Source of the DNA: Candidatus Absconditabacteria bacterium
GTDB taxonomy: Bacteria > Patescibacteriota > Gracilibacteria > Absconditabacterales > Absconditicoccaceae
Reading direction: 5' to 3'
DNA: 64,000 nt
NCBI GenBank assembly: GCA_028685875.1
Contig: JAQUDD010000002.1
Span: forward strand, 62,001-126,000
Shown here: positions 1 through 64,000 of the stretch, one piece after another
Numbering within the stretch: the first letter of the stretch is position 1
Layout of the letters: each line of letters starts with the position of its first letter
Position numbers and translations under genes: made by a program
Notes under the pieces: model-generated
The model's database searches: none
Seen by the model: the letters and a program-made list of their open reading frames with translations, nothing else
What the model was told of the DNA's origin: nothing

Positions 1-279
1 AGTATCGAAATTATCGGACCAAAAGCAAGTATTATCATTCCTCAAGGATTGATTGTGGCGCAAAGACATATTCATATGACGGTAGCTGATGCAGAAAACT
101 TTGGAGTAAAAAATGGAGATATCGTGAAGGTAAGTGTGAATGGAGAGAGAGCCGTAGTCTTTGAAAATGTAGTAATTAGAGTGAGTGATAAGTTTGCTCT
201 GGATATGCATATCGATGTTGATGAAGGAAATGCTGCTGGACTTGCTCAAGGCGCTTGGGGAGAAGTGATTATTAGATAA
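1..279 (+). CDS. pduL: Phosphate acyltransferase PduL, C-terminal part (partial)
   Basis: The gene enters from the left edge; the last 92 residues are visible and end in TAA. PduL-type phosphotransacylases exchange CoA and phosphate on acetyl or propionyl groups. With an acetate kinase this gives ATP by substrate-level phosphorylation. The visible part has the motif AQRHIHM, whose His residues bind the catalytic metal in this family, followed by a beta-rich segment with RVSDKFALDMHIDVDEGNAA, typical of the second PduL barrel. No encapsulation peptide or microcompartment gene can be judged from this fragment. A partner kinase would lie outside the window. Family call is firm; substrate is inferred. 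Confidence 0.85.
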   Translation, partial: SIEIIGPKASIIIPQGLIVAQRHIHMTVADAENFGVKNGDIVKVSVNGERAVVFENVVIRVSDKFALDMHIDVDEGNAAGLAQGAWGEVIIR

Positions 280-289
280 AAAAATCGAT

Positions 290-323
290 AAAAAAACTTC
301 TCAATCACGAGGAGTTCTTTTTA
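290..323. terminator. Hairpin terminator between convergent pduL and dnaA
   Basis: An A-tract plus ACTTCTC pairs, with one bulge and one wobble, with GAGGAGTTC plus a T-tract around a short loop. It lies between the stops of two converging genes and has A/T tracts on both sides, so it can serve both strands. Confidence 0.6.
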
Positions 324-368
324 TAATTGTATTTTATATTAGTAGAAATACAGGGATCATCTAGTATT

Positions 369-1844
369 TTATCCTTCTACCCACTCAATAAAGATCTGGT
401 AATCATGCTTAATATTTTCATCGGTTTTCAGCTTTTTTTCGATATTTCCTATTGCATAAATTGCAGTAGCATGGTTTTTCCCGCCAAAGTAGTCCCCTAT
501 TTTTTCTAGGGTTCGTTTGAAATATTTCTTTGCGATAAGCATTAAAATTTGTCTTGCTGTAGTGATTTCTTTTTTTCTACTATCAGATTTGAGATCTGCG
601 ACAGAGATCCCATAGTAGTTTGCAACCATCTCTACGATGGTATCAAAAGACTGAAGTGATTTGCTATTTTGCTCAGAAGTATTGGTAGATTGTGTTCCTG
701 TTTTTGACTGATATCCCAAAGTTTGTAAACAGGCATGTACATCTTCTTCTGTAATTTCCTGACAGGAAAGTTTTTTTCTCGTGAGGAGGATATTGAGTGC
801 TCCTTCCAGTTCACGCACATTAGACTTAATATGTTGTGCTACAAGGGAAAGTAGCTCAAAATCAATATGTTCCTGTTTCACTTCAAGTTTAGATTCCAAA
901 ATAGCAATTCTCGTTTCAAAATCAGGAGCATGGATATCGGCAACTAATCCCAAAGCAAATCTGCTTTTTAATCTTGGTTCGATATGTTGGAGTTCTTTTG
1001 GTGGACGATCTGAAGAGATAATTACTTGCTTTTTCTTGGAATGAAAGTCATTAAAGATGTTATGAAATACTTCTTGAGTTTTGTCTTTATCTGCAAGGAA
1101 CTGGATATCATCAATCAATAAAACATCCACATCATCAAATTTTCTCATCAAGGTATTCATTTTATTATGTCTAAGGGATTGTACGATTTCTTCTACGAGT
1201 TTCGTAGCGGGGAGATAAATTACTACTTTGTGTTGATCATTTTGCATAATTTCATTCCCAATTGCTTGCATCAGGTGGGTTTTTCCAAGTCCGACATTTC
1301 CGTAGAGGAAGAGTGGATTGTAAGCAGTTCCTGGATTCTCTGCTACTGCTTTTGCAGCGGAAAAAGCGAACTGGTTATTCGCACCTGCGACGAAATTATC
1401 AAATCTAAAACTTGGATCAAAGAGAATCCCAAAATAGTCTGATAATTCAGATTTTATATTTTTTTCTGAACTTTGTCTTGTGCTTGCTGCTTCTTCTTTA
1501 ATATTGAGGAGCTTTTTGAGATCGAGAAGTAGATCACTTCCATTGGAAAATGGCTGATATACACGATACTCTACTGTAAATTGGGGATTGTAGACTTGTT
1601 GAACTGCTTCTTTGAAGGATTTATTGAAAATCTTTTTCCCCTGTGCGAGTACAAAATCATTGGGAAATCCGATATATATTTTCTTTTCTTGTTCTTCAAT
1701 GTTGATAATCCCTGATTTTGCTAAAAAGGTCAGAATCTTTTTATGATCATGTTGTGCAGAAATGTGGATAATCACCTTAGTTCGGATATCTTTGAGTAAG
1801 GTTTTCTTTTCCTCATTATACTGCTGAGCCATATCGATAAGCAT
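369..1844 (-). CDS. dnaA: Chromosomal replication initiator DnaA
   Basis: 491 aa, full length, no UGA codon. DnaA binds DnaA boxes at oriC and opens the duplex as an ATP-bound filament. Domain III (AAA+) has Walker A GNVGLGKTH at about residues 182-190 and Walker B VLLIDDIQFL at about 241-250. Domain IV carries the box-binding signature near residues 455-470 as GGKNHATAIYAI, a variant of the usual GGRDHTTVLHA. The N-terminal 130 residues (domains I-II) are divergent. The ATG at 1844 has an in-frame TAG two codons upstream; a second ATG four codons inside is an alternative. No dnaN or recF follows, and rnpA lies 25 kb away, so the classical dnaA-rpmH-rnpA order is broken. Confidence 0.97.
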   Translation of the reverse strand: MLIDMAQQYNEEKKTLLKDIRTKVIIHISAQHDHKKILTFLAKSGIINIEEQEKKIYIGFPNDFVLAQGKKIFNKSFKEAVQQVYNPQFTVEYRVYQPFSNGSDLLLDLKKLLNIKEEAASTRQSSEKNIKSELSDYFGILFDPSFRFDNFVAGANNQFAFSAAKAVAENPGTAYNPLFLYGNVGLGKTHLMQAIGNEIMQNDQHKVVIYLPATKLVEEIVQSLRHNKMNTLMRKFDDVDVLLIDDIQFLADKDKTQEVFHNIFNDFHSKKKQVIISSDRPPKELQHIEPRLKSRFALGLVADIHAPDFETRIAILESKLEVKQEHIDFELLSLVAQHIKSNVRELEGALNILLTRKKLSCQEITEEDVHACLQTLGYQSKTGTQSTNTSEQNSKSLQSFDTIVEMVANYYGISVADLKSDSRKKEITTARQILMLIAKKYFKRTLEKIGDYFGGKNHATAIYAIGNIEKKLKTDENIKHDYQIFIEWVEG

Positions 1845-1911
1845 ATTCTACAGAAGAGAAGAACAAAATAAAAAAGCTATACTATTTGTTTAAGAACGGA
1901 GATTGAACATT

Positions 1912-2439
1912 TTATTGCTTATGTAAGACAATTCGTCCTACATGGGTATGCTCCCCTCTTTCTCCTGCAACAGGATTGCTGTATTGACCAAAATCTTTTA
2001 CTGCAAACTTTCCCTTAAGTCCTTTGAAATCATCGAGATCATATTGGAAAAGATTCTCTGTGGTCTTCATATCGTAAGAATCTGGATAATGATAGGTAAT
2101 GAAGACATTCCCTCCTCTGACGAGATGATCGTGAATTGTTGGCATTAATTCATTCAAGATGAATTCTTTGGGATAGAACATCACGATATGTTTCACAATA
2201 ATGAGATCGTATTTTTTGTCAAACTTAAAGTCCTCTATCTTGGTAGAGAAATAAGAAATATTGGGGTGATCTTTGAGATAATCTGGATATTCAGGGATAT
2301 CTACATCATCTACTACATCTACATGTGCTCCATAACTTGCTGCCAAAATACTAAAATATCCTTTTCTTGCTCTGAGATCAAGGATGGTTTGTGGCTCATT
2401 GTCCTGAATGAGTTTACTTACTAATTTTGCTCCTTCCAT
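1912..2439 (-). CDS. Class I SAM-dependent methyltransferase-like protein
   Basis: 175 aa with a Rossmann-type start: motif I is ILDLRARKGYFSILAASYGA at about residues 19-38, followed by an acidic strand end (VDVVDD) expected to hold the SAM ribose. A later segment KYDLIIVKHIVMFYP resembles methyltransferase motif IV. Motif I is unusual: the normal glycine-rich E/DxGxGxG reads DLRARKG, so SAM binding may be altered. The substrate is unknown. The ATG at 2439 has an in-frame TAA a few codons upstream. The gene lies 67 bp upstream of dnaA on the same strand and could be co-transcribed with it. Confidence 0.6.
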   Translation of the reverse strand: MEGAKLVSKLIQDNEPQTILDLRARKGYFSILAASYGAHVDVVDDVDIPEYPDYLKDHPNISYFSTKIEDFKFDKKYDLIIVKHIVMFYPKEFILNELMPTIHDHLVRGGNVFITYHYPDSYDMKTTENLFQYDLDDFKGLKGKFAVKDFGQYSNPVAGERGEHTHVGRIVLHKQ

Positions 2440-2451
2440 ATACTATATTAT

Positions 2452-2460
2452 TTATACACA
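2452..2460. promoter_or_regulatory. DnaA-box match TTATACACA
   Basis: Perfect match to the TTATNCACA consensus in the short gap between two minus-strand genes, about 600 bp upstream of the dnaA start. A second perfect match on the other strand (TGTGGATAA) lies at 2759-2767 inside the next gene. It may mark an origin or dnaA autoregulation, but two sites are not a cluster. Confidence 0.3.
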
Positions 2461-2475
2461 ATTAAAAAAACTGAT

Positions 2476-2985
2476 TTATCCTAGGAATTGTTCCAATCTC
2501 ACAATATCCAGTTCAGGTCTTGATTCATTGAGATCATCAAGCGTAAAATCTTGAAGTTTGTCATTATAGGTCTGACAAATGTCTTCGATCAATACCGTGT
2601 TAAATCCTCTATCGTATACTTCTTCTACAAACATCCTTACACAGAGATTGGTGGGGATTCCTCCACAAACAATATTTTGGATATTTCTAAGTTCTTGTTC
2701 AAGTTTTGTATTCAGAAAAGAGGATACTTTTGTCTTACTAATGATCACATCATTCTCCTGTGGATAAAGATCTTCAATTATTTGAGAAAGCGGATCTTCT
2801 GGTGAAAAGGGTCACTCCTCTTCTTCTTGTTTGATAAGAATAATTTTATACTTCATCTCTCTTGCGTATTGAAGCAGATAAACCGCTCTTTCGATGAGTG
2901 GTTCCATATTACGCAAATAATAGTCAGATTTCTTTTCTCTCCGTAATTCTTGCAATCCTATGAGCACGAGTGCGGTATCTGCCAT
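2476..2985 (-). CDS. Isochorismatase-like (cysteine hydrolase fold) protein
   Basis: 169 aa, reading through one UGA (Gly) after an EEEE stretch near residue 57. The family (nicotinamidase, isochorismatase, related amidases) uses an Asp-Lys-Cys triad. Here the Lys is likely in ISKTKVSSF (about residues 81-89), and the Cys is clear in GGIPTNLCVRMF (about 111-122), preceded by the usual cis-peptide region. The first-strand Asp, normally in a pattern like LVIDMQ, is replaced by Gly (LVLIGLQ, GGA codon). The protein may therefore be inactive or use another residue. ATG at 2985 follows an in-frame TAA. The fold is well supported; no substrate can be named. Confidence 0.7.
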
Positions 2986-3037
2986 GAGCTGAAGTCGTTA
3001 AGAGATAAATTTCTTTGACTATAGGAATTTGATTTTT

Positions 3038-3652
3038 TTATGCAATGGAGAATGTTAAAAACTTTTTGAGATAAAGAAGAAGCTGAGTAGAAAACCCAGC
3101 TAGTTCATTATAAATTTCTCTATTGTGTCATACTTCAATTGTGTATAGCACAACATCTTCTTCCGTTAGCTCACAAGCATCGTGCCGGAGCAATTCCTCA
3201 GAAAACCCATCTACATCATCCCAATCTCTTGTGGGAAGATGTCTAGAGACATCCTTTTTATCAATTATTTTTGATAGGATGATACCCCACCAAAATTCCG
3301 AGAAGCTTTCCCTCCATTTGCTCCAGAAACGATACCATCGGTAGTAATTCCATTCTGGGTATTTCGGAGGAAGGTCGAAAAGACTCAATTGTATGTGAGC
3401 TTCTGCTGGTCTTGGACGAACTCTAAATCGATTTATTACTTCCTGTAAGGCGATTTCTTGCATTTGGTAATAAAAGTTTAGATTGTCATTTAAGGCTTCT
3501 TCTGAAATTTCTAAGTGACCTTTCCTATACCCTCTTCTTTCGCGATAAGATACTCCTCCTAATTCATCAATATAGAGGAATAACTTGTATTCTTCGAGAA
3601 TTTTTACTTCTTCGCGAAAATTTTCTATTGTCTTTTTGTTTTCTTTTTCCAT
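3038..3652 (-). CDS. Hypothetical protein, aromatic-rich
   Basis: 204 aa when the UGA at 3128-3130 is read as Gly; the true stop is TAA at 3038. I do not recognise a family. The N-terminus is charged and probably helical. A central aromatic stretch, YPEWNYYRWYRFWSKWRESF (about residues 98-117), is unusually rich in Trp and Tyr, followed by SEFWWGIILSK. The C-terminal 30 residues after the UGA are amphipathic. No signal peptide is visible. It lies alone between the isochorismatase-like gene and the divergent metG. Confidence 0.65.
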
Positions 3653-3813
3653 ATCTTTTGTATTATGTTGTTTATGTTTTATTCTCTCCTAATATAAATA
3701 TCTTTATGATAAAGTCAAATTAAATTTGATTTGCAAAAAGTGGCACAATTTCTATCTTATAGTCCATTATCACTTTGTGAGGTATTACTACTTTATTTTT
3801 TTGGATATAAATA

Positions 3814-5496
3814 ATGGCAAAGAAATTCTATGTAACAACACCGATTTATTATGCGAATGGATTACCTCATATTGGGCACGCAAATAGCTCTTTCATCGCT
3901 GACTTTTATGCAAGATACAAAAGATTGCTCGGGTATGAAGTAAAATTTGCTACAGGACTTGATGAAAATGGACAGAAAATGGTAGAGAAAGCAGAAAGTG
4001 AAGGAAAGCAGATTATGGAATTTCTTGATGAGATTGCTGAGGGATCGAAAGAAATCTGGAAGGAATTGGATATTACGTATACGGATTTTATCAGAACCAC
4101 AGAGGCGGACCATCATGCCTTTGTACAAGCACAGCTTCAAAAGATTTATGAAAAAGATAGGATCCCCCTTACGAAGGGGGGAAGCGAAGCAGGGGGTTCG
4201 GATAGCGAGACTGGATTGCTTCGTTCCTCGCAATGACAAAAGAAGGATGATATTTATCTCGGGGAATATGAAGGATTATACTGTGTGGGATGTGAGGCCT
4301 TCAAAAATCCTAGAGATTTAACGCTAGATGGGCTTTGTCCGGATCATTTGACGAAGCCGGAGATTATTCGTGAAAAGAATTGGTTCTTTAATTTGAAGAA
4401 GTATGAGTATGTGTTCAAGAAGCTTTGGGAGGGAAATCCTCACTTTGTGGAGCCAGGACATAGATTTAATGAGGTGAAAGCTTTTGTGAATTCTGGATTA
4501 GAAAATTTTTCTATTTCGAGAGAAAATAAGCATACGGGGATTGGGATTCCATTACCTCGGGATAAGGAACAGATTACTTATGTCTGGTTTGATGCGCTAT
4601 TTAACTACATCACGGTGTGTTATAGAAATGAAGAAGAAGGGAAATTCTGGAGTGATGGTGCAGAGATCCTGCATGTACTGGGGAAAGATATTGTGAAATT
4701 TCATGCAACCTATTGGCCTGCGATGCTAACTTCTGCTGGATTTAGGCAGCCAGATAGAGAATTTGTGACGGGATATTTGACGGTGGATGGACAGAAAATG
4801 TCCAAGACAATCTGAAATGTCGTGGATCCTGTGAAAGTAGCGAGAGATTATGATAGAGATGCTCTGCTTTTTTATCTTTTGTATGATGTGGCAATTGGAT
4901 TGGATGGAGATTTCTCTTGGGAGAGATTTCAGGGAACTTGGGAAAAAATGCTGATTGGGGGGCGAGGAAATCTCGTGAATAGAGTTGCGAATTTGGGGAA
5001 GAAGTATGGAGTGACAAAGGGGAAATTTGATGAGAAGAGGTTTGGAGAATTTTTGAAAAAAGAAGAGATGAAAGCAGGTGAAGAATCTTTATTTTCTGGA
5101 TTGCTTCGCTTTGCTCGCAATGACATAGAAGAAGGATATTTGCAGAATGCAAATACCAAGAGATATTTGGAGGATTGGTATAGCTTGGTGCAACTTGCGA
5201 ATGAGTATATCACCAAGGCTGAGCCTTGGAAAAAGTATAAAGAAGAAACTACGAAACAGGAAGCTATTGAAGATTTAGAGTTTTTGCTTTGGGTGATTAA
5301 ACAGCTGGGATTATTGTCCGCGCCTTTTTTGGTGAATGGGTTTGCAAAGTTGCAGAAGATTTTGGGGAATCCAAAGATTAGTGCGATTGATAGTAGCAAG
5401 AATGTGATGCATGAGGGATTTGTGGAAGTGTTTGATGAGCAGGAGTTTGAGGTAAATTTGGATCCGATGATTATGTATGAGAGGAAAGAGGTTTAG
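3814..5496 (+). CDS. metG: Methionyl-tRNA synthetase
   Basis: 560 aa class I synthetase that charges tRNA-Met. The HIGH motif is at residues 19-22 (GLPHIGH). A Cys-rich knuckle CVGCE...LCPDH follows, and KMSKT is at about 328-332, directly followed by Ile, a UGA-encoded Gly at 334, then NVVDP, exactly the family pattern. The other UGA lies at 4234-4236. Two palindromic repeats are inserted in frame: residues about 116-142, just before DIYLGEYEG, and about 428-438, in the C-terminal helical domain. Both are absent from the usual family alignment. Without UGA recoding the gene would look like three broken pieces. Start ATG 3814 gives the canonical KKFYVTTPIYY N-terminus. Confidence 0.96.
4158..4237. 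repeat. Palindromic repeat element inserted in frame in metG (copy A)
   Basis: Two adjoining palindromes: CCCCCTTACGAAGGGGG, then a GATTGCTTCG...CGCAATGAC hairpin whose arms ATTGC and GCAAT recur in other copies of this window. It adds about 27 residues to MetG and keeps the frame; its last part is read through a UGA as Gly. Similar to the repeats at 5096-5125, 29592-29679, 30086-30136, 34905-35076 and 52748-52830. Confidence 0.75.
5096..5125. repeat. Short palindromic repeat in frame in metG (copy B)
   Basis: GGATTGCTTCG followed by GCTCGCAATGAC; arms ATTGC and GCAAT. It is read as GLLRFARND within the C-terminal domain of MetG, in the same frame as the start of copy A (GLLR). Length is compatible with an in-frame insertion. 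Confidence 0.65.
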
Positions 5497-5574
5497 TTTG
5501 ACTTTCTCGTTCTTGACTTTTGCTAATCATATCATTATATATGTCAGCAATATAAAACCCTAAAATACAAAAAT

Positions 5575-5928
5575 ATGGAACGAGGAAAGTTTATAAAAGA
5601 GAAAGTGATTTGGATGTTCCCAAATGAGTATCTAACTTTTAAGAATGGATATGTGGAAAAAGGAAATGATCACGGATTGAGCGTTAAAATTTCGGAAAAG
5701 AATTTAACTGCTTTGGTAAAGGATTTAGTTTTATTGACTCCTTACACTGAAAAAGTAACTACCCTCTTTCAAAACCACATCTCTGGAATAAAATTAAAAA
5801 AGGGATGGGAACAACGAGCAGGAATAATCCAAAAAGACATCCATACTTTGTGGAAAGATGTATGCGAGGGGGAAGAAAAAACTGAGGAAGAAATTACAAC
5901 TCTTCTCTCAGGGATAGAACTATGGTAA
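5575..5928 (+). CDS. Hypothetical protein
   Basis: 117 aa, no UGA, ending in TAA and followed by a strong terminator. I do not recognise it. It is soluble and mixed-charge, with two predicted helical segments in the middle and C-terminal part (ALVKDLVLLTPYTEKVTTLF; TLWKDVCEGEEKTEEEITTL). No signal peptide or membrane segment. It lies 78 bp after metG and may share its transcript. Confidence 0.6.
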   Translation: MERGKFIKEKVIWMFPNEYLTFKNGYVEKGNDHGLSVKISEKNLTALVKDLVLLTPYTEKVTTLFQNHISGIKLKKGWEQRAGIIQKDIHTLWKDVCEGEEKTEEEITTLLSGIELW

Positions 5929-5946
5929 TATATCAGACTGTTAAAG

Positions 5947-5981
5947 AAGCTTCTCTTGATTATCTTGAGAGAAGCTTTTTT
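5947..5981 (+). terminator. Rho-independent terminator
   Basis: AAGCTTCTCT (5947-5956) pairs with AGAGAAGCTT (5968-5977) around an 11-nt loop, followed by six T. It ends the metG-side transcript and also lies downstream of the minus-strand gene stopping at 5993. Confidence 0.85.
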
Positions 5982-5992
5982 GTAAAGTCGGG

Positions 5993-6934
5993 TTAGTCTA
6001 GTAGTCCATACAACAATACATTCTCTTGATTCACATTTGCTTGCATGAGCTTTTTGGTATTGAGCCGTTTTTCAGCATTTAGGAAATGATTATGTTGGCT
6101 TGCATAGGCAATTCGTCCATCAATAAACGCATCAATCAATCAGATTTCTGAAAGTTTTTTGAGCAGTTGTCGTTTCTTATTCAGAGGGGCATGAGGATTT
6201 GGAAGAAGCTGAATTAGTGATTTGAGTGTATCTGCAAACTCTGGATTGAGCGTTAATTGCTGATGCATTTTTAGTAACATTCCTGGCTTTCCCATTGCCA
6301 TGGCGATGAGAATATCCTGTAGTTCTTTATCTGTAGTGCCAATCTGTTCCTGCTGAGCAAACTGCTGCATCTCGCTAATGGAAAGAGGATCAAAATGGAT
6401 AACAATTGCTCTAGAAACGATCGTATCCAATAACATTGACTGATGAGGAACGGTTGCAAGAATAAATCTATCTTTTAGTGGCTCCTCTACTGTCTTGAGA
6501 AAAGCGTTCATTGCAGGTCCCAGCATTCTTTGCATATTTTCGATGAGGACGAATTTCTTCCCACTGAATCCTGATTGTTGTAATCGCAGATTTGTCTCTC
6601 TAATTCAGAAGTTTTCACGCTTGCTCCCCTCTTGAAATTCTATCGTAGAATTGCTAGAGTTGAGTTCTATAGGGATATTGTGATTCTTCCCCATCTGATA
6701 AGAATAATCTTGAAGGTAGAGGAAATCACTATATCCATATCCTCAGAGAAATTCTTTGATAAGTTCTTGGGCATGAGCAGACTTTCCTATTCCTTCTGGT
6801 CCAACGAGAAGAAAAAACTGAACTCCTTTTCAGGTTTCTATTTTATTTGAGATATACGTTTTTAATGTTTTTGCTGCCTCTAAATTTCCAAAAATCATAC
6901 TCTTGCTAGCTTTAATAAATATTTTATTCATCAT
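5993..6934 (-). CDS. holB: DNA polymerase III delta-prime-like clamp-loader ATPase
   Basis: 313 aa, read through four UGA codons. The delta-prime subunit is part of the clamp loader that places the sliding clamp on DNA. A P-loop GPEGIGKSAHAQ sits at about residues 46-57. The hallmark NAFLKTVEEPLKDRFILATV, then TIVSRAIVIHF, is the conserved sensor region of clamp-loader ATPases. No zinc-binding Cys cluster is visible. One UGA lies just before the C-terminal helical segment; the stop is TAA at 5993. ATGs at 6934, 6931 and 6898 are all possible starts. DnaX is not in the window. Confidence 0.85.
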
Positions 6935-7010
6935 AGCATTTTACTTTCTCCATTCAAGGGAAGAAAAAAAGCAACATCTAACTGCTGCTTTAGTGGGAAA
7001 AGATATTAGC

Positions 7011-7538
7011 TTAGTAGTTTTGTAATAACAGCTTCATTTCATCGATTTCCGCCTGTTGAGTTGCAATGATATTAGTTACGATTACTTGAGTACTTGCCTC
7101 CATTTCATGATTTTTCATCTTTTCTGCCATAGCAATCGCTCCCTCATGATGGAGAATCATTCCTTCTAAATAGGCCTTTTCTAGTTCTTCTCCCGTGTAA
7201 TTTGCTAGATTGGTATCCATCATTGCTTTGTAGATAATCGGCTGAGCCTCTGGATATTTGGAAATAAGCGTTCCTTCCATGATGGAAATTTCTCCTTCCT
7301 GAGCCGAAATAATGTTACTTGTCAATCTTCTAAGTATTTCATCTTGAGTAGATGCTAGGACAATTTTTGAGGTATCAATTGCCTCTTGATGATGAGGGAT
7401 CATGTGTAAAAGAAATGTTTCTTCTCCTTTAATAGCATCAGCATGGGAAGATCCATGATTCATTAGATAGGGATAAGCAAAGTATCACGCAACTACGAGA
7501 ACCAAGATAAGAATTGTACTTCAAAGAGCATATTTCAT
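7011..7538 (-). CDS. Membrane-anchored DUF305 protein
   Basis: 175 aa. The true start is upstream through two UGA codons and gives a hydrophobic N-terminal anchor of about 20 residues (KYALGSTILILVLVVAGYF), so the domain faces outside. The rest is a DUF305 four-helix bundle with two copies of the His-His motif: MIPHHQEAI and MILHHEGAIAMAEKM. DUF305 proteins are ferritin-like and often found with copper handling genes; no such gene is next to it here. The stop is TAA. Function is inferred only at the level of metal or redox stress. Confidence 0.8.
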
Positions 7539-7720
7539 GAGTGTGGGAAAAGGAAAATAAATCTTCTATGCATACCATAGCTAGGGGTATAATAAAAATA
7601 TTTCTACTTATTACAAGTTTTTTATCGAGGGATAAGGATTTTTACTTATTCTTGCATTTGTCTTTCAAATAGTTAAGCTCTTTCAAAGAATTTATTCTTT
7701 ATTTTGTATCTAGGTATTTT

Positions 7721-7957
7721 ATGAGAACTGTATTAATTATTGCTCTTGTGGTCTTGGGAATCATCTTGGTGGGAAGTATCTTATTAATGAATCCTAAAGG
7801 AGGAGGAATTGGTTTAGGAATCGGTGGAGCTGCAGGTTCTGCTGGTGGAAATGAATATGGAAGCAAAAAATCTATTGAAGGAACTTTGAAACAAGTTGCT
7901 ACCATAACAGCAATTCTCTTTGTGGGAATTTGTCTGTTTTTACCCTTTGTAAACTAG
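7721..7957 (+). CDS. secG: Protein translocase subunit SecG
   Basis: 78 aa, usual SecG length. Two membrane segments (residues about 4-22 and 56-75) flank the glycine-rich loop MNPKGGGIGLGIGGAAGSAG, typical of SecG. SecG assists SecYE and SecA in pushing proteins through the membrane. It is followed after 1 bp by a large membrane-anchored extracytoplasmic protein, so the two are probably co-translated. Confidence 0.9.
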   Translation: MRTVLIIALVVLGIILVGSILLMNPKGGGIGLGIGGAAGSAGGNEYGSKKSIEGTLKQVATITAILFVGICLFLPFVN

Positions 7958-7958
7958 T

Positions 7959-10139
7959 ATGTTGTATTCTCGTTATGAAGTACATACATTTAAAAGAGTG
8001 TTGAAATATTTATTGGGAGTAATCATCATCCTCTGGGCAATTGTTACCTTTGTGATGGGGTACTTCTATATTGTCTCTACGGGGACCCAGATTAGTAAGA
8101 AATGAGGAACCTTTGTTGAAGGAATCTTTAATCAGGTTTCTTATCTTCCTTATTTGAGAAGTGATGAACAGAGTACCTTTTATCAGTCTTTTTTGTTTGG
8201 ATCTTGTGTGGATTTATATGAAACAGATGAAGAGGGAAATTATCTTCCTGATCTCTGTGAAATAAGTAGTGAAGATGATAAAGTATATCAGGTAAGTTTG
8301 ACAGGAGAAGCATTTTGGAATGATGGAATGCCTGTGAGTATTGATGATGTTTTCTTTACCTATGATGAAATTATTCGTCAAAATAAATGGGGAATAGCCT
8401 CACTCTCTGCTTGGGCCAATGTGAGTGTTGCTCTAGAAAATGGCGCTATCAAAGTAGAATTTCCTATTTCGAGTCCCAATAATGCAACGTTCTTTACACA
8501 GTATATTTTACCAAAGCATAGCATTGCAAATGCCTCTTTGGAAGAATATAGAAATACCTTTTCTTTGGCACCGGTCTATGCAGGTTGTGCAAGTATTGTA
8601 GCACAGACCAAAGATATTAATAGTCTGATTTTCGATCTCAGTAAATGTGAGGATACCCATCTAGGATATTATCAACTCAAAACCTATCAGAATTTTGAGG
8701 AATTTGAGTTTACCTTTAGAAATGGAGGGGGCTCTATTGTAGATGTCTATCAGTCTCCCTATACTATGCCTGAATATAGCAAACAAAATATGCTCAGTTC
8801 ACAGCTCATGGGAGTGTTTTTCAATACCAATTCAGATAAAGTAAAAGTCAGGCTGAGAAGATCTCTAGGAGGACTCATTAATAGTCAGTTTTTTACAGGG
8901 AGTTATCAACAATTCATTAGAAAATATCAAGGTGAAGTACTTTCCTATTATCTTACTGATGGAGAGAATGTTGGAGAGTTTATTAATCGTGTTTCTCTTA
9001 GTTCTGACGATATCAATACCCAAGATTTACAAGACAGTTGAGCAAAAGAACTTCCAACGGAAATGTCGATTAATGGAGTGGATAGAAAATTCACCTTTTT
9101 TACTCAAAAGTTTGATGGGGCAAAGAATTTGGAAATTAAGTTTAGCAATGAATTTGAGAATATAAAAATTACTGGACCAGATGGTTCTATTTATACTCCT
9201 CCTAATTATAAGAAGGCGGATAAAAAGCTGAATTACAAACTTACAATGGACTCAAATATTAAGGTAGGAAGTAATCAGTTTACTATTAGTGGATATATCA
9301 AAGGAAAGACCTATACTATTGCGAGTATTGATATTTATGTCTTTGAAGCACTTTCTCCTCAACAACAAGAAGAAAATCAGCGAAAACTTAATGTGCTCTT
9401 TTATAGTGAACCAAGTTCTATTTTTGTAGCACAACAACTTAGGGAAATCTTTAGAAGTGCTGGTATCCTAGAAAATTTTATCTTTGAAGAAGTATTTAAT
9501 CCTGAAGAACTTGAGGGTAAACTCCTCATGGGAACGTATGATATTTATATTGGAAGTGTGGAATTGGGAAGTAGAAGTGATATTCTTGCACTCTTTAATA
9601 CTGAGGAAGCTCTACAGAATCCCTCTAGATATAGGAATCCTATTTTAACTTCTCTTATTAGACAGTACACGAGAGCTCCTCTCAATAATACACTCTGAGA
9701 AATCAATAATGTACTTGCTCAGGATATGCCTCTTGTCCTCTTGGGAAGAACCTATACTGCTGTACAGATGAAAGATAAAATTGCTAAAGAAGTATTTTCT
9801 GGCGTGGTAGATATGTATGCTTATGAGTGGAGACACGAGATTTATGCTAATTATGCTTTAGTACACAATACCGTATTAAATCCACAAGAAACCTTTGATC
9901 GATCAAACTTCTTCCATTTTATCAAAGATAATCTTTCTGGATCTGGTAGTACAAGTTGGGATTTGGGACGATTCTCTAGGATATTCAACAAGCAAGAAAA
10001 CACTCCTGATTTTTTGCTTGAATTAGAGAAAAATGAAGATACTACTGCTGTTCGTCCATTTAATGAATTAGTACAACCTGCCAACACTCCAGTTTCAGAG
10101 GAAGAAGAAGAAAGTAGTCAGGAAGAAAGTGCCTCTTAG
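7959..10139 (+). CDS. Membrane-anchored solute-binding-like (SBP_bac_5-like) protein
   Basis: 726 aa, read through UGA at 8104, 9039 and 9697 approximately. One N-terminal membrane helix (about residues 20-42, GVIIILWAIVTFVMGYFYIV) leads to a long extracellular part. The segment LTGEAFWNDGMPVSIDDVFF is the classic signature of the peptide/nickel-binding family 5 solute receptors (usual form: W.DG.pvTa.Dv.fs). A membrane-tethered receptor without visible ABC permease genes is typical of CPR genomes, where the role is unclear. The C-terminus is acidic and Ser-rich. It starts 1 bp after secG. Confidence 0.75.
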
Positions 10140-10171
10140 ATACACATTTTAGTCAGATAGTACCCTTAAAT

Positions 10172-10852
10172 ATGGATTTTTTGTCCGCAAACATGATTCT
10201 CTATTATTGCTATATAGCAATTATTTTGCTGATTTCCATCGGCCTACATGAATATGCACACGCCTATTCTTCCTATAAACTCGGAGATCCTACTCCCGTT
10301 TTGCAAGGAAGACTCACTCCTAATCCTTTTAAGCATGTGGATATTATCTGATTCGCCATGATCTTTTTGGTAGGATTTGGGCGAGGGAAACCTGTACAAA
10401 TCAATCCCAGCTATTATAAGAAACCCCTAAGAGATGAGCTGATTGTTGCCTTAGCAGGACCTACAATGAATATCTTACTTGCAAGTCTTGGAATGCTCTT
10501 CCTGATGATTTATGCTAAGATTATTGGCATTTCTGCATCTGCTCTCATGATGTATCAGTTTGATTTTGTGACCTTATTTTTCTTTATGTTTATTACGGTA
10601 AACCTTGCACTTGCGGTATTTAATATGATTCCCCTTCCTCCCTTGGATGGATTTAGATTGGCGAAAGTATTTCTCCCAAAGATTGCTGCCTGGATGCAAA
10701 AAAATGCGCAATATATCTTCATTGCACTGGTAGCCACTATTATTATTGGGAATAATTTAGGAAATGGAGGAATTATTGGAAATTATATTGCTACAGTAAG
10801 CGACTTTTTCTATAGAATACTTTTCTCCCTTTTTAGTTTGATTTTTTATTAG
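10172..10852 (+). CDS. Site-2-protease-type (M50) membrane metalloprotease
   Basis: 226 aa, multi-spanning. The zinc motif HEYAH lies in the first helix (about residues 26-30, after LLISIGL), and the second ligand region is PLPPLDGFRLAK (about 151-162), matching the NxxPxxxLDG pattern of family M50. One UGA (Gly) follows HVDII. The short form with four to six helices resembles the YdiL/ sll-type minimal M50 proteases rather than RseP, since there is no PDZ domain. Substrates unknown. It sits between the solute-binding-like gene and prfA with 32 and 45 bp gaps, consistent with one transcript. Confidence 0.85.
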
Positions 10853-10897
10853 GGATTCAGACTTTCTTACTATTTTTAGATACTTTTTTTTGTAATC

Positions 10898-11974
10898 ATG
10901 TTAGAAAAGCTGAATAAAATCATTGAAAAATATGAAAATTTAAGAGATCAGGCTCTTCAACCTGAAGTCTTTCAAAATCCTGAGAAAGCAAAAGTAATTA
11001 ATAAAGAGCTTTCTAATTTAGAAGATACCTATCATATTGCTCTGCACTATAAGAAGGCACTTGAAGCACAATCCTCTGCTCAAGAGATTTTGAGTACGGA
11101 AAAAGATACTGATTTACTTGAAATGGCTCAAGAAGAACTTGTTCAGGCAAAGGAAAATATTGGAAAATTTGATGAACAACTTACCATTGCTCTTTTACCA
11201 AGAGATCCCAACGACGACAAAAATATTTATTTAGAGATCAGACCTGCGGCTGGTGGAGATGAAGCGGGGCTTTTTGGGGCAGAACTTTTGAGAATGTATA
11301 TGGCTTATGCCCAGAAGATGTGATGGAAACCGGAGATTGTGGAAGAACAATTGAGCGATATTGGTGGAGTGAAATTCGTAATGATAAAGATTTCTGGGAA
11401 GAGTGTGTACTCACTAATGAAATTTGAAAGCTGAGTACATAGAGTACAGAGAATCCCTGATACTGAATCTCAAGGAAGAGTGCATACTTCTACAGTTACT
11501 GTGGCCGTAATGCCTGAAGCAGAAGATGTAGATGTTCAGATTGATATGAAAGATATCCAAATGGATACCTATGCGGCTTCAAGTAGTGGGGGGCAAAATG
11601 CAAATAAAAATCAGACGGGAGTTAGGATCCAGCATATCCCTAGTGGACTGATTGTTACCATCGGAGATAGTAAATCTCAAATGCAGAATAAAGAGAAAGC
11701 CTTTGCCGTACTAAAATCAAGACTTTATCAGATTGAATTAGATAAAAAACAAGCTGAAGAGAAAGAAATAAGGGGAAATCAGATTGGGACTGGAGATAGA
11801 TCGGAAAAAATTAGAACCTATAATTTCCCTCAGGATAGAGTGACAGATCATCGTATTCATGAGTCTTGGTCCAACCTTCCGAGTATTATGGCTGGGAATA
11901 TTGAGGATATTATGGATAAAATGGTGGTGGAAAATCAGACAAAGCTTTTGGAGGCAAGTATGAAAGGGGAATAA
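10898..11974 (+). CDS. prfA: Peptide chain release factor 1
   Basis: 358 aa, full length. RF1 recognises UAA and UAG, the only two stops needed when UGA means glycine. The catalytic GGQ is at residues 231-233 (SSGGQNANK), written with ordinary GGG codons. Two UGA codons are read as Gly, one in the strongly conserved ESGVHRVQRIP, good evidence for recoding. The codon-recognition tripeptide, usually Pro-Ala-Thr or Pro-Val-Thr, reads Pro-Asp-Thr at 187-189. A second release factor (RF2, for UGA) would be harmful here; none is seen in the window. A terminator follows directly. Confidence 0.96.
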
Positions 11975-11979
11975 TACTG

Positions 11980-12005
11980 AAGTCGGAGAAATCTGGCTTT
12001 TTTTC
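11980..12005 (+). terminator. Rho-independent terminator after prfA
   Basis: AAGTCGGA pairs with TCTGGCTT (two G-U wobbles) around a GAAA tetraloop, followed by a T-rich run. Confidence 0.75.
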
Positions 12006-12010
12006 TTTCC

Positions 12011-12038
12011 TTGAAAAAGATATAGTTTTGTTTATAAA
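12011..12038 (+). promoter_or_regulatory. Sigma-70-type promoter
   Basis: TTGAAA (12011-12016), 16-bp spacer, TATAAA (12033-12038), about 20 bp before the start at 12065 once the transcription start is allowed for. Confidence 0.5.
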
Positions 12039-12064
12039 TACTATATTTATATTTTGTCAAATAT

Positions 12065-12691
12065 ATGGAAGAACTCTCTTCTCCTTTTCTAACTAAAGGC
12101 TCTGATCTAAAAGAGTTGTCTTATTTTAATAAGATACAAATTTCTGATGCTATCAAAGAATCTGAAAAGACACATTTGCGAGATCTAGATTTGAAGGGAT
12201 TAACTTATGAACAAAAAAGGGAACTTTTAGAAATATGCATAGATGAATGGATTGATATCTTTTGTATTAATGTAAGAGTTGTTAGAGGGAATGGTCTTGT
12301 CAATACACTTAGAGAGATCGCAAAAAATTCTGTCGATCATAATAGTATTTGAGCACATTTTGTACTGCAGTATATAAAAAATTTGGAAGATAATACTCTT
12401 CATATACATTTTTTACTGCTAGATGATGGAGGAGGCCTGCCCTATTCTCCTAGCTCTTTGGATAAACTCTTTAGTGGAGGAAGTACAACGAATTGGACTA
12501 AAACGGGAGAGAGAAATTTTTGAATTGGTTTGGGAATGATAAGAAACTTTGCAGAAACCCTTAATCTAGATTTAGTTCTTCACAATAAGTTAGATATGTA
12601 TCATATCCATGATGCGAAACTCCTTCCCCAGATTATCACTCCTCAGGAGAAATTTGGATATGAAGGATATGGAATTTTTTCTTTATCATAA
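12065..12691 (+). CDS. Stand-alone histidine-kinase-type ATPase domain protein
   Basis: 208 aa, two UGA codons. It contains a GHKL (HATPase_c) ATP-binding domain without an obvious sensor or phospho-acceptor domain. N box: REIAKNSVDH (about 85-94). G1 box: LLDDGGGLP (about 118-126). G2 box: NFGIGLGMIRNF (about 155-166), with the first G encoded by UGA. Such single-domain ATPases act as anti-sigma kinases or partners of separate receptors. The next gene starts 12 bp later and may encode the partner. N-terminal 60 residues have no recognisable domain. Confidence 0.7.
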
Positions 12692-12703
12692 CAAACAAAG
12701 ATT

Positions 12704-13294
12704 ATGGAATCTAAAAATACCCTCTCTTTAGCAGAGATAACGCAACAATTAGAACTTGCTGAATACACTCAGGAAGAGATTTGGAAAATTCTTCAGATTT
12801 TTGATGGAGATGGGAATCGCATCCAACAACATCTTAACAACTTAGATCATATCTTAGCAGAACAAGAGGAAATCTGAATTGAAGAATATTTTGTACCATG
12901 AGCTTTAGTATGATCTGCCTACCTCCCTATAGATACAGGAGGATGATTTCTTAGTGAAGAAGGGGTGAACCGAGAGTCAGGATTGAAAAATACCTTTGAA
13001 GAAGAAGTGGTACGTTTTGTAAAAATGCAATTCCCATTGTTTTCTTCTGAACAGATTTCTGCCCTCCTTACCGAAAAACATATTACTATTTCTCCTTTTA
13101 ATATCGGGACAAAAAAGAAAGAAAAGGATCGATCTCCCTTTATAGACTGAGGTATACGAAGTTTAGAAATCTCCGGCAAAAGAGTTGCTTTCTTCTTTAG
13201 TGATAGAAGTGATTCGAATTATTCAAGAGTGGACTATGTCATCTATCCTGAACTAATTAAGGAATTATGTAGGAATATTAAAGAGAGATTATAA
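12704..13294 (+). CDS. Hypothetical protein, partner of the ATPase gene
   Basis: 196 aa, four UGA codons. Not recognised. The N-terminal 40 residues look like a helical or helix-turn-helix-type segment (SLAEITQQLELAEYTQEEIW). The middle holds a Gly-rich turn (LPIDTGGGFLSEEGVNR), and the C-terminal half is alpha/beta. No membrane segment. Twelve bp separate it from the GHKL ATPase gene, so a functional link is likely. A shared terminator follows. Confidence 0.65.
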
Positions 13295-13306
13295 GTTCTA
13301 AGTAAA

Positions 13307-13337
13307 GAAAAAGCTGACCAGAAATCAGCTTTTCTTA
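13307..13337. terminator. Bidirectional terminator
   Basis: AAAAGCTGA (13308-13316) pairs with TCAGCTTTT (13325-13333); T-tracts on both strands. It separates the plus-strand ATPase operon from the converging band-7 gene. Confidence 0.8.
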
Positions 13338-13356
13338 TTTATAATAAAGAAGTGTA

Positions 13357-14109
13357 TTATTTATTAATGAATCCTTTCATTGCATCTAAAATCTCTATAG
13401 GAAGCATCCATACGGTAGTGTTACTCTGATCAGAAGAAATATCATTAATGGACTGAAGCGTTCTCAAATGCAATGCTCCTGGTGTTTTTCCAAGGAGTGC
13501 TGCAGCTTCTTGAAGATTCTGAGCAGAAGCAAGTTCTCCTTCAGAAGTAATAATCTTAGCTCTCTTTTCTCTCTCTGCTTCAGCCTGTTTTCCAATCATT
13601 CTTTGCAAGTCTGATGGGATATTAATGTCTTTAAGCTCTACAGAAAGCACATCAATCCCCCAAGAGTCAGATTTCACATCAACGATTTCTTTAATTTTGT
13701 GGCTTGCTTCTTCTCTCTTTGCAAGGAGTTCATCAAGTTCAAACTGTCCTACAATATTTCTCATCGTTGTCTGAGCAAATTGCGTAATGGCATAGTCGAG
13801 ATATCTTACATTGATCACTGCTTTATTTGCTTCTTCTTCTCTAATCTTATAGTAGATTACTGCATTTATGGTGCAAGATACATTATCCTTGGTCATAGCT
13901 TCCTGGCTAGGAACATCTACCGCCTTTTCTCTCACATCTACCGTCATCGTAGTCTGAATAAAAGGGATTACTACATTCAGTCCTGGAGTCAAAATTTTTG
14001 TGTATTTTCCTAGAGTAAAGAGAACTTTTCTTTCGTATTGATTTACTACTTTAATGGTAGCAAAGGCAAGAATTACCAAAACTACCAAGAGGATAATCGT
14101 TCATGTCAT
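13357..14109 (-). CDS. SPFH/band-7 (stomatin/slipin) membrane protein
   Basis: 250 aa. The start is ATG at 14109; a UGA at residue 3 hides it under the standard code. One N-terminal membrane hairpin (about residues 4-20) is followed by a full SPFH domain: ERKVLFTLGKYTKILTPGLN, VDVREKAVDVP, and the conserved SWGIDVLSVELKDINIPSDL, then an Ala/Glu-rich coiled coil. Such proteins form membrane cages and support protease or lipid organisation. The frequent partner NfeD is not adjacent. Confidence 0.9.
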
Positions 14110-14190
14110 CTGTTTATGGGGGAATAATATAAAATGCTTATTAAATGTAATAAAAAGCTGAATAAGGTCAATGCTTTATCGGAATTCTGT

Positions 14191-14218
14191 TTGATTTTTC
14201 TTTCCCTATTCATATAGT
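14191..14218 (+). promoter_or_regulatory. Sigma-70-type promoter
   Basis: TTGATT (14191-14196), 16-bp spacer, TATAGT (14213-14218), upstream of the 14280 gene. Confidence 0.5.
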
Positions 14219-14233
14219 TCGGATATACGTTAG

Positions 14234-14252
14234 TTCCCATTTTGGGAATTTT
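14234..14252 (+). terminator. Leader hairpin, attenuator-like
   Basis: TTCCC (14234-14238) pairs with GGGAA (14243-14247) around ATTT, then a T-rich tail. It lies between the predicted promoter and the start at 14280, so it could attenuate that gene. Confidence 0.35.
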
Positions 14253-14279
14253 TATTATTATCTTCTTTAAAAGGACACG

Positions 14280-14744
14280 ATGCAGCAGATACAACAAGAA
14301 CAAATTATGACACTTCTACAAAATATTGAGGAAAGCAGAAAAACTATTCCAAGCTTCCAAGATTTACTAGAACATCCTATTTTCTGAGCTGCATTACAAG
14401 AGCTTAGTGAAAAAGATCAAAAAGAAACCAAAAAGCTGATTGATCTCTATATTGAACAAAAAATTGAAAGTTTAGGTAAAACCAAAGGTGGTCAGCTTTT
14501 TCAAAGATTTTTTGAGGCATATAATGAGTTATTCTGGAAATTTAGGAGATTGAATGAATCTGATGTAGATGCTGAAAGTAAGGCGTTTCAAGAGGTAGGA
14601 AAAGAGGTTGAACAAGAACTCTTTAAGCTTGAAGGAATTTTAACGGAGAAAATGCTAAATCAAGAGAAAGGTCTGGATAAAGTAATAGATTCCTTTTATA
14701 ATATCGTCTATCTCTTTTTTCCGAGATACAATATGATTGATTAA
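14280..14744 (+). CDS. Hypothetical helical protein
   Basis: 154 aa, one UGA (in HPIFGAALQEL). Almost entirely helical and rich in Gln, Glu and Lys; no membrane segment or known motif. A good ribosome-binding site (AAAGGA) lies 6-11 bp before ATG 14280. Its TAA stop overlaps the TAA of the converging minus-strand gene inside TTAA at 14741-14744. Confidence 0.65.
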
Positions 14745-15367
14745 GTGTAATAGGTATTGAGTTTTTTCCAATCAGGGAAATGAGGATATTTGACACTAAT
14801 AGCATAATTTCTTACAATTCGCGAAGCTCCTATAGATCGATATTTTACTGTATCTTTGTATGAGAGTCGTGAGTTCCCCATAGGGACATCATGAGAAATC
14901 CTCTCTTTAGTATTTGAATCATAGACAAAGAAAATCTGTTTTCTCTCATCATACCCTCGAAGGGTAATATAATGTCGACGAGTGATTGCCCTTCCCATCT
15001 TGGGTACATGGGTTCCTCCCCGAGCGTTTGCTATGAGGAGAAAGATTGGTCATTCCTGGAGGTTCTCTTTTAGGAGAGCTATCTTTTGTGGAGGAGTTAG
15101 CCTTTTTGCAGTAATTTTTTTATGGGGGGTATTATATTTTCTTAGGACACGTGTAACAGAGAAGGGAAGCATAAATCCTGATATCTTTGAAAAAATATCG
15201 TGTGCATATGCCTTTGCTTCCTTGGTATGTGTCTTATCGTATCCCTCAATCAATGCCTTGAGAGAGAGCATTGCACACATTCCTACTATTCCTGATTTTC
15301 TTGTCGGGAATCCTGCTGGCGGAGTAGAAAGGATAATATATAATTCCTGTGAATATAAAGATTCCAT
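14741..15367 (-). CDS. C39-like cysteine peptidase
   Basis: 208 aa, one UGA at 15050-15052. The C39-like fold uses a Cys-His-Asp/Asn triad. Here the candidate Cys is in GIVGMCAMLSLKALIEGY (about residues 29-46), the His in RRHYITLRGYDE (about 130-141), and Asp/Asn in FVYDSNTKE. This order matches peptidase C39-like family 2. No leader peptide or ABC exporter is attached, so it is not a bacteriocin exporter. No signal peptide is visible, so the location is uncertain. It starts 18 bp downstream of alaS and probably shares its transcript. Confidence 0.65.
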
Positions 15368-15385
15368 GAAGAGAAATAATTAAAA

Positions 15386-16969
15386 TTATTCAACTAAATG
15401 CAAAATTACTCCTGCAAAATTTTGTGTTGTGAGAATTTTTTGTTCTGATCAGTCTTCCAAAGTAATCCTTCCTGAATCTCCCAATTGCCCTCCCATCTCT
15501 GGATAAAAAGGAGTTTTATCAAAAATAAGTACCCTTTGTCCCCCCACTTCAAAATCCTTAAGCAATTTTGCTTGTTTGTTCTCTAGGGAAGTATACCCGA
15601 TAAATTTTGTCTGTGGAAGTCACTCAATATATTTTGATCGGTCGATTCCTTTTTTAAACATATCTTTGGTAGCTTGACGAGATTTTTCCCTTGCTTGCTC
15701 TGCCACTTTAAGGTATCATTCTTCATCAACTTGCATAGCATTTTCTCATGCTATCTCTCTCGTCAGTTCAATAGGAAAACCGTAAGTATCATAAAGTTTG
15801 AATGCATTGGCTCCAGAAATAAGGGTTTTTCCTTCTGCTTTTTCTTTGTTAATGATGGAGGTGAGGATTTGCATTCCATTTTGGATCGTCCTTTGGAACA
15901 TTTTAACCTCCCCAATGAGCACTCTCATAATTTCTTCTTTCTTAAATGCTCTCAGTGTCTGAAATGCTGTAAGTAAAGAAGAAAGAAAAGTCTGATAGTG
16001 TTCAATACTACTTTCTTTAAGCAACATAGTATTATACACGAGTCTTCTAATAATCATTCTGAGTACATATCCTGCTCCCACATTGGAAGGGATGAGCCCA
16101 TCATTGATTAACATAAAGGCAGTTCTACTATGATCAGCAATAATTCTGAATCTTCTTTGATGTTCTGCATAAGAGAGTCAAGTATATTGCTCTATCGTTT
16201 GCATAGCTTGTGTAAAAAGATCTGTTTCATAAATGGTTTCTTTTTTTTGGAGAACTTTACACATTCTCTCATGTCCCATTCCCGTATCAACATTTTGCTT
16301 GGTAAGCTTAGTAAGCTTTCAGCTTTCATCTCTATAATATTCCATAAAAACATTATTCCAGATCTCGAGCCAATTATCTTCGTCATTTTTCACATTGCTT
16401 CCTTCCGGTGGAAGTTCAGACTCCCCTACTCGAAAAAAAATCTCCGTATCTGGTCCGCAAGGACCAATAGGACCAGGAGACCATCGATTATGTTTCGCGG
16501 AAAGATAAGAAATACGGCTTGGATCAAGTCCTGCTTCTTTCCGATATTTCGCAGTTTCCTCATCTCTGGGAGCTCCTTCATCTCCCTCAAACACGGTTAC
16601 TGCAAGCTTCCTTGAGTCCATCTCAAGATATTGAGTAAGAAATTCTCGTGATCGTGTTACTGCCTCTTTTTTGAAATAGTCTCCTAAGGATCGATTTCCC
16701 ATCATTTCAAAGAAAGTAAGATGAGAACTATCCCCTACCTCATCAATATCTACCGTACGAATGCATTTTTGGATATTATAGACTCTTTTCCCCAATGGAT
16801 GTTCTTTCCCCATGAGGTAGGGGATCAAGGGTTGCATTCCTGCAACATTAAAAAGAGCTGTTGAATCCTTATCTGCGATTAGAGAAACTTCTGAGAGATA
16901 TTTATGTTGTTTGGATTCTCGAAACTTAGATCGTAGTTCCTTTATTTCCTTAGAGCTAAGATGCTGCAT
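15386..16969 (-). CDS. alaS: Alanyl-tRNA synthetase, short form without editing domain
   Basis: 527 aa with six UGA codons; a typical bacterial AlaRS is about 870. The class II aminoacylation domain is complete: [56 protein letters not shown], and [15 protein letters not shown] in the tRNA-recognition part. The protein continues into the start of the beta-barrel ([17 protein letters not shown]), then stops at TAA 15386-15388. The editing domain (HxxxH ... CxxxH) and the C-Ala domain are missing. It should charge tRNA-Ala but cannot remove mischarged Ser or Gly by itself. A separate AlaX editor elsewhere is possible. Confidence 0.93.
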
Positions 16970-16996
16970 GAGGGAGAAGAAAGAAGTAAAGTAGAG

Positions 16997-17050
16997 TTAA
17001 AAAAAGTCGATTTTATGCCTCTGAAAAAAGGAGATATAACGATCGACTTT
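16997..17050 (-). terminator. Terminator of the PP2C-like gene
   Basis: AAAGTCGAT (17003-17011) pairs with ATCGACTTT (17042-17050). On the minus strand the stem is followed by a T-tract. It separates the 17058 gene from alaS. Confidence 0.65.
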
Positions 17051-17057
17051 ATGCTAA

Positions 17058-19163
17058 TTAGGCGGCCACTGCCTTGAGAGCTTTCTGATTCTTAATACTT
17101 TCGATGAATTCATAAAGCATAATTTTATTTACCCCATCAGAGGAAAGAATATAGAGAATTGGTTTATCTGCTGAATCATCTGAGATAGCTACATCAATAA
17201 CCTTACTTGTTCCTAAATCAAATTTAAAACTAAAGAGATATACTAAACTATAACTTGCAGTATTTGAGCTATTGATCTTGGTCCCCACGGATTCGTATAC
17301 GGTAAAGGTTTGATTGGTTCTATCAAAAAGATGAATAAATTTGGTGCTTGATGAAGTAATAATTTCTACATTATCTGAATAATCCTGGGTTATCTTATCT
17401 CCTCCCTTGATAGGAATTTCACGATAGGATAATTTTGTATCAGCATTATTTGGTCTCCAGAAGAGATAGGGTTTACCCACTCCCCAAGCCAAGAATGATC
17501 CATCAATAGCAAAACTTGAAAAATCCCCAAAATTAGTTCCTGAAGAATTGAGTACTTCATAAGAAGATCCCGCTTGATATTGGGTCTGAGATCCTGCAGT
17601 ATTACGATATCTCGTTAAGAGAGAGTTTCCAATATTAGAAAGATTTTTTTGGAAGACGTAAAGATTATTTCTATTGTAAGTACCTATTCCACCAATTCCT
17701 GATTTAAAGTCTCCATCAGTAGTTTCTAGGGGTTCTATCCCAGATTTTGCCACAAGATAAATATCTCCAGCACTTGTGTAACAGTAAAGTCCATTTCTCA
17801 GAAGAGAGGTATCACAATCTTCAAGATTAGTTCCGAGATTATACTCCATAAGTGTTCCCCTACTTGCATCACTTACACTATCAATCAAAGCAGCCTTAGT
17901 TCCCCCAATCATTATGTTCTTTGGAACCGTAATGCTATGCAATTCTCCTAATCTGGAAGTCTCTGCTGAATTGAATGTTAAAACTCTGGTTTTTCTTCCG
18001 TTAGTTGGATCATCAAATTGTTCGAGACTTGTAATATGTACAATATCAAATCCTTTATAATATTCTGACTGTAAAACCTTTCTAAGGGTTGTTACGTCTT
18101 CAATTCGTTTTCCCTTGGAAGCGAGAAAATCTAGTTTCTGTGTAATTTCAGCATACTTAATAGATTTTGCATCAGACGACGCGTCGAGTGTTTGAAATTC
18201 TAACATTTCTTTTTGGATATCATCAATAGTGATATCAATATATTCTCCTGATTGTGTCTGGAATTTATCCTCTGTACTCATACTGCCAGTGAACTGTGAG
18301 AGAAGTGCTGTAATAAGAAAAATTACTGCCAATCAGAGAATAAATGCGATAATATAATATTTGTTTCCTAGAAAATTCCTCTTAAAGTGTAACCAAGCAT
18401 CAGAATTTTTGATTTTAATTTGTAAATCTTCAATATATCCTGCTGTTCAAAGATTAAGCATAGATTTTTTTGCACTTCTTTTTTTTAGATTAAGAGCTTC
18501 TCCTTTGAGATGATAATTAATAATAAATCCGATATGTTCCTTCTCAACCCTCGTTACAAGTAATTCTTCGAGAAAATCCAAGACTCATTCTTTAGTTTCT
18601 TCTTCACTGAGAATTTGTTCCATTTCTTTTCTGTCATGCTGATCCATTACATCTGAAAGTTTTGTTCCGATATAGATTACCTGATCCTCTCTTTCTAATG
18701 CACCTTCAATAAAATCTGAAAATACATCAATTTTTGCTCTTATATCAACGCTATTGGAAAGAGAATAAAGCACTTTCTGATCTCTCATGATCATCAAAGT
18801 AACATCTCCAATCATTGAAGACATCAAGGCTTCTTCTACCACGAGCTGGATAAATCCCTTTATCTGAAATCTTTGCACATCATGTACTTTTTCTGCAAAA
18901 TGTTTAAGTTTAGTATTTAGCAACTGAAGGGACTCTTCAAAGAAACTTTTAATATCATTAATATCTGGTGCTTCTGCTGAGTTGAGCGTAGTTGTAAATT
19001 CTGCAACAAAATCTTCTAAAATATCTTTTTGATATTGAACGAACTTGCTACTATCACATTGTACAAATACCTTGAAACTAGTAGTGTTTTCTAATAAGGT
19101 AGATTGAAAAGAAAAAACTCTCTCCTCGTCTAGGTACTGGATTTTAGTCTCTTGAAGTTGCAT
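17058..19163 (-). CDS. PP2C-like membrane protein with large C-terminal domain
   Basis: 701 aa, three UGA codons. The N-terminal 190 residues resemble a PP2C/SpoIIE-type phosphatase fold: SMIGDVTLMIMRDQKVLYS and then LEREDQVIYIGTKLSDVMDQ, like the metal-site regions of that family, but the N-terminal Asp-Gly motif is not clear. A cytoplasmic linker leads to one membrane helix (about 270-290, FILGLAVIFLITALLSQF). The remaining 400 residues are outside and beta-rich with repeated blades, perhaps a propeller. The family call for the first part is tentative. Such a fusion could be a sensor phosphatase. Confidence 0.6.
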
Positions 19164-19229
19164 ATTTTTGATTCTTTGCTGGATGTAAAAAATGAGTTTA
19201 ATGTTTACTTTTGTTATAAGTACAAAAAA

Positions 19230-20036
19230 CTAGGTCTTTTTCAATACTAAGTAGTGAAAAATATAAGGAAATACCATCAAAGAATTCATAACCTTTTTGA
19301 AATTCCTTTTTGGCTGCGAAATAAACCTCCATAATCGTTCAAGTTTTATCTTTCTTACCAATTTTGGTGATCTTTTTTGGTCTCCTGACCATCGATCAAA
19401 AAGTCCTCCTACGTTCATTACCACAAGATTATTTTTCTTGATCTTTTGATAATTCCTGGAGGTTCGTAATTCTTGGAGGGGGATTTTTGGGGTTGATCTC
19501 CCTACCAAGAGAATATTGATAGTGTCTTGATAGTCCTCAAGACTTTCCATAGCAGCTTCTCGCTCAAATTCTCTGTATCCATCTTGATAATAGGTGACAT
19601 TAAATCCTTTACGCGAAATATAGTTTGCAGCTTTTTCTATTCCTTTGGGAGGTGCTCCATAGAGTAAAAGAGCTATTTTTTGATTTCCATATTTTTTCTT
19701 GATTTCCTCTAGAAGGTAAGGCGTAAAATCTGTTCCATTCATATTACAGAGTCGCGGACGAGGAGATGTTATACGATGAAAGAAGGTTGCAAGATAATAA
19801 AAGATTTGCACAGCGATGCCATCTGGCAAGAGATAGTCAGCTTTCAGGAGAATCTTTTTGTATTCTCGTTGCTTTTCTGTTTGTTCTTTAGATTCATAAA
19901 AAAGTTTTTGTGCTACGATATTCGAGAAATAGAGAAAGTTTATGACACAAAAACCTTCCTCATCATAGGTTTTAAGAATATCATTAACGAGTTGAGGGTA
20001 GTCTCCTGTATACAGTTTATTCAGGACTGTTTGCAT
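19230..20036 (-). CDS. WecG/TagA/CpsF-family glycosyltransferase (GT26)
   Basis: 268 aa. GT26 enzymes transfer sugars such as N-acetylmannosamine(uronate) to lipid-linked intermediates during teichoic acid or antigen synthesis. Motifs: LLPDGIAVQIF (about 70-80), CNMNGTDFTPYLLEE, GAPPKGIEKA, LLVGRSTPKIPLQE, and the C-terminal NVGGLFDRWSGDQKRSP followed by LERLWRFISQPKR. These match the family along the whole length. I chose ATG 20036; an in-frame TTG two codons upstream is also possible. Product: part of a surface glycopolymer. Confidence 0.88.
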   Translation of the reverse strand: MQTVLNKLYTGDYPQLVNDILKTYDEEGFCVINFLYFSNIVAQKLFYESKEQTEKQREYKKILLKADYLLPDGIAVQIFYYLATFFHRITSPRPRLCNMNGTDFTPYLLEEIKKKYGNQKIALLLYGAPPKGIEKAANYISRKGFNVTYYQDGYREFEREAAMESLEDYQDTINILLVGRSTPKIPLQELRTSRNYQKIKKNNLVVMNVGGLFDRWSGDQKRSPKLVRKIKLERLWRFISQPKRNFKKVMNSLMVFPYIFHYLVLKKT

Positions 20037-20080
20037 GAACAATAAGAAAATTAAAATCTGAACTTTTAATAAAGTTTCTT

Positions 20081-22210
20081 TTAGTTATTTTCTGTAGAGT
20101 TTCAAGTCTCCTCTATTTCTACTATCCCGAGTCCTGGATAAAAATACAACAGAATCTCTTCAAATGTCGCTCCTTTTTCTGCTAAGTATTGAGCCCCTTG
20201 TCCCGCCAGTCCTACTCAATGCCCTTTGAAATCACTACATGGAGCGAGATCAAAAGTAGCTGTGAGGTACGGAGTATCTTTCCATCACCATTTTTCTAAT
20301 GCTGGTCGCGTAAACCCTGCACTACAGCTTGAATAAGGAAGAATAGGGAGCTTTCAGTCATAAAGAGGAATAAGATTTTCAGTGGCTATGAGGGCCTGTT
20401 CTCGTTTAGTAAGGGTTTTTTCTACCCCTGCTCCTGCATATTTTTGGAAGATATCTGCCGAATCTACCGCTGTATACTCGGCTTCAGCAGGGATGCTAGG
20501 ATGCAGATTTTTCTTTTCTAGATAGAAAAGGGCATAGGTTTTACTGATTACTGCCATTACCTTATTTTTTTCAAGATGTTCGGTATCATTAGTTTCTACG
20601 ATTCCCTTCATGTAGTCAGAAAATGGGAGAGTATTGATCACTACGGGAGCTTCTAGAACTCCTTTCTCCAGGTTTCTATAGATATCATGTTTAAATATCA
20701 ACTTCCCTCTAAAGGTGTTTCGGGGGATACCTGCATAAGAGCTACGGTCATAATTTACAATTTCTATAAGATCTCCGATAGGAGTAACGATGATTTCTTC
20801 AGTAAGGAAAGAATTTGAAATTTTTTCGCTCTGGATAAAGATTCCTTCTGGAAGAAATGAAATAATTGCTCAAGTTCGTTCTAGGGACTCTCAGTCTACA
20901 CTGATGTTACAACCCCCTTCACAGCTTATTTCAAATCTCTCATACTCTGCAGTTAATTCGTACAATAACACGGGAATGTCCTGAGTAATCAGCTTCTTAA
21001 TCTCGGGAAGTGTATATCCATATTCTATCTTATTGATCAAATTGGTAGCTGCGGAGATATTGTGTTTTGTAGCATACTTTTCTTTGAGGATTGTAGTTGC
21101 CCTGGTAAAGATATCTATGTGTTCTGCCCTAAGAGCAAGTAAACGTGTTCAGAAACCTTCTGAGAATGTGGATGGAGTCTGAGCATTAGAAGTCTGACTT
21201 TCCCCTGTTTGAGGAAGCTGAATATCATTTGCTCCTGTCCCGCTGACAGAAAATCCTAGTTCTACATCAGTAAATATCTCTCCCTCTAATCTCTTGGCTA
21301 CTTCTGTTCTAATGAAGGGAAGATACCTAGAAAGATATTGTCCTGGACAGGCAGTAGGTGCGATGTCTCCATGTCAAAGAATCGTCCGGTTTTGCTTTGA
21401 AGTCATATAGGGAGAAGTGGCTGATGGCTGATGGTATCGTTCTTTTCCAAGAGGATCGATACCATATTTGTCTGCTAGAGCTGTAAGTAGCTGCACTAAA
21501 GCGCGAAGTTGGAGTTCATTGGGCTGAGTTTCTTCATAATTTCCCATGAGAGAGATTCCTACTGAGGGAATATTATTGTAAGCTACGTGCATTCCTATTG
21601 CTCCTTCACCTCCTGCTCTTCCTTCATAGATATTTCCTAGATGATCAATGAGGAAATTATATCCTATATCTCCAAAATTTCTATCAATAGTATGATATTT
21701 GTAAATCCTTTGGATTGCCTGATGAATCTCCTCTGTAGTCCAATTATAATTGTACTCCATAGCCGTATGATGCACAATCAGCTTTGTTTTATTGATTTTT
21801 ATTTGGTCCTGATACAGCAAGAACCGCTGATCGTCAGACGACTTATCTCTCGTGAAATCGTAGGTTCGATCATTTTCATACGATGCTTTCATATATGTAT
21901 TTCTCTCGGAAGCAATCTGTGCGTTCTTAGCTGCAGTTTCCTTGGCAGCTGCTATCTTTTTAAGCTCTGTTTGATATGCTGTTGGGTTTGTTTGTTTTAG
22001 TTGTTCTAGTCTTGCTTGCTCTTTTGCGGTATTCTCCGCAGCTATCTCTCCTTTAGATCTGGAGAGGTAACGAAGAGATTCATCAGCGCCTCGCTCTGCA
22101 CGTGTGATAATATCTATTTCCGGGAGATCCCAGTCTGCTGCAGAGGAATAACCTATAGAGCTAATTCATAGAATTAGCAAGCTTACAAATATTTTTAAAG
22201 AATGTTTCAT
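20081..22210 (-). CDS. PGRP/amidase_2 fused to SpoIID-like domain, secreted
   Basis: 709 aa with about nine UGA codons. A signal peptide (residues 1-25, with one UGA) precedes ITRAERGADESLRYL, the usual start of PGRP-type amidases. A helical insert follows, then KLIVHHTAM, GDIGYNFLIDHLGNIYEGR and GHGDIAPTACPGQYL, which supply the zinc His and Cys ligands. The second half is SpoIID-like: PFSDYMKGIVE, VISKTYALFYLE, YSSCSAGFT and GHGVGLAGQGAQYLAEKGAT, the hallmark of the SpoIID/LytB family. SpoIID cuts glycan strands stripped of peptides; the PGRP amidase removes those peptides. The fusion would therefore combine two successive steps of peptidoglycan degradation. Confidence 0.9.
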
Positions 22211-22292
22211 TGTTGGTTGTAGAAAATTAAACATTCCCTTTGTATATGAATCATTATTAGAAAATCAAATCCAAGCTGCAATATTTTTCCGT

Positions 22293-22320
22293 TTGACAAT
22301 ACATATCTTTTATGTACTTT
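22293..22320 (+). promoter_or_regulatory. Promoter candidate
   Basis: Perfect TTGACA (22293-22298), 16-bp spacer, weak -10 TACTTT (22315-22320), upstream of the membrane protein at 22357. Confidence 0.4.
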
Positions 22321-22356
22321 CAGTCTATTATATCTTTACTATTTCTTTTTCATCAC

Positions 22357-23193
22357 ATGAAAATTATGGATAACTTTGATACTAAACTAGATGAGAAAGA
22401 GTTACTTTCTGCTATTCAAGAACATGGAGAAGGAAATGCTATCTTAACCAAAAAACACCGGTGGTTTTTAATGAAACCCTTGGGATGGTTACTTTTTTCT
22501 TTGGTAGCTTTTGGAGTGTTATTATGGTTTGTTTATTACCATTATTTTGTAGATTATCCTGTTCTTTTTTGGATTGTGTGTAGTGCCTATGGTGCAGTAA
22601 CCTTGTTTTGGATTATCCATTCACTTACCGTACTTTTTCAATGTATTAAAAACAATTGTATCTTTGTTGATACCGTAAAACAACAAAATCTTAAAAGCTG
22701 AAGTTTTGAATCTTATATAAAACATAGTATGATCTCCCTAATTTTGCAGGCAGTTATTTTAATAGGGAACCTTCTACTTGTCGTATTTTTTAAAGGAGGT
22801 GGTGATTTTAGCTGGTTGGTAATTATTTTGGAATTCATCCTAAATATCATCTTTCTTTGGATAATTGTCATTACGATCTACGATATCATTGATTACGAAA
22901 TGGACTTTAACATCTTCACTCCTAAACAGTTCAGAATTTATAGACAACATGGTCTCTTTAAGGCTAGTAGCACTAGCATTGCCACCTCTACTATCAAAAT
23001 GGTAAAGGAAGAGAACACTAGCATTATCTGATCTTTTTTTGGATTTGGGAACATTTCTATTCATCCGGAAGGGAATACTGATGCTGGACCTGTAGGACTC
23101 CACTATGTAACCAAGCCAAAAATATTAGTGAAGAAGATGAATGAGTTTATTGATGAGAGTAAGAAAATGATTAATATCCCTGTTGCCTCCTAA
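22357..23193 (+). CDS. Membrane protein with PH-like C-terminal domain
   Basis: 278 aa, two UGA codons. Four hydrophobic segments occur in two pairs: WLLFSLVAFGVLLWFVYY, LFWIVCSAYGAVTLFWIIH, then LILQAVILIGNLLLVVFF and VIILEFILNIIFLWIIVI. The C-terminal part (DFNIFTPKQFRIYRQHGLFK onward) looks like a bacterial PH domain (bPH2-like), based on fold-level resemblance only. ATG 22357 and ATG 22366 are both possible; an ATG 15 codons upstream overlaps the promoter and is less likely. Function unknown. Confidence 0.6.
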
Positions 23194-23214
23194 TAGCAAA
23201 TTGGATGGCGGTTT

Positions 23215-24000
23215 TTAGAACCCTTTGGGAAGCTCTTTTTGCATCTGATGATTTGGGAAGAGCTTTTTTAAAAAGAGTTTACGATGGATATCGCTTGGTC
23301 CATACTCCTCTATCGCAGTCTTATGTCCTAGGGTTCCATATCCTTTATGTTGAGGAAAATTATACTTTTTGTATTTTTCTGGGAGTGAAGACATCACTCT
23401 ATCTCTAGAAACTTTAGCAAGAATAGAGGCCATTCAGATTTCTTTGATCTTGGCATCGCCATCAATAATGGTTGTTATCTTTAGTGTAGAGAAGGTCTTG
23501 GATAACCTAAAGTCTTTATTCCCGTCTATGTAAAGATGAAAATTGAGTTGAAAGTCTTGGTTGAAATGTTGTAGAATGGTATTAAGTTGTTGGTAAGTTC
23601 TCTTTTTTTGTTGAAAAAGTGTATCTACCATCAGAAGAGAAAAATGATCACATGAACAGAGAGCATCTTTAGTTTGAGACTTAATATAGAGGAACATCTG
23701 GTACAGAAGCTCTCGTAATCCTCTACTAATCGCAAGATTGAGAGTATTCGTCATTCCATAGCGATCGATTTCTTTATGAGAAACGGAGGTTGAGATAGCG
23801 ATCAGCTTCCTTCTTTGATGGAATGATTGAATTTGTGCAAAAAATTCTTCTCTTTTTTTCTCCGAGAGTTTTTTGCTGTCCGTGAATGGTTGTATCTCTT
23901 GTTTGGTGAGCCTGCTTAGAGGGAGGATTAGTCCGACATACATAGGTCCTGCGAGAGGTCCTCTTCCAGCTTCATCAATGTAAATAGGTAGTGTCTTCAT
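23215..24000 (-). CDS. rnhB: Ribonuclease HII
   Basis: 261 aa, one UGA. RNase HII cleaves RNA in RNA-DNA hybrids and removes single ribonucleotides. It has [13 protein letters not shown] (residues about 7-19) with the catalytic Asp-Glu, [12 protein letters not shown] (about 40-51), LYIDGNKDF in the middle with the third acidic residue, and [15 protein letters not shown], whose first Gly is UGA. The C-terminal [20 protein letters not shown] is also typical. It is slightly longer than usual through a helical insert around residues 100-150. It converges on the 22357 gene with a 21 bp gap. Confidence 0.95.
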
Positions 24001-24042
24001 TAGATAGTGATATGGGTACAGAATGGATTCTTTCGTTCAAAA

Positions 24043-24071
24043 TTGAATTAATTCTTTTGAATCTTTATTTT
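24043..24071 (+). promoter_or_regulatory. Promoter candidate for an orphan transcript
   Basis: TTGAAT (24043-24048), 17-bp spacer, TATTTT (24066-24071), with no gene directly downstream but a structured segment at 24084-24152. Confidence 0.3.
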
Positions 24072-24075
24072 TTTC

Positions 24076-24159
24076 TTTGAAAAAGCTGATAAATCCGTCA
24101 AGATAAGTGTAGATAAATCAGCTAAAAAATAAAGAAGAAGTCTGATTTTTTGTATCTTT
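24076..24159 (+). ncRNA. Candidate small RNA or orphan attenuator
   Basis: Three segments can pair in two exclusive ways. AGCTGAT (24084-24090) pairs with ATCAGCT (24117-24123), or AAATCAG (24115-24121) pairs with CTGATTT (24142-24148), which is followed by a T-rich run and so forms a terminator. The arrangement resembles an attenuator, yet the next gene has its own promoter at 24228. Structure only; no known RNA family recognised. Confidence 0.3.
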
Positions 24160-24227
24160 TTTTTATGGAGATTCTGAAGTAACATGACTATTTCTCTTAA
24201 CTCAAAGAGATATTATTAAAAAATCCC

Positions 24228-24255
24228 TTGCAATCTTCTCGGCTCTTTATATAAG
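24228..24255 (+). promoter_or_regulatory. Sigma-70-type promoter of the lipoprotein gene
   Basis: TTGCAA (24228-24233), 16-bp spacer, TATAAG (24250-24255); ATG 24289 follows after about 25 nt of leader. Confidence 0.55.
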
Positions 24256-24288
24256 GAAGTGGAACTTTTTATTCATTATTCTTTTCTT

Positions 24289-24621
24289 ATGAAAAAATTA
24301 CTTTTGGTTCCTGTTCTCGCTTTCGCTGCTCTGATTCTTACCGCTTGTGGAAACAACGAAGAAGTTAGCCAAAGATTTGAGAACGCTACGTGTAATAGTT
24401 TGTATACTATTTCAACATGTGTATATGAAGAGGTTGCACAGCAAGCTAGTTCTGAAATTAATCAGGCAGATCTTGATAGTGCGTTGGTAGAACTTGAAAA
24501 CATCATTAATGGATTGGCTGAAGAAGAACAAGAATATTACTGTCAACAATCTTTGGATGCTTATGAAGCTGCTAAAGATTTAGAGGGAATGGAAGCTGTT
24601 GCTGGTTGTCTAGCTCAATAA
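24289..24621 (+). CDS. Small lipoprotein
   Basis: 110 aa. A type II signal peptide (KKLLLVPVLAFAALILTAC) ends in the lipobox LTAC; Cys20 would be lipidated and the signal cut by LspA, which is encoded at 55971. The mature part is acidic, helical and has four more Cys residues (CNSLYTISTC, YYC, AGC), suggesting disulfides. No recognised family. It has its own promoter and a terminator directly after, so it is a single-gene unit. Confidence 0.8.
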   Translation: MKKLLLVPVLAFAALILTACGNNEEVSQRFENATCNSLYTISTCVYEEVAQQASSEINQADLDSALVELENIINGLAEEEQEYYCQQSLDAYEAAKDLEGMEAVAGCLAQ

Positions 24622-24642
24622 TCTTTTCTCAAGGTCGTATAG

Positions 24643-24669
24643 AAAAGAGGGTCCTCGTGACTCTTTTTT
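24643..24669 (+). terminator. Rho-independent terminator
   Basis: AAAAGAG (24643-24649) pairs with CTCTTTT (24661-24667) with an 11-nt loop and T-tail. Confidence 0.6.
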
Positions 24670-24734
24670 GTTTTACTTGTTTTGAAGAGTTTTTTCCTTA
24701 TAGGAGAGAAGAAATTTATTTTTATGATATACTA

Positions 24735-25457
24735 ATGTTGCTTGTAGTGGATAAACCCCTTTATCTCTCTAGTTTTGATGTAGTAAAGAGAATGAAACAT
24801 GTTTTTCCTGGTCAAAAAATTGGGCATAGTGGAACTCTTGATCCTTTAGCAACAGGGATGATGATCCTCTGAATAGGAAAGGGAACCAAAAAGTTAACGT
24901 CCCTTATTGGATTAGATAAAGAGTATGAAACTACTATTGATTTTGCTAAAATGAGCGACACTCGAGATCTTCAATATTGGGACTATTATGAGGAATATCC
25001 CTTAGTAGAGAATAAGAAAGGTATTATTATCAATTCTCAAGAAAGAATAGCTCCCCCATTGGAAACAATTGAAGCTCTGCTTCAACAACTTATTCCTGAA
25101 TCTCTTCTTCCTCTTCCTGCGTTTTCTGCAAAAAAAAAGGAAGGGAAAAGGCTCTATGAGCTGGCAAGAAAGGGGAAAGGTATTGAAGAAGAGAGAGTGA
25201 TGAGAGTAATGGAATATAACGTTCTAAATTATAACTTCCCAATTCTTTCCCTACGCTTGAAAGTGGGTTCGGGATCATATATCCGTTCTATTAGTTACCG
25301 ACTAGGACAACAGCTTTCTCTCTGAGGGATTTTAATCCAGCTCAGAAGGACTTCTGTGGGAGAGTGGAACTTTGAGAATACCGGAGTAGATCAGGAGGTA
25401 GAATACACCATGAGGGGAAGAAGCTGAGTCCTGAAATATGGGATATTGGAAGAGTAA
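24735..25457 (+). CDS. truB: tRNA pseudouridine-55 synthase
   Basis: 240 aa, three UGA codons. TruB makes pseudouridine 55 in the T-loop of tRNAs. The N-terminus LLVVDKPLYLSSFDVVKRMK and the catalytic GHSGTLDPLATGMMIL (Asp about residue 36) are diagnostic; the next residue Gly is UGA. SAKKKEGKRLYELARKG and the later VGSGSYIRSISYRLG also match. It is a little short and lacks a PUA domain. An extended -10-like TGATATACT overlaps the region just before the ATG, so the exact start is uncertain. Confidence 0.93.
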
Positions 25458-25630
25458 CGCCAACTGGAGTTATTCAGTCTGGTATTATTAGATACTTATT
25501 TTGTTGTGGGTCTATGAATGATATTATAAAGGGTCCTATAATAACAATTAACAACAATATGGATATGCATCAATTTTCAACACTCTTTTTCATTGCACAA
25601 ATAGTGTATCAAATAGTCTTTTTTTAGCTT

Positions 25631-25702
25631 TGCCCCGACCAGGAGTTGAACCTGGATTACCACCTTCGCAGGGTGATGTCCTATCCATTGAACGACCGGA
25701 GC
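25631..25702 (-). tRNA. tRNA-Arg (anticodon GCG)
   Basis: 72 nt cloverleaf on the minus strand. Acceptor GCTCCGG pairs with TCGGGGC (two G-U), discriminator A. D-stem GTTC/GGAC, anticodon stem TCACC/GGTGG, loop CTGCGAA with anticodon GCG (plus-strand 25667-25669), T-stem CCAGG/CCTGG with loop TTCAACT. It reads CGC and, by wobble, CGU. CCA is not encoded. Most bacteria use an ACG anticodon here, edited to inosine. Confidence 0.92.
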
Positions 25703-25847
25703 ATACTGGTTTTTAGCTTTTTCTCACCTCCCCACTATAGCAAAAAGCGTTCTGAAAAGCAAGATAAAAAATCTGAGCTGAAAATTTGCATTTTTCGCAA
25801 AAAATGGTATACTAAGAGGGTGATTTTATACCTTACAAAAACAAAAA

Positions 25848-26513
25848 ATGACAGAAGAAACCAAAGTAACGACAACGAAAGATGTAAAGAAAACTGTAGT
25901 AAAACCTACCCTTAAGAAGGCAGCACCAACGGTAGATCCAGAATTAATGAAAAAGCATCAACAAATGGTAAACTTTCTCAGAAATGAAATTGGAACTGTG
26001 GAAATTGAACTTAAAAAGATGAAAGCTATTTTGGATCAGCTTGTCAATTTTGACCCAACAGACCCGAAGTCTCTTGAAATAGCTGCTGAAACTCAAGAAG
26101 CAATGAATGCTCAAGAACTCAATACTTATTCTGAGGAAGGAGTGGAGGTTATTGAAGGAGTATTTGATGGATACTTTATGATAGGAGCAGATCAGAAAAA
26201 ATATCCTGTTCCGATGAACTATTCTTCAAAAACCAAGATGATCCCTGGAGATGTATTAAAACTCAAGATTATGCCTGATGGAAAATTTGTGTATAAGCTG
26301 ATTAGACCAGCCGAAAGGAAGCATCTCAGAGCAATCCTTTCAAGAACTGATGAAAACAAATTTACCGCAAATACTGATGATGGAAAAATTTATTTCCTTA
26401 ATCAGGCAGCAGTGACGTTTTTCAAGGGAACGCCTGGAGATGAACTCTACATTATTGTAAATGAAAAAGACGGAGGTGCTTTTGCGGCTATTGAAGCGAT
26501 TATCAAGAAATAG
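25848..26513 (+). CDS. Conserved CPR-type hypothetical protein
   Basis: 221 aa, no UGA. A Lys/Thr-rich disordered N-terminus is followed by a coiled segment (NFLRNEIGTVEIELKKMKAI) and a beta-rich C-terminal domain with GVFDGYFMIGADQKKYPVPM and YSSKTKMIPGDVLKLKI. From memory this pattern (a short beta domain with KYPVP.NY.SK) occurs in uncharacterised proteins of many Candidate Phyla Radiation genomes. No enzyme motif. Soluble. A strong terminator follows. Confidence 0.75.
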   Translation: MTEETKVTTTKDVKKTVVKPTLKKAAPTVDPELMKKHQQMVNFLRNEIGTVEIELKKMKAILDQLVNFDPTDPKSLEIAAETQEAMNAQELNTYSEEGVEVIEGVFDGYFMIGADQKKYPVPMNYSSKTKMIPGDVLKLKIMPDGKFVYKLIRPAERKHLRAILSRTDENKFTANTDDGKIYFLNQAAVTFFKGTPGDELYIIVNEKDGGAFAAIEAIIKK

Positions 26514-26546
26514 TCGTCATTACGAACAAAGTACTTTCTCAATATA

Positions 26547-26580
26547 AAAAAGTCTGATCTCTCATGGTCAGATTTTTTTC
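26547..26580 (+). terminator. Rho-independent terminator
   Basis: A-tract plus GTCTGA pairs with TCAGAT plus T-tract around a 10-nt loop, ending in seven T. Confidence 0.8.
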
Positions 26581-26662
26581 TCTATTCTTTTCTTAATGTC
26601 TATGTCTTGAGGAGTGGAAAGAAATAATTATACTAACGCTGTTTTAGCTCCAACTATGGTTT

Positions 26663-26983
26663 ATGAAAATCGAAGAGAATGGAAGATATCTTTCCCTCAA
26701 CTGATCTAAGATCAATATTACCAGGCCACTTCCTCAAGATGAAGTAATTTTTTATTATAAGGCAGAATTATGTAATCTATTGTGAATTGATATTACGGTT
26801 GATGATCAAATAATCGAAGGAGAAAAACTCTTCAATGGATTAATCTCTGGAAACGCATGAGGAGTTTGGCACCAGAAAACTGGGAAATGTTTGAACTACA
26901 ATTCTTGAGGTAATTTGCATACAGGTAGAGAACAAAAATTACAGCAATACGATATTGTATCAGAAAGAAATCCAAAAGAATAA
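26663..26983 (+). CDS. Small hypothetical protein upstream of rnpA
   Basis: 106 aa, open only with seven UGA codons as Gly. Not recognised. The first half is beta-like (ENGRYLSLNGSKINITRPLP), the second half is Gly/Asn-rich (GLISGNAGGVWHQKTGKC). It overlaps the probable rnpA start by 29 bp. An additional short frame at 26596-26709 (37 codons) overlaps its start. Reality is supported by the long open frame but not by homology. Confidence 0.5.
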
Positions 26984-27455
26984 ATTTCTTTCTCTTGCAA
27001 AAAAGTTTGATTTCTGTATTGAGAAGTCAGTTTTATCTTACACATTCCCAGTGCTCAAGCATTCCCTACGTCTCAGATCCAAAGATGTCCGTTATCTCAC
27101 CAGAAAGAGACAGTATTTTGTGAAGGGAAGTTTTGCTTTCTTCTATGTGAAGCAATACCCGAATAATCAATTCAATCAGTTTTCTTTCCATGTGACGATC
27201 AAGCTTAGCAAACATGCAACCAAGAGAAACTTCATTAAAAGGCAGGTCATGAATCTTATTAGAGATCAAAAGTATACAGAGCTTGCGATTTGAAATCAAT
27301 TTTATAAACTTTTTATTACTCTCAATAAGGATAGCTTGGTACCTTTTCAAAAGCTCCTTGAAGAAAAGAAGACCTTAGAACTTATTGATTATATTGACAA
27401 AGAATTTGCCTATTCCTTTAGATCCTTACAATCCTTCTTATGCTCAAGAAAGTAA
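26955..27455 (+). CDS. rnpA: Ribonuclease P protein component
   Basis: 166 aa, one UGA. RnpA binds the RNase P RNA and helps cut the 5' leader from pre-tRNAs. The core is KGSFAFFYVKQYPNNQFNQF followed by FHVTIKLSKHATKRNFIKRQ, which holds the conserved RNR-type helix (usual form: AVxRNxIKR). The N-terminus is about 40 residues longer than usual and no ATG is available; TTG 26955 is my choice. It overlaps the next gene by 16 bp. rpmH is not visible upstream. Confidence 0.85.
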
Positions 27456-28783
27456 AAGAACAATCACAAAAGACTAAGCTCGAACTTCGCGGAAATGTGG
27501 ATGCACGAAAGGCGAGAGTAAATAAACGATGGGATAAAAAATTCCCAAAACCAAGTATGGACTTACCAAGTGATCATCTTGTTGTTGAGAAGCAGGCACT
27601 TGAAGAAAGAAAAGTTTTCAACTCCAAGAGAATGTTTATCTTTTGGGGGATTGCGCTCTTGATGGTGTTTGTAGGATATATTTTCTTCAATAATCTCTCG
27701 ATGATCTTTATGGTAGTAGCGGCTTTTATTATGTCGCTTGCGCTTGAGGGATTGGTACTCTTTTTTCAAAGGCTAATAAAAAGTAGAGGCCTTTCTATCC
27801 TGATTTCTTATCTGTTATTGATTCTTTTTCTCCTTTCAGGATTCTTTATTATTATTCCGTTTTTACTCTCTTGGGGATCACAGATTTTACAGATGGGGAT
27901 CAGCGCTTTGCAAGGGATTCATAGCGAAATCCTTACTTTAGGAATTGATGGATATATTAATCAGATTTCTCGATTACCTGAATTTTTCAAAGAGAATCTT
28001 CTCCAATACATTAATAAAACTTCCTCTGCAACACTCTTACAGAGCATCTCTGATAATCTAGGGAATATTATCAATACTTCTAGCTGATATCTCAAAATTC
28101 TAGGGAATTATGCCATGAATTTTTTCGGTGGAATCTTCTCTTTTGTTTTTAACTTAGTGATCCTTTTCACACTTTGTGTTTTCTTCTCTCTTTCTCATTA
28201 CGATGTAAAATATGCATGAAAATATCTCTTAAGAAATATCAAAAATAGTAAGCAAAAGATTGATGATGTATACGGTGGAATCTCTGCTTGGCTCAAATCT
28301 CAGTTCCTTTTGTGTGTATTTATTGGGATTGCCTCTTTGCTCGGACTTTCGCTCTTAGAAATCATTGGTATTTCTATTCCTCAGAAAGGAGAACTTGCAC
28401 TACTTGCAGGGCTCTTTGAGATTATTCCGTATCTTGGACCTTGGCTTGGAGCAATTCCAGCAGTATTGTTAGCGCTGGTATCTGCAGGACGGAAAGGAGT
28501 ACTTGCTGTTGGAATTCTTTATATTTGTATCCAGCAATTTGAAGAAAAAATTCTCGTCCCTGTAGTAATGAATAAAACGCTTGGACTCAATCCCTTACTC
28601 GTATTTCTGAGTATGCTCTTTGGAGGATTAATTATGGGATTCTATGGAGTGGTCTTAGCCGTTCCTCTGGCGGTGATTCTCTCTATTGTCTTCAAAGTTC
28701 CTGAAAAGGGAGAAGACGAATTTTCCGAAGAACCTAAAAAGCCTCTCTCAACAAAAACTTCCAAAACCCCAAAGAAAAAATAA
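27440..28783 (+). CDS. AI-2E/PerM-family membrane permease
   Basis: 447 aa, two UGA codons. A basic N-terminal tail precedes about seven membrane helices. The family signatures are present: a long extracellular helical segment between TM 3 and 4, the pore region GLFEIIPYLGPWLGAIPAVL (about 334-353) and ALVSAGRKGVLAVGILYICI, then VMNKTLGLNPLLVFLSML. Such permeases export small molecules; the substrate is unknown. The C-terminus is Lys/Ser-rich and cytoplasmic. It overlaps rnpA by 16 bp and is followed by a murF-like gene after 17 bp, suggesting one transcript. Confidence 0.88.
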
Positions 28784-28800
28784 TTCTGACTTTATCATGC

Positions 28801-30288
28801 ATGATCCCTATGAAACAGAAAGTCTTGCTCATCTATTATCGTATCCTTATTTTCTTTGCACATCGCCATCTCTCACGCCACAAACCAAAAGTTATCGGCA
28901 TCAATGGAAGTGTAGGAAAGACCTCTTGTCGCATGATCATTTACCAGACATTAGAACAGTATTTTCCTAATCTCAAGATCTACACTTCCCCAAAGAACTT
29001 TAATGGAGAGCTCGGACTTTCTCTCTCTGTATTGAAAATCGAAGAGCGAACGCCTTCTCTTCGATGTATGTTCAAAACATTTTGGATCAGCTTTTTCCGC
29101 TGATGTTTTGGAAAGAAGGAATACGATATCGTTGTCCTCGAATATGGAATTGACCGTCCAGGAGAAATGGATTTCATTCTCAAGGTCGCACATCCTGATA
29201 TCGGAGTATTTACTGCTATTGACGCGGTGCATAGTGAGCAGTTTGGTTCCCCTGCCGAAATCGCTAAAGAAGAAGTCAAAATGGCTCTCCATACTAAAGA
29301 GCTCGTCTTTCTCAATCATGATGATAACTATGCGATGGAACTCCTTCCTCGCATCGAAGTGGACAAACTAACCTATCAAACCAAAGGCTATGATGAAGAT
29401 GCAGATATTTCTTTTTCAGAGAGTGAGTTCATCCTCGGAGGGGCTTCTCATGAAATCAAATCAGCTTTCACACTCGATATCAAAGGCAAAAAATATCAAA
29501 TCATTACCAATCTGATCGGAAAGGCAAATTATGGCTATATCGGAGTAGCGTTCGCCGTTGCTGAAACCCTCGCTTATCAATCTTTAACCTTGTCATCCTG
29601 AACGAAGTGAAGGATCCAGTCTAAGGAAAAGGACAAAAATCTGGATTCTTCGCATGCACTTCGTTTTGCTCAGAATGACAAGATAGAACTCAATTACCAA
29701 CTCCAACCTGGTCGTCTTTCTATCTTCGCAGGGAAATATGATTCCATCATCTTTGATTCCACCTATAACGCAAGTCCCCTCAGCATGAGAAAGACTATTG
29801 ATACCGTGCTCACTATCCGCAATGCGCTTTTCCCAGCTTCTGAAATCCGACTTATTCTTGGAGATATGAGAGAGCTCGGAGATTTAACTGAGAAAGAGCA
29901 TAGACTGCTCGCAGGATATGTTTCTCAGTCAGCGGATAAACTCTTCCTCCTTGGAGATTCGATGAAAAAATATCTCGCCGATGAGATAGAAAAATGCTGA
30001 TTTGATAGCTCTAAGTTCTTCGTCGCAAACAATCTTAAAAGTCTGAATAGCGAGATTGAACAATTGTTGAAAAACCTTCCTGCTAAAAACCCCCTCTCCC
30101 GCTGAAGCGGGACCTCCCCCTCTCAGGGGAGAAAAATAGCTCCTCCTCTACTCGTCTTCAAAGGCAGTCAAAATACTATTTTTCTGGAAGAATCTGTGAA
30201 ACATTTTCTTGCAAACGAGAAAGATGCAAAACTCCTTACTAGACAGGGAGAGTTTTGGGAGGAGAAGAAGAGAGAATTCATAGCATAG
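28801..30288 (+). CDS. MurF-like Mur ligase family protein
   Basis: 495 aa. Mur ligases add amino acids or dipeptides to the peptidoglycan precursor with ATP. P-loop GINGSVGKTSCR lies at residues 33-44. DIVVLEYGIDRPGEMDFI and FTAIDAVHSEQFGS match the MurF central domain (usual form: EmG....Gei). The C-terminal ligase domain has FDSTYNASPLSMRKTID and LILGDMRELGD, as in MurF. The N-terminal MurNAc-recognition domain is replaced by a short hydrophobic helix, so this is a MurF-like variant, perhaps membrane-bound. Two palindromic repeats are inserted in frame (residues about 264-293 and 429-446), both containing UGA codons. Confidence 0.85.
29592..29679. repeat. Palindromic repeat inserted in frame in the murF-like gene (copy C)
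   Basis: Outer arms GTCATCCTGAACGAAG...GGATCCAG (29592-29619) and CTGGATTCTTCG...CAGAATGAC (29641-29679) form a long imperfect hairpin. Two TGA triplets in the left arm are read as Gly. Same element as at 52748-52830. Confidence 0.8.
30086..30136. repeat. GC-rich palindromic repeat in frame in the murF-like gene (copy D)
   Basis: CCCCTCTCCCGCTGAAGCGGG and CCTCCCCCTCTCAGGGG form nested hairpins. One TGA is read as Gly. Base composition differs sharply from the AT-rich surroundings. Related to the first half of copy A. Confidence 0.7.
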
Positions 30289-30299
30289 TAACTTCTTGG

Positions 30300-30327
30300 T
30301 TGACTTTCCCAGTGAATTGTCTATATT
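30300..30327 (+). promoter_or_regulatory. Sigma-70-type promoter
   Basis: TTGACT (30300-30305), 16-bp spacer, TATATT (30322-30327), then an AAAGGA ribosome-binding site before ATG 30377. Confidence 0.6.
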
Positions 30328-30376
30328 ATTTAACATAAAATAAATACACAGAATACAAATTTTAAAATAAAGGAAA

Positions 30377-30934
30377 ATGAACACATTGTTTAAAAACAGA
30401 ACAAGCATCGGAACCATTATTGCAAGAATGCAGGTTCCCTACCTCACAGAAAGTCATAGAAATATGATAAAGACAATTCAGAACCGCCACCAAAGGGTAG
30501 TAATTCTGTTAGGAGTAAGTACGGAAGTATCAAAATCAAACACCTTTCCATTTGGCTTTCGGCGCCAAATGATCTTGCCTCTGTTAAGGGTGCATGATGT
30601 AATTCTTCCTCTATTAGATTCAAAAGATGATAATAAGGTATGGGTAGAAAGGGTTGATAATCTGATATCTGCCTTATTATCTCCTTCTGAAAGTGCTATA
30701 CTATATGGAGGAAGGGATAGCTTCATTCCTTATTACAAAAAGGACGGAGGAGTGTTTGAAACACAGGAATTATTACCAGAAGACAACGATTCTGGTACAG
30801 AGCTTAGAAGTATTGCTTCTACAAAACCCCCGATCTATTCCAAGGAAACGGCGGAGGCTATGCTTTGGCAGTATGAACAACTTCAGTCCGCGGGATTGTT
30901 AGTTGCCCCTAACAAAAAACCCAAAAAGAAATAG
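30377..30934 (+). CDS. NadM-like nucleotidyltransferase family protein
   Basis: 185 aa, no UGA. The sequence follows the nicotinamide mononucleotide adenylyltransferase-like nucleotidyltransferase plan: IGTIIARMQVPYLTESHRNM at the start, VVILLGVSTEVSKSNTFPF, FRRQMILPLL, then AILYGGRDSFIPYYKKDGG and DSGTELRSI at the end (usual form: sGTeiR). The first His of the HxGH nucleotide motif appears replaced (PYLTESH), so activity may be altered. It could act on NMN or on another nucleotide. Single-gene unit with its own promoter and terminator. Confidence 0.65.
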   Translation: MNTLFKNRTSIGTIIARMQVPYLTESHRNMIKTIQNRHQRVVILLGVSTEVSKSNTFPFGFRRQMILPLLRVHDVILPLLDSKDDNKVWVERVDNLISALLSPSESAILYGGRDSFIPYYKKDGGVFETQELLPEDNDSGTELRSIASTKPPIYSKETAEAMLWQYEQLQSAGLLVAPNKKPKKK

Positions 30935-30951
30935 AGGAGTTTTTCTTGCCT

Positions 30952-30983
30952 AAAAAAGCTACTCAAAATGGGTAGTTTTTTTT
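30952..30983 (+). terminator. Rho-independent terminator
   Basis: CTACTC (30959-30964) pairs with GGGTAG (30970-30975), flanked by A- and T-tracts. Confidence 0.8.
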
Positions 30984-31058
30984 ATTTTATTAAACTTAAA
31001 TTTTTTTCCTTCTTGGCAAGGCTTCTTATATTGTTTTTCAAGGACTTATATTCTCTCC

Positions 31059-31086
31059 TTGTATTTGACATCCAGATTTTTATATA
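31059..31086 (+). promoter_or_regulatory. Promoter candidate
   Basis: TTGTAT (31059-31064), 16-bp spacer, TATATA (31081-31086), 30 bp before ATG 31117. Confidence 0.4.
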
Positions 31087-31116
31087 GAAGGAGATACTTT
31101 ATCTCGCTCGTCCACA

Positions 31117-31668
31117 ATGAACCTTGAAAAACTCTTTGGAAGTAAGGCAAAAGTTGATATCTTAAAATATCTCCTCTTTAGAAGACAGGGAGTTTCTATG
31201 AGAGCATTAGAAGGAGAACTAGAGTGGACCTTTCCTGCGATCAAAAAACAGGTAGACTCGCTTGAAGAATCAAAAGTGCTCTTGGTAAATAAGGAAGACA
31301 GTGCAGGTTTCTCTATTAGTATAGCTCCACAGCATTATGAGTTGTTTAAAGATTTCTTTTTTACTGCGCTCAAAACAAGTCTGATTGATCTCTTTGATTC
31401 TTATTCGATTATGATTGATAGGTATTTCTGGGGGAAGAGGTTTGGGATTCCGCTAGATATGGACATGATCATTATCTATAAACATATGGAGAAGCAGCAG
31501 ATTGATGCATTGAAACAGCAGATTTCTGATATTTTTAGAGATTTTTTTATTGAAAATATTTCTATTGTCTTTATGTCTGCTGATGAACGAGAAAAAAGGT
31601 ATAGACTCGCGGATAGGTTTGTTTTGCAAGTAATGAGACATTTCCCAGATATGAAAGAAAAAAAGTAG
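31117..31668 (+). CDS. Winged-helix regulator-like protein
   Basis: 183 aa. The N-terminal 65 residues form a likely winged helix-turn-helix (LFGSKAKVDILKYLLFRRQG then SMRALEGELEWTFPAIKKQV), like small transcription regulators. The C-terminal part is helical with DMDMIIIYKHMEKQQIDALK, of unknown role, perhaps ligand binding. No UGA, stop TAG. The next plus-strand gene begins 70 bp later. Target genes are unknown. Confidence 0.6.
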   Translation: MNLEKLFGSKAKVDILKYLLFRRQGVSMRALEGELEWTFPAIKKQVDSLEESKVLLVNKEDSAGFSISIAPQHYELFKDFFFTALKTSLIDLFDSYSIMIDRYFWGKRFGIPLDMDMIIIYKHMEKQQIDALKQQISDIFRDFFIENISIVFMSADEREKRYRLADRFVLQVMRHFPDMKEKK

Positions 31669-31738
31669 AAAGCAAACAGAGAATGGTAAATAATATATGC
31701 TGGTATGAATAGGCATAGAAATTTATACTGAGAATATA

Positions 31739-32440
31739 ATGCAAGAGATTTTTGATCCTCAAGCAAGATTTGAACAATGTATGCAGATTGCCCTTGCTGC
31801 TCAGCATTTTTATTCAAATAAAAATTTCTGACCACTCGCCTTTCTTCCTAAGCATTTTAATTTTGTATCTGAGGGGATTATTGCGAACGGACTTTGGCAT
31901 ATCTCTCCCACGAGATCTACTCTTATTGTATTAGAAGGACAAAAAAACTGATTTCTCAATATTGGGGAATTTCCTATCTTGGGAAGGAGACTTACTTCTG
32001 AACATTTTGTATTTTCTACCATAGATACAAAAGGAGAAGTGGATATTGACTATCCTGAGTGATTTTCTCTTTTGTTATCTTATCTTATTGTTATCCAAAA
32101 TATTGAACAAGTTTCTGTCCTTGTCTTGAGGGAAGAAGATTGTGATGGGGTTCTCTCTTCTCTTGATACAGAGTTTTTTCAACAGCATAACCTCCTTCTG
32201 TGTGGCGATTTACAGCAAGGGAATCAGAAGGGCAGAAATGCTGAAGATGATTTTGTAACACTGGAAGCAGTGAGAGCAGGAAAGATAGATAAGATAAGCT
32301 CTCATAATTCCCTCTTGAAGTGATTTGTAAAGCTCATGAAAGAACATCATTTTTCTCTCATTAATGAGCGTTATCTCAATACAGGGGCATTACAACTTCA
32401 GGAGTTGGGAACTGGAATGTGTGCATTAAATGCGGGATAA
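31739..32440 (+). CDS. MEMO-like or hypothetical protein
   Basis: 233 aa, four UGA codons. The layout resembles the MEMO/AmmeMemoRadiSam system B fold: an N-terminal strand STLIVLEGQ, a middle segment ending in YLIVIQNIEQVSVLVLREED, then LLLCGDLQQG and EDDFVTLEAVRAGKIDKISS, and a last strand ELGTGMCALNAG. The usual metal-binding His and Cys residues are not all visible, so the match is tentative. The deaminase gene follows after 19 bp. Confidence 0.45.
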
Positions 32441-32459
32441 TACCCTTTATATCTCTGAT

Positions 32460-32963
32460 ATGATACTGATGATTATTTTACAACATAGAGAAGAACAAGA
32501 AGCCAGAGAATATCTGTTTTATTGTGTTGAACTTGCTCAGAAAGCTACTTGTAAACGTTCCCGTTGTGGGTCCATTATTGTTAAAGACTGAGATATTATC
32601 TGAGCGTGAATTAATACTCCCCCTGCAGAACTTGAGACACAAAGGAGATGCCTCTGTAGTAAAGACAGTTACCATAGGAAGGTTACCGATAAAACTTGCT
32701 GTATTCATGCTGAACAAAGAGCGATTATGGATGCCCTAAGGAAACATCCTGATAAAATCATCAATTCAAGGCTTTATTTTCTTCGTTTAGATGAAAAAGG
32801 AGAGAGGAGTTATGCGGCGAATCCTTATTGCACGATCTGTAGTAAAATGGCTCTAGATGTAGGAATTAAAGAATTTGTGCTTTGGCATAAAGAATGAATT
32901 TCTGTCTATAGTACACAAGAGTATAATATACTCTCTTATGCTTACCAAGATTCAGTCTTATAA
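32460..32963 (+). CDS. Deoxycytidylate/cytidine deaminase-like protein
   Basis: 167 aa, four UGA codons. The zinc motifs are clear: CIHAEQRAIMDAL (His-Ala-Glu) and NPYCTICSKMALDVGIKEFV (Pro-x-Cys-x-x-Cys). The N-terminal strand CGSIIVKDGDIIGAGINTPP fits the dCMP deaminase (ComEB-like) group better than free cytidine deaminases. Cys residues between (CLCSKD, CC) may bind a second metal, as in dCMP deaminases. ATG 32460 and ATG 32469 are both possible. Role: pyrimidine nucleotide salvage. Confidence 0.85.
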
Positions 32964-32979
32964 AAGGTATATTTTTCAT

Positions 32980-33007
32980 TTGATAAGTAAGATATAATTT
33001 CTATACT
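32980..33007 (+). promoter_or_regulatory. Sigma-70-type promoter
   Basis: TTGATA (32980-32985), 16-bp spacer, TATACT (33002-33007), 30 bp before ATG 33038. Confidence 0.55.
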
Positions 33008-33037
33008 CTGGCTACTTTAGCTTGTATTTTTTGTGAG

Positions 33038-33322
33038 ATGAAAAAAAATATCTTTTTTGTATGAATGACGGTAGTTATTATTTTCATCGCTATTACCCTC
33101 TATCTCTTTTTCTCTTCTAGACCCTCTACAAATGTCTCAGATACCCTTCTTTCTGGGAACACTTCTCTTGGAGGACAAACACAGGAAGAAATTTCTACCT
33201 CTCTGTGAGAACAAAGTTTTGAAGAGAGTTTTTATAGTGACTTGGATGTATTCTTTGAGGGGAATATTAACGGGTATGAAGAAGTACAAGGAGAATACGG
33301 TTTCATTCAACCAGAATTTTAA
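33038..33322 (+). CDS. Small membrane-anchored protein
   Basis: 94 aa, two UGA codons. One N-terminal membrane helix (FVGMTVVIIFIAITLYLFF) without a cleavage site, then a Ser/Glu-rich outside part ending in GEYGFIQPEF. Not recognised. It lies 19 bp before the SufBD-like gene and has its own promoter. Confidence 0.6.
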
Positions 33323-33341
33323 TTACTAGATACTAGATAGT

Positions 33342-33992
33342 ATGACAGAATTATTTTATAATCCGCAAGAGAAGAGTTATCTCATTAATCAACATATTTC
33401 TAGGATCGACTGTTTTGAGAATACCACACAGACTTTAACGATCAATTTAGATGAACAGGCGGATCTTACATATGCGATATTTTTAAAATCTAGTGACCTT
33501 GATATTACGCTTCAGACTCAGAAAGAGAAAGTAAATGCTAATTTCTTTGCCTTTGTCTGCGCAGATGAGGATCAGCTTTCTCAACTTAAGGTAACCACGA
33601 TTCTGAAAGATTCTTTCTCTGAGATTCATGTGCGTTTAGTTGCAATCCAACCTAACAAGGCTACTACTTCACTTGATGGTTCTATCAATATTCTTGCTGA
33701 TGTAGAAAAAGTTTCTGGACATCTTCTGGAAGAGGTATTACTCCTTGGAGAAAACAGTTCTGTAACGCTGAAGCCCATTCTGAATGTATCCTCCCCTGAT
33801 GTAAAGGCTTCTCATGCAGCCAAGCTTCATAGAGTTGATAAGGAGAAACTCTTCTATATGCAAAGCAAGGGACTCTCTGCTTCTACTGCGAAGAAGATGA
33901 TGATTAATTCCTTTATTACCAGTATTCTTGATCATTTTGAGCTCTCTCCTGAACAAAACGATCAGATTTATTCTTTTATTCCTCAGTATTAA
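33342..33992 (+). CDS. SufB/SufD-family Fe-S cluster assembly protein (short)
   Basis: 216 aa, no UGA; SufB and SufD are normally over 400. It keeps the C-terminal beta-helix core: LKPILNVSSPDVKASHAAKL (usual form: P.L.v...dv.asHga), then RVDKEKLFYMQSKGLSASTA, and a terminal helical part. The long N-terminus of SufB/D is missing. With SufS, encoded at 48647, it may form a minimal SUF pathway; no SufC or SufU is seen in the window. Its stop overlaps the next ATG by one base. Confidence 0.8.
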   Translation: MTELFYNPQEKSYLINQHISRIDCFENTTQTLTINLDEQADLTYAIFLKSSDLDITLQTQKEKVNANFFAFVCADEDQLSQLKVTTILKDSFSEIHVRLVAIQPNKATTSLDGSINILADVEKVSGHLLEEVLLLGENSSVTLKPILNVSSPDVKASHAAKLHRVDKEKLFYMQSKGLSASTAKKMMINSFITSILDHFELSPEQNDQIYSFIPQY

Positions 33993-34390
33993 TGCTTCAA
34001 TACTTTGATATGCTTTTGGACTTCTTGTCTGTAGAGGGAAAAGAGAAGTTTCTGGAGATTGCGAGCTATCTTGAACAATATCCTCAAAAAAATCTGATGC
34101 TCTACCATAGATTAGGATTTGCTTTTCAAGCATTTTCTGATTTATTGCATACTCATATCTCCGTAGAAGAATTTTTATCAGCAGGAGACATCTCTAGTAC
34201 TACTCCTCTCTTACTACAAGCAAGTGATTCTTCTTGGCATTTTTTAGAAACACTTTCAGAGGAGAACACTTTTGCGGAAGGAAGTATTCTTATCTTGGAT
34301 GCAGTCAGCTTTTTAGCTCTGTCTCAGGAACAACAAGGACAAGCCAAACACATCTTTGAATCTTCAAATCTTTCTGTATTTATTTGTTAG
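33992..34390 (+). CDS. Hypothetical protein coupled to the SufBD-like gene
   Basis: 132 aa, no UGA. Not recognised. Helical N-terminus (FDMLLDFLSVEGKEKFLEIA) and hydrophobic C-terminal strand pattern. ATG 33992 shares a base with the TAA of the upstream gene, so translation is probably coupled. This suggests a role with the SufBD-like protein, but no motif supports it. Confidence 0.6.
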   Translation: MLQYFDMLLDFLSVEGKEKFLEIASYLEQYPQKNLMLYHRLGFAFQAFSDLLHTHISVEEFLSAGDISSTTPLLLQASDSSWHFLETLSEENTFAEGSILILDAVSFLALSQEQQGQAKHIFESSNLSVFIC

Positions 34391-34414
34391 TTTTATCTTT
34401 TCTTTTGTATTAGT

Positions 34415-34828
34415 ATGACCGATTGTATCTTTTGTAAAATCGTGGAAGGAAAGCTTCCCTGTTTCAAGATTTGGGAAAATGAAGAATTTCTTGCATTTTT
34501 GGATATTGCTCCAAATACGAAAGGACAGACTCTTCTTATCCCGAAAAAGCATTATGACTCAGATTTGTTCGTTTTGGATACAGAGATATACGAGCCTTTG
34601 CTTTCTGCCACAAAAGAAGTTGTAGAACTTTTGAAAAAGGGGTTGGCTGTCCCTAGAGTAGCAATGGTGCTAGAAGGATTAGAAGTTCCTCATCTCCATG
34701 TAAAGCTCTACCCTCTTTATGCAGATAGGACTGAAGTAGGATTTTCTACCGCCTCTGGTCCTCAAGCAGATATGGAAGAGCTCGGTGCTTTGCAGGTGCA
34801 GATCAACAATGCTGCGGCGTTGAATTAA
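34415..34828 (+). CDS. HIT-family nucleotide hydrolase
   Basis: 137 aa. N-terminal CIFCKIVEGKLPCFKIWE (Cys-x-x-Cys) and C-terminal catalytic EVPHLHVKLYP. The usual HxHxH here is HLHVK: the last His of the triad is replaced by Lys, though the central catalytic His remains. HIT proteins hydrolyse dinucleotide or AMP-linked substrates. Distinct from the second HIT gene at 60674, which has HLHIH. Confidence 0.88.
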   Translation: MTDCIFCKIVEGKLPCFKIWENEEFLAFLDIAPNTKGQTLLIPKKHYDSDLFVLDTEIYEPLLSATKEVVELLKKGLAVPRVAMVLEGLEVPHLHVKLYPLYADRTEVGFSTASGPQADMEELGALQVQINNAAALN

Positions 34829-34904
34829 GGAAGAGAAAAAGAATAAAAGTTGAAAAGAGTGTTGCTGTTATGCCATTCAGAGCTATATAAGGATTCCCTT
34901 TTCT

Positions 34905-35076
34905 ATCTGGATTGCTTCGCAAGCTCGCAATGACAAGAGTCATCCTGAGTGCAACGAAGGATCTATGTTTAAATTTCCTTTTTTATCTGGATTCTTCAGC
35001 TTCGCTTCAGAATGACAGGGTTTTCTAGATTGCTTTCCCACTGAATACGGGCGCGGTGAAAGCTCGCAAGGACAGA
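34905..35076. repeat. Cluster of palindromic repeats between genes (copy E)
   Basis: Four adjacent units: GATTGCTTCG...CGCAATGAC (34905-34935), inverted GTCATCCTGAG...GGATCT (34939-34973), CTGGATTCTTC...CAGAATGAC (34985-35018), and a decayed GATTGC...AGGAC (35026-35076). Same family as the copies inside metG, the murF-like gene and mnmA. The stretch 34829-35114 holds no gene. Confidence 0.75.
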
Positions 35077-35114
35077 AAGTTAATGACAAATTTTATCTCT
35101 TTTCTTCTTCTCTC

Positions 35115-35600
35115 ATGACAAAATGGCAAGAGTATCTTCCTCTTTATAAACAGCAACTCGCGGAAACGCCTCTTCAAAAAACCTATTGTAGTTTGCTCCA
35201 TTATGTGAGAGAGCTCGCAGCGTTTTATGCCAAAGCGACTACGCAGCATTATAGCATTGGGAATGTGTCTCCTGGATATATGGATTTCACGTATTTTCCT
35301 TTGGTGAATGATTTTTTGAAAGCGAGAAAATTACGCTTTGGGATTGTTCTCAATCATAAGGAGCTGTGCTTTGAGCTTCGATTAATGGGACAAAATGCTG
35401 ATGTCCAAAACGAATACCGATCTCTTCTCAAAGATACTCCGCGAAATAAAACATTAACCAAGAAGCCAAGATATGCAGAGTTAAAGATTATCCTAGTCAA
35501 AGAGCCAGACTTTTCTGATCTTAAAAAACTTTCAAAGCTGATCACGAAACAGGCGGATTTTCATAGTCATGAAGTGTTGAACTTTTTGGAGAAGAACTAA
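35115..35600 (+). CDS. DUF7000-like hypothetical protein
   Basis: 161 aa. The central pattern NVSPGYMDFTYFPLVNDFLK, then LRFGIVLNHKELCFELRLMG, agrees with a small uncharacterised family I recall as DUF7000; the name is from memory. Soluble, alpha/beta, no catalytic motif visible, stop TAA. The repeat cluster lies upstream and idi downstream (30 bp). Confidence 0.6.
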   Translation: MTKWQEYLPLYKQQLAETPLQKTYCSLLHYVRELAAFYAKATTQHYSIGNVSPGYMDFTYFPLVNDFLKARKLRFGIVLNHKELCFELRLMGQNADVQNEYRSLLKDTPRNKTLTKKPRYAELKIILVKEPDFSDLKKLSKLITKQADFHSHEVLNFLEKN

Positions 35601-35630
35601 TAACAATTTTATTTCTGCTGAAGAGTACTT

Positions 35631-36140
35631 ATGCCAGAATATGTCATCCTCGTAAATGAGCAAGATCAAGAACTCTGAACTATGAAAAAGCTCGAAGCTC
35701 ATCAGAAAGCGTTACTTCATAGATGTTTTTCTATTCTGATCTTTAACTCAAAAAATGAACTGCTCATTCAGCAGAGAGCACTTGATAAATATCACTGTCC
35801 TGGGATCCGGGCAAATGCTTGCTGCTCGCATCAGAGACAGGGAGAATCCACTTTAGATGCTGCTCATAGAAGGCTCCAAGAGGAGCTCGGTTTTGATTGT
35901 CCTTTAGAAGAAAAGTTTCACTTTGTCTATAAGGCAGAATTTGATAACGGTCTCACGGAGCATGAGTTTGACCATGTCTTGGTCGGAAACTATGACGGAG
36001 AAGTACTTCCTAATCCAGAGGAAGTAGTGAACTATAAGCGAGTTTCCCTTGAGGAGCTAGATCAGGAGCTTCAAAATTCACCTGAGAAGTATGCAGTTTG
36101 GTTCAAGATCATTTTGGAGAAATGGAGAGGAATTAACTAG
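35631..36140 (+). CDS. idi: Isopentenyl-diphosphate delta-isomerase (type 1)
   Basis: 169 aa, one UGA at residue 17. Interconverts IPP and DMAPP for isoprenoid synthesis. The Nudix-fold protein shows FNSKNELLIQQRALDKYHCP, the catalytic Cys in IRANACCSHQRQGE (usual form: TNTCCSHP), the Nudix helix DAAHRRLQEELGFDC, and EHEFDHVLVGNYDGEVLPNP with the metal and catalytic Glu. The start ATG 35631 gives the normal N-terminus (VILVNEQDQELG). No other isoprenoid gene is nearby, which suggests a salvage or partial pathway. Confidence 0.94.
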
Positions 36141-36277
36141 CAATCAGCATATATTTCTGTACCTTGAATAGGAGAGGAAAATGCATAAGCCATTTTGTAA
36201 TAAAAGCATTTGACTTTTATGTATAAATAGTTAAAAATCAGTGTAGTAAAAATCTTTATTCTTTATCCACAGATACT

Positions 36278-38335
36278 ATGAAGAAAATTTTTGGGCTCCT
36301 CTTAGGAGTAATTGCTGTTGTCCTTGGAACAGCTAATGCCGCTTCGGCAGACTGTCTTACTGTTAAATTTGACAATGGGGATAGTGTTTGTATTGCTTTA
36401 GATAAAAATGGAAGCAGATATACTGCTTCACTAGAAGCAAGCAATATCGATAGAAATTCAAGTCTTAGATGTGAGATTCTATTGCCCAACGATAGGTTGG
36501 AGGATCTCTGAGCATGTAATGGCTACTTTTCTTATAGCTCTAGTAGTACAGAAAAAGTAAAACTCTATGTAAGATACGATAACAGATACTACACCGTAAA
36601 AGAAAATAATTTCAACTTTAAAAATGGATCATGGGGCGGAAGTTCCTCATCTTCATCATCTTCTAATGATGATATTTCCATCTCTTCTAACAGATCTTCA
36701 CCTTCTACTTCTCAGTGGGTTAATCTTACTGTAGAAACTGATTCTTCTTATAGAGGATATGTTGAATTCTCTGTGCAGTATAGATCTTCCTCTTCTTCTA
36801 GTTGGTCTACCGTTACTTCATCTTCTTACTTTACCGCTGATGATGAGATTTCTGATGGATATAAGTTCACTTCTTCTGATAAGGGGTCTGTTACCTTCTC
36901 TAGTGCTATTAAATTCAATAGATCTGGATACTATAGACTTTATGTTGAAGATGATGATGGAAACGAAGATTATGTTTCTTTTAATGTAGATACCTCTTCT
37001 TCAGGTACTAGTGATGATATCTCTATTTCTTCTAATAGATCTTCTCCTTCTACTTCTCAATGGAGTACTATTACTATAGAAACTGATTCTTCTTATAGAG
37101 GATATGTTGAATTCTCTGTGCAGTATAGGTCTTCCTCTTCTTCCAGTTGGTCTACCGTTACTTCATCTTCTTACTTTACTGCTAGTCCTTCTTCTACTTT
37201 CACTAACGGATACAAATTTACCTCTTCTGATAGAGGATCTGTTACCCTTTCTAGCTTTATCAAATTCAATAGATCTGGATACTATAGACTCTATGTTGAA
37301 GATGATGATGGAAACGAAGACTATGTTTCTTTTAATGTAGATATCTCTTCTTCTAGTACTAGTGATGATATCTCTATTTCTTCTAATAGATCTTCTCCTT
37401 CTATTTCTCAATGGAATAATGTTACTGTAGAAACTGATTCTTCTTATAGAGGATATGTTGAATTCTCTGTGCAGTATAGGTCTTCCTCTTCTTCTAGTTG
37501 GTCTACTGTTACTTCATCTTCTTACTTTACCGCTGATGATGAGATTTCTGATGGATATAAGTTCACTTCTTCTGATAAGGGGTCTGTTACCTTCTCTAGT
37601 GCTATTAAATTCAATAGATCTGGGTATTATAGACTCTATGTTGAAGATGATGATGGAAACGAAGATTATGTTTCTTTCAATGTAGATACCTCTTCTTCAA
37701 GTACTAGTGATGATATCTCTATTTCTTCTAATAGATCTTCTCCTTCTACCTCTCAGTGGGTTAATCTTACTGTAGAAACTGATTCTTCTTATAGAGGAGA
37801 TATTGAGTTTACTATTAAATATAAGGATGGGTCTACTTGGAGGACCACAACTTCGTCATCTTACTATGAAACGAATGATAGTTATGATAGTAAATATTAT
37901 AATTATATTAGAAATGGGTATACCATGAGTTCTTCTGATAGAGGAAGTGTTGAATTTAAAAATATCTTAAGATTCAAAAAGAATCTGACTTACAGAGTGT
38001 ATGTAGAAGACAAAGATGGAAATGAAGATTATGTGCAATTTAATGTAGGGGGATCTAGTAGCAACGATGATAATGACAGTGATGTTGATGGATTTAGCAC
38101 TTCTGAATTAAAGAAGGTGAAAGCTGTTGCTAAGGTATGGAACGATGTTGTTAGTCAATTAAAAAGACAGTCTATTAAACTAAGAAACGATACCTATTGG
38201 AGTACGCTTTCTGCAAATTTTTACACAAATATGCAAGATGTAGTGAATGATAGAAGTAGTAGAAAGTTTAGTGACTTTGATGAATTTAAAGATGCCTTCT
38301 TAGTTTGGTTACAATATACTTCAAGAAATAGATAA
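36278..38335 (+). CDS. Secreted surface protein with four Ig-like repeats
   Basis: 685 aa, one UGA at about residue 78. Signal peptide (KKIFGLLLGVIAVVLGTANA) followed by a small N-terminal domain with three Cys. A Ser-rich linker leads into four tandem beta-sandwich repeats of 115-117 aa, each with ISSNRSSPS, ETDSSYRG, KFNRSGYYRLYVEDDDGNED and YVSFNVD. The C-terminal 90 residues are helical (ELKKVKAVAKVWNDVVSQLK). It has no LPXTG motif or membrane anchor. The Asp-rich loop DDDGNED could bind calcium. Probable adhesin or surface coat protein. Confidence 0.8.
36668..38056 (+). repeat. Four tandem 345-351 bp coding repeats
   Basis: Units begin near 36668, 37013, 37364 and 37709. The first three are nearly identical at DNA level over long stretches, including silent sites; the fourth is diverged. 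Spacing is 345, 351 and 345 bp. This points to recent duplication or gene conversion. Confidence 0.85.
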
Positions 38336-38357
38336 TTCGGTAAAAGAAAATAATAAG

Positions 38358-38389
38358 AAGCAGTTCTCTCAAAAGAGTTCTGCTTTTTT
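38358..38389 (+). terminator. Rho-independent terminator
   Basis: AAGCAG (38358-38363) pairs with CTGCTT (38380-38385), with an inner CTC/GAG stem and a T-tail. Confidence 0.7.
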
Positions 38390-38392
38390 ATA

Positions 38393-38420
38393 TTGAAAGT
38401 TAGAATGAAAACTATATAGC
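38393..38420 (+). promoter_or_regulatory. Promoter candidate
   Basis: TTGAAA (38393-38398), 16-bp spacer, TATAGC (38415-38420), 35 bp before ATG 38456. Confidence 0.4.
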
Positions 38421-38455
38421 TAGGGTAGAAATTTTATTTCTCTACTTTTGAATCC

Positions 38456-39418
38456 ATGCCAAAAGAAAAGAGCAACACAAAGAAAATCCCTGCTAAAAAG
38501 AATTCTTTTACTGCTTCTGCCGCGAGTAGTACTAAGAAAACCGTAAAGAAAGTACCCGTGAAAAAACCAGTTTCTCAAAAAAACACAACAACTAAAAAGG
38601 AAAGCATTTCAAAAACTTCTGTAAAGAAATTATCTACTGAGCAAACTAGAAAGAAAGAAGAATTTATTAGTAAAGTAGCTCTTGCAGCTATTCAACAAGA
38701 AAGAACCCTTCCCTCTTCTCCCAAAAAAGTTACCAAGAAGATTCCTGTGTGGGTTTGGATTTTCTTTGGTGCATCACTCCTCCTTTTTTGTATTTCTCTT
38801 TATCAAGCATTATTATTTCCTCAATTAACTACCTCTAATCAATCTAGCCTTACCCCTACTCAGAATATGGGAACAAATGAGGGTATTCTTTCTTCAAACC
38901 AAGAAGAAACCATTTTCCCTCTTTTTGAAAACGAAGAAGACACTACTGCATGAACGGAAAATGATTCTCTCACTCTATTAGGTAGCGTAGAGAGCACTGT
39001 TACAGATGAGGATTATCAAAATATTGCACTCATCCAAAATTTTTATAGTTTAGTTTCCGCAAAGGATATAGAAGGATTAAGAAATCTATTTGATACCCCA
39101 ATGAAAAATTCTAGCAATATTAGAAGTATTTTCTCAAATTATAAAATCTCTCCGTTTATTGATAATATTCGTGGCAATAAGATTCAACCCACCAATATCT
39201 CTCTAATTGATACGAGTGATTCAGGGACGAAAGAATATGAATATATGCTTACTTATACGTTAGAAACTTCTGATCAAACACAAGAATTTGATGAGCTCTG
39301 GAAAATAAAGATCAGAACAGAAAATGGCGAACAAAAGATTGGAAGTATTTGGTGCGAGAGTTATAGATGTTCCTATAATCCTTTCTTTTGGCCGGAAGCA
39401 TATGGTTTAATTAATTAA
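38456..39418 (+). CDS. Lys-rich membrane-anchored protein
   Basis: 320 aa, one UGA at 38951. The N-terminal 95 residues are Lys/Ser/Thr-rich and disordered (like KKPVSQKNTTTKKESISK). One membrane helix follows (WVWIFFGASLLLFCISLYQA, about 101-120). The outside part has a disordered Ser/Glu linker, then a C-terminal domain of about 130 residues (IQNFYSLVSAKDIEGLRNLF onward) that resembles NTF2-like folds. Not otherwise recognised. miaA follows after 9 bp. Confidence 0.65.
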
Positions 39419-39427
39419 TTTCCTCCT

Positions 39428-40384
39428 ATGGATTTCCAGGATATTCTCCCTGAGGCGCAAAAAATCTGTGAAGAATTTCTGATGAAATATGCTGATGGAA
39501 CTATTATTATTCGATGAGCTACAGCAACGGGGAAAAGCAAACTCTCTGTCTTGCTTTCAGATTTTTTTGATACAGAAATAATTTCTGCCGATAGTAGGCA
39601 GATTTTTAGAAAAATGGATATTGGAACAGATAAGATTCCTGCAGAAATTAGAGCAAAAATTCCTCATCATCAGATTGATATAGTAAATCCTGAAGATTCT
39701 TATACTGCGGGACAACGAAAGGATGGCACTGAAAGGGCTATTGAAGGGATATTACAAAGAAATAGGATTCCTATCGTTGTCTGAGGAACTGGACTTTATA
39801 TTGATACTATTTATAAAAATTTTTCTATGCCGGAATGTCCCCCTAATCCCGAACTAAGAGAACAATTGCAAGCAAAAGAAGATGAAAAAGCTGGATATCT
39901 CTATGAGGAGTTAATGAAAATTGATCCTGAAGAGGCTCAGAAACTCCACCCTAATTCCCATAGATATCTCATCAGAGCCTTAGAAATTTTTCATGGTACG
40001 GGAATGACGAAGACGGAAAATTTTCAGCAACAAAAAGTGATACATCCCCTACTCATGCTTGGACTCTGGAGGGAAAAAGAGGAGACAAACAAAAGGATTA
40101 ATGCAAGAATTAAAGAAATGTTGAAAGGCTGACTCATAGAAGAGGTACAAGGATTGCTTGATGAAGGATATAGTAAAGACTTACAATCAATGCAGGGAAT
40201 CTGATATAAGGAAGTCGTTGGGTATTTGGAAAGGAACTATGACCAAGAGAAGATGGAGGAAGAGTTGAGGAGGAATACCCATTATTTAGCAAAAAAACAA
40301 AGAACTTGGTTCCGCCGCTATATCGCAGAGGGAATCCAAGCTCCTAGAGAGAATGTGGAATATAAGGTGTGGAATTTAGGTTAG
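39428..40384 (+). CDS. miaA: tRN-A dimethylallyltransferase
   Basis: 318 aa, five UGA codons. MiaA adds the dimethylallyl group to A37 of tRNAs that read codons starting with U. P-loop RGATATGKSKLS (about 36-47), first Gly from UGA. Then IISADSRQIFRKMDIGTDK, HHQIDIVNPEDSYTAGQ, VVGGTGLYIDT with one UGA Gly, and MQGIGYKEVVGYL. It uses DMAPP, which the nearby idi product can supply. Its TAG stop overlaps the TAA of the converging L,D-transpeptidase gene within TTAG at 40381-40384. Confidence 0.96.
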
Positions 40385-41526
40385 GCTACCATTCTAGAGT
40401 CCTTTATAGTACTATTATCTATAAAGTTTGACTGTGCTAAATAATTCTTATCTGGATAATAAGCAAAGACTAAGGAATCTCCCTTCAGATTATTCATAAT
40501 AGCACTTGCATCTTTTGGTAAAGTAAAACATCATTCACTATGATTAACGCCTCATGGATGGATAAATATTCCACGCTTCTTCGCTTGATCATTTGATTCT
40601 TCAATCCCATGTAATAATAACCCACTTCGACTCTTGCTTTTGGCTTTTGTTATTTCATCTGGTGTTCTATAAAATCCCAAACTTGTTTTATTACTTCATA
40701 ATTGATCTGAAAAGGAGGAGGCAAATTCACCTCAAGATTTTTTTCCATGTCCTACAGGAACAGCATATTCTACTTTCTTCTCCTTCAGATTAATCACATA
40801 AAATCTATTTTTAGTATTTGATTTTGAGTAGTCTACTACTGTTATATAATCAGAATTCTTTAAATCAGATTGAAGTTTTTGATATCATTGCATAGCAAAA
40901 GTAAATGGCTCTATATCTGGTTTCTCTTTTCCAGACAGTTCATCAAAAAGTTTTTTTATCTCTAAAGGAGATGAGACTGATATTGTTTCTCTAGAAGATG
41001 GAGCGGGAGAAGTATTTATAATTGTAGATCAAGCAGCAACTGTAGTAGCGGTAGTTGCTACAGCCACTTCTGGGGTTGGTGAAGGTTGTTGTGATGGAGA
41101 AGGGGACTCTGATGCTGATGGTAAAGATGAGCCCATAACACTTTCTTTCAGTTTATTCAAATCTTCTTCATCTTTAACCATAGCTAATTGATTTTTAAAT
41201 ATCTCTATTTCCTTTGATGTTTTCACATATAAAGCCATATTAAGTGAAAAAGCATCTTCTCAACTAAGATAATCTGAAAGCTCTTTTTTTGCAGATTCAG
41301 GATCTTCAGAAAATAAAGATAAAGCGGATAATTTTCCTGCATTAGCTAATTCGTCTACTTTGTAGGTAATGATTTCTTTCTTAGCGTTTACCAGGGCATC
41401 TTCTGATTGCTCTTCTATCCCAATAACTTTCCCCACTAAGGGAGAAATCTTTTCAAAAGCTGATCCTATACCGGATAGAGCTTCTGAAGCATTTGATACC
41501 ATTTCATTAAATTTTTCGATTGCCAT
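40381..41526 (-). CDS. YkuD_2-type L,D-transpeptidase
   Basis: 381 aa, about eight UGA codons. L,D-transpeptidases cross-link peptidoglycan stems or attach proteins to them. The catalytic part has YAVPVGHGKKSGGEFASSF, SRSGLLLHGIEESNDQAKKR, GIFIHPGGVNHSEGCFTLP, where Cys of HSEGC is the nucleophile; the Gly before it is UGA. This matches the YkuD_2 (murein L,D-transpeptidase catalytic domain) family. The N-terminal half is helical and then Ser/Pro-rich. I see no clear signal peptide. It is the third gene of an apparent operon with the two large proteins upstream (30 bp gap). Confidence 0.85.
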
Positions 41527-41556
41527 TGTTTATATGTAACAATTATAAAATATATA

Positions 41557-44500
41557 CTATAATTCGGATTTTATCCCATCAAGTGTTGTCTTATAATAGA
41601 TTTTTCAACTCTTTACTACATAGGTACATGCTGCCAATCAAGAGATTCAGGATTTTGTTCCTTTTATCATCATATCTAAAGGCAGTTTTATATACTCTTC
41701 TTGCTGAGAGTGCTGGAATATATAGTTTCTTAGTTCTGTTCTTATTTCTTCTTTATTATTTCTTAAAGAGAGATTCTCGTCTACTATTGCTATAAACTTA
41801 TTTAATAGTTCAGTATTTGTTGTTTTAGATTCTGCTATCATCCTTCCTGTCCAAAAACTATCTCTAGCATCTTTTATCTTAGTCTGCATATAAGAAATTC
41901 TCTCAACAGAGTTGAGTTCGGTATCAGTCGCAAAAACATTATCTCTTCCATTTATCTCATTCAGATATCGCTTTTGATCTTTTTCTGCAAAATAAATTCC
42001 ATGGATGTTTCTTTGTGACTCTGAGTAGAACATTTTCAACTGATCTAAATCATTTTCTCCTGTATAATTCAGGGTTCATGCTATCTCAAATAATATATTT
42101 TGTCCAAGATTAGGAGATATGTTATATTTTTCTTGAAACTGCAGATCTGTAAGAAAATTTGCCCTATCCTTTAATTCTGCTACCTGTAAGGAGGTAGGAG
42201 CAACTAGGAAATCTCTTAAAAGACTATCCAAGTGATTATAATCTATGGCATCTGGGTCTAAATCAACTTTTGGCCATGATGACAATGGCTTTCCTAACAT
42301 TTTATATTGCATGTAGTCTTCAAAGAAATTGATGTTTGTTTCTAATGCTGAGTATTCTTCCTGTTGTTCTGGTGGGAATTCATGTAATTTTGATTGATAG
42401 TAAGGAAGTTGGGCATACAGAAGAAATAACTCTCTATAGCGGTTATCAAACAATGATTCCAAATTTCCATAAAACATAGGATTTGTTTTCATAAGATTTT
42501 CTGAACGCTGCTTTTTGTAAGTATCAATATCATATTTGTTTTCATAATGTTCATCATTCAGTAGTATTTCATGGACAGAAGACTCTTGCAACAGATTATC
42601 TAGAGATGAAAGTGCTGCATTATGAGAATACTTTACTTTATCCACTAATGGTAAATCTTTATTGATATATGTTTTCTTAATATAAGCAAACCTTTTCTCT
42701 GTTTTCTCATTCACAAGCTTTTTATGGCTTTCTACCAGATTTTTGAGTTCTGGATCATTCAACACCTTAGGATCATTTAAATCATAATAGGAGAACGGAT
42801 AATTTTGAGATTCTTCTAAATAAATCAAAGCTTTAACCGCATCCGTCGTAGTAGGAGTTAGTCATAAACGTTTTTTTTCAGCTGATGATGGGATCATTTT
42901 ATCTAAGAAAGTATGATCTATTCATTGTCCTCGCCCGTTTATGCTGACTAATTCTTGTTTAATTGCTGGAAGACTTTTGCGGGTGAAATCTGTATAATTC
43001 TGTTTAAACTTATCTATATCTTCGTAATATTTATTCCCTAATGCTTGTACTCCCATAGCAGCAAAAAGCACTCCACCAGCTACCCACCCAGCACCAGGGA
43101 TGAACATACAAGCACCTGCAACAACTCAAACTCCTCCTGTTGTTAGTTCAAAGTAAGATTGATCTTCTCTCCATTCTCCTCTTTCTAAATTATATTGCTT
43201 TATCTCCTGCGCTTCAGAATACTTTTCAGAAAAATTATAGATATTCAAAGCAGCATCTCCAATAATAAGTGCTCTTCCCACCACTCTTCCAGCATATTTC
43301 ATTGCTGGATTAGTAAGTAATTTTTTTACTGTTCCTACCGATTCATAATGAGCACCATAACTTACTATATCTCTAATTTGCTTCCCATGCTTTACATTTC
43401 CCATCTTTGCTAACACATCTTGTGGGATCTTAGCTATTTCATCTGCTGATAATCCTGCCTTCAATAACTCATCACTAATTTGGGAAAGAGATCTGGTATT
43501 TTGTAATGCCTTCAGAAGTATTTCACCGTTTCCTTTCTGCTGTAATAAGACGTTCACCTTTGACAATACCTGTACTCCTTCTGATCCCATATGTGCAAAT
43601 CCAGATATTCCAGAAAATTTTTCCATAGACTGGAGTGCTTTCATAGAATCAGGAGTTATTGTTTTTGAAAAATCTTTAAGAGAAGAGATTTGATTAGAGA
43701 TAGAGGTATGGAAAGGCTTGAATCTACTATTCTTTGCTACATTCTCCAGTGAATGAAGCATCTTCGAAGTATTGGTTTTTGTTGTTTCCGCAATTCTTGT
43801 TCGTTTTGAAGAGTTTAACTTTAGATCATCAACCTGCTGTAATGAAAAATTCCCTTTTAAATGATCAATATTTCTAAAACTATTACGAATAAATAAAGCA
43901 GGATTATTTCCTATTTTGTTTGCATTTTTTGCATCTAATAAAAACTTCTGTAAAGATGTTCGACTCTCCGTATCAAGTTTTCCTCAATATTTTGCTATAT
44001 ACGATCAAAATTTCTTGGAAGATACTCAAGTTCCATCGAAAAGAGAGAGGTATTTAGGATCTATCCCCAACTGTATAATCCTTTCCGCCTGAGATAAATC
44101 TTTCGTTTTCATCATTAAAGACTGGAAGACCTCCCTTTCTATAGGACTAATTAAAGAATCCATCTTTGTAGAAATATTTCTCAATGCTTGTATATTTCAC
44201 TCATTAAGAGTAAACTTTACTTTTGTTTTATCTAATTTAAACCGGTCTTTAGGACGAAATAGTTTTCTATTATCATAAGATCCCTCAAAAACCATTGAAT
44301 ACAGCTTTGGATTATCTCCATATTTTTCCAAGAGAGAAGCTATTTGTTTGTAGTCTGCTCTTGATTTTCCCAGCACATGTTCTAATACATCTTCAACACT
44401 TGAGATTACGGGAGAGTTGGGATGTGCTGTTATCTTTAGACCTTTTTGTTTGGCAATCTTTGCAGCTGTTTCTAGTGAAATATCTCATTTACAGAGAGCT

Positions 44501-46812
44501 ATTCTCAACGTATTTTCATTAAATGCATACTGTGTAAGTTTGGAAGGAAGATAGTCTGCTGTTGATCTTAATACGCCTTTTCAGATAGACTTCCCGGAAA
44601 CATTAAGAGCGTATTTTCACAGACTCCAGACCTGTTTTACTCCAACAGGCAGTCTTGTCGGTCTGAGATGCAAAGTATTCCAGCCTAGTCTAATAGGATA
44701 TAATAAGACATCTAAAGATACTGCAGCACCCGCAACTGTTGCTCAGCCTTTTACCTTTTCTCGGACGTCTCCATTCCATACACTACTAATACCAGAAACT
44801 AAAGTTTCTCAAGAAATATATACTGTGGACACCCACTTTACTATGACATTCCCATTTTGATCTCTGCTTTCTTGCATATTCAACTGAGAGGTAACCAAAG
44901 ACTTCTGAAAAATATAATAATCCTGAATATCTTGTTCTAGCAATGTTAAATCTTGAGAAGTAAGAGTTCCTTCTTGAGACTTTTTCAAAATAGTTTGTAT
45001 AGTTTCTTTATATCTCTGAACCAAAACATCATATTCTCCTGTTTGTTGAATTTTTTCTAGAGTATCTTGTCCTCAAAAATCAAAATAAGAAAGAATAGGT
45101 AAGTATCTTTTATACCAAGCAGATCTACCAAAACCATCAATTTCATCCTCAAAATCACCACAAAGAGTTTCCAACATCTTATTACCTTTCTCTGAAAGCT
45201 TCCCATTATGAAGTTCAGACTCAATATGAAAAACTACTGATTCATCGTCCTCATCTTCAACTCATAAAAGATCATTCTTTCTCGAATCTATTTTATCCAT
45301 TTCTCATGAAACAAAGGGATCTTTCTCTCCATGGAAAAGATTTTTCTCTTTAAGATAATCAACTGATTGATACAGCGTCTTCGAAAGGAATATATCAACT
45401 TCAGGCTGAATATGTTCTTTATACCATGTATCATCAGAGAGATAGTTTTCTATCTTCTCCCTCTTTTTTTCCTCAGAGAGACTAGAAAAGTTATCTATAT
45501 TATTAGTTGTTAAATATTCTCATGCTAATGTATAATCTAGAGCTCTTTTTCTACTCTGATAATAGGACATCACAGAGATAGATTTTCTAAATACAGCCCT
45601 TAAATGTCATTCTAACTCGGGAAGCGATTTTAATTTTTCTAAAAGCTGATCAAGATTTTGTTTTGTATCAAATTCTAAGAACGCCGGTATAATTCCATCT
45701 ACCGTTCATGCTAGAGGTAATAGAAGTGTCTTTAGGGCATCAACTCACATGTTTTTCATTTTTCATCGAAAGATGTTTGTTTCTGTTCCTACAACTTCAT
45801 ACATAAAAGCCTGTTCTTGGAGCATCGCTCACACATTTGCATATCTAGCATTTAAAACATAAGGAACTAATCCTGACATCTTTTTATTATCTTTTGTTTC
45901 AAAAGGAGAATCTCCCAACATAATCTCTATACCAGAATTTCCATTAGTTTCACCAATAGCACTTGTATAATAGTCGTTAATTACTCAGGATAAGGATTCA
46001 TATTTTGCATATTCAGCTTCTGGTAATGTAAGATATTCCTTTCCTCTTGAACCAATATCCGTTCATGGAACAGTTTCTTTTCATGCTCATTCTTCTTTCT
46101 CTTTACTGAAAGGATTCCGTCCAAAAATATCCCATTTCCCTGTAATTAATCACCTCCCAACATAAGTTCCTCCTGCTCAAATTCCTAACCAAGTCAATGC
46201 CTTCTTCCACCACGATCCTTTCTCCTTATTATCAGAAGAATCTTTTTCTTTTTGTTTCTTTTCTTTTTTCTCTCAAAATGCCCAATCTCGAATACCTTTT
46301 ATCCCTTTATATGCCAAATATACAGCTCCAGCTCCAGATGCTACACGAAAAAGGTTTTTACCAGGATGTTCTTTCCACTCCTCTGCAGAAACCAAAGCAC
46401 TCGCTTGTTCTCCAATCCACTCTTTCCCCTTTTGAAAAAAGTTTTTTTCTTCTCCTTGAGGAGTTTCTTGATCATTCGAAGAAGTATCTTTCGTTGGGTC
46501 TACATCCATAGTAACTTCTGATGTTTGAAGCGAGGACTCTTCCACAATATCATTTAGATCTGAGAGTTGAGAAAGGCTTTCTTCTGTCTCTTGCAGAAGC
46601 TCTCTCGTTCTCTGAAGTTCTGCCTTAGATACCTCATCTGTTTTATTATCTAGAAGAGAAATTCTAGATTGAAGGGAATCTTTAAGAGAGTTCGCATCTT
46701 TTTCTAATTCTGATTTCTTTTGTTCCTTTTCATGTATATCAATAACTGAAGATAGCTCGTTGAGCTCCTCCTTAATTGAGAGATTTCTTTGTTGAAGTGA
46801 ATCAAGACTCAT
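41557..46812 (-). CDS. Giant 1751-aa protein of unknown function
   Basis: Single open frame of 1751 codons, free of TAA/TAG over 5.2 kb on the minus strand, with about thirty UGA codons read as Gly. The N-terminal 90 residues are a coiled coil (ELSSVIDIHEKEQKKSELEK), then an acidic Ser/Pro-rich linker, then KNFFQKGKEWIGEQ, a Gly-rich hydrophobic stretch (ASGAGAVYLAYKGIKG), a charged part and WLGIGAGGTYVGRGLITGKW. This order recurs in the 561 aa protein encoded just upstream. Further hydrophobic segments lie at about 1187-1200 and 1220-1255 (CMFIPGAGWVAGGVLFAAMG). The rest is helical. I recognise no family. Located between the 561 aa gene (20 bp) and the L,D-transpeptidase gene. Confidence 0.75.
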
Positions 46813-46832
46813 ATCAAAGAACAAAAGATAAA

Positions 46833-48518
46833 TTACTTCCAGCCCGTAAAGTTTCCTTCTGCAGGCAAAGTATTGAGATAATCTAAGAAAGTCTTTCTAT
46901 TCTCTTTCTTATCTATTGTAGGAAACTTTTCTTTAAGGGTTTTCTTCGTTAATACATGCTCCTTTAATGTCTGATCCGATCTATCCACAAACATCCCTGA
47001 TCGAAATAAAAACTCTGACTCAATAGAAAAGGGAGCTGATGTAGATCACTTACCTCCATATTCACATTTCATTTTATTTACAAAATTTGCAGTCCTTACC
47101 AATTCTTCAAAAGAAGAAAACAGCAAATCACATCCAACTATTTTGAGTTCAGGTTTTGTAATAATTTCTACTTCATGAGAATTCCAAGACTGGATAGTAT
47201 ACTTATCAGGATGCTCTGGGTGCTGAATAGCTTTAATTTCTCACCTCGTTCACTGAAGATTATCTTCTTCTTTTGTCTTTTGGATAGCCTTTTGAAGCTC
47301 TAATGAGATTTGATTTACTGGGTTTTCTGGATGCTGTTGATTATGGTCGTATCATGCAGATTGCTTTTCCCAGCACGCTAACTGATTGAGATATGAACAA
47401 AATCAATCTTTGAATCTAGACGAAAACAGTCCTCCATCAATATCAGGGACATGTTGTCTTAATGTGGAAAACAATCCACCACTCATTACTTCAATCCTTT
47501 TCTCTTTCCCATTTCCAGATGCATGGGCTCACTGGTGGAAATAAATATCTCCTGTCCACCTATTTCATTCTTCGAAAGGTGTAGCATTTGCTCCTTTTCC
47601 TATATAATTACTTTTAAGATGATTAATAAAGTTTGCCATAAAAATTAGCTGAGAATAATCTGAGAATTTTTTATCAATCCCCTCAATTTTCATGTTTTCT
47701 TTATCAATCTTGGTTCCAATAAAGTTTCCTGTTGCATCTTTCCCATAGGATCTAATCTCCGAAGACACTTCATCATAGGAAATCTGTCCGATATTATGAA
47801 GCAATTCTTTTTCAGATATTCCATTTAAATTACCTTGTACTAAAGGAAGAGCATCCTCAAAAGAAATTTTTTGTTTTTTATTCCAGTCAAAGAATTCTTT
47901 CAGACCCCATTTCCCCGTATATACTCCATGAGAAACATAATATGCGGCTGTTCCAATCTCTGTTCGTTTTAGAAAATTTCACCATCATGATTCCCAAAAC
48001 TTTTTTGAATCTTCTTCCTTTTTTTCATCCTTTTTAAAAAGGCTCTTTATCCCTTTGTAAATTCCTACTCCTGCTAAGAGAATCCCAGCTCCAGATCCTA
48101 TAACCTTTGCCTTTCCCCATGTTCAGTCATCCCAATTTTGTTTCCCTCGATCAATTATTTTGTTAGTTGTCTCACTTATAGATTCTCCTGCTCTTTGAAA
48201 GAAATTCTTATCTTCATTTCCCTCAGAATTTGATGAAGATTGAGATGAAGCATCAGGAGAAGTATCCACTTTCGTCTTCACATTTTCAATCTCTGTTTGA
48301 AAACCAAGCAATTTTGACTGTTCAGTAGTATCATTCTGTGCTTTTAACACATCTGCATCTTTCTTCAAATCCATCAAAAGCAAATCTAACTCCTGAGAAA
48401 GTTCAATCTTTTCTTGGTCAGATTTTGTTTCAATATCCTTAACTTTTTCCTGCATTTCTACAGTTTTATCTTGATACTTCTGCACTACTTCAAGCTTATC
48501 AACTTTTTTATCTACCAT
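46833..48518 (-). CDS. Unknown 561-aa protein with shared N-terminal module and internal duplication
   Basis: 561 aa, about a dozen UGA codons. N-terminal coiled coil (VVQKYQDKTVEMQEKVKDIE), Ser-rich linker, then KNFFQRAGESISETTNK, GSGAGILLAGVGIYKGIKSL, a Lys/Glu stretch and IGTAAYYVSHGVYTGKW: the same order as in the 1751 aa neighbour. The C-terminal half holds two copies of one segment, LIFMANFINHLKSNYIGKG (about residue 300) and LVRTANFVNKMKCEYGGKG (about 480), each followed by a PF. No catalytic motif recognised. First gene of the operon; sufS lies upstream on the same strand. Confidence 0.75.
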
Positions 48519-48646
48519 AATAAAAATCCATAAAGGTATAAATCTCTATAAGTATACCTAGATGGATTAAAAACTACAAATCTACTCTTATTTTACCTCT
48601 CTATAATTATTGACATATTTAATATAAAAGTCATAATAAATTACCC

Positions 48647-49840
48647 TTAAATAAGGGGATCCAATATAGCAAAAAAGTTCTCTAAATCTCCAATATCATT
48701 GTAGAGATAACTACTCATGCGAGCACTTCCTCCTACACCTAGTGATTTATGTAATGGATAAGCACAGTGTCCACCCGCGCGAATACAAATATTATTCTGA
48801 GCGAAAGTCTCTCAAATTCTATTAAAATTCTGATTCTCATAAGGGATGAAAGAAAAGACACCAACACGTGCTGTATCTTCTCCAAGCGATCCAAGTACTT
48901 GAACTTTTTCTTTACGTTTAGTAAATTCACTGGTCGCATAAGTAACGAGTTCTTTTTCATGGTTCCAAATAGATTCTATTCCTCAGACACTCTCTATAAA
49001 TTCTAATGCTTTGAGGAGGGATACTGCACCCACAATATTTGGAGTTCCTGCCTCAAATTTGTCAGTATTCCCCTGCAAAGAAAATGCATCCTGGCTTACA
49101 TCTTTTACGGTTCCTCATCAAAGGATAGTAGGAGTTAACTCTTTTACCCATTGATGTTTGAGGTAAAGCATCCCCAGTCCCGTATGAGCCAACATTTTGT
49201 GCGCTGTCATGACGAAGGCATCACATCCAATAGTTTGCATATTAACAGGGAAGTGTGGCACAGATTGCGACCCATCGATAATAAAGAAAGTATCGTCTCT
49301 AAGCAGAGTTTTTATTCTCGCTACATCAATGATCGTTCCTGTTACATTAGAAACTTGTGAGACGGAAACTACTTTCACACTCTCGTCATATTTCGTAACA
49401 AAATCCTCTCGATCAATATCGAAGTGACTATTTACTGCTATAAATTTGAGAGAAAATCAAATACTCTTACTTAAGGTTTGCCAAACCAAAATATTTGAAT
49501 GATGCTCCCAAATTCCCACTAATACCGTATCCCCTTTTCAGAGTTTTTTTGAGTTTACTAATGTCTGTGCAATGAGATTGAAAGCATAGCTTGCATTGTA
49601 AGTATAGATGATTTCTTTCGCTTCTGCCCTGATAAGTTGAGCAAGTTTTTCTTTGCTAGCATGATAGGCCAGCTCTGATCTTTCAGAAAGCTTATAGAAT
49701 CCTCTATGGATATTTGCATAATCATTAGCCAAGAATTCTGATACCCCATCAATTACCGTTTGGGGTTTTTGTGTTGATGCCGCATTATCTAGAAAGACTA
49801 ATCCCGGATTATTTTGGAAGATTGGAAAATATTTTTTCAT
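48647..49840 (-). CDS. sufS: Cysteine desulfurase SufS-type
   Basis: 397 aa, about six UGA codons. PLP enzyme that takes sulfur from cysteine for Fe-S clusters and tRNA thiolation. N-terminal FLDNAASTQKPQTVID, IHRGFYKLSERSE; VSQVSNVTGTIIDV; DGSQSVPHFPVNMQ; the PLP lysine in MTAHKMLAHTGLGMLYLK; and the active Cys in AGGHCAYPLHKSLG. All match the SufS/CsdA group rather than IscS. Possible partners in the window are the short SufBD-like protein (33342) and MnmA (52360), which needs sulfur from a desulfurase. Confidence 0.93.
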
Positions 49841-49859
49841 GAATATCTAGTAATAATGA

Positions 49860-51767
49860 TTAAATTTGTTTGAGAAGGTAATGGGTTGTTGTATCAGAAG
49901 ATTTAGAGATAAGATAAGAGTTTGATGTAGACAGACGGAGCGATCATTCTGTTAATGTTCCATTAGTAAGGATAAAGGTAACTGTTCCTACCTTACTATC
50001 TGTTTCTAAATCATATAGGTCTCCATATCGGACAAAACTATTAGACCCTACATTGTAAGTGGTAAGCGTTGATTTTTTCACAAGATATCTTGTTCCTAAT
50101 AATTCTATATATCCATTTGTAAATGCACTATTATTTAGGGACAGGATATCGATATATACCTTTGCTGATGCTTTTGTATCTCCTGACTGAGAGGTTACCT
50201 CAAGGGTTTTAAGAATCTCTGACGAAAGTTGACTCTCATTGAGATTATTATACATGGTCAGACGAACCTTCATCCTATAAAGGAATATCGCTACCTCATA
50301 TCTTGAAATGGGATCTTTGAAGGTAACCGTATCTGGTGCAGAGATTAGGCTAAGCTCTATAGCTCTATTGTAATAATTCATCCATCGTGGGGAAGTGTTT
50401 TCATCTAAACTTTTCCCATCAAAGAGTCTGATCAACATCGCCATAAATTCTGCTTTGGTAACGGTTTGTGTAGGATTAAATTTAGTTGCAGACACCCCCA
50501 TGACTCCATACTGGCAAACTCTCGTTATAGGGTCTCTAAATTCAGAATTTGTGCTTACATCTGAGAAGCTACAGCCTCCAGTATTTCTAATTGTTGTGAG
50601 ATTTGTTGCACTTGCAAAATAATCAATCATCTTCGCTACTTGTTCACGAGTAATGGTTTCAAATGGTAAATAGCTTGCAACGGTATTGTAACTCGTAATT
50701 TCTTGATCATACATCCATTTAATCGCTTCGTTGAACTCAGGATCATCAGAAAGAGAGGTATTCCCTACAATAATATCTAAATCAAGTCCCCCCGTACCCA
50801 TAGCATTAGATCCACTCGTATTATTAGAAGAATCTGCTCCTGAGAGTGCATTTAATTGGGCTAGAAGCTGATCTACTAGTTGCTGATATTGCGTAGTAGA
50901 GGTCGTAAGCTGATCTACAATCTTCTCAAGGTTGTTTTCTCCTTCTTGTCCTACGATCAGATTTTTGAATCTATAAATTAGGAGGGCTACCTCTCCCCTA
51001 CTAGAAGGAAGATCAATATTTGCAAGATTACTCTCATTGGTAATTCCTAGGTTTTTCGCCTTTACATAATATTCTATCCACCAAGGATTAGCAGATTCGT
51101 CCGATTTTTTTCCTTCAAGGATTCTCATTAATACTGTAAGGACTTGCCCCTTAGTTAGGTTATCATGAGGTATAAAGATCGGTTCTGTCGCACTTCCTCA
51201 GAAGATTCCCCGTTCACAAGACTTAATAATAAATCCCGATAAGGTAGGGTTAAAAAGATGAGTGTCTGTAAATCCACAAGTAAAAATCTTTTTATCAACT
51301 TTTTCAAAACCGAGCACATCATAGAGTTGTGCCATCAATTTTGCCGCTTCTTCTCTCGTTACATAATCTCACGATCTATAGTCTGTATCATTACTATACA
51401 TGGTGAGACCATTATTATACATCCAGTAGATCGCCTGATCGAGTTCAGATCCTGTTGTGAGACTAAGCAGGACATTAGATCAAAATATAGGAGTTATGCT
51501 AGAATTCTCGTTTCCTGTGGCAGTCGTTCCTGTTGTAACTGATCAAGAGTTTACCTCTCCTGTAAGGAGAGCTCCCGTGGAAATGTCACCGGAACTTACT
51601 GAACCAGAAAAATATTGATACATATTTTCTGTGCTGATGTTCATATCTCCAGAACTAAGATATACTTTTTTTTCTATGGTATCAATATTGATATCATATT
51701 GCCCAAAGGCGATTCCAAGTGCAAAAGTAGAAACTATAGAGAGGAATAGTGCGGATTTCTTGAGCAT
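49860..51767 (-). CDS. Secreted SLH-domain-type surface protein
   Basis: 635 aa, about four UGA codons. Signal peptide (KKSALFLSIVSTFALGIAFG) then a Ser/Gly-rich linker and several SLH-like units: AIYWMYNNGLTMYSNDTDYR followed by VTREEAAKLMAQLYDVL; AKNLGITNESN with SSRGEVALLIYRFK; AIKWMYDQEITSY with ITREQVAKMIDYF; VTKAEFMAMLIRLFDG. SLH domains bind secondary cell-wall polymers and anchor proteins to the surface. A coiled stretch lies in the middle, and the C-terminal 120 residues are beta-rich. Probably a cell-wall-bound surface protein, perhaps held by a polymer made with the GT26 enzyme at 19230. Confidence 0.8.
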
Positions 51768-51858
51768 AAGAAAAACATAAGTATAAAGATGCTACTGAAG
51801 ATAGTAGAAATATATAAGCCTTTTTCAACTATTTAATGGAGTTTTTTTTGCATTTCTG

Positions 51859-51888
51859 TTGAAGAATGAGAGGGGATTTTTATAGAAT
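51859..51888 (+). promoter_or_regulatory. Promoter candidate, leaderless context
   Basis: TTGAAG (51859-51864), 18-bp spacer, TAGAAT (51883-51888); ATG 51894 lies only 6 bp after the -10 box. Confidence 0.4.
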
Positions 51889-51893
51889 GAAGT

Positions 51894-52307
51894 ATGCCTT
51901 TAGTTCTTTTGCACGCTATGATACTAACAATCAGTAAAGAGTATACTTACGCTCTCATTTGAGCATCTGATAATCCAGAAAAATATGGGAACATCATTCT
52001 AAGAGATTTTATGGATAATGGTTATCATATTATTCCCATAAATCCTAATGACAACAATGGTATTATTGAATGACTACAAACATATAAAAATTTGGGAGAA
52101 CTATCCGAACACGTTGATATAGTAATTTTTGCAGTTCCTCCACAAGTGGTAGTCAGTATTTTACCTGATGTTGTGAAAAAAGGCATTAAAAAAATCTGGA
52201 TGCAACCCGGAAGCGAAAGTAAAGAAGCAGTGCAGTTTTGTAAAGAACATGAGATAGAATACAGTACTATTGATTGCATTATGGTGGAAAGAAAAAAGAT
52301 AGTATAA
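51894..52307 (+). CDS. CoA-binding (Rossmann-type) protein
   Basis: 137 aa, two UGA codons. Matches CoA_binding_2 proteins (YccU-like): YALIGASDNPEKYGNIILRD, GYHIIPINPND, DIVIFAVPPQVVVSILPDVV and WMQPGSESKEAVQFCKEHEI, with an end DCIMVE (usual form: ..C.m.e). These bind CoA or acyl-CoA and often regulate acyltransferases; the exact role is unknown. ATG 51894 fits a leaderless mRNA; ATG 51918 is the alternative and fits the family N-terminus better. Confidence 0.85.
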
Positions 52308-52359
52308 AGTACATAGTCACTCTCTTGAAAAAGAAGTGCTAAATAACTATAAAGAAGTT

Positions 52360-53517
52360 ATGAAGAAAGAAAAAATATTAATCTGATTAAGTGGTGGAGT
52401 GGACTCAGCAGTAGCTGCTGCTCTCCTTTTGCAACAAGGATATGAAGTGGTAGGAGGATTTATGAAAAACTACATATCAGACACAGGGAACTGTACCACC
52501 TACAAAGACGCCGAAGAAGCGATTAAGGTAGCAAATCATTTGGGGATAGAACTCCTCTCTTTTGACTTACAGAAAGAATATCAAGAAAGAATTATTGACT
52601 ATATTTTTGATGGATACAAAAAAGGGATTACTCCAAATCCTGATGTACTATGTAATAGCTTGATCAAATTTGATGTCTTTTTGGAAAGAGCGATGGAGAT
52701 GTGATTTGATAAGATCGCTACCGGTCATTATGCAAGAATTTCAGATCGTCATACTGAATGAAGCGAAGCGAAATGAAGTATCCAGAGAGAAAAGCGAAAT
52801 CTGGATTCTTCACTCCGTTCAGAATGACAGGATACTCCCTACCAACTCCTCCGTTGAGTAGATCATAACAAGGATCAATCCTATTTCCTTGCGGGACTTA
52901 ATCAATACCAACTCTCCAAAAGCCTTTTCCCTCTTTGAGGACTGGAGAAGGGCGAGGTAAGGGAACTGGCAAAACAATTTACTCTCCCGAATGCAGAAAG
53001 AAAAGATAGCCAGTGACTTTGTTTCATTGGGAATGTTCCCATCAGAGAATTTTTACTCCAAAGATTTAAGAAGAAGGAGGGAGATATCATCACTCTGGAA
53101 GGGAAAAAAGTCTGAACTCATCAAGGAGCATATTTTTATACCATCGGACAAAAACACGGACTTGGTTTGAATTTTAAGGCTTATGTGTATCGCATTGATA
53201 TTAAGAATAATATTCTCTATGTAACTGATAAGGATAATAAAGAACTTCAATCAAAAAGTCTGATTGCAAAGGATTGGCACTGGATAGACGAGTCTATCAG
53301 GATTCAGAAACAGGATACTACTAAGCACCTGAATACCCTCTACTGTACAGGGAAGATTAGGTATCGTCAAAATCCTCCTGTTGCTTGTACTTTGGAACTA
53401 AGGGAAGAGAGAATAATGGAAGTTATTTTTGATGATCCTCAACGGGCAGTTGCACCAGGACAGGTTTTTGTTGCTTATGATGGAGAGGTCTGTCTGGGAA
53501 GTGGCATTATTGGATAA
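52360..53517 (+). CDS. mnmA: tRNA-specific 2-thiouridylase MnmA
   Basis: 385 aa, eleven or so UGA codons. MnmA thiolates U34 of tRNAs for Lys, Glu and Gln. PP-loop LIGLSGGVDSAVAAALL, the first Gly being UGA; catalytic Cys in NPDVLCNSLIKF; IATGHYARI; VDHNKDQSYFLAGL; second Cys in KDSQGLCFIG. A palindromic repeat is inserted in frame between ATGHYARI and LLRGVDHNKDQSYFL (about residues 130-157), a loop where other MnmA proteins have only a few residues. Sulfur would come from the SufS product. Start ATG 52360 gives the normal N-terminus. Confidence 0.95.
52748..52830. repeat. Palindromic repeat inserted in frame in mnmA (copy F)
   Basis: Arms GTCATACTGAATGAAG...TATCCAG and CTGGATTCTTC...CAGAATGAC (52801-52829) form a long imperfect hairpin. 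Three TGA triplets inside are read as Gly. Nearly the same element as copy C. Confidence 0.8.
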
Positions 53518-53560
53518 TATACCTCATATTTTTTTCTATTTGCTTTCATAGAAATTTTTC

Positions 53561-53590
53561 TTAGACTAAAACTAGTTTAGCTTCTACTGT
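53561..53590 (+). promoter_or_regulatory. Promoter candidate, leaderless context
   Basis: TTAGAC (53561-53566), 18-bp spacer, TACTGT (53585-53590); ATG 53597 is 7 bp after the -10 box. Confidence 0.35.
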
Positions 53591-53596
53591 AAGACA

Positions 53597-53794
53597 ATGG
53601 CATTTAAGGATACTCTCCAAACACATACCAATTCCTTCGTGCGAGGATTTTCTGTTATCGGAATCTTGGTGGTAATTGCTGGACTATGGGAAGTAATTTC
53701 TTGGGATGTTGTTTGGAAGGTCGTAGTTAGTGTTAGCATTCTAGCAATTACTTTAGTAACCCGGAGAGATATGCAAGGAGACGAAAGAAAATAA
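53597..53794 (+). CDS. Small two-helix membrane protein
   Basis: 65 aa, no UGA. Two hydrophobic segments (FSVIGILVVIAGLWEVI and VWKVVVSVSILAITLVT) with basic ends (TRRDMQGDERK). Not recognised. Probably cytoplasmic ends on both sides. Confidence 0.6.
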   Translation: MAFKDTLQTHTNSFVRGFSVIGILVVIAGLWEVISWDVVWKVVVSVSILAITLVTRRDMQGDERK

Positions 53795-53817
53795 AAAGAA
53801 AATAAAAAGAAGTCCTA

Positions 53818-53846
53818 TTGCTAACTCTTTATATTCGCACTAGATA
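53818..53846 (+). promoter_or_regulatory. Promoter candidate
   Basis: TTGCTA (53818-53823), 17-bp spacer, TAGATA (53841-53846). It nearly touches ATG 53850, so transcription would start at or after the first codon. Confidence 0.25.
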
Positions 53847-53849
53847 ATA

Positions 53850-54272
53850 ATGAGTGAATCTATCCCAGAATTCTTTTATAGGATTAGTGCAAAAGCGCTC
53901 ATTTTAAATGAAGAAAAAAAGTTTCTTTTAACAAGAAAAGATACCGATCTCTGGGAACTTCCAGGTGCGAAATTGTGATTTGGGGATAGTGGACCAGAAG
54001 GGATAAGAAAAGCTTTAAAAGCTGAGATGTGAATTGATATTATTAGTGTTAATCCTCATCCCTCCTATTTTTTGACGGTTAAAAATATGAATGGTATCTG
54101 GATTGCAAATATTATTTATAAAACAGAAATTGATCCGAAACAACTCAATCATATCCCGACTAACAAAGAGTGTAAAGAAGTGCAATTTTTTAATAAAATA
54201 GGCGCAGGAGCATTATATCTCTATCCCAATGGAAAAGAATTTCTAAGACTCTTTGATCCTGAAGATTGGTAA
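53850..54272 (+). CDS. NUDIX-like protein with degenerate Nudix box
   Basis: 140 aa, two UGA codons. The layout is Nudix: ISAKALILNEEKKFLLTRKD, WELPGAKLGFGDSGPEGIRK, ALKAEMGIDI. The Nudix box normally reads Gx5Ex7REUxEExGU; here the REUxEE part reads RKALKAEMG, so most metal-binding Glu residues are lost. Catalysis is doubtful; it may bind nucleotides as a sensor. Own promoter candidate, tight against the start. Confidence 0.7.
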
Positions 54273-54290
54273 AAATTTCTTATACAAAAT

Positions 54291-54319
54291 TTGCTTTTTT
54301 TGAAGACTGCCTATATACT
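54291..54319 (+). promoter_or_regulatory. Sigma-70-type promoter
   Basis: TTGCTT (54291-54296), 17-bp spacer, TATACT (54314-54319); ATG 54355 follows after about 28 nt. Confidence 0.55.
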
Positions 54320-54354
54320 AGAGTAAATACTTTATTTCTCTAGACAGATGATTG

Positions 54355-55809
54355 ATGGCGGTAGTAAAAAAGAAGAAAAGTTTTTCCAGAAAGTATCTGG
54401 GAAAAACAAAATATACACTCAGGAAGATTCCTGAACTCTGATTAGGAATAAAAATCAGGTGTGGGATTTATGCTTTAATTCTTTTCTTTTTTTCTATTGT
54501 AATTTTCAATCTAGAACCTGATAGTAATATTGCTTTGGAGATAAATAATAAAGAAAGAAATACTCAAGAACTTGTCTATCTCTTTCATGATCAAGAAGGG
54601 AGTATTTATATGATTAATAAGGCACCAGATGGCGAACATGGAGCGCCTCAGACCTGGGAATATCTCTTTGAGGGGGTTGAAGGATTTGAAGAACTAGAAC
54701 AAGAGGTTATTCAAGAGATGCTTGAAGAAGAGAGTGAAGTCAACACAAGCGAAGTGGATGTAAGTAAGGACGATACGACAGAAGAGGTTATTAATACAGG
54801 TACTTTTGTGGAAGTAGAGGTAGATACTGAAGCTCTTGCTGAACAACCAGAAAAAACAGATGTTGAAGAAACAACAGAAGAAGTAAAAGAAGAAGTTAAG
54901 GAAGAAGAAACGACGGGATTTGAAGAACAGAAAGAACGTCCTGTAGGACAGAGTTTTTCTTTGGCTGGGAAAATGGTACTTGTTGATTGGGAAAATTTGG
55001 GACTAATTTGGGAATACTTTGAGCAAGAGAAAGCGCTTGCCGCAGGGATTCACTTACTTCCAAAATACAACAATTGTATGACTCCATGGGGCTATACCGT
55101 CACTCACGGAGAAAGTTTTCTTGCTTACAAACAGGATCTCAATACTCCAGATAGCTGTCATATTCAGAGAAGAGTATGTTTCGATGGAGATTTATCCGGT
55201 ACCTTTACTCAAGAATCTTGTCAAACTAATGATAAGTATAGTTATTACCAAGAACAATTTGTTGCATATAATCAAGTAGGATATAATCGTACAAGTTTAT
55301 GAGAATTGATTCAACCAAGCAAAGATCTTTCTCAAACTCCTGAAACTATTAGAGATAATGATATTAGTGATATTCTTAGTATTCCTAATGCTATCTCCAC
55401 GATCCTAGGAGGAAATAGCAATGCTCTTTCTCCGGAGGAAGAAGAAGTTGAACAAACTGAGAGACCTACTCCGAGCTGTATCACTCCTTGGGGAGAGACG
55501 GTAAAACATGGACAGTTTGTAAAAGCATACAAACACAAAAATGGATTCAATGATGCACCCTGTAAAGTACAGATCAGAACCTGTGTGCTTGGAGGATTAG
55601 AAGGAACATTTCAAAACTATACTTGTAAAAATTGGGATACTTCTTATATTGATTGGATTAATGGATCTCCTACTTGGGACACCTATTCACAAGAGAAATT
55701 AAAGTGGGTAAGAGCCATCATTAATGATGAAAAAAATTACGATAAGGAATATGGAAATGGATTAGAAAGTTCTGCCCTTGATCAGATTCTTTGGATTCTT
55801 GATCAATAG
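54355..55809 (+). CDS. Membrane-anchored protein with two Cys-rich TPWG repeats
   Basis: 484 aa, two UGA codons. A basic cytoplasmic N-terminus and one membrane helix (GIYALILFFFSIVIFNL, about 45-61) lead to a very acidic Glu/Thr/Val-rich linker, then two similar domains: NNCMTPWGYTVTHGESFLAY (about 241) and PSCITPWGETVKHGQFVKAY (about 379). Each has four Cys in the order CxTPWG..V.HG....AY...C...R.C..G.L.GTF...C, probably two disulfides. The C-terminus is helical. I know no named family. ATG 54355 is in frame; ATG 54348 is not. Confidence 0.7.
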
Positions 55810-55836
55810 ATGATCAACATGAGAAATAAGCATAGC

Positions 55837-55867
55837 AACTCTGGCAAATCGCTAGGGTTTTTTTTTA
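55837..55867 (+). terminator. Rho-independent terminator
   Basis: AACTCTGGC (55837-55845) pairs with GCTAGGGTT (55851-55859), nine pairs including two wobbles, loop AAATC, followed by a T-tract. Confidence 0.85.
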
Positions 55868-55970
55868 TTGTACTAAAAGGAATAGCAAAGAGTGAGAAAA
55901 TGAGGAAAAGGGTTTGTTTTTTTGAGTAAGTTCAGTATATAGAGCTTTGTATCTTATCTTTCTTATCTTT

Positions 55971-56399
55971 ATGAAAAGAACATCCTATTGGTCTTTATTA
56001 GCTATCATTTTGCTCTTGCTTTGAGATCAGGCTTCTAAGTACTTTTTCTATGACTTGGAAGTGTGATCCTCAAGTCGGTTTTTTGATCCGCTCCTGAATA
56101 CAGGAATTTCTCGGGGAGTGAGTATGCCTATGGCAGTTATTCTCATTATCTCGCTTTTTTGTATTGGACTCTTTTCTTATCTCCTTTACAAGAAACATCT
56201 TACCCGTTGGGAGTTTGCATTTTTTTTGGCAGGAACACTTGGAAATCTGATTGATAGAGTTCTTATCTGAGGAGTAAGAGACTTTATTGGGATAGGAAGC
56301 TTCCCTGTCTTTAACCTTGCAGACATCTATTTAAGTCTTGCTGTACTCTTGGTCTGTTTAAGAGAATTTTTTCCTTGCAAAAAGGAAGAGAAAACGTAA
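55971..56399 (+). CDS. lspA: Lipoprotein signal peptidase
   Basis: 142 aa, four UGA codons. LspA cuts the signal peptide of prolipoproteins in front of the lipidated Cys. Four membrane helices; first motif LLLLGDQASKYF (usual form: D..tK), then LNTGISRGVS (usual form: N.GaaFG), and the catalytic region GTLGNLIDRVLIGGVRDFI with FPVFNLADIYLSLAVL (two Asp). Two Gly residues of these motifs are UGA. The lipoprotein at 24289 is a likely substrate. Confidence 0.95.
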
Positions 56400-56440
56400 C
56401 CTACCCTATATAAGCTTTATCTTATTACTTATTTGTGCCC

Positions 56441-56746
56441 ATGACTATTGAAGGAAAAATCATTTTTATTTCTGAGGAAACTATTGTAGGACAAAAACAG
56501 CTTCCTAAGATTAGCTTCGTAATCGAAGAGAATTCCGACAGAGAATTCAAAAACTCTTTAATGATTGATCTCTTGGGAGACAAGAGCGATATGATCAAAT
56601 CTTTCAAGGAAGGAGATGCTGTGAGAGTATTCCTTAACTACAGAGCTAGAGAATATGATGGAAGATGGTTCAATAGCATTGGAGCCTGGAAAATCGAATC
56701 TATGGGAGGATCGAGTGCTTCATCAAACGATGACCTTCCCTTCTAA
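56441..56746 (+). CDS. DUF3127 (SSB/OB-fold-like) protein
   Basis: 101 aa, no UGA. Beta-rich sequence: MTIEGKIIFISEETIVGQKQ, LPKISFVIEENS, GDAVRVFLNYRAREYDGRWF, FNSIGAWKIES, then a short acidic tail ending in DDLPF. The tail resembles the acidic DDxPF tip of single-strand DNA-binding proteins, and the fold matches DUF3127, an OB-fold family. It may bind single-stranded DNA or its partners. Terminator directly after. Confidence 0.8.
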   Translation: MTIEGKIIFISEETIVGQKQLPKISFVIEENSDREFKNSLMIDLLGDKSDMIKSFKEGDAVRVFLNYRAREYDGRWFNSIGAWKIESMGGSSASSNDDLPF

Positions 56747-56778
56747 GTAGTGATTACTAACAACACCTATTCATCAAA

Positions 56779-56808
56779 AAGACTCTGATTCGTCTCAGAG
56801 TTTTTTTT
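56779..56808. terminator. Rho-independent terminator
   Basis: ACTCTGA (56782-56788) pairs with TCAGAGT (56795-56801); eight T follow. It lies between convergent genes. Confidence 0.85.
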
Positions 56809-56875
56809 GTTAGAAAAAACAACTGAATTTTAGGTAATTATACTTATAAACTCGGGGATGAACTGTAATCTAACT

Positions 56876-57712
56876 TTAGTTTACTTTCTCTGCGAAAATC
56901 ATCATTCTCTCTGAAATCTTTCCAATAGGGTAACACCCCATAAGTGTAATGTATTCTTTACCGATATCTACATATTCGAGGTAACTATCGTTTACCTGTT
57001 TGGGTTTTACAATGACTGTTTTAACTACCCTATATTCGTGTAACTCCCCTTCTCGTACTACTTGAATGAGATCATCTTGTTTGAGTTTTGGGATATTACG
57101 AAATACTGTTCCATAAGGATTCTTTTTCCAATACTCTTGAGAAGTATGTCCGAAGAAAAAGGTATTTCCTCCTTGTCCTGGATCGGGAGTGGTAGGATAT
57201 TTCACAACTCCGTTTTCTAGTTCTTTATCAAACATTCCTGCATCAAATTCTGCATAATCTTTTACTTCTGTTCTCACCAAAGGCACATCCATATTAATTG
57301 CTGGAATGACTAATCTATTAGTTGGTGGAAGCAAATTAAAACTAAATTCATAGGAATCTAATTGCTCCTGAAGAAGTTGATCCATACTCGGAGCGATTTG
57401 TTTTTCTAGAGTAATTGTTTCCCCATATTGCTCAAGAAGATTAGCAATAAGTGCTTCTTTTTCCGTGTCTTGTGCTTGCAGTGAAGCAATACTCTGTATG
57501 GTGCTATTGGAAATAGTTTGCACTTCAGAAGCAGCAAAGTGGTCAGAGAAGGTATCTACAAGAAGCTGTGCATTGGTTACCAGATACATTCATAGAAAAA
57601 TAATTGCAAAGATGAAGCCAAATATTTTGAGTTCAGAGAACATTCCTGAAAAAGAAAATCTGTTTTTTTTCTTTTGGAGATTGAATTCTAAGTCATCTAA
57701 GTGTTGGTACAT
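56876..57712 (-). CDS. Sortase
   Basis: 278 aa, one UGA at residue 41. Sortases link surface proteins to peptidoglycan or to each other. An N-terminal membrane helix (IFGFIFAIIFLGMYLV, about 30-45) is followed by a helical stalk, then the sortase barrel: RLVIPAINMDVPLVR, the catalytic His in GGNTFFFGHTSQEYWKKNP and Cys in ITLMGCYPIGKISERMMIFA, with Arg after it. The usual TLxTC reads TLMGC. No LPXTG-type substrate is seen in this window. ATG 57712; the true start is hidden by UGA under the standard code. Confidence 0.9.
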
Positions 57713-57831
57713 TATCTGAGGGAATGAGAATAAATACTCTACTAAGTATAGTCAGGATAGCTGTAAAGTACAAAAAAATTAGACTTTTTTAATGGATTGA
57801 GTTTGACTTCTTAAAATTATACATAATTCTC

Positions 57832-57859
57832 TTGATTTTCGTAAAAAATAGTTTATATG
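57832..57859 (+). promoter_or_regulatory. Promoter candidate for the non-coding RNA
   Basis: TTGATT (57832-57837), 16-bp spacer, TATATG (57854-57859), upstream of the structured region ending in a strong terminator. Confidence 0.35.
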
Positions 57860-57865
57860 TTTTGG

Positions 57866-58059
57866 TGTAGAATAAATAAAAGAATTGCCTATGAAAATGA
57901 AAATTTCAGTCCCCCAAACAGCAGGGACAAATGTTTGTAGTGATCCGGGCCGGAAGGACAAAAAAATTCATTTAGATTAATGCTATCAGAAATCGGGCAT
58001 TAGCAGGTGTAAGCTGTTAATTTAAACGAATCGCATATTGTGGTTCGTTTATTTTTTTA
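57866..58059 (+). ncRNA. Candidate structured non-coding RNA
   Basis: About 190 nt between the divergent sortase and SbcC-like genes. GTCCC (57909-57913) pairs with GGGAC (57924-57928), and the loop CAAACA (57915-57920) can pair with TGTTTG (57932-57937), giving an H-type pseudoknot. Next, TCCGGGCCGGA (57944-57954), a TAATGC/GCATTA hairpin (57978-58002) overlapping TTAGCAG/CTGTTAA (58000-58020), then a 12-bp terminator hairpin. I cannot match a known RNA family; it lacks the tmRNA, RNase P and SRP core motifs I know. A 29-codon frame (57891-57980) is also present. The rest of the 57713-58105 gap holds nothing I can name. Confidence 0.45.
58024..58059 (+). terminator. Strong terminator of the candidate RNA
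   Basis: AAACGAATCGCA pairs with TGTGGTTCGTTT (12 pairs with two wobbles), loop TAT, then a T-rich run. Confidence 0.85.
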
Positions 58060-58076
58060 TTTTCTTTTTTCCTAGA

Positions 58077-58104
58077 TTGAAAAGATAAGCAGAATTACTA
58101 TATT
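58077..58104 (+). promoter_or_regulatory. Promoter of the SbcC-like gene, leaderless context
   Basis: TTGAAA (58077-58082), 16-bp spacer, TATATT (58099-58104). The expected start of transcription, about 58111, falls on the second ATG (58112). Confidence 0.5.
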
Positions 58105-58105
58105 C

Positions 58106-60643
58106 ATGAACATGATCAATCTTGTCGCTATTTATTATCAGAATATTGGACCTTTTGAAGGGAAGGAGATTTCTCTCCTTTTTGAGCAAGGGAAATATCT
58201 CATAAAAGCACCGATAGGAAGCGGGAAAAGTTTTCTCTTCTTTGATGGACCCACCTATGCACTATACAAAAATAGTTCGAGAAATATGCTTAATATCAAC
58301 TCAAAAGAAGGAGAAATCTCTCTGCTGTTTGAGGCAAATGGTATGTATTTTTTGGTAAAGAGAAGATTAAAAGCGGGAAAAAGCAAAGATAGCTGTAGCT
58401 CTCAGCTCTTTACTATTAATTACAGGGGAGAAGATATCGTACAGGAGATTGCAAAAGTCTGTCCAGAAGGAGAAATTTTAATGAAGGATTTCAATCTTAT
58501 TGCAGAAATAGAGAAATATTCTGATCTCTTTCCTCTTGAAGAACAGACCTATAAAAATGAAACAGATATTCAACAAAATTTAGATCAGCTTCTACCGCCA
58601 AGACCGGTTTTTCTTTCTACTATGTTTCTGCTACAAGATGCAGAAAACATTTTTGAGATGCAGCCTGCAGAAAGGCTAATTGTACTTAAAAATGTCTTTT
58701 GACTTTTGGGAATTGATGAGGCAAAAGAGAAAGTGCAGGAGAAGAAAAGAGAAATCTGATATAAATTGAAAGCACTCCAAGACCAATCTCAGCAAGATGC
58801 AAAGCTTAAAAAATATCTGGGAATAATCATTAAGAATATTCGCATCTTGCTCCAGAATGAAATTACAAAAGAGAAGGTGAAAGAAACAGAAGGATTTGTC
58901 CTTGAGATTGAGGATTTTTTGGAGAAGCTGAGCCTAAATGAATTTAGCTTGAATGGGATTGATAGACAGATTTTTGATCAGGTGAAGCAGGATTTGAAGA
59001 AGAAGGAAGAAGGATTTCTGAATATACAAACAAGTATTGAGCATTTAGAGAAACAATATCGCGAACTTGATGCACAAGAGGAAAAAGGGAGAGAAGAAAA
59101 GAGAAATTTGGAAGCAAAGTTACAAGAAATTCTAAAACAGATTGCTAGCATTGATCCCCAAAAATTAGAAGGGTTAAAAAAAGAAAAAGCGAAATACTAT
59201 GAAGAAACATCCCAATTGGAAGAAGAGAAGGACTATTCTGCCTTTTCTCAGTTTTTGAGAAATGAAGAAGTCACTGGGTTTTTGGGCAACAATGAGGTAA
59301 AGAATTTGCAAGAAGCTCGAGAGATTATACAGAAGTTGAAACAAGCGGGAAAAGATCTACAGGGGAAAGTTTCTCAGATTGATTTGGAAATAAAAAATAT
59401 TCAGCTACAAACACAGCAGACACAGAAAGATAAAGAGTATCACATCCAGCAAATCAAAGAGCAAGAAAAATATTTACAAGAACAGTTAGTGCAGGCTCAG
59501 AGGAGATTACAGGAATTTGATGGAACTATTGAGGAGCAAAGCATTTTTGCTTGTGAGAAAATTGGGACTAACTGCCCGTTTATTAAAGTGATCAATAAAC
59601 AACACTTTGAACAGCTGGATAAACAAAAACAATCCTTGTTTGCAGAAGTTGAAACGTTACAAGAACAGGTAAAAAAAGCTGATTTTGCAAAGAAAAGAGA
59701 AATACTAGAACAAGAAGAGAAATCAGACTCCTCTGCTCTTTTGAAAGAGAAGGAGTTCATGAAGTCGGAAACAGAGAAGCTGATGGAAATAATGAGAAAT
59801 TTTTTGATGGAAATTGGATTTAAAGAGATTGAGGAGAGTTATCAAAACGTACAAGAAATAGGGAAAAAGATTCAGCACCTTGATCAGCAGATCCTTTCCC
59901 TTGAAAGCGCTCAATCTCAATTACAAAGCTACCAACAAAAAGAAACAGAGATTAGGACCTCACTTATCAATATCGAGAAGCAAACAAAGGAACGAGAAGC
60001 AAAAAAAATCCTTCTAAAGGAAGAAGTACTAAAACTTAAAGAGAAATTAGAACAACAAGGACAAAAAGAAGTAGTATTACTTCTCCGTACAGTGGAAGAA
60101 CTCCTGCAAAGTTTTGATTATTTACAGCAACTGATTGAAGATGCGACTGCGACGAAGAATCTCGTGAAAGACTTGCAACAGCAGGAAAAAATGCTCGGTA
60201 GTCTTTATACGATTCTAAGCAAAGAAATCTTGCTTTTGGCACTTGATGAATATCTTCCCGTCTTGAATGAAATTATCAATAGTTATCTTGCACAAGTCGT
60301 GGGCTATCAGATTTCTATGAAGATTGTAGAGACAACAGAGAAACTGGAGCTTGAAGCGAAGATTTTTGATGAGAAAGGAGAAAGAGAAGTAAAAAGTCTG
60401 AGCTGAGGACAAAGAACGATCTTGAAGCTCGTCCGAATGCTGGCAATTTCAAGCTATCTTCAAACCCCGCTCCTCTTCCTAGACGAAACGATCAATAATC
60501 TGGATGGAGACACGATTGGGAAAGTGAGTGAGATGATCAGTAACTTTGTGAAACAGAGAAATATGAAATTCTACACCGTTACTCACAATCAGCAGATTCA
60601 AGAGATGGATATCTGGGATCAGGTTATTGAGATTGTAAAATAG
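58106..60643 (+). CDS. SbcC/Rad50-like SMC-type ATPase
   Basis: 845 aa, three UGA codons. DNA double-strand-break repair ATPase type: an N-terminal half with IYYQNIGPFEGKEISLLF and Walker A KAPIGSGKSFLF (about 34-45), a long coiled coil (about 210-700) with a central CEKIGTNCPF, similar to a zinc hook, then the signature LSGGQRTILKLV (first Gly UGA) and Walker B PLLFLDETINNLDGD. The C-terminus ends in KFYTVTHNQQIQEMD. No SbcD nuclease is adjacent. Two ATGs (58106, 58112) are in frame; the promoter favours 58112. Confidence 0.88.
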
Positions 60644-60673
60644 GGAATATATTTATTTAAAAATAAGAAGTAG

Positions 60674-61111
60674 ATGGAATATAATAAGTATCTTGCCAGC
60701 ATTTTAGATAACACCTATTGTCCTTTTTGCTCGCTTTCTAAAAATGATATTGTAGAAGAAAGGAAGTACTTTTATGTTATTTTAGCGAGAGCTCCCTACT
60801 GTGAGGATCATCTTCTCATTATTCCTAAGAGGCACATCATTCTCCTTAAAGAGATGAGATGGCGAGAAAAGAGAGAGGTACAAAAAATCCTACAAGAGCG
60901 AACTGAGAGATTAGAAACTCAACATGAAGGAGTGAGCGTTCTTTTAAGAAATGGGTATAGGAATGGGAAGATTTGAAAATCTGTAGATCATCTCCATATT
61001 CACCTTATTCCTGACCTTCCTATTGGAAGCGAGAATTGAGATGGACGCATCTTCCTCTCTAATGCAGAATATCATAAACAAACCAAATATCTTAAGAAAC
61101 AGTATCTCTAA
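60674..61111 (+). CDS. HIT-family protein
   Basis: 145 aa, two UGA codons. CPFCSLSKNDIVEERKYFYV at the start and EDHLLIIPKRHIILLKEM, then the triad DHLHIHLIPDLP. The full HxHxH triad is present, unlike the HIT protein at 34415. It should hydrolyse a nucleotide conjugate; the substrate is unknown. 30 bp after the SbcC-like gene. Confidence 0.9.
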
Positions 61112-61239
61112 ATACACTACCTATCACATTTTCCGAAAAAAGGAAGAAGAATCTGTACTAAAGAGATCGATAAAATCGTCTTTTCTCAGATTTTTTTTAT
61201 ACTTAGGTAAGATTTTTATTTAGCAGATAGATAGAAACT

Positions 61240-63105
61240 ATGAAAAAAATATTTGGAATCAGTTTGGTAAGTCTTCTCCTTTTGAATCCTCTTTTTGCTC
61301 AACAAATACAGGAGAGCACTTCTGCTCAGCAAACCGCAAGCATCAACGCAGCTCTTGCTGGGATTAAATCTCTGAAAGTAGGTATTGATGAGGTGACCCA
61401 AGAACTCTTTGAACTAGATGCAGTGGAGAGAGAAAAGAATGAAAATCTGAGTGATGCCTATAGACAAGCAAGAAATGAGATTGTAAGAGTGATCTCTGGT
61501 ATTAATGAAACCACAGAGAAGATTTCTCGTTCTATTGAAAGATTAGCGGTGTATCAGACACAAATCAAAATCTTAATGGAGGAACTTGTGGAAACAAGGA
61601 AGTCTTCTGATATTGCAAAGGGGTATTTGAATGAATATCTTGTATTGCTCTATAAGATTCAGCTAGAAATGTATGATCAACAGGCAAATGCGATAGATGA
61701 AATCAGACTCTTTATCAATTCTGATAATATTAGTAAAAGTCTGGTAACCGAAGAACTTACTGCTTCTATGGCCTTACAATTGAAGGAATTGATTGAACAA
61801 GCTAATAGCTCTGAAGAAAAGCAAATCGCACTCCTCCAGAGAATGGGAACCTTAAAACAAGAGGCGCAGAATATTATCAGTGAATATCGTGATGAAGTAG
61901 AGAAACTTCAGCAGAAGAAGAATTATTTGATTAGTTTTTTGGAGCTGTATAAAAACAAACAAGTGGTGGATAGTCAAAGATTTGATAAAGTCTTTGCTAG
62001 TAAGAAGGAAGTGCACAACAGCATCCAAGTTTTTCTCGATGAGATTGTTAAAAAAAACTATAAGTCTGTAGGTGGAATTCCAGAGAAAATTGCTGAACTC
62101 AGTAAGATGGATGATGCAAGTGATAAAGAAACTGCACCTCTCGCACGGCCAATCTACCCTATTGAGAAGATTCTCCGTTATTTCAACGATCCTCAATTTG
62201 AAATTGATAATGGATTCAAACATCAAGGATTACAGATAGAAGCTGAACAAAGGACTCCGGTCTATGCAATGAGAGATGGTGTTGTCTATCATGTTTTTGA
62301 TAATATGGATAGCATCAGCCGGATAATGATTGTGCATCAAAAAGGATATGTAACTACCTATCAATATCTCAATCAAATCATTGTAGAACCAGGAGATATT
62401 GTACAGAGAGGGCAGCTGATTGGATATAGTGGTGGAGAACCAGGGACTCAAGGAGCAGGATTTGTTTCTGAAGGAGAAAATCTGACTTTTACTATCTATA
62501 AAGATGGTGTTGCTGTAGATCCACTCACTCTTTTGGATCTCAGTGTTGTTACAAACTGGGAAGAAGTACTTCCTGATGAATATAGAATCAAATATCTTAA
62601 TGATAACTTAGTAAGACCTATTGATGTCAGTGAACTCAAATTTGAGAATGGAGAGAATGTCGATGAAAGATCTCAGAGTTTTCTGAATCGTTATGCGGTA
62701 GGGATTTACAAAGATCTGAACTTCTGGACCACTGCAGTAGAAGGGACAAACATTGATAGAGATATGGTTATCTGTGTAGCCTTTGCGGAATCGACCCTCG
62801 GAAACTATCTCTCAACGAGCAATAATATTGGAAATGTTGGGAATAATGATCGTGGAGATAGAATCGCTTATGGTACACCCTATGAAGGTGCAAGACTCAT
62901 TGCAAGTACTATGAATAATCAATACCTTGGAGGATATCATACCATTAAACAACTTTCAAGATATGGAAATGAAGATGGGAAAATTTATGCCTCGAGTCCT
63001 ATCAACTGGCAGACGAATGTGTTGAAATGTTTGAGTAGAATTAAGGGATATACCATTCCTGAAGACTTTCCATTTAGGACAGGGCCGAATCCTAACCTAA
63101 AATAA
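61240..63105 (+). CDS. Secreted coiled-coil protein with degenerate M23 and lysozyme-like domains
   Basis: 621 aa, no UGA. Signal peptide (KKIFGISLVSLLLLNPLFA), then 270 residues of coiled coil like EnvC/PcsB. The M23 (LytM) domain follows at about 320-430 but lacks metal ligands: HQGLQIEA (usual HxGxDI), GYVTTYQYLN (usual YxHL) and NLTFTIYKDG (usual HLHFE). It may thus activate another hydrolase, as EnvC does. The C-terminal part (VICVAFAESTLGNYLSTSNN, then GTPYEGARLIASTMNNQYLG) resembles a lysozyme-like or muramidase fold, with Glu in FAEST as catalytic candidate. Terminator follows. Confidence 0.8.
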   Translation: MKKIFGISLVSLLLLNPLFAQQIQESTSAQQTASINAALAGIKSLKVGIDEVTQELFELDAVEREKNENLSDAYRQARNEIVRVISGINETTEKISRSIERLAVYQTQIKILMEELVETRKSSDIAKGYLNEYLVLLYKIQLEMYDQQANAIDEIRLFINSDNISKSLVTEELTASMALQLKELIEQANSSEEKQIALLQRMGTLKQEAQNIISEYRDEVEKLQQKKNYLISFLELYKNKQVVDSQRFDKVFASKKEVHNSIQVFLDEIVKKNYKSVGGIPEKIAELSKMDDASDKETAPLARPIYPIEKILRYFNDPQFEIDNGFKHQGLQIEAEQRTPVYAMRDGVVYHVFDNMDSISRIMIVHQKGYVTTYQYLNQIIVEPGDIVQRGQLIGYSGGEPGTQGAGFVSEGENLTFTIYKDGVAVDPLTLLDLSVVTNWEEVLPDEYRIKYLNDNLVRPIDVSELKFENGENVDERSQSFLNRYAVGIYKDLNFWTTAVEGTNIDRDMVICVAFAESTLGNYLSTSNNIGNVGNNDRGDRIAYGTPYEGARLIASTMNNQYLGGYHTIKQLSRYGNEDGKIYASSPINWQTNVLKCLSRIKGYTIPEDFPFRTGPNPNLK

Positions 63106-63124
63106 CTAACAAGGAAGAAAGAGA

Positions 63125-63152
63125 AAAAAGCTGTTTGAAAAGACAGCTTTTT
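63125..63152 (+). terminator. Rho-independent terminator
   Basis: AAAAAGCTGT (63125-63134) pairs with ACAGCTTTTT (63143-63152), eight-nt loop. Confidence 0.85.
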
Positions 63153-63194
63153 CTGTATATTCTTAGCTAGATTTATTTGAATAGTTAGCTGTGT

Positions 63195-63644
63195 ATGTTT
63201 GTAATTCTTAGTGTCTCAGATGGCGATAAACACTTTGCAAGTGCGATCGCTGAATATGCCAAGCGTTTGGGAAATACCGTAAAATTTGAAAATCTAAAAC
63301 CTTTCAAAGATACAAATAGAAGCCTTATTATCCAGAGAGAAACGAAAAATATTTTACAGGTCATTGAGAAGAAATATATTAATTTTCAGAAAATTCTGCT
63401 TATCAAAGAAGGTAAAGAACTAAGCACTGAAGAACTTCATATGATGATTCGTCAAAAGGATACGGTATGTATTATTGGAGGGCCTTATGGAGTAGAAAGA
63501 GAAATGATCAAAGAATCCTTTCCTAAAATTAGGGAGGCATCCTTTTGAAAGATTACTATGCCCCATGGATTAGCAAAACTTGTGCTTACTGAGCAGCTCT
63601 ATAGATGCTCAACTCTTGACATATGAAAGAACTATCATTATTAG
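63195..63644 (+). CDS. rlmH: 23S rRNA pseudouridine-1915 N3-methyltransferase
   Basis: 149 aa, two UGA codons. RlmH methylates pseudouridine 1915 of 23S rRNA, using SAM in a knotted SPOUT fold. The pattern fits: EYAKRLGNTVKFENLKPF, LLIKEGKELSTEELHMMI, CIIGGPYGVEREM, then GKITMPHGLAKLVLTEQLYR and the end GKNYHY (usual form: G.pYHk). Both UGA codons stand at Gly positions of that pattern. Confidence 0.93.
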
Positions 63645-63672
63645 TTGATTTTATAACAAACTTGCGTATACT
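63645..63672 (+). promoter_or_regulatory. Sigma-70-type promoter
   Basis: TTGATT (63645-63650), 16-bp spacer, TATACT (63667-63672); ATG 63717 follows after about 38 nt. Confidence 0.55.
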
Positions 63673-63716
63673 ATATATTTGCAAAACCTTGTGTTTATTC
63701 TACATTATCGCAAATC

Positions 63717-64000
63717 ATGAATAAAGAAAATAATCTTGTTTTTTCACGTTTGGCAATAGCTAAACAAATAGAAAACTATACCAAAAACAATCCTATCATT
63801 AAAGATATTCAAGATAATCTTTTTTTAGAATTACAACAAAGAACACTAGATCCGTGGAATAAGGAATATTCTACTGTATATAATCAATGAGAAAAAAGGG
63901 GGGTTAGTTCCTTAGATATGTATGACATGCCTCCTATTAAAGATCCTCATCTAGAATACCTCAATGGACTCTTGTGAGACTCAGAACAATTTGTAAGAAC
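63717..64000 (+). CDS. Hypothetical protein (partial)
   Basis: The first 94 residues are visible; the gene leaves the window on the right. Two UGA codons. Soluble, helical (LAIAKQIENYTKNNPIIKDI), then a Pro-rich stretch. Not recognised. Confidence 0.55.

Follow-up and report, generated by a model that had tools for sequence, protein, structure and literature searches.

An 83-bp insertion, called copy F here, interrupts the mnmA gene of the source genome, and we consider it fairly probable that it is a non-autonomous, selfish CGTC/TGTC-tagged REP palindrome, which landed in a permissive loop of the encoded enzyme, is translated with it and would have been spread by a small GIY-YIG nuclease. 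The gene and the insertion have the following layout within the window, by which we mean the whole 64,000-nucleotide stretch of DNA that was analysed.

52360 to 53517, plus strand: mnmA (tRNA 2-thiouridylase), 385 aa under code 25, with nine TGA codons read as Gly and the domains PF03054/PF20259/PF20258.
52747 to 52829, plus strand: copy F, CGTC/TGTC-tagged REP inverted dimer, in frame in mnmA, reading RHTEGSEAKGSIQREKRNLDSSLRSEGQ.
52747 to 52783, plus strand: left REP unit of copy F, CGTC tag at the outer end, terminating in ATCC; tag, AT and CC(A) tail match the published description (PMC3733652).
52803 to 52829, minus strand: right REP unit of copy F, inverted, TGTC tag on the minus strand, terminating in CC.

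Copy F (CGTCATACTGAATG...GTTCAGAATGACA) lies between the ATGHYARI and NKDQSYFL motifs of MnmA within the 385-aa frame and adds about 27 residues to the protein, three of which are UGA-encoded Gly (G134, G139 and G156 in the code 25 translation). Both the position and the three TGA codons had been claimed in an earlier note on this DNA, and the observation is real. Calling copy F nearly the same as another repeat of the window, its copy C, was an overstatement, as the best relatives in the window match in the arms only, over 29-35 bp at ~90%, and their middles differ. Peptides predicted for the MnmA protein include NLDSSLR and SEGQDTPYQLLR. The RNA fold of copy F is better than those of 200 out of 200 shuffled sequences (z -3.8), and its DNA fold exceeds 199 out of 200 (z -3.7). 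The REP half-site pattern matches six times in the window, against 0.00 expected from 100 shuffles; further copies are listed here.

29591 to 29680, plus strand: another complete element, lying in frame within a murF-like ligase gene (ORF 28738-30285), with two TGA codons.
5104 to 5125, plus strand: half-site lying within metG (methionyl-tRNA ligase, ORF 3811-5493), in frame and free of TGA (LRFARND).
34938 to 35019, minus strand: element copy found by pattern match and, in the coding-frame scoring, not called in-frame coding.

We take TGA to encode Gly in this genome (G000), judging from ORF coverage and conserved Gly positions. In sampled stretches, ORF cover rose from 0.50 under code 11 to 0.86 under code 25, and in two code-25 relatives (G003 and G027) it rose from 0.07 to 0.82-0.83. 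A scan covering 26% of the genome turned up no tRNA-Gly(UCA). The genome uses its reassigned codon unusually little, with TGA making up 0.9% of codons versus ~4.4% in G003 and G027, again in sampled stretches. Three TGA codons among the 28 codons of the insert are a high number for this genome, as expected of DNA that has not evolved as a gene.

By its tags, first stem pairs and tail, copy F is a variant of the CGTC-tagged REP superfamily described by Di Nocera et al. in 2013, which includes RPE-6 and RPE-4 of R. conorii and for which no adjoining transposase or dedicated mobilising enzyme was found (PMC3733652). RPEs are short palindromes lying in frame in unrelated conserved genes, with which they are translated (PMC10969869; PMC3733652). 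The outer tags of copy F are CGTC at 52747-52750 and, on the minus strand, TGTC at 52829-52826, in keeping with the CGTC (or TGTC/CCTC) found at one end of such REPs, and the units run CGTCAT..ATCC and TGTCATT..AATCC, with AT/AT first stem pairs and a CCA-type tail. We file the element as a variant because a consensus-like unit folds with 5 bp, a 2x2 mismatch, 2 bp and a 3-nt loop, unlike the published stem of 8-9 bp with a loop of 4-5 nt; a classic REP unit beside a GIY-YIG gene on a plasmid forms 9 bp. The pairs of the half-site hairpin covary, inner pairs included, being Watson-Crick in 143/182 and 127/182 cases versus shuffle maxima of 112 and 115. An Rfam search returned nothing other than a tRNA, and a literature search by sequence string gave nothing relevant.

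The half-site TTCRYTNYRYTCRSRATGAC occurs in 79 exact copies in the source genome, with none for the reversed control, and in 91 of 380 genomes of the phylum (reversed pattern, 1/380); it is also present in many other phyla. The source genome further contains tandem REP arrays at C11:25630-26637 and C11:34292-34824, with a period of ~96 bp and up to ~11 units. We scored 384 elements, comprising 123 from code-25 genomes (G000, G003 and G027, all of one family), 97 from code-11 CPR genomes (G124, G217, G238, G227 and G094) and 164 from other phyla; the genome-wide counts rest on stretches around pattern matches in the eight CPR genomes. An element was called in frame, on statistical grounds, if the sequence on either side of it and the element itself all had coding potential in a single frame. 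In-frame elements numbered 28/123 in code 25 (12/54 in G000, 8/28 in G003, 8/41 in G027), 11/97 in code-11 CPR (4/24 in G124, 3/20 in G217, 4/24 in G238, 0/23 in G227, 0/6 in G094) and 1/164 in other phyla (119 loci). The share was higher in code 25 than in code-11 CPR (Fisher p 0.033) and higher in code-11 CPR than in other phyla (Fisher p 1e-4), both tests treating as independent elements that are in fact related. The hosts in the source genome are clpB, valS, metG, an elp3, rlmD, the murF-like gene, hsdR and mnmA. The same ValRS site near PHVTEEIYQE is occupied in both G000 and G124 (the latter host named by eye), and G217 and G238 share an occupied site following NKLWNISRFIL (hosts named by eye).

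The earlier note had proposed that reading UGA as sense opens additional frames of the repeat and had asked for an excess of in-frame insertions. The excess is present relative to code-11 CPR and absent relative to random placement, as 52-67% of random windows per genome (~60% overall) scored as in-frame coding, compared with 23% of the code-25 elements; the similar random-window rates across genomes make in-frame detection comparable. Exclusive use of TGA-free frames, which the note had named as the contrary outcome, was not observed: TGA is read as Gly within 21 of the 28 code-25 in-frame elements, versus one third expected by phase (p ~8e-6), and within 14 of the 21 elements with a single detected half-site (p 0.002). 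The favoured frame in code 25 is mostly '..DSSLRSEGQ', which contains a UGA-encoded Gly and is probably preferred for the hydrophilic peptide it gives; the most hydrophobic frame, FFTPFRMT, is used neither in code 25 nor in code-11 CPR. In-frame elements of code-11 CPR read VILNxVK, GHPERSE or LRSAQND and never use a TGA frame. As judged from these frame counts, UGA reassignment is adding a frame to the repeat, which is then preferred.

A stronger form of the proposal would make reassignment the main cause, with in-frame repeats tolerated where UGA is sense and not in code-11 bacteria. The prevalence of TGA frames speaks for it, as does the fact that the surplus of code 25 over code-11 CPR lies wholly in these frames. 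We nevertheless consider it unlikely, because 11/97 elements are in frame in code-11 CPR, for example in ValRS- and TsaD-like genes (identified by eye), because code 25 shows no higher share of in-frame elements free of TGA (7/123 versus 11/97) and because Rickettsia RPEs lie in frame under the standard code (PMC10969869). In-frame insertion is thus, by our scoring, not unique to code 25, and a tolerance possibly common to CPR seems to matter no less than the code (11/97 versus 1/164). The note's idea is therefore borne out in part, for the added frame, with the comparison itself confounded by phylogeny since the three code-25 genomes belong to one family.

Among possible movers of CGTC REPs, a GIY-YIG gene makes a good candidate. 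Twice, a small GIY-YIG gene lay between two half-sites that stood far apart, once in a CPR genome and once in Nitrospina, and many GIY-YIG genes lie within ~130 bp of a half-site, in a sample biased by the choice of loci. For an unbiased test, we collected loci by protein alone and parsed 28 CPR loci, of which 24 carry YGTCAT on the upstream and ATGACR on the downstream side, compared with 8/242 positions drawn at random from these loci and 1/57 DUF559 loci. Across 380 genomes, a strong GIY-YIG match was found in 44/52 genomes with at least three half-sites versus 60/328 of the rest (p 8e-21); 27 of the 91 half-site-positive genomes lack one. The source genome's own GIY-YIG gene (C11:34851-35129) sits inside a dense repeat cluster. 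On plasmids, inspection revealed REP flanks, including perfect CGTC REPs, at about 8 of 11 GIY-YIG loci, in Rhizobium, Shinella, Sinorhizobium, Aeromonas, Novosphingobium, Sphingobium, Azospirillum and Planktothrix, and no such flanks at the loci of Photobacterium and one Rhizobium. The Azospirillum sufB-sufC site is free of the insert in close relatives, and the Sphingobium fnrL site carries in close relatives a solo REP, no REP or REP-GIY-REP. A GIY-YIG gene between inverted REPs, which we propose as the definition of a GIY-YIG REPtron, is thus the arrangement at the 24 CPR and about eight plasmid loci. We infer that the nuclease may cut and mobilise REPs, the flanking being an association that would also arise if the REPs acted as terminators or were targets. 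We found no report of GIY-YIG together with REPs in the open-access papers searched; one may exist elsewhere.

Mobilisation of the repeats by a RAYT, the Y1 HUH transposase that serves GTAG REPs, is by comparison quite improbable. Y1_Tnp has a weak genome-level association with the repeat (OR 2.4 in the 380 genomes), but the source genome holds the most repeats in the sample with no Y1_Tnp match over the cut-off, its weak match looks spurious, and no transposase adjoined CGTC REPs in the published survey either (PMC3733652). DUF559 was likewise rejected as a partner of the CGTC repeat, with 0/80 domains within 400 bp of a half-site; it accompanies other palindromes.

DUF559 (PF04480) ORFs themselves lie in frame in conserved genes, in the source genome at C11:17680-17991 (L098) and C11:57302-57610 (L097), and elsewhere at L061, L062, L063, L067, L311, L312, L324, L325, L330, L489, L495 and L496. 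Their hosts, read by eye, are LeuRS, RimO, MnmA, LepA, Tgt, Fmt, Elp3, TsaC and RibE, and they are often bracketed by CCCTCTCC/GGAGAGGG palindromes in inverted orientation. Such in-frame ORFs occur in both code-25 and code-11 CPR; we found no paper on them. A RimO-like gene carries the DUF559 insert at C11:57302 in the source genome (L097) and a CGTC-type REP dimer in G027 (C19:4078-4154, L231), which looks like one permissive site shared by two element families.

The loop of MnmA was described in the earlier note as variable, and comparison with relatives bears this out: it has 45 aa here versus 18 aa in several insert-free relatives. Aligned to E. coli MnmA (PDB 2der), the query matches up to residue 129 and resumes at 160, and just three residues separate the matching stretches in 2der, which places copy F at a tight turn. 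Relatives carry a REP trimer (G003), a REP dimer in a different frame (G008), CCCCTCTT palindromes, that is CCCTCTT palindromes (G002, G004 and G006), or whole DUF559 nuclease ORFs (G009, G021, G023 and G048). The loops of G028 (L044) and G019 (L046) contain further repeat-like insertions, AAAGTCAAAAATCAAAAGTC and AACGCAAAAACGATAAAACG. A long loop in several relatives might suggest that the insert is an extension kept by selection for a function and not the scar of a selfish element, yet from one relative to the next the inserts have neither sequence nor frame nor kind in common, and further relatives lack an insert altogether, so that we regard selection for function as very improbable. Least likely of all is a pseudogene or assembly artefact: the exact insert is known from one assembled genome only, but the mnmA frame is full-length and single-copy with conserved motifs, aligns to 2der on both flanks of the insert, and other assemblies too have insertions in this loop.

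The favoured explanation, a translated selfish REP, would then work as follows. A non-autonomous inverted REP dimer inserts into the permissive mnmA loop and is translated with the gene; it would be tolerated for a length that is a multiple of three, an exposed site and a hydrophilic peptide. In code-11 bacteria a UGA stop would shut the favoured frame, D-S-S-L-R-S-E-Gly-Q, which would stay open here. Spread would start from a small GIY-YIG nuclease gene enclosed by a pair of inverted REPs, through DNA cleavage and repair copying in a homing-like manner, solo REPs and dimers being passengers of this element. We put at about even odds the broader proposal that CGTC/TGTC REPs, Rickettsia-type coding palindromes included, are passengers of a widespread single-gene GIY-YIG element moving by homing-like cut-and-repair, and that UGA as a sense codon makes more of their frames readable as flexible peptides, thereby letting them colonise essential genes. 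Of our findings, none is more novel or more testable than the link to GIY-YIG, and it offers a candidate for the question left open in 2013 of what moves CGTC REPs. The same palindrome, found in different frames in code-25 and code-11 CPR, also amounts to a natural experiment in which the effect of an altered code on the fate of selfish DNA can be followed, and the loops of MnmA, ValRS, LeuRS, RimO and Elp3, which repeatedly take foreign peptide, are useful for protein engineering and for the annotation of CPR proteins.

Copy F shares with CGTC REPs the CGTC/TGTC tag followed by AT, the CC(A) tail, inverted dimers and occasional intragenic copies, and differs in its half-site stem (5 bp plus an inner 2 bp with a 3-nt loop, versus 8-9 bp), in its abundance in CPR and in its link to a GIY-YIG gene. 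Like RPEs, among which RPE-4 and RPE-6 are assigned to the same superfamily, it is inserted in frame in a conserved gene; unlike them, it is shorter, lives in a different host group and is read with UGA as sense, its commonest frame being one that a UGA stop would close. The arrangement of a small nuclease gene between inverted palindromes, with many solo copies, recalls the GTAG REP-RAYT systems (REPtrons), from which it departs in having GIY-YIG in place of the Y1 HUH transposase and a CGTC/TGTC tag. Free-standing GIY-YIG homing endonucleases share the DNA-cleaving nuclease fold and the capacity to be copied into a target, in contrast to which the putatively active gene described here is associated with no intron and is flanked by REP hairpins.
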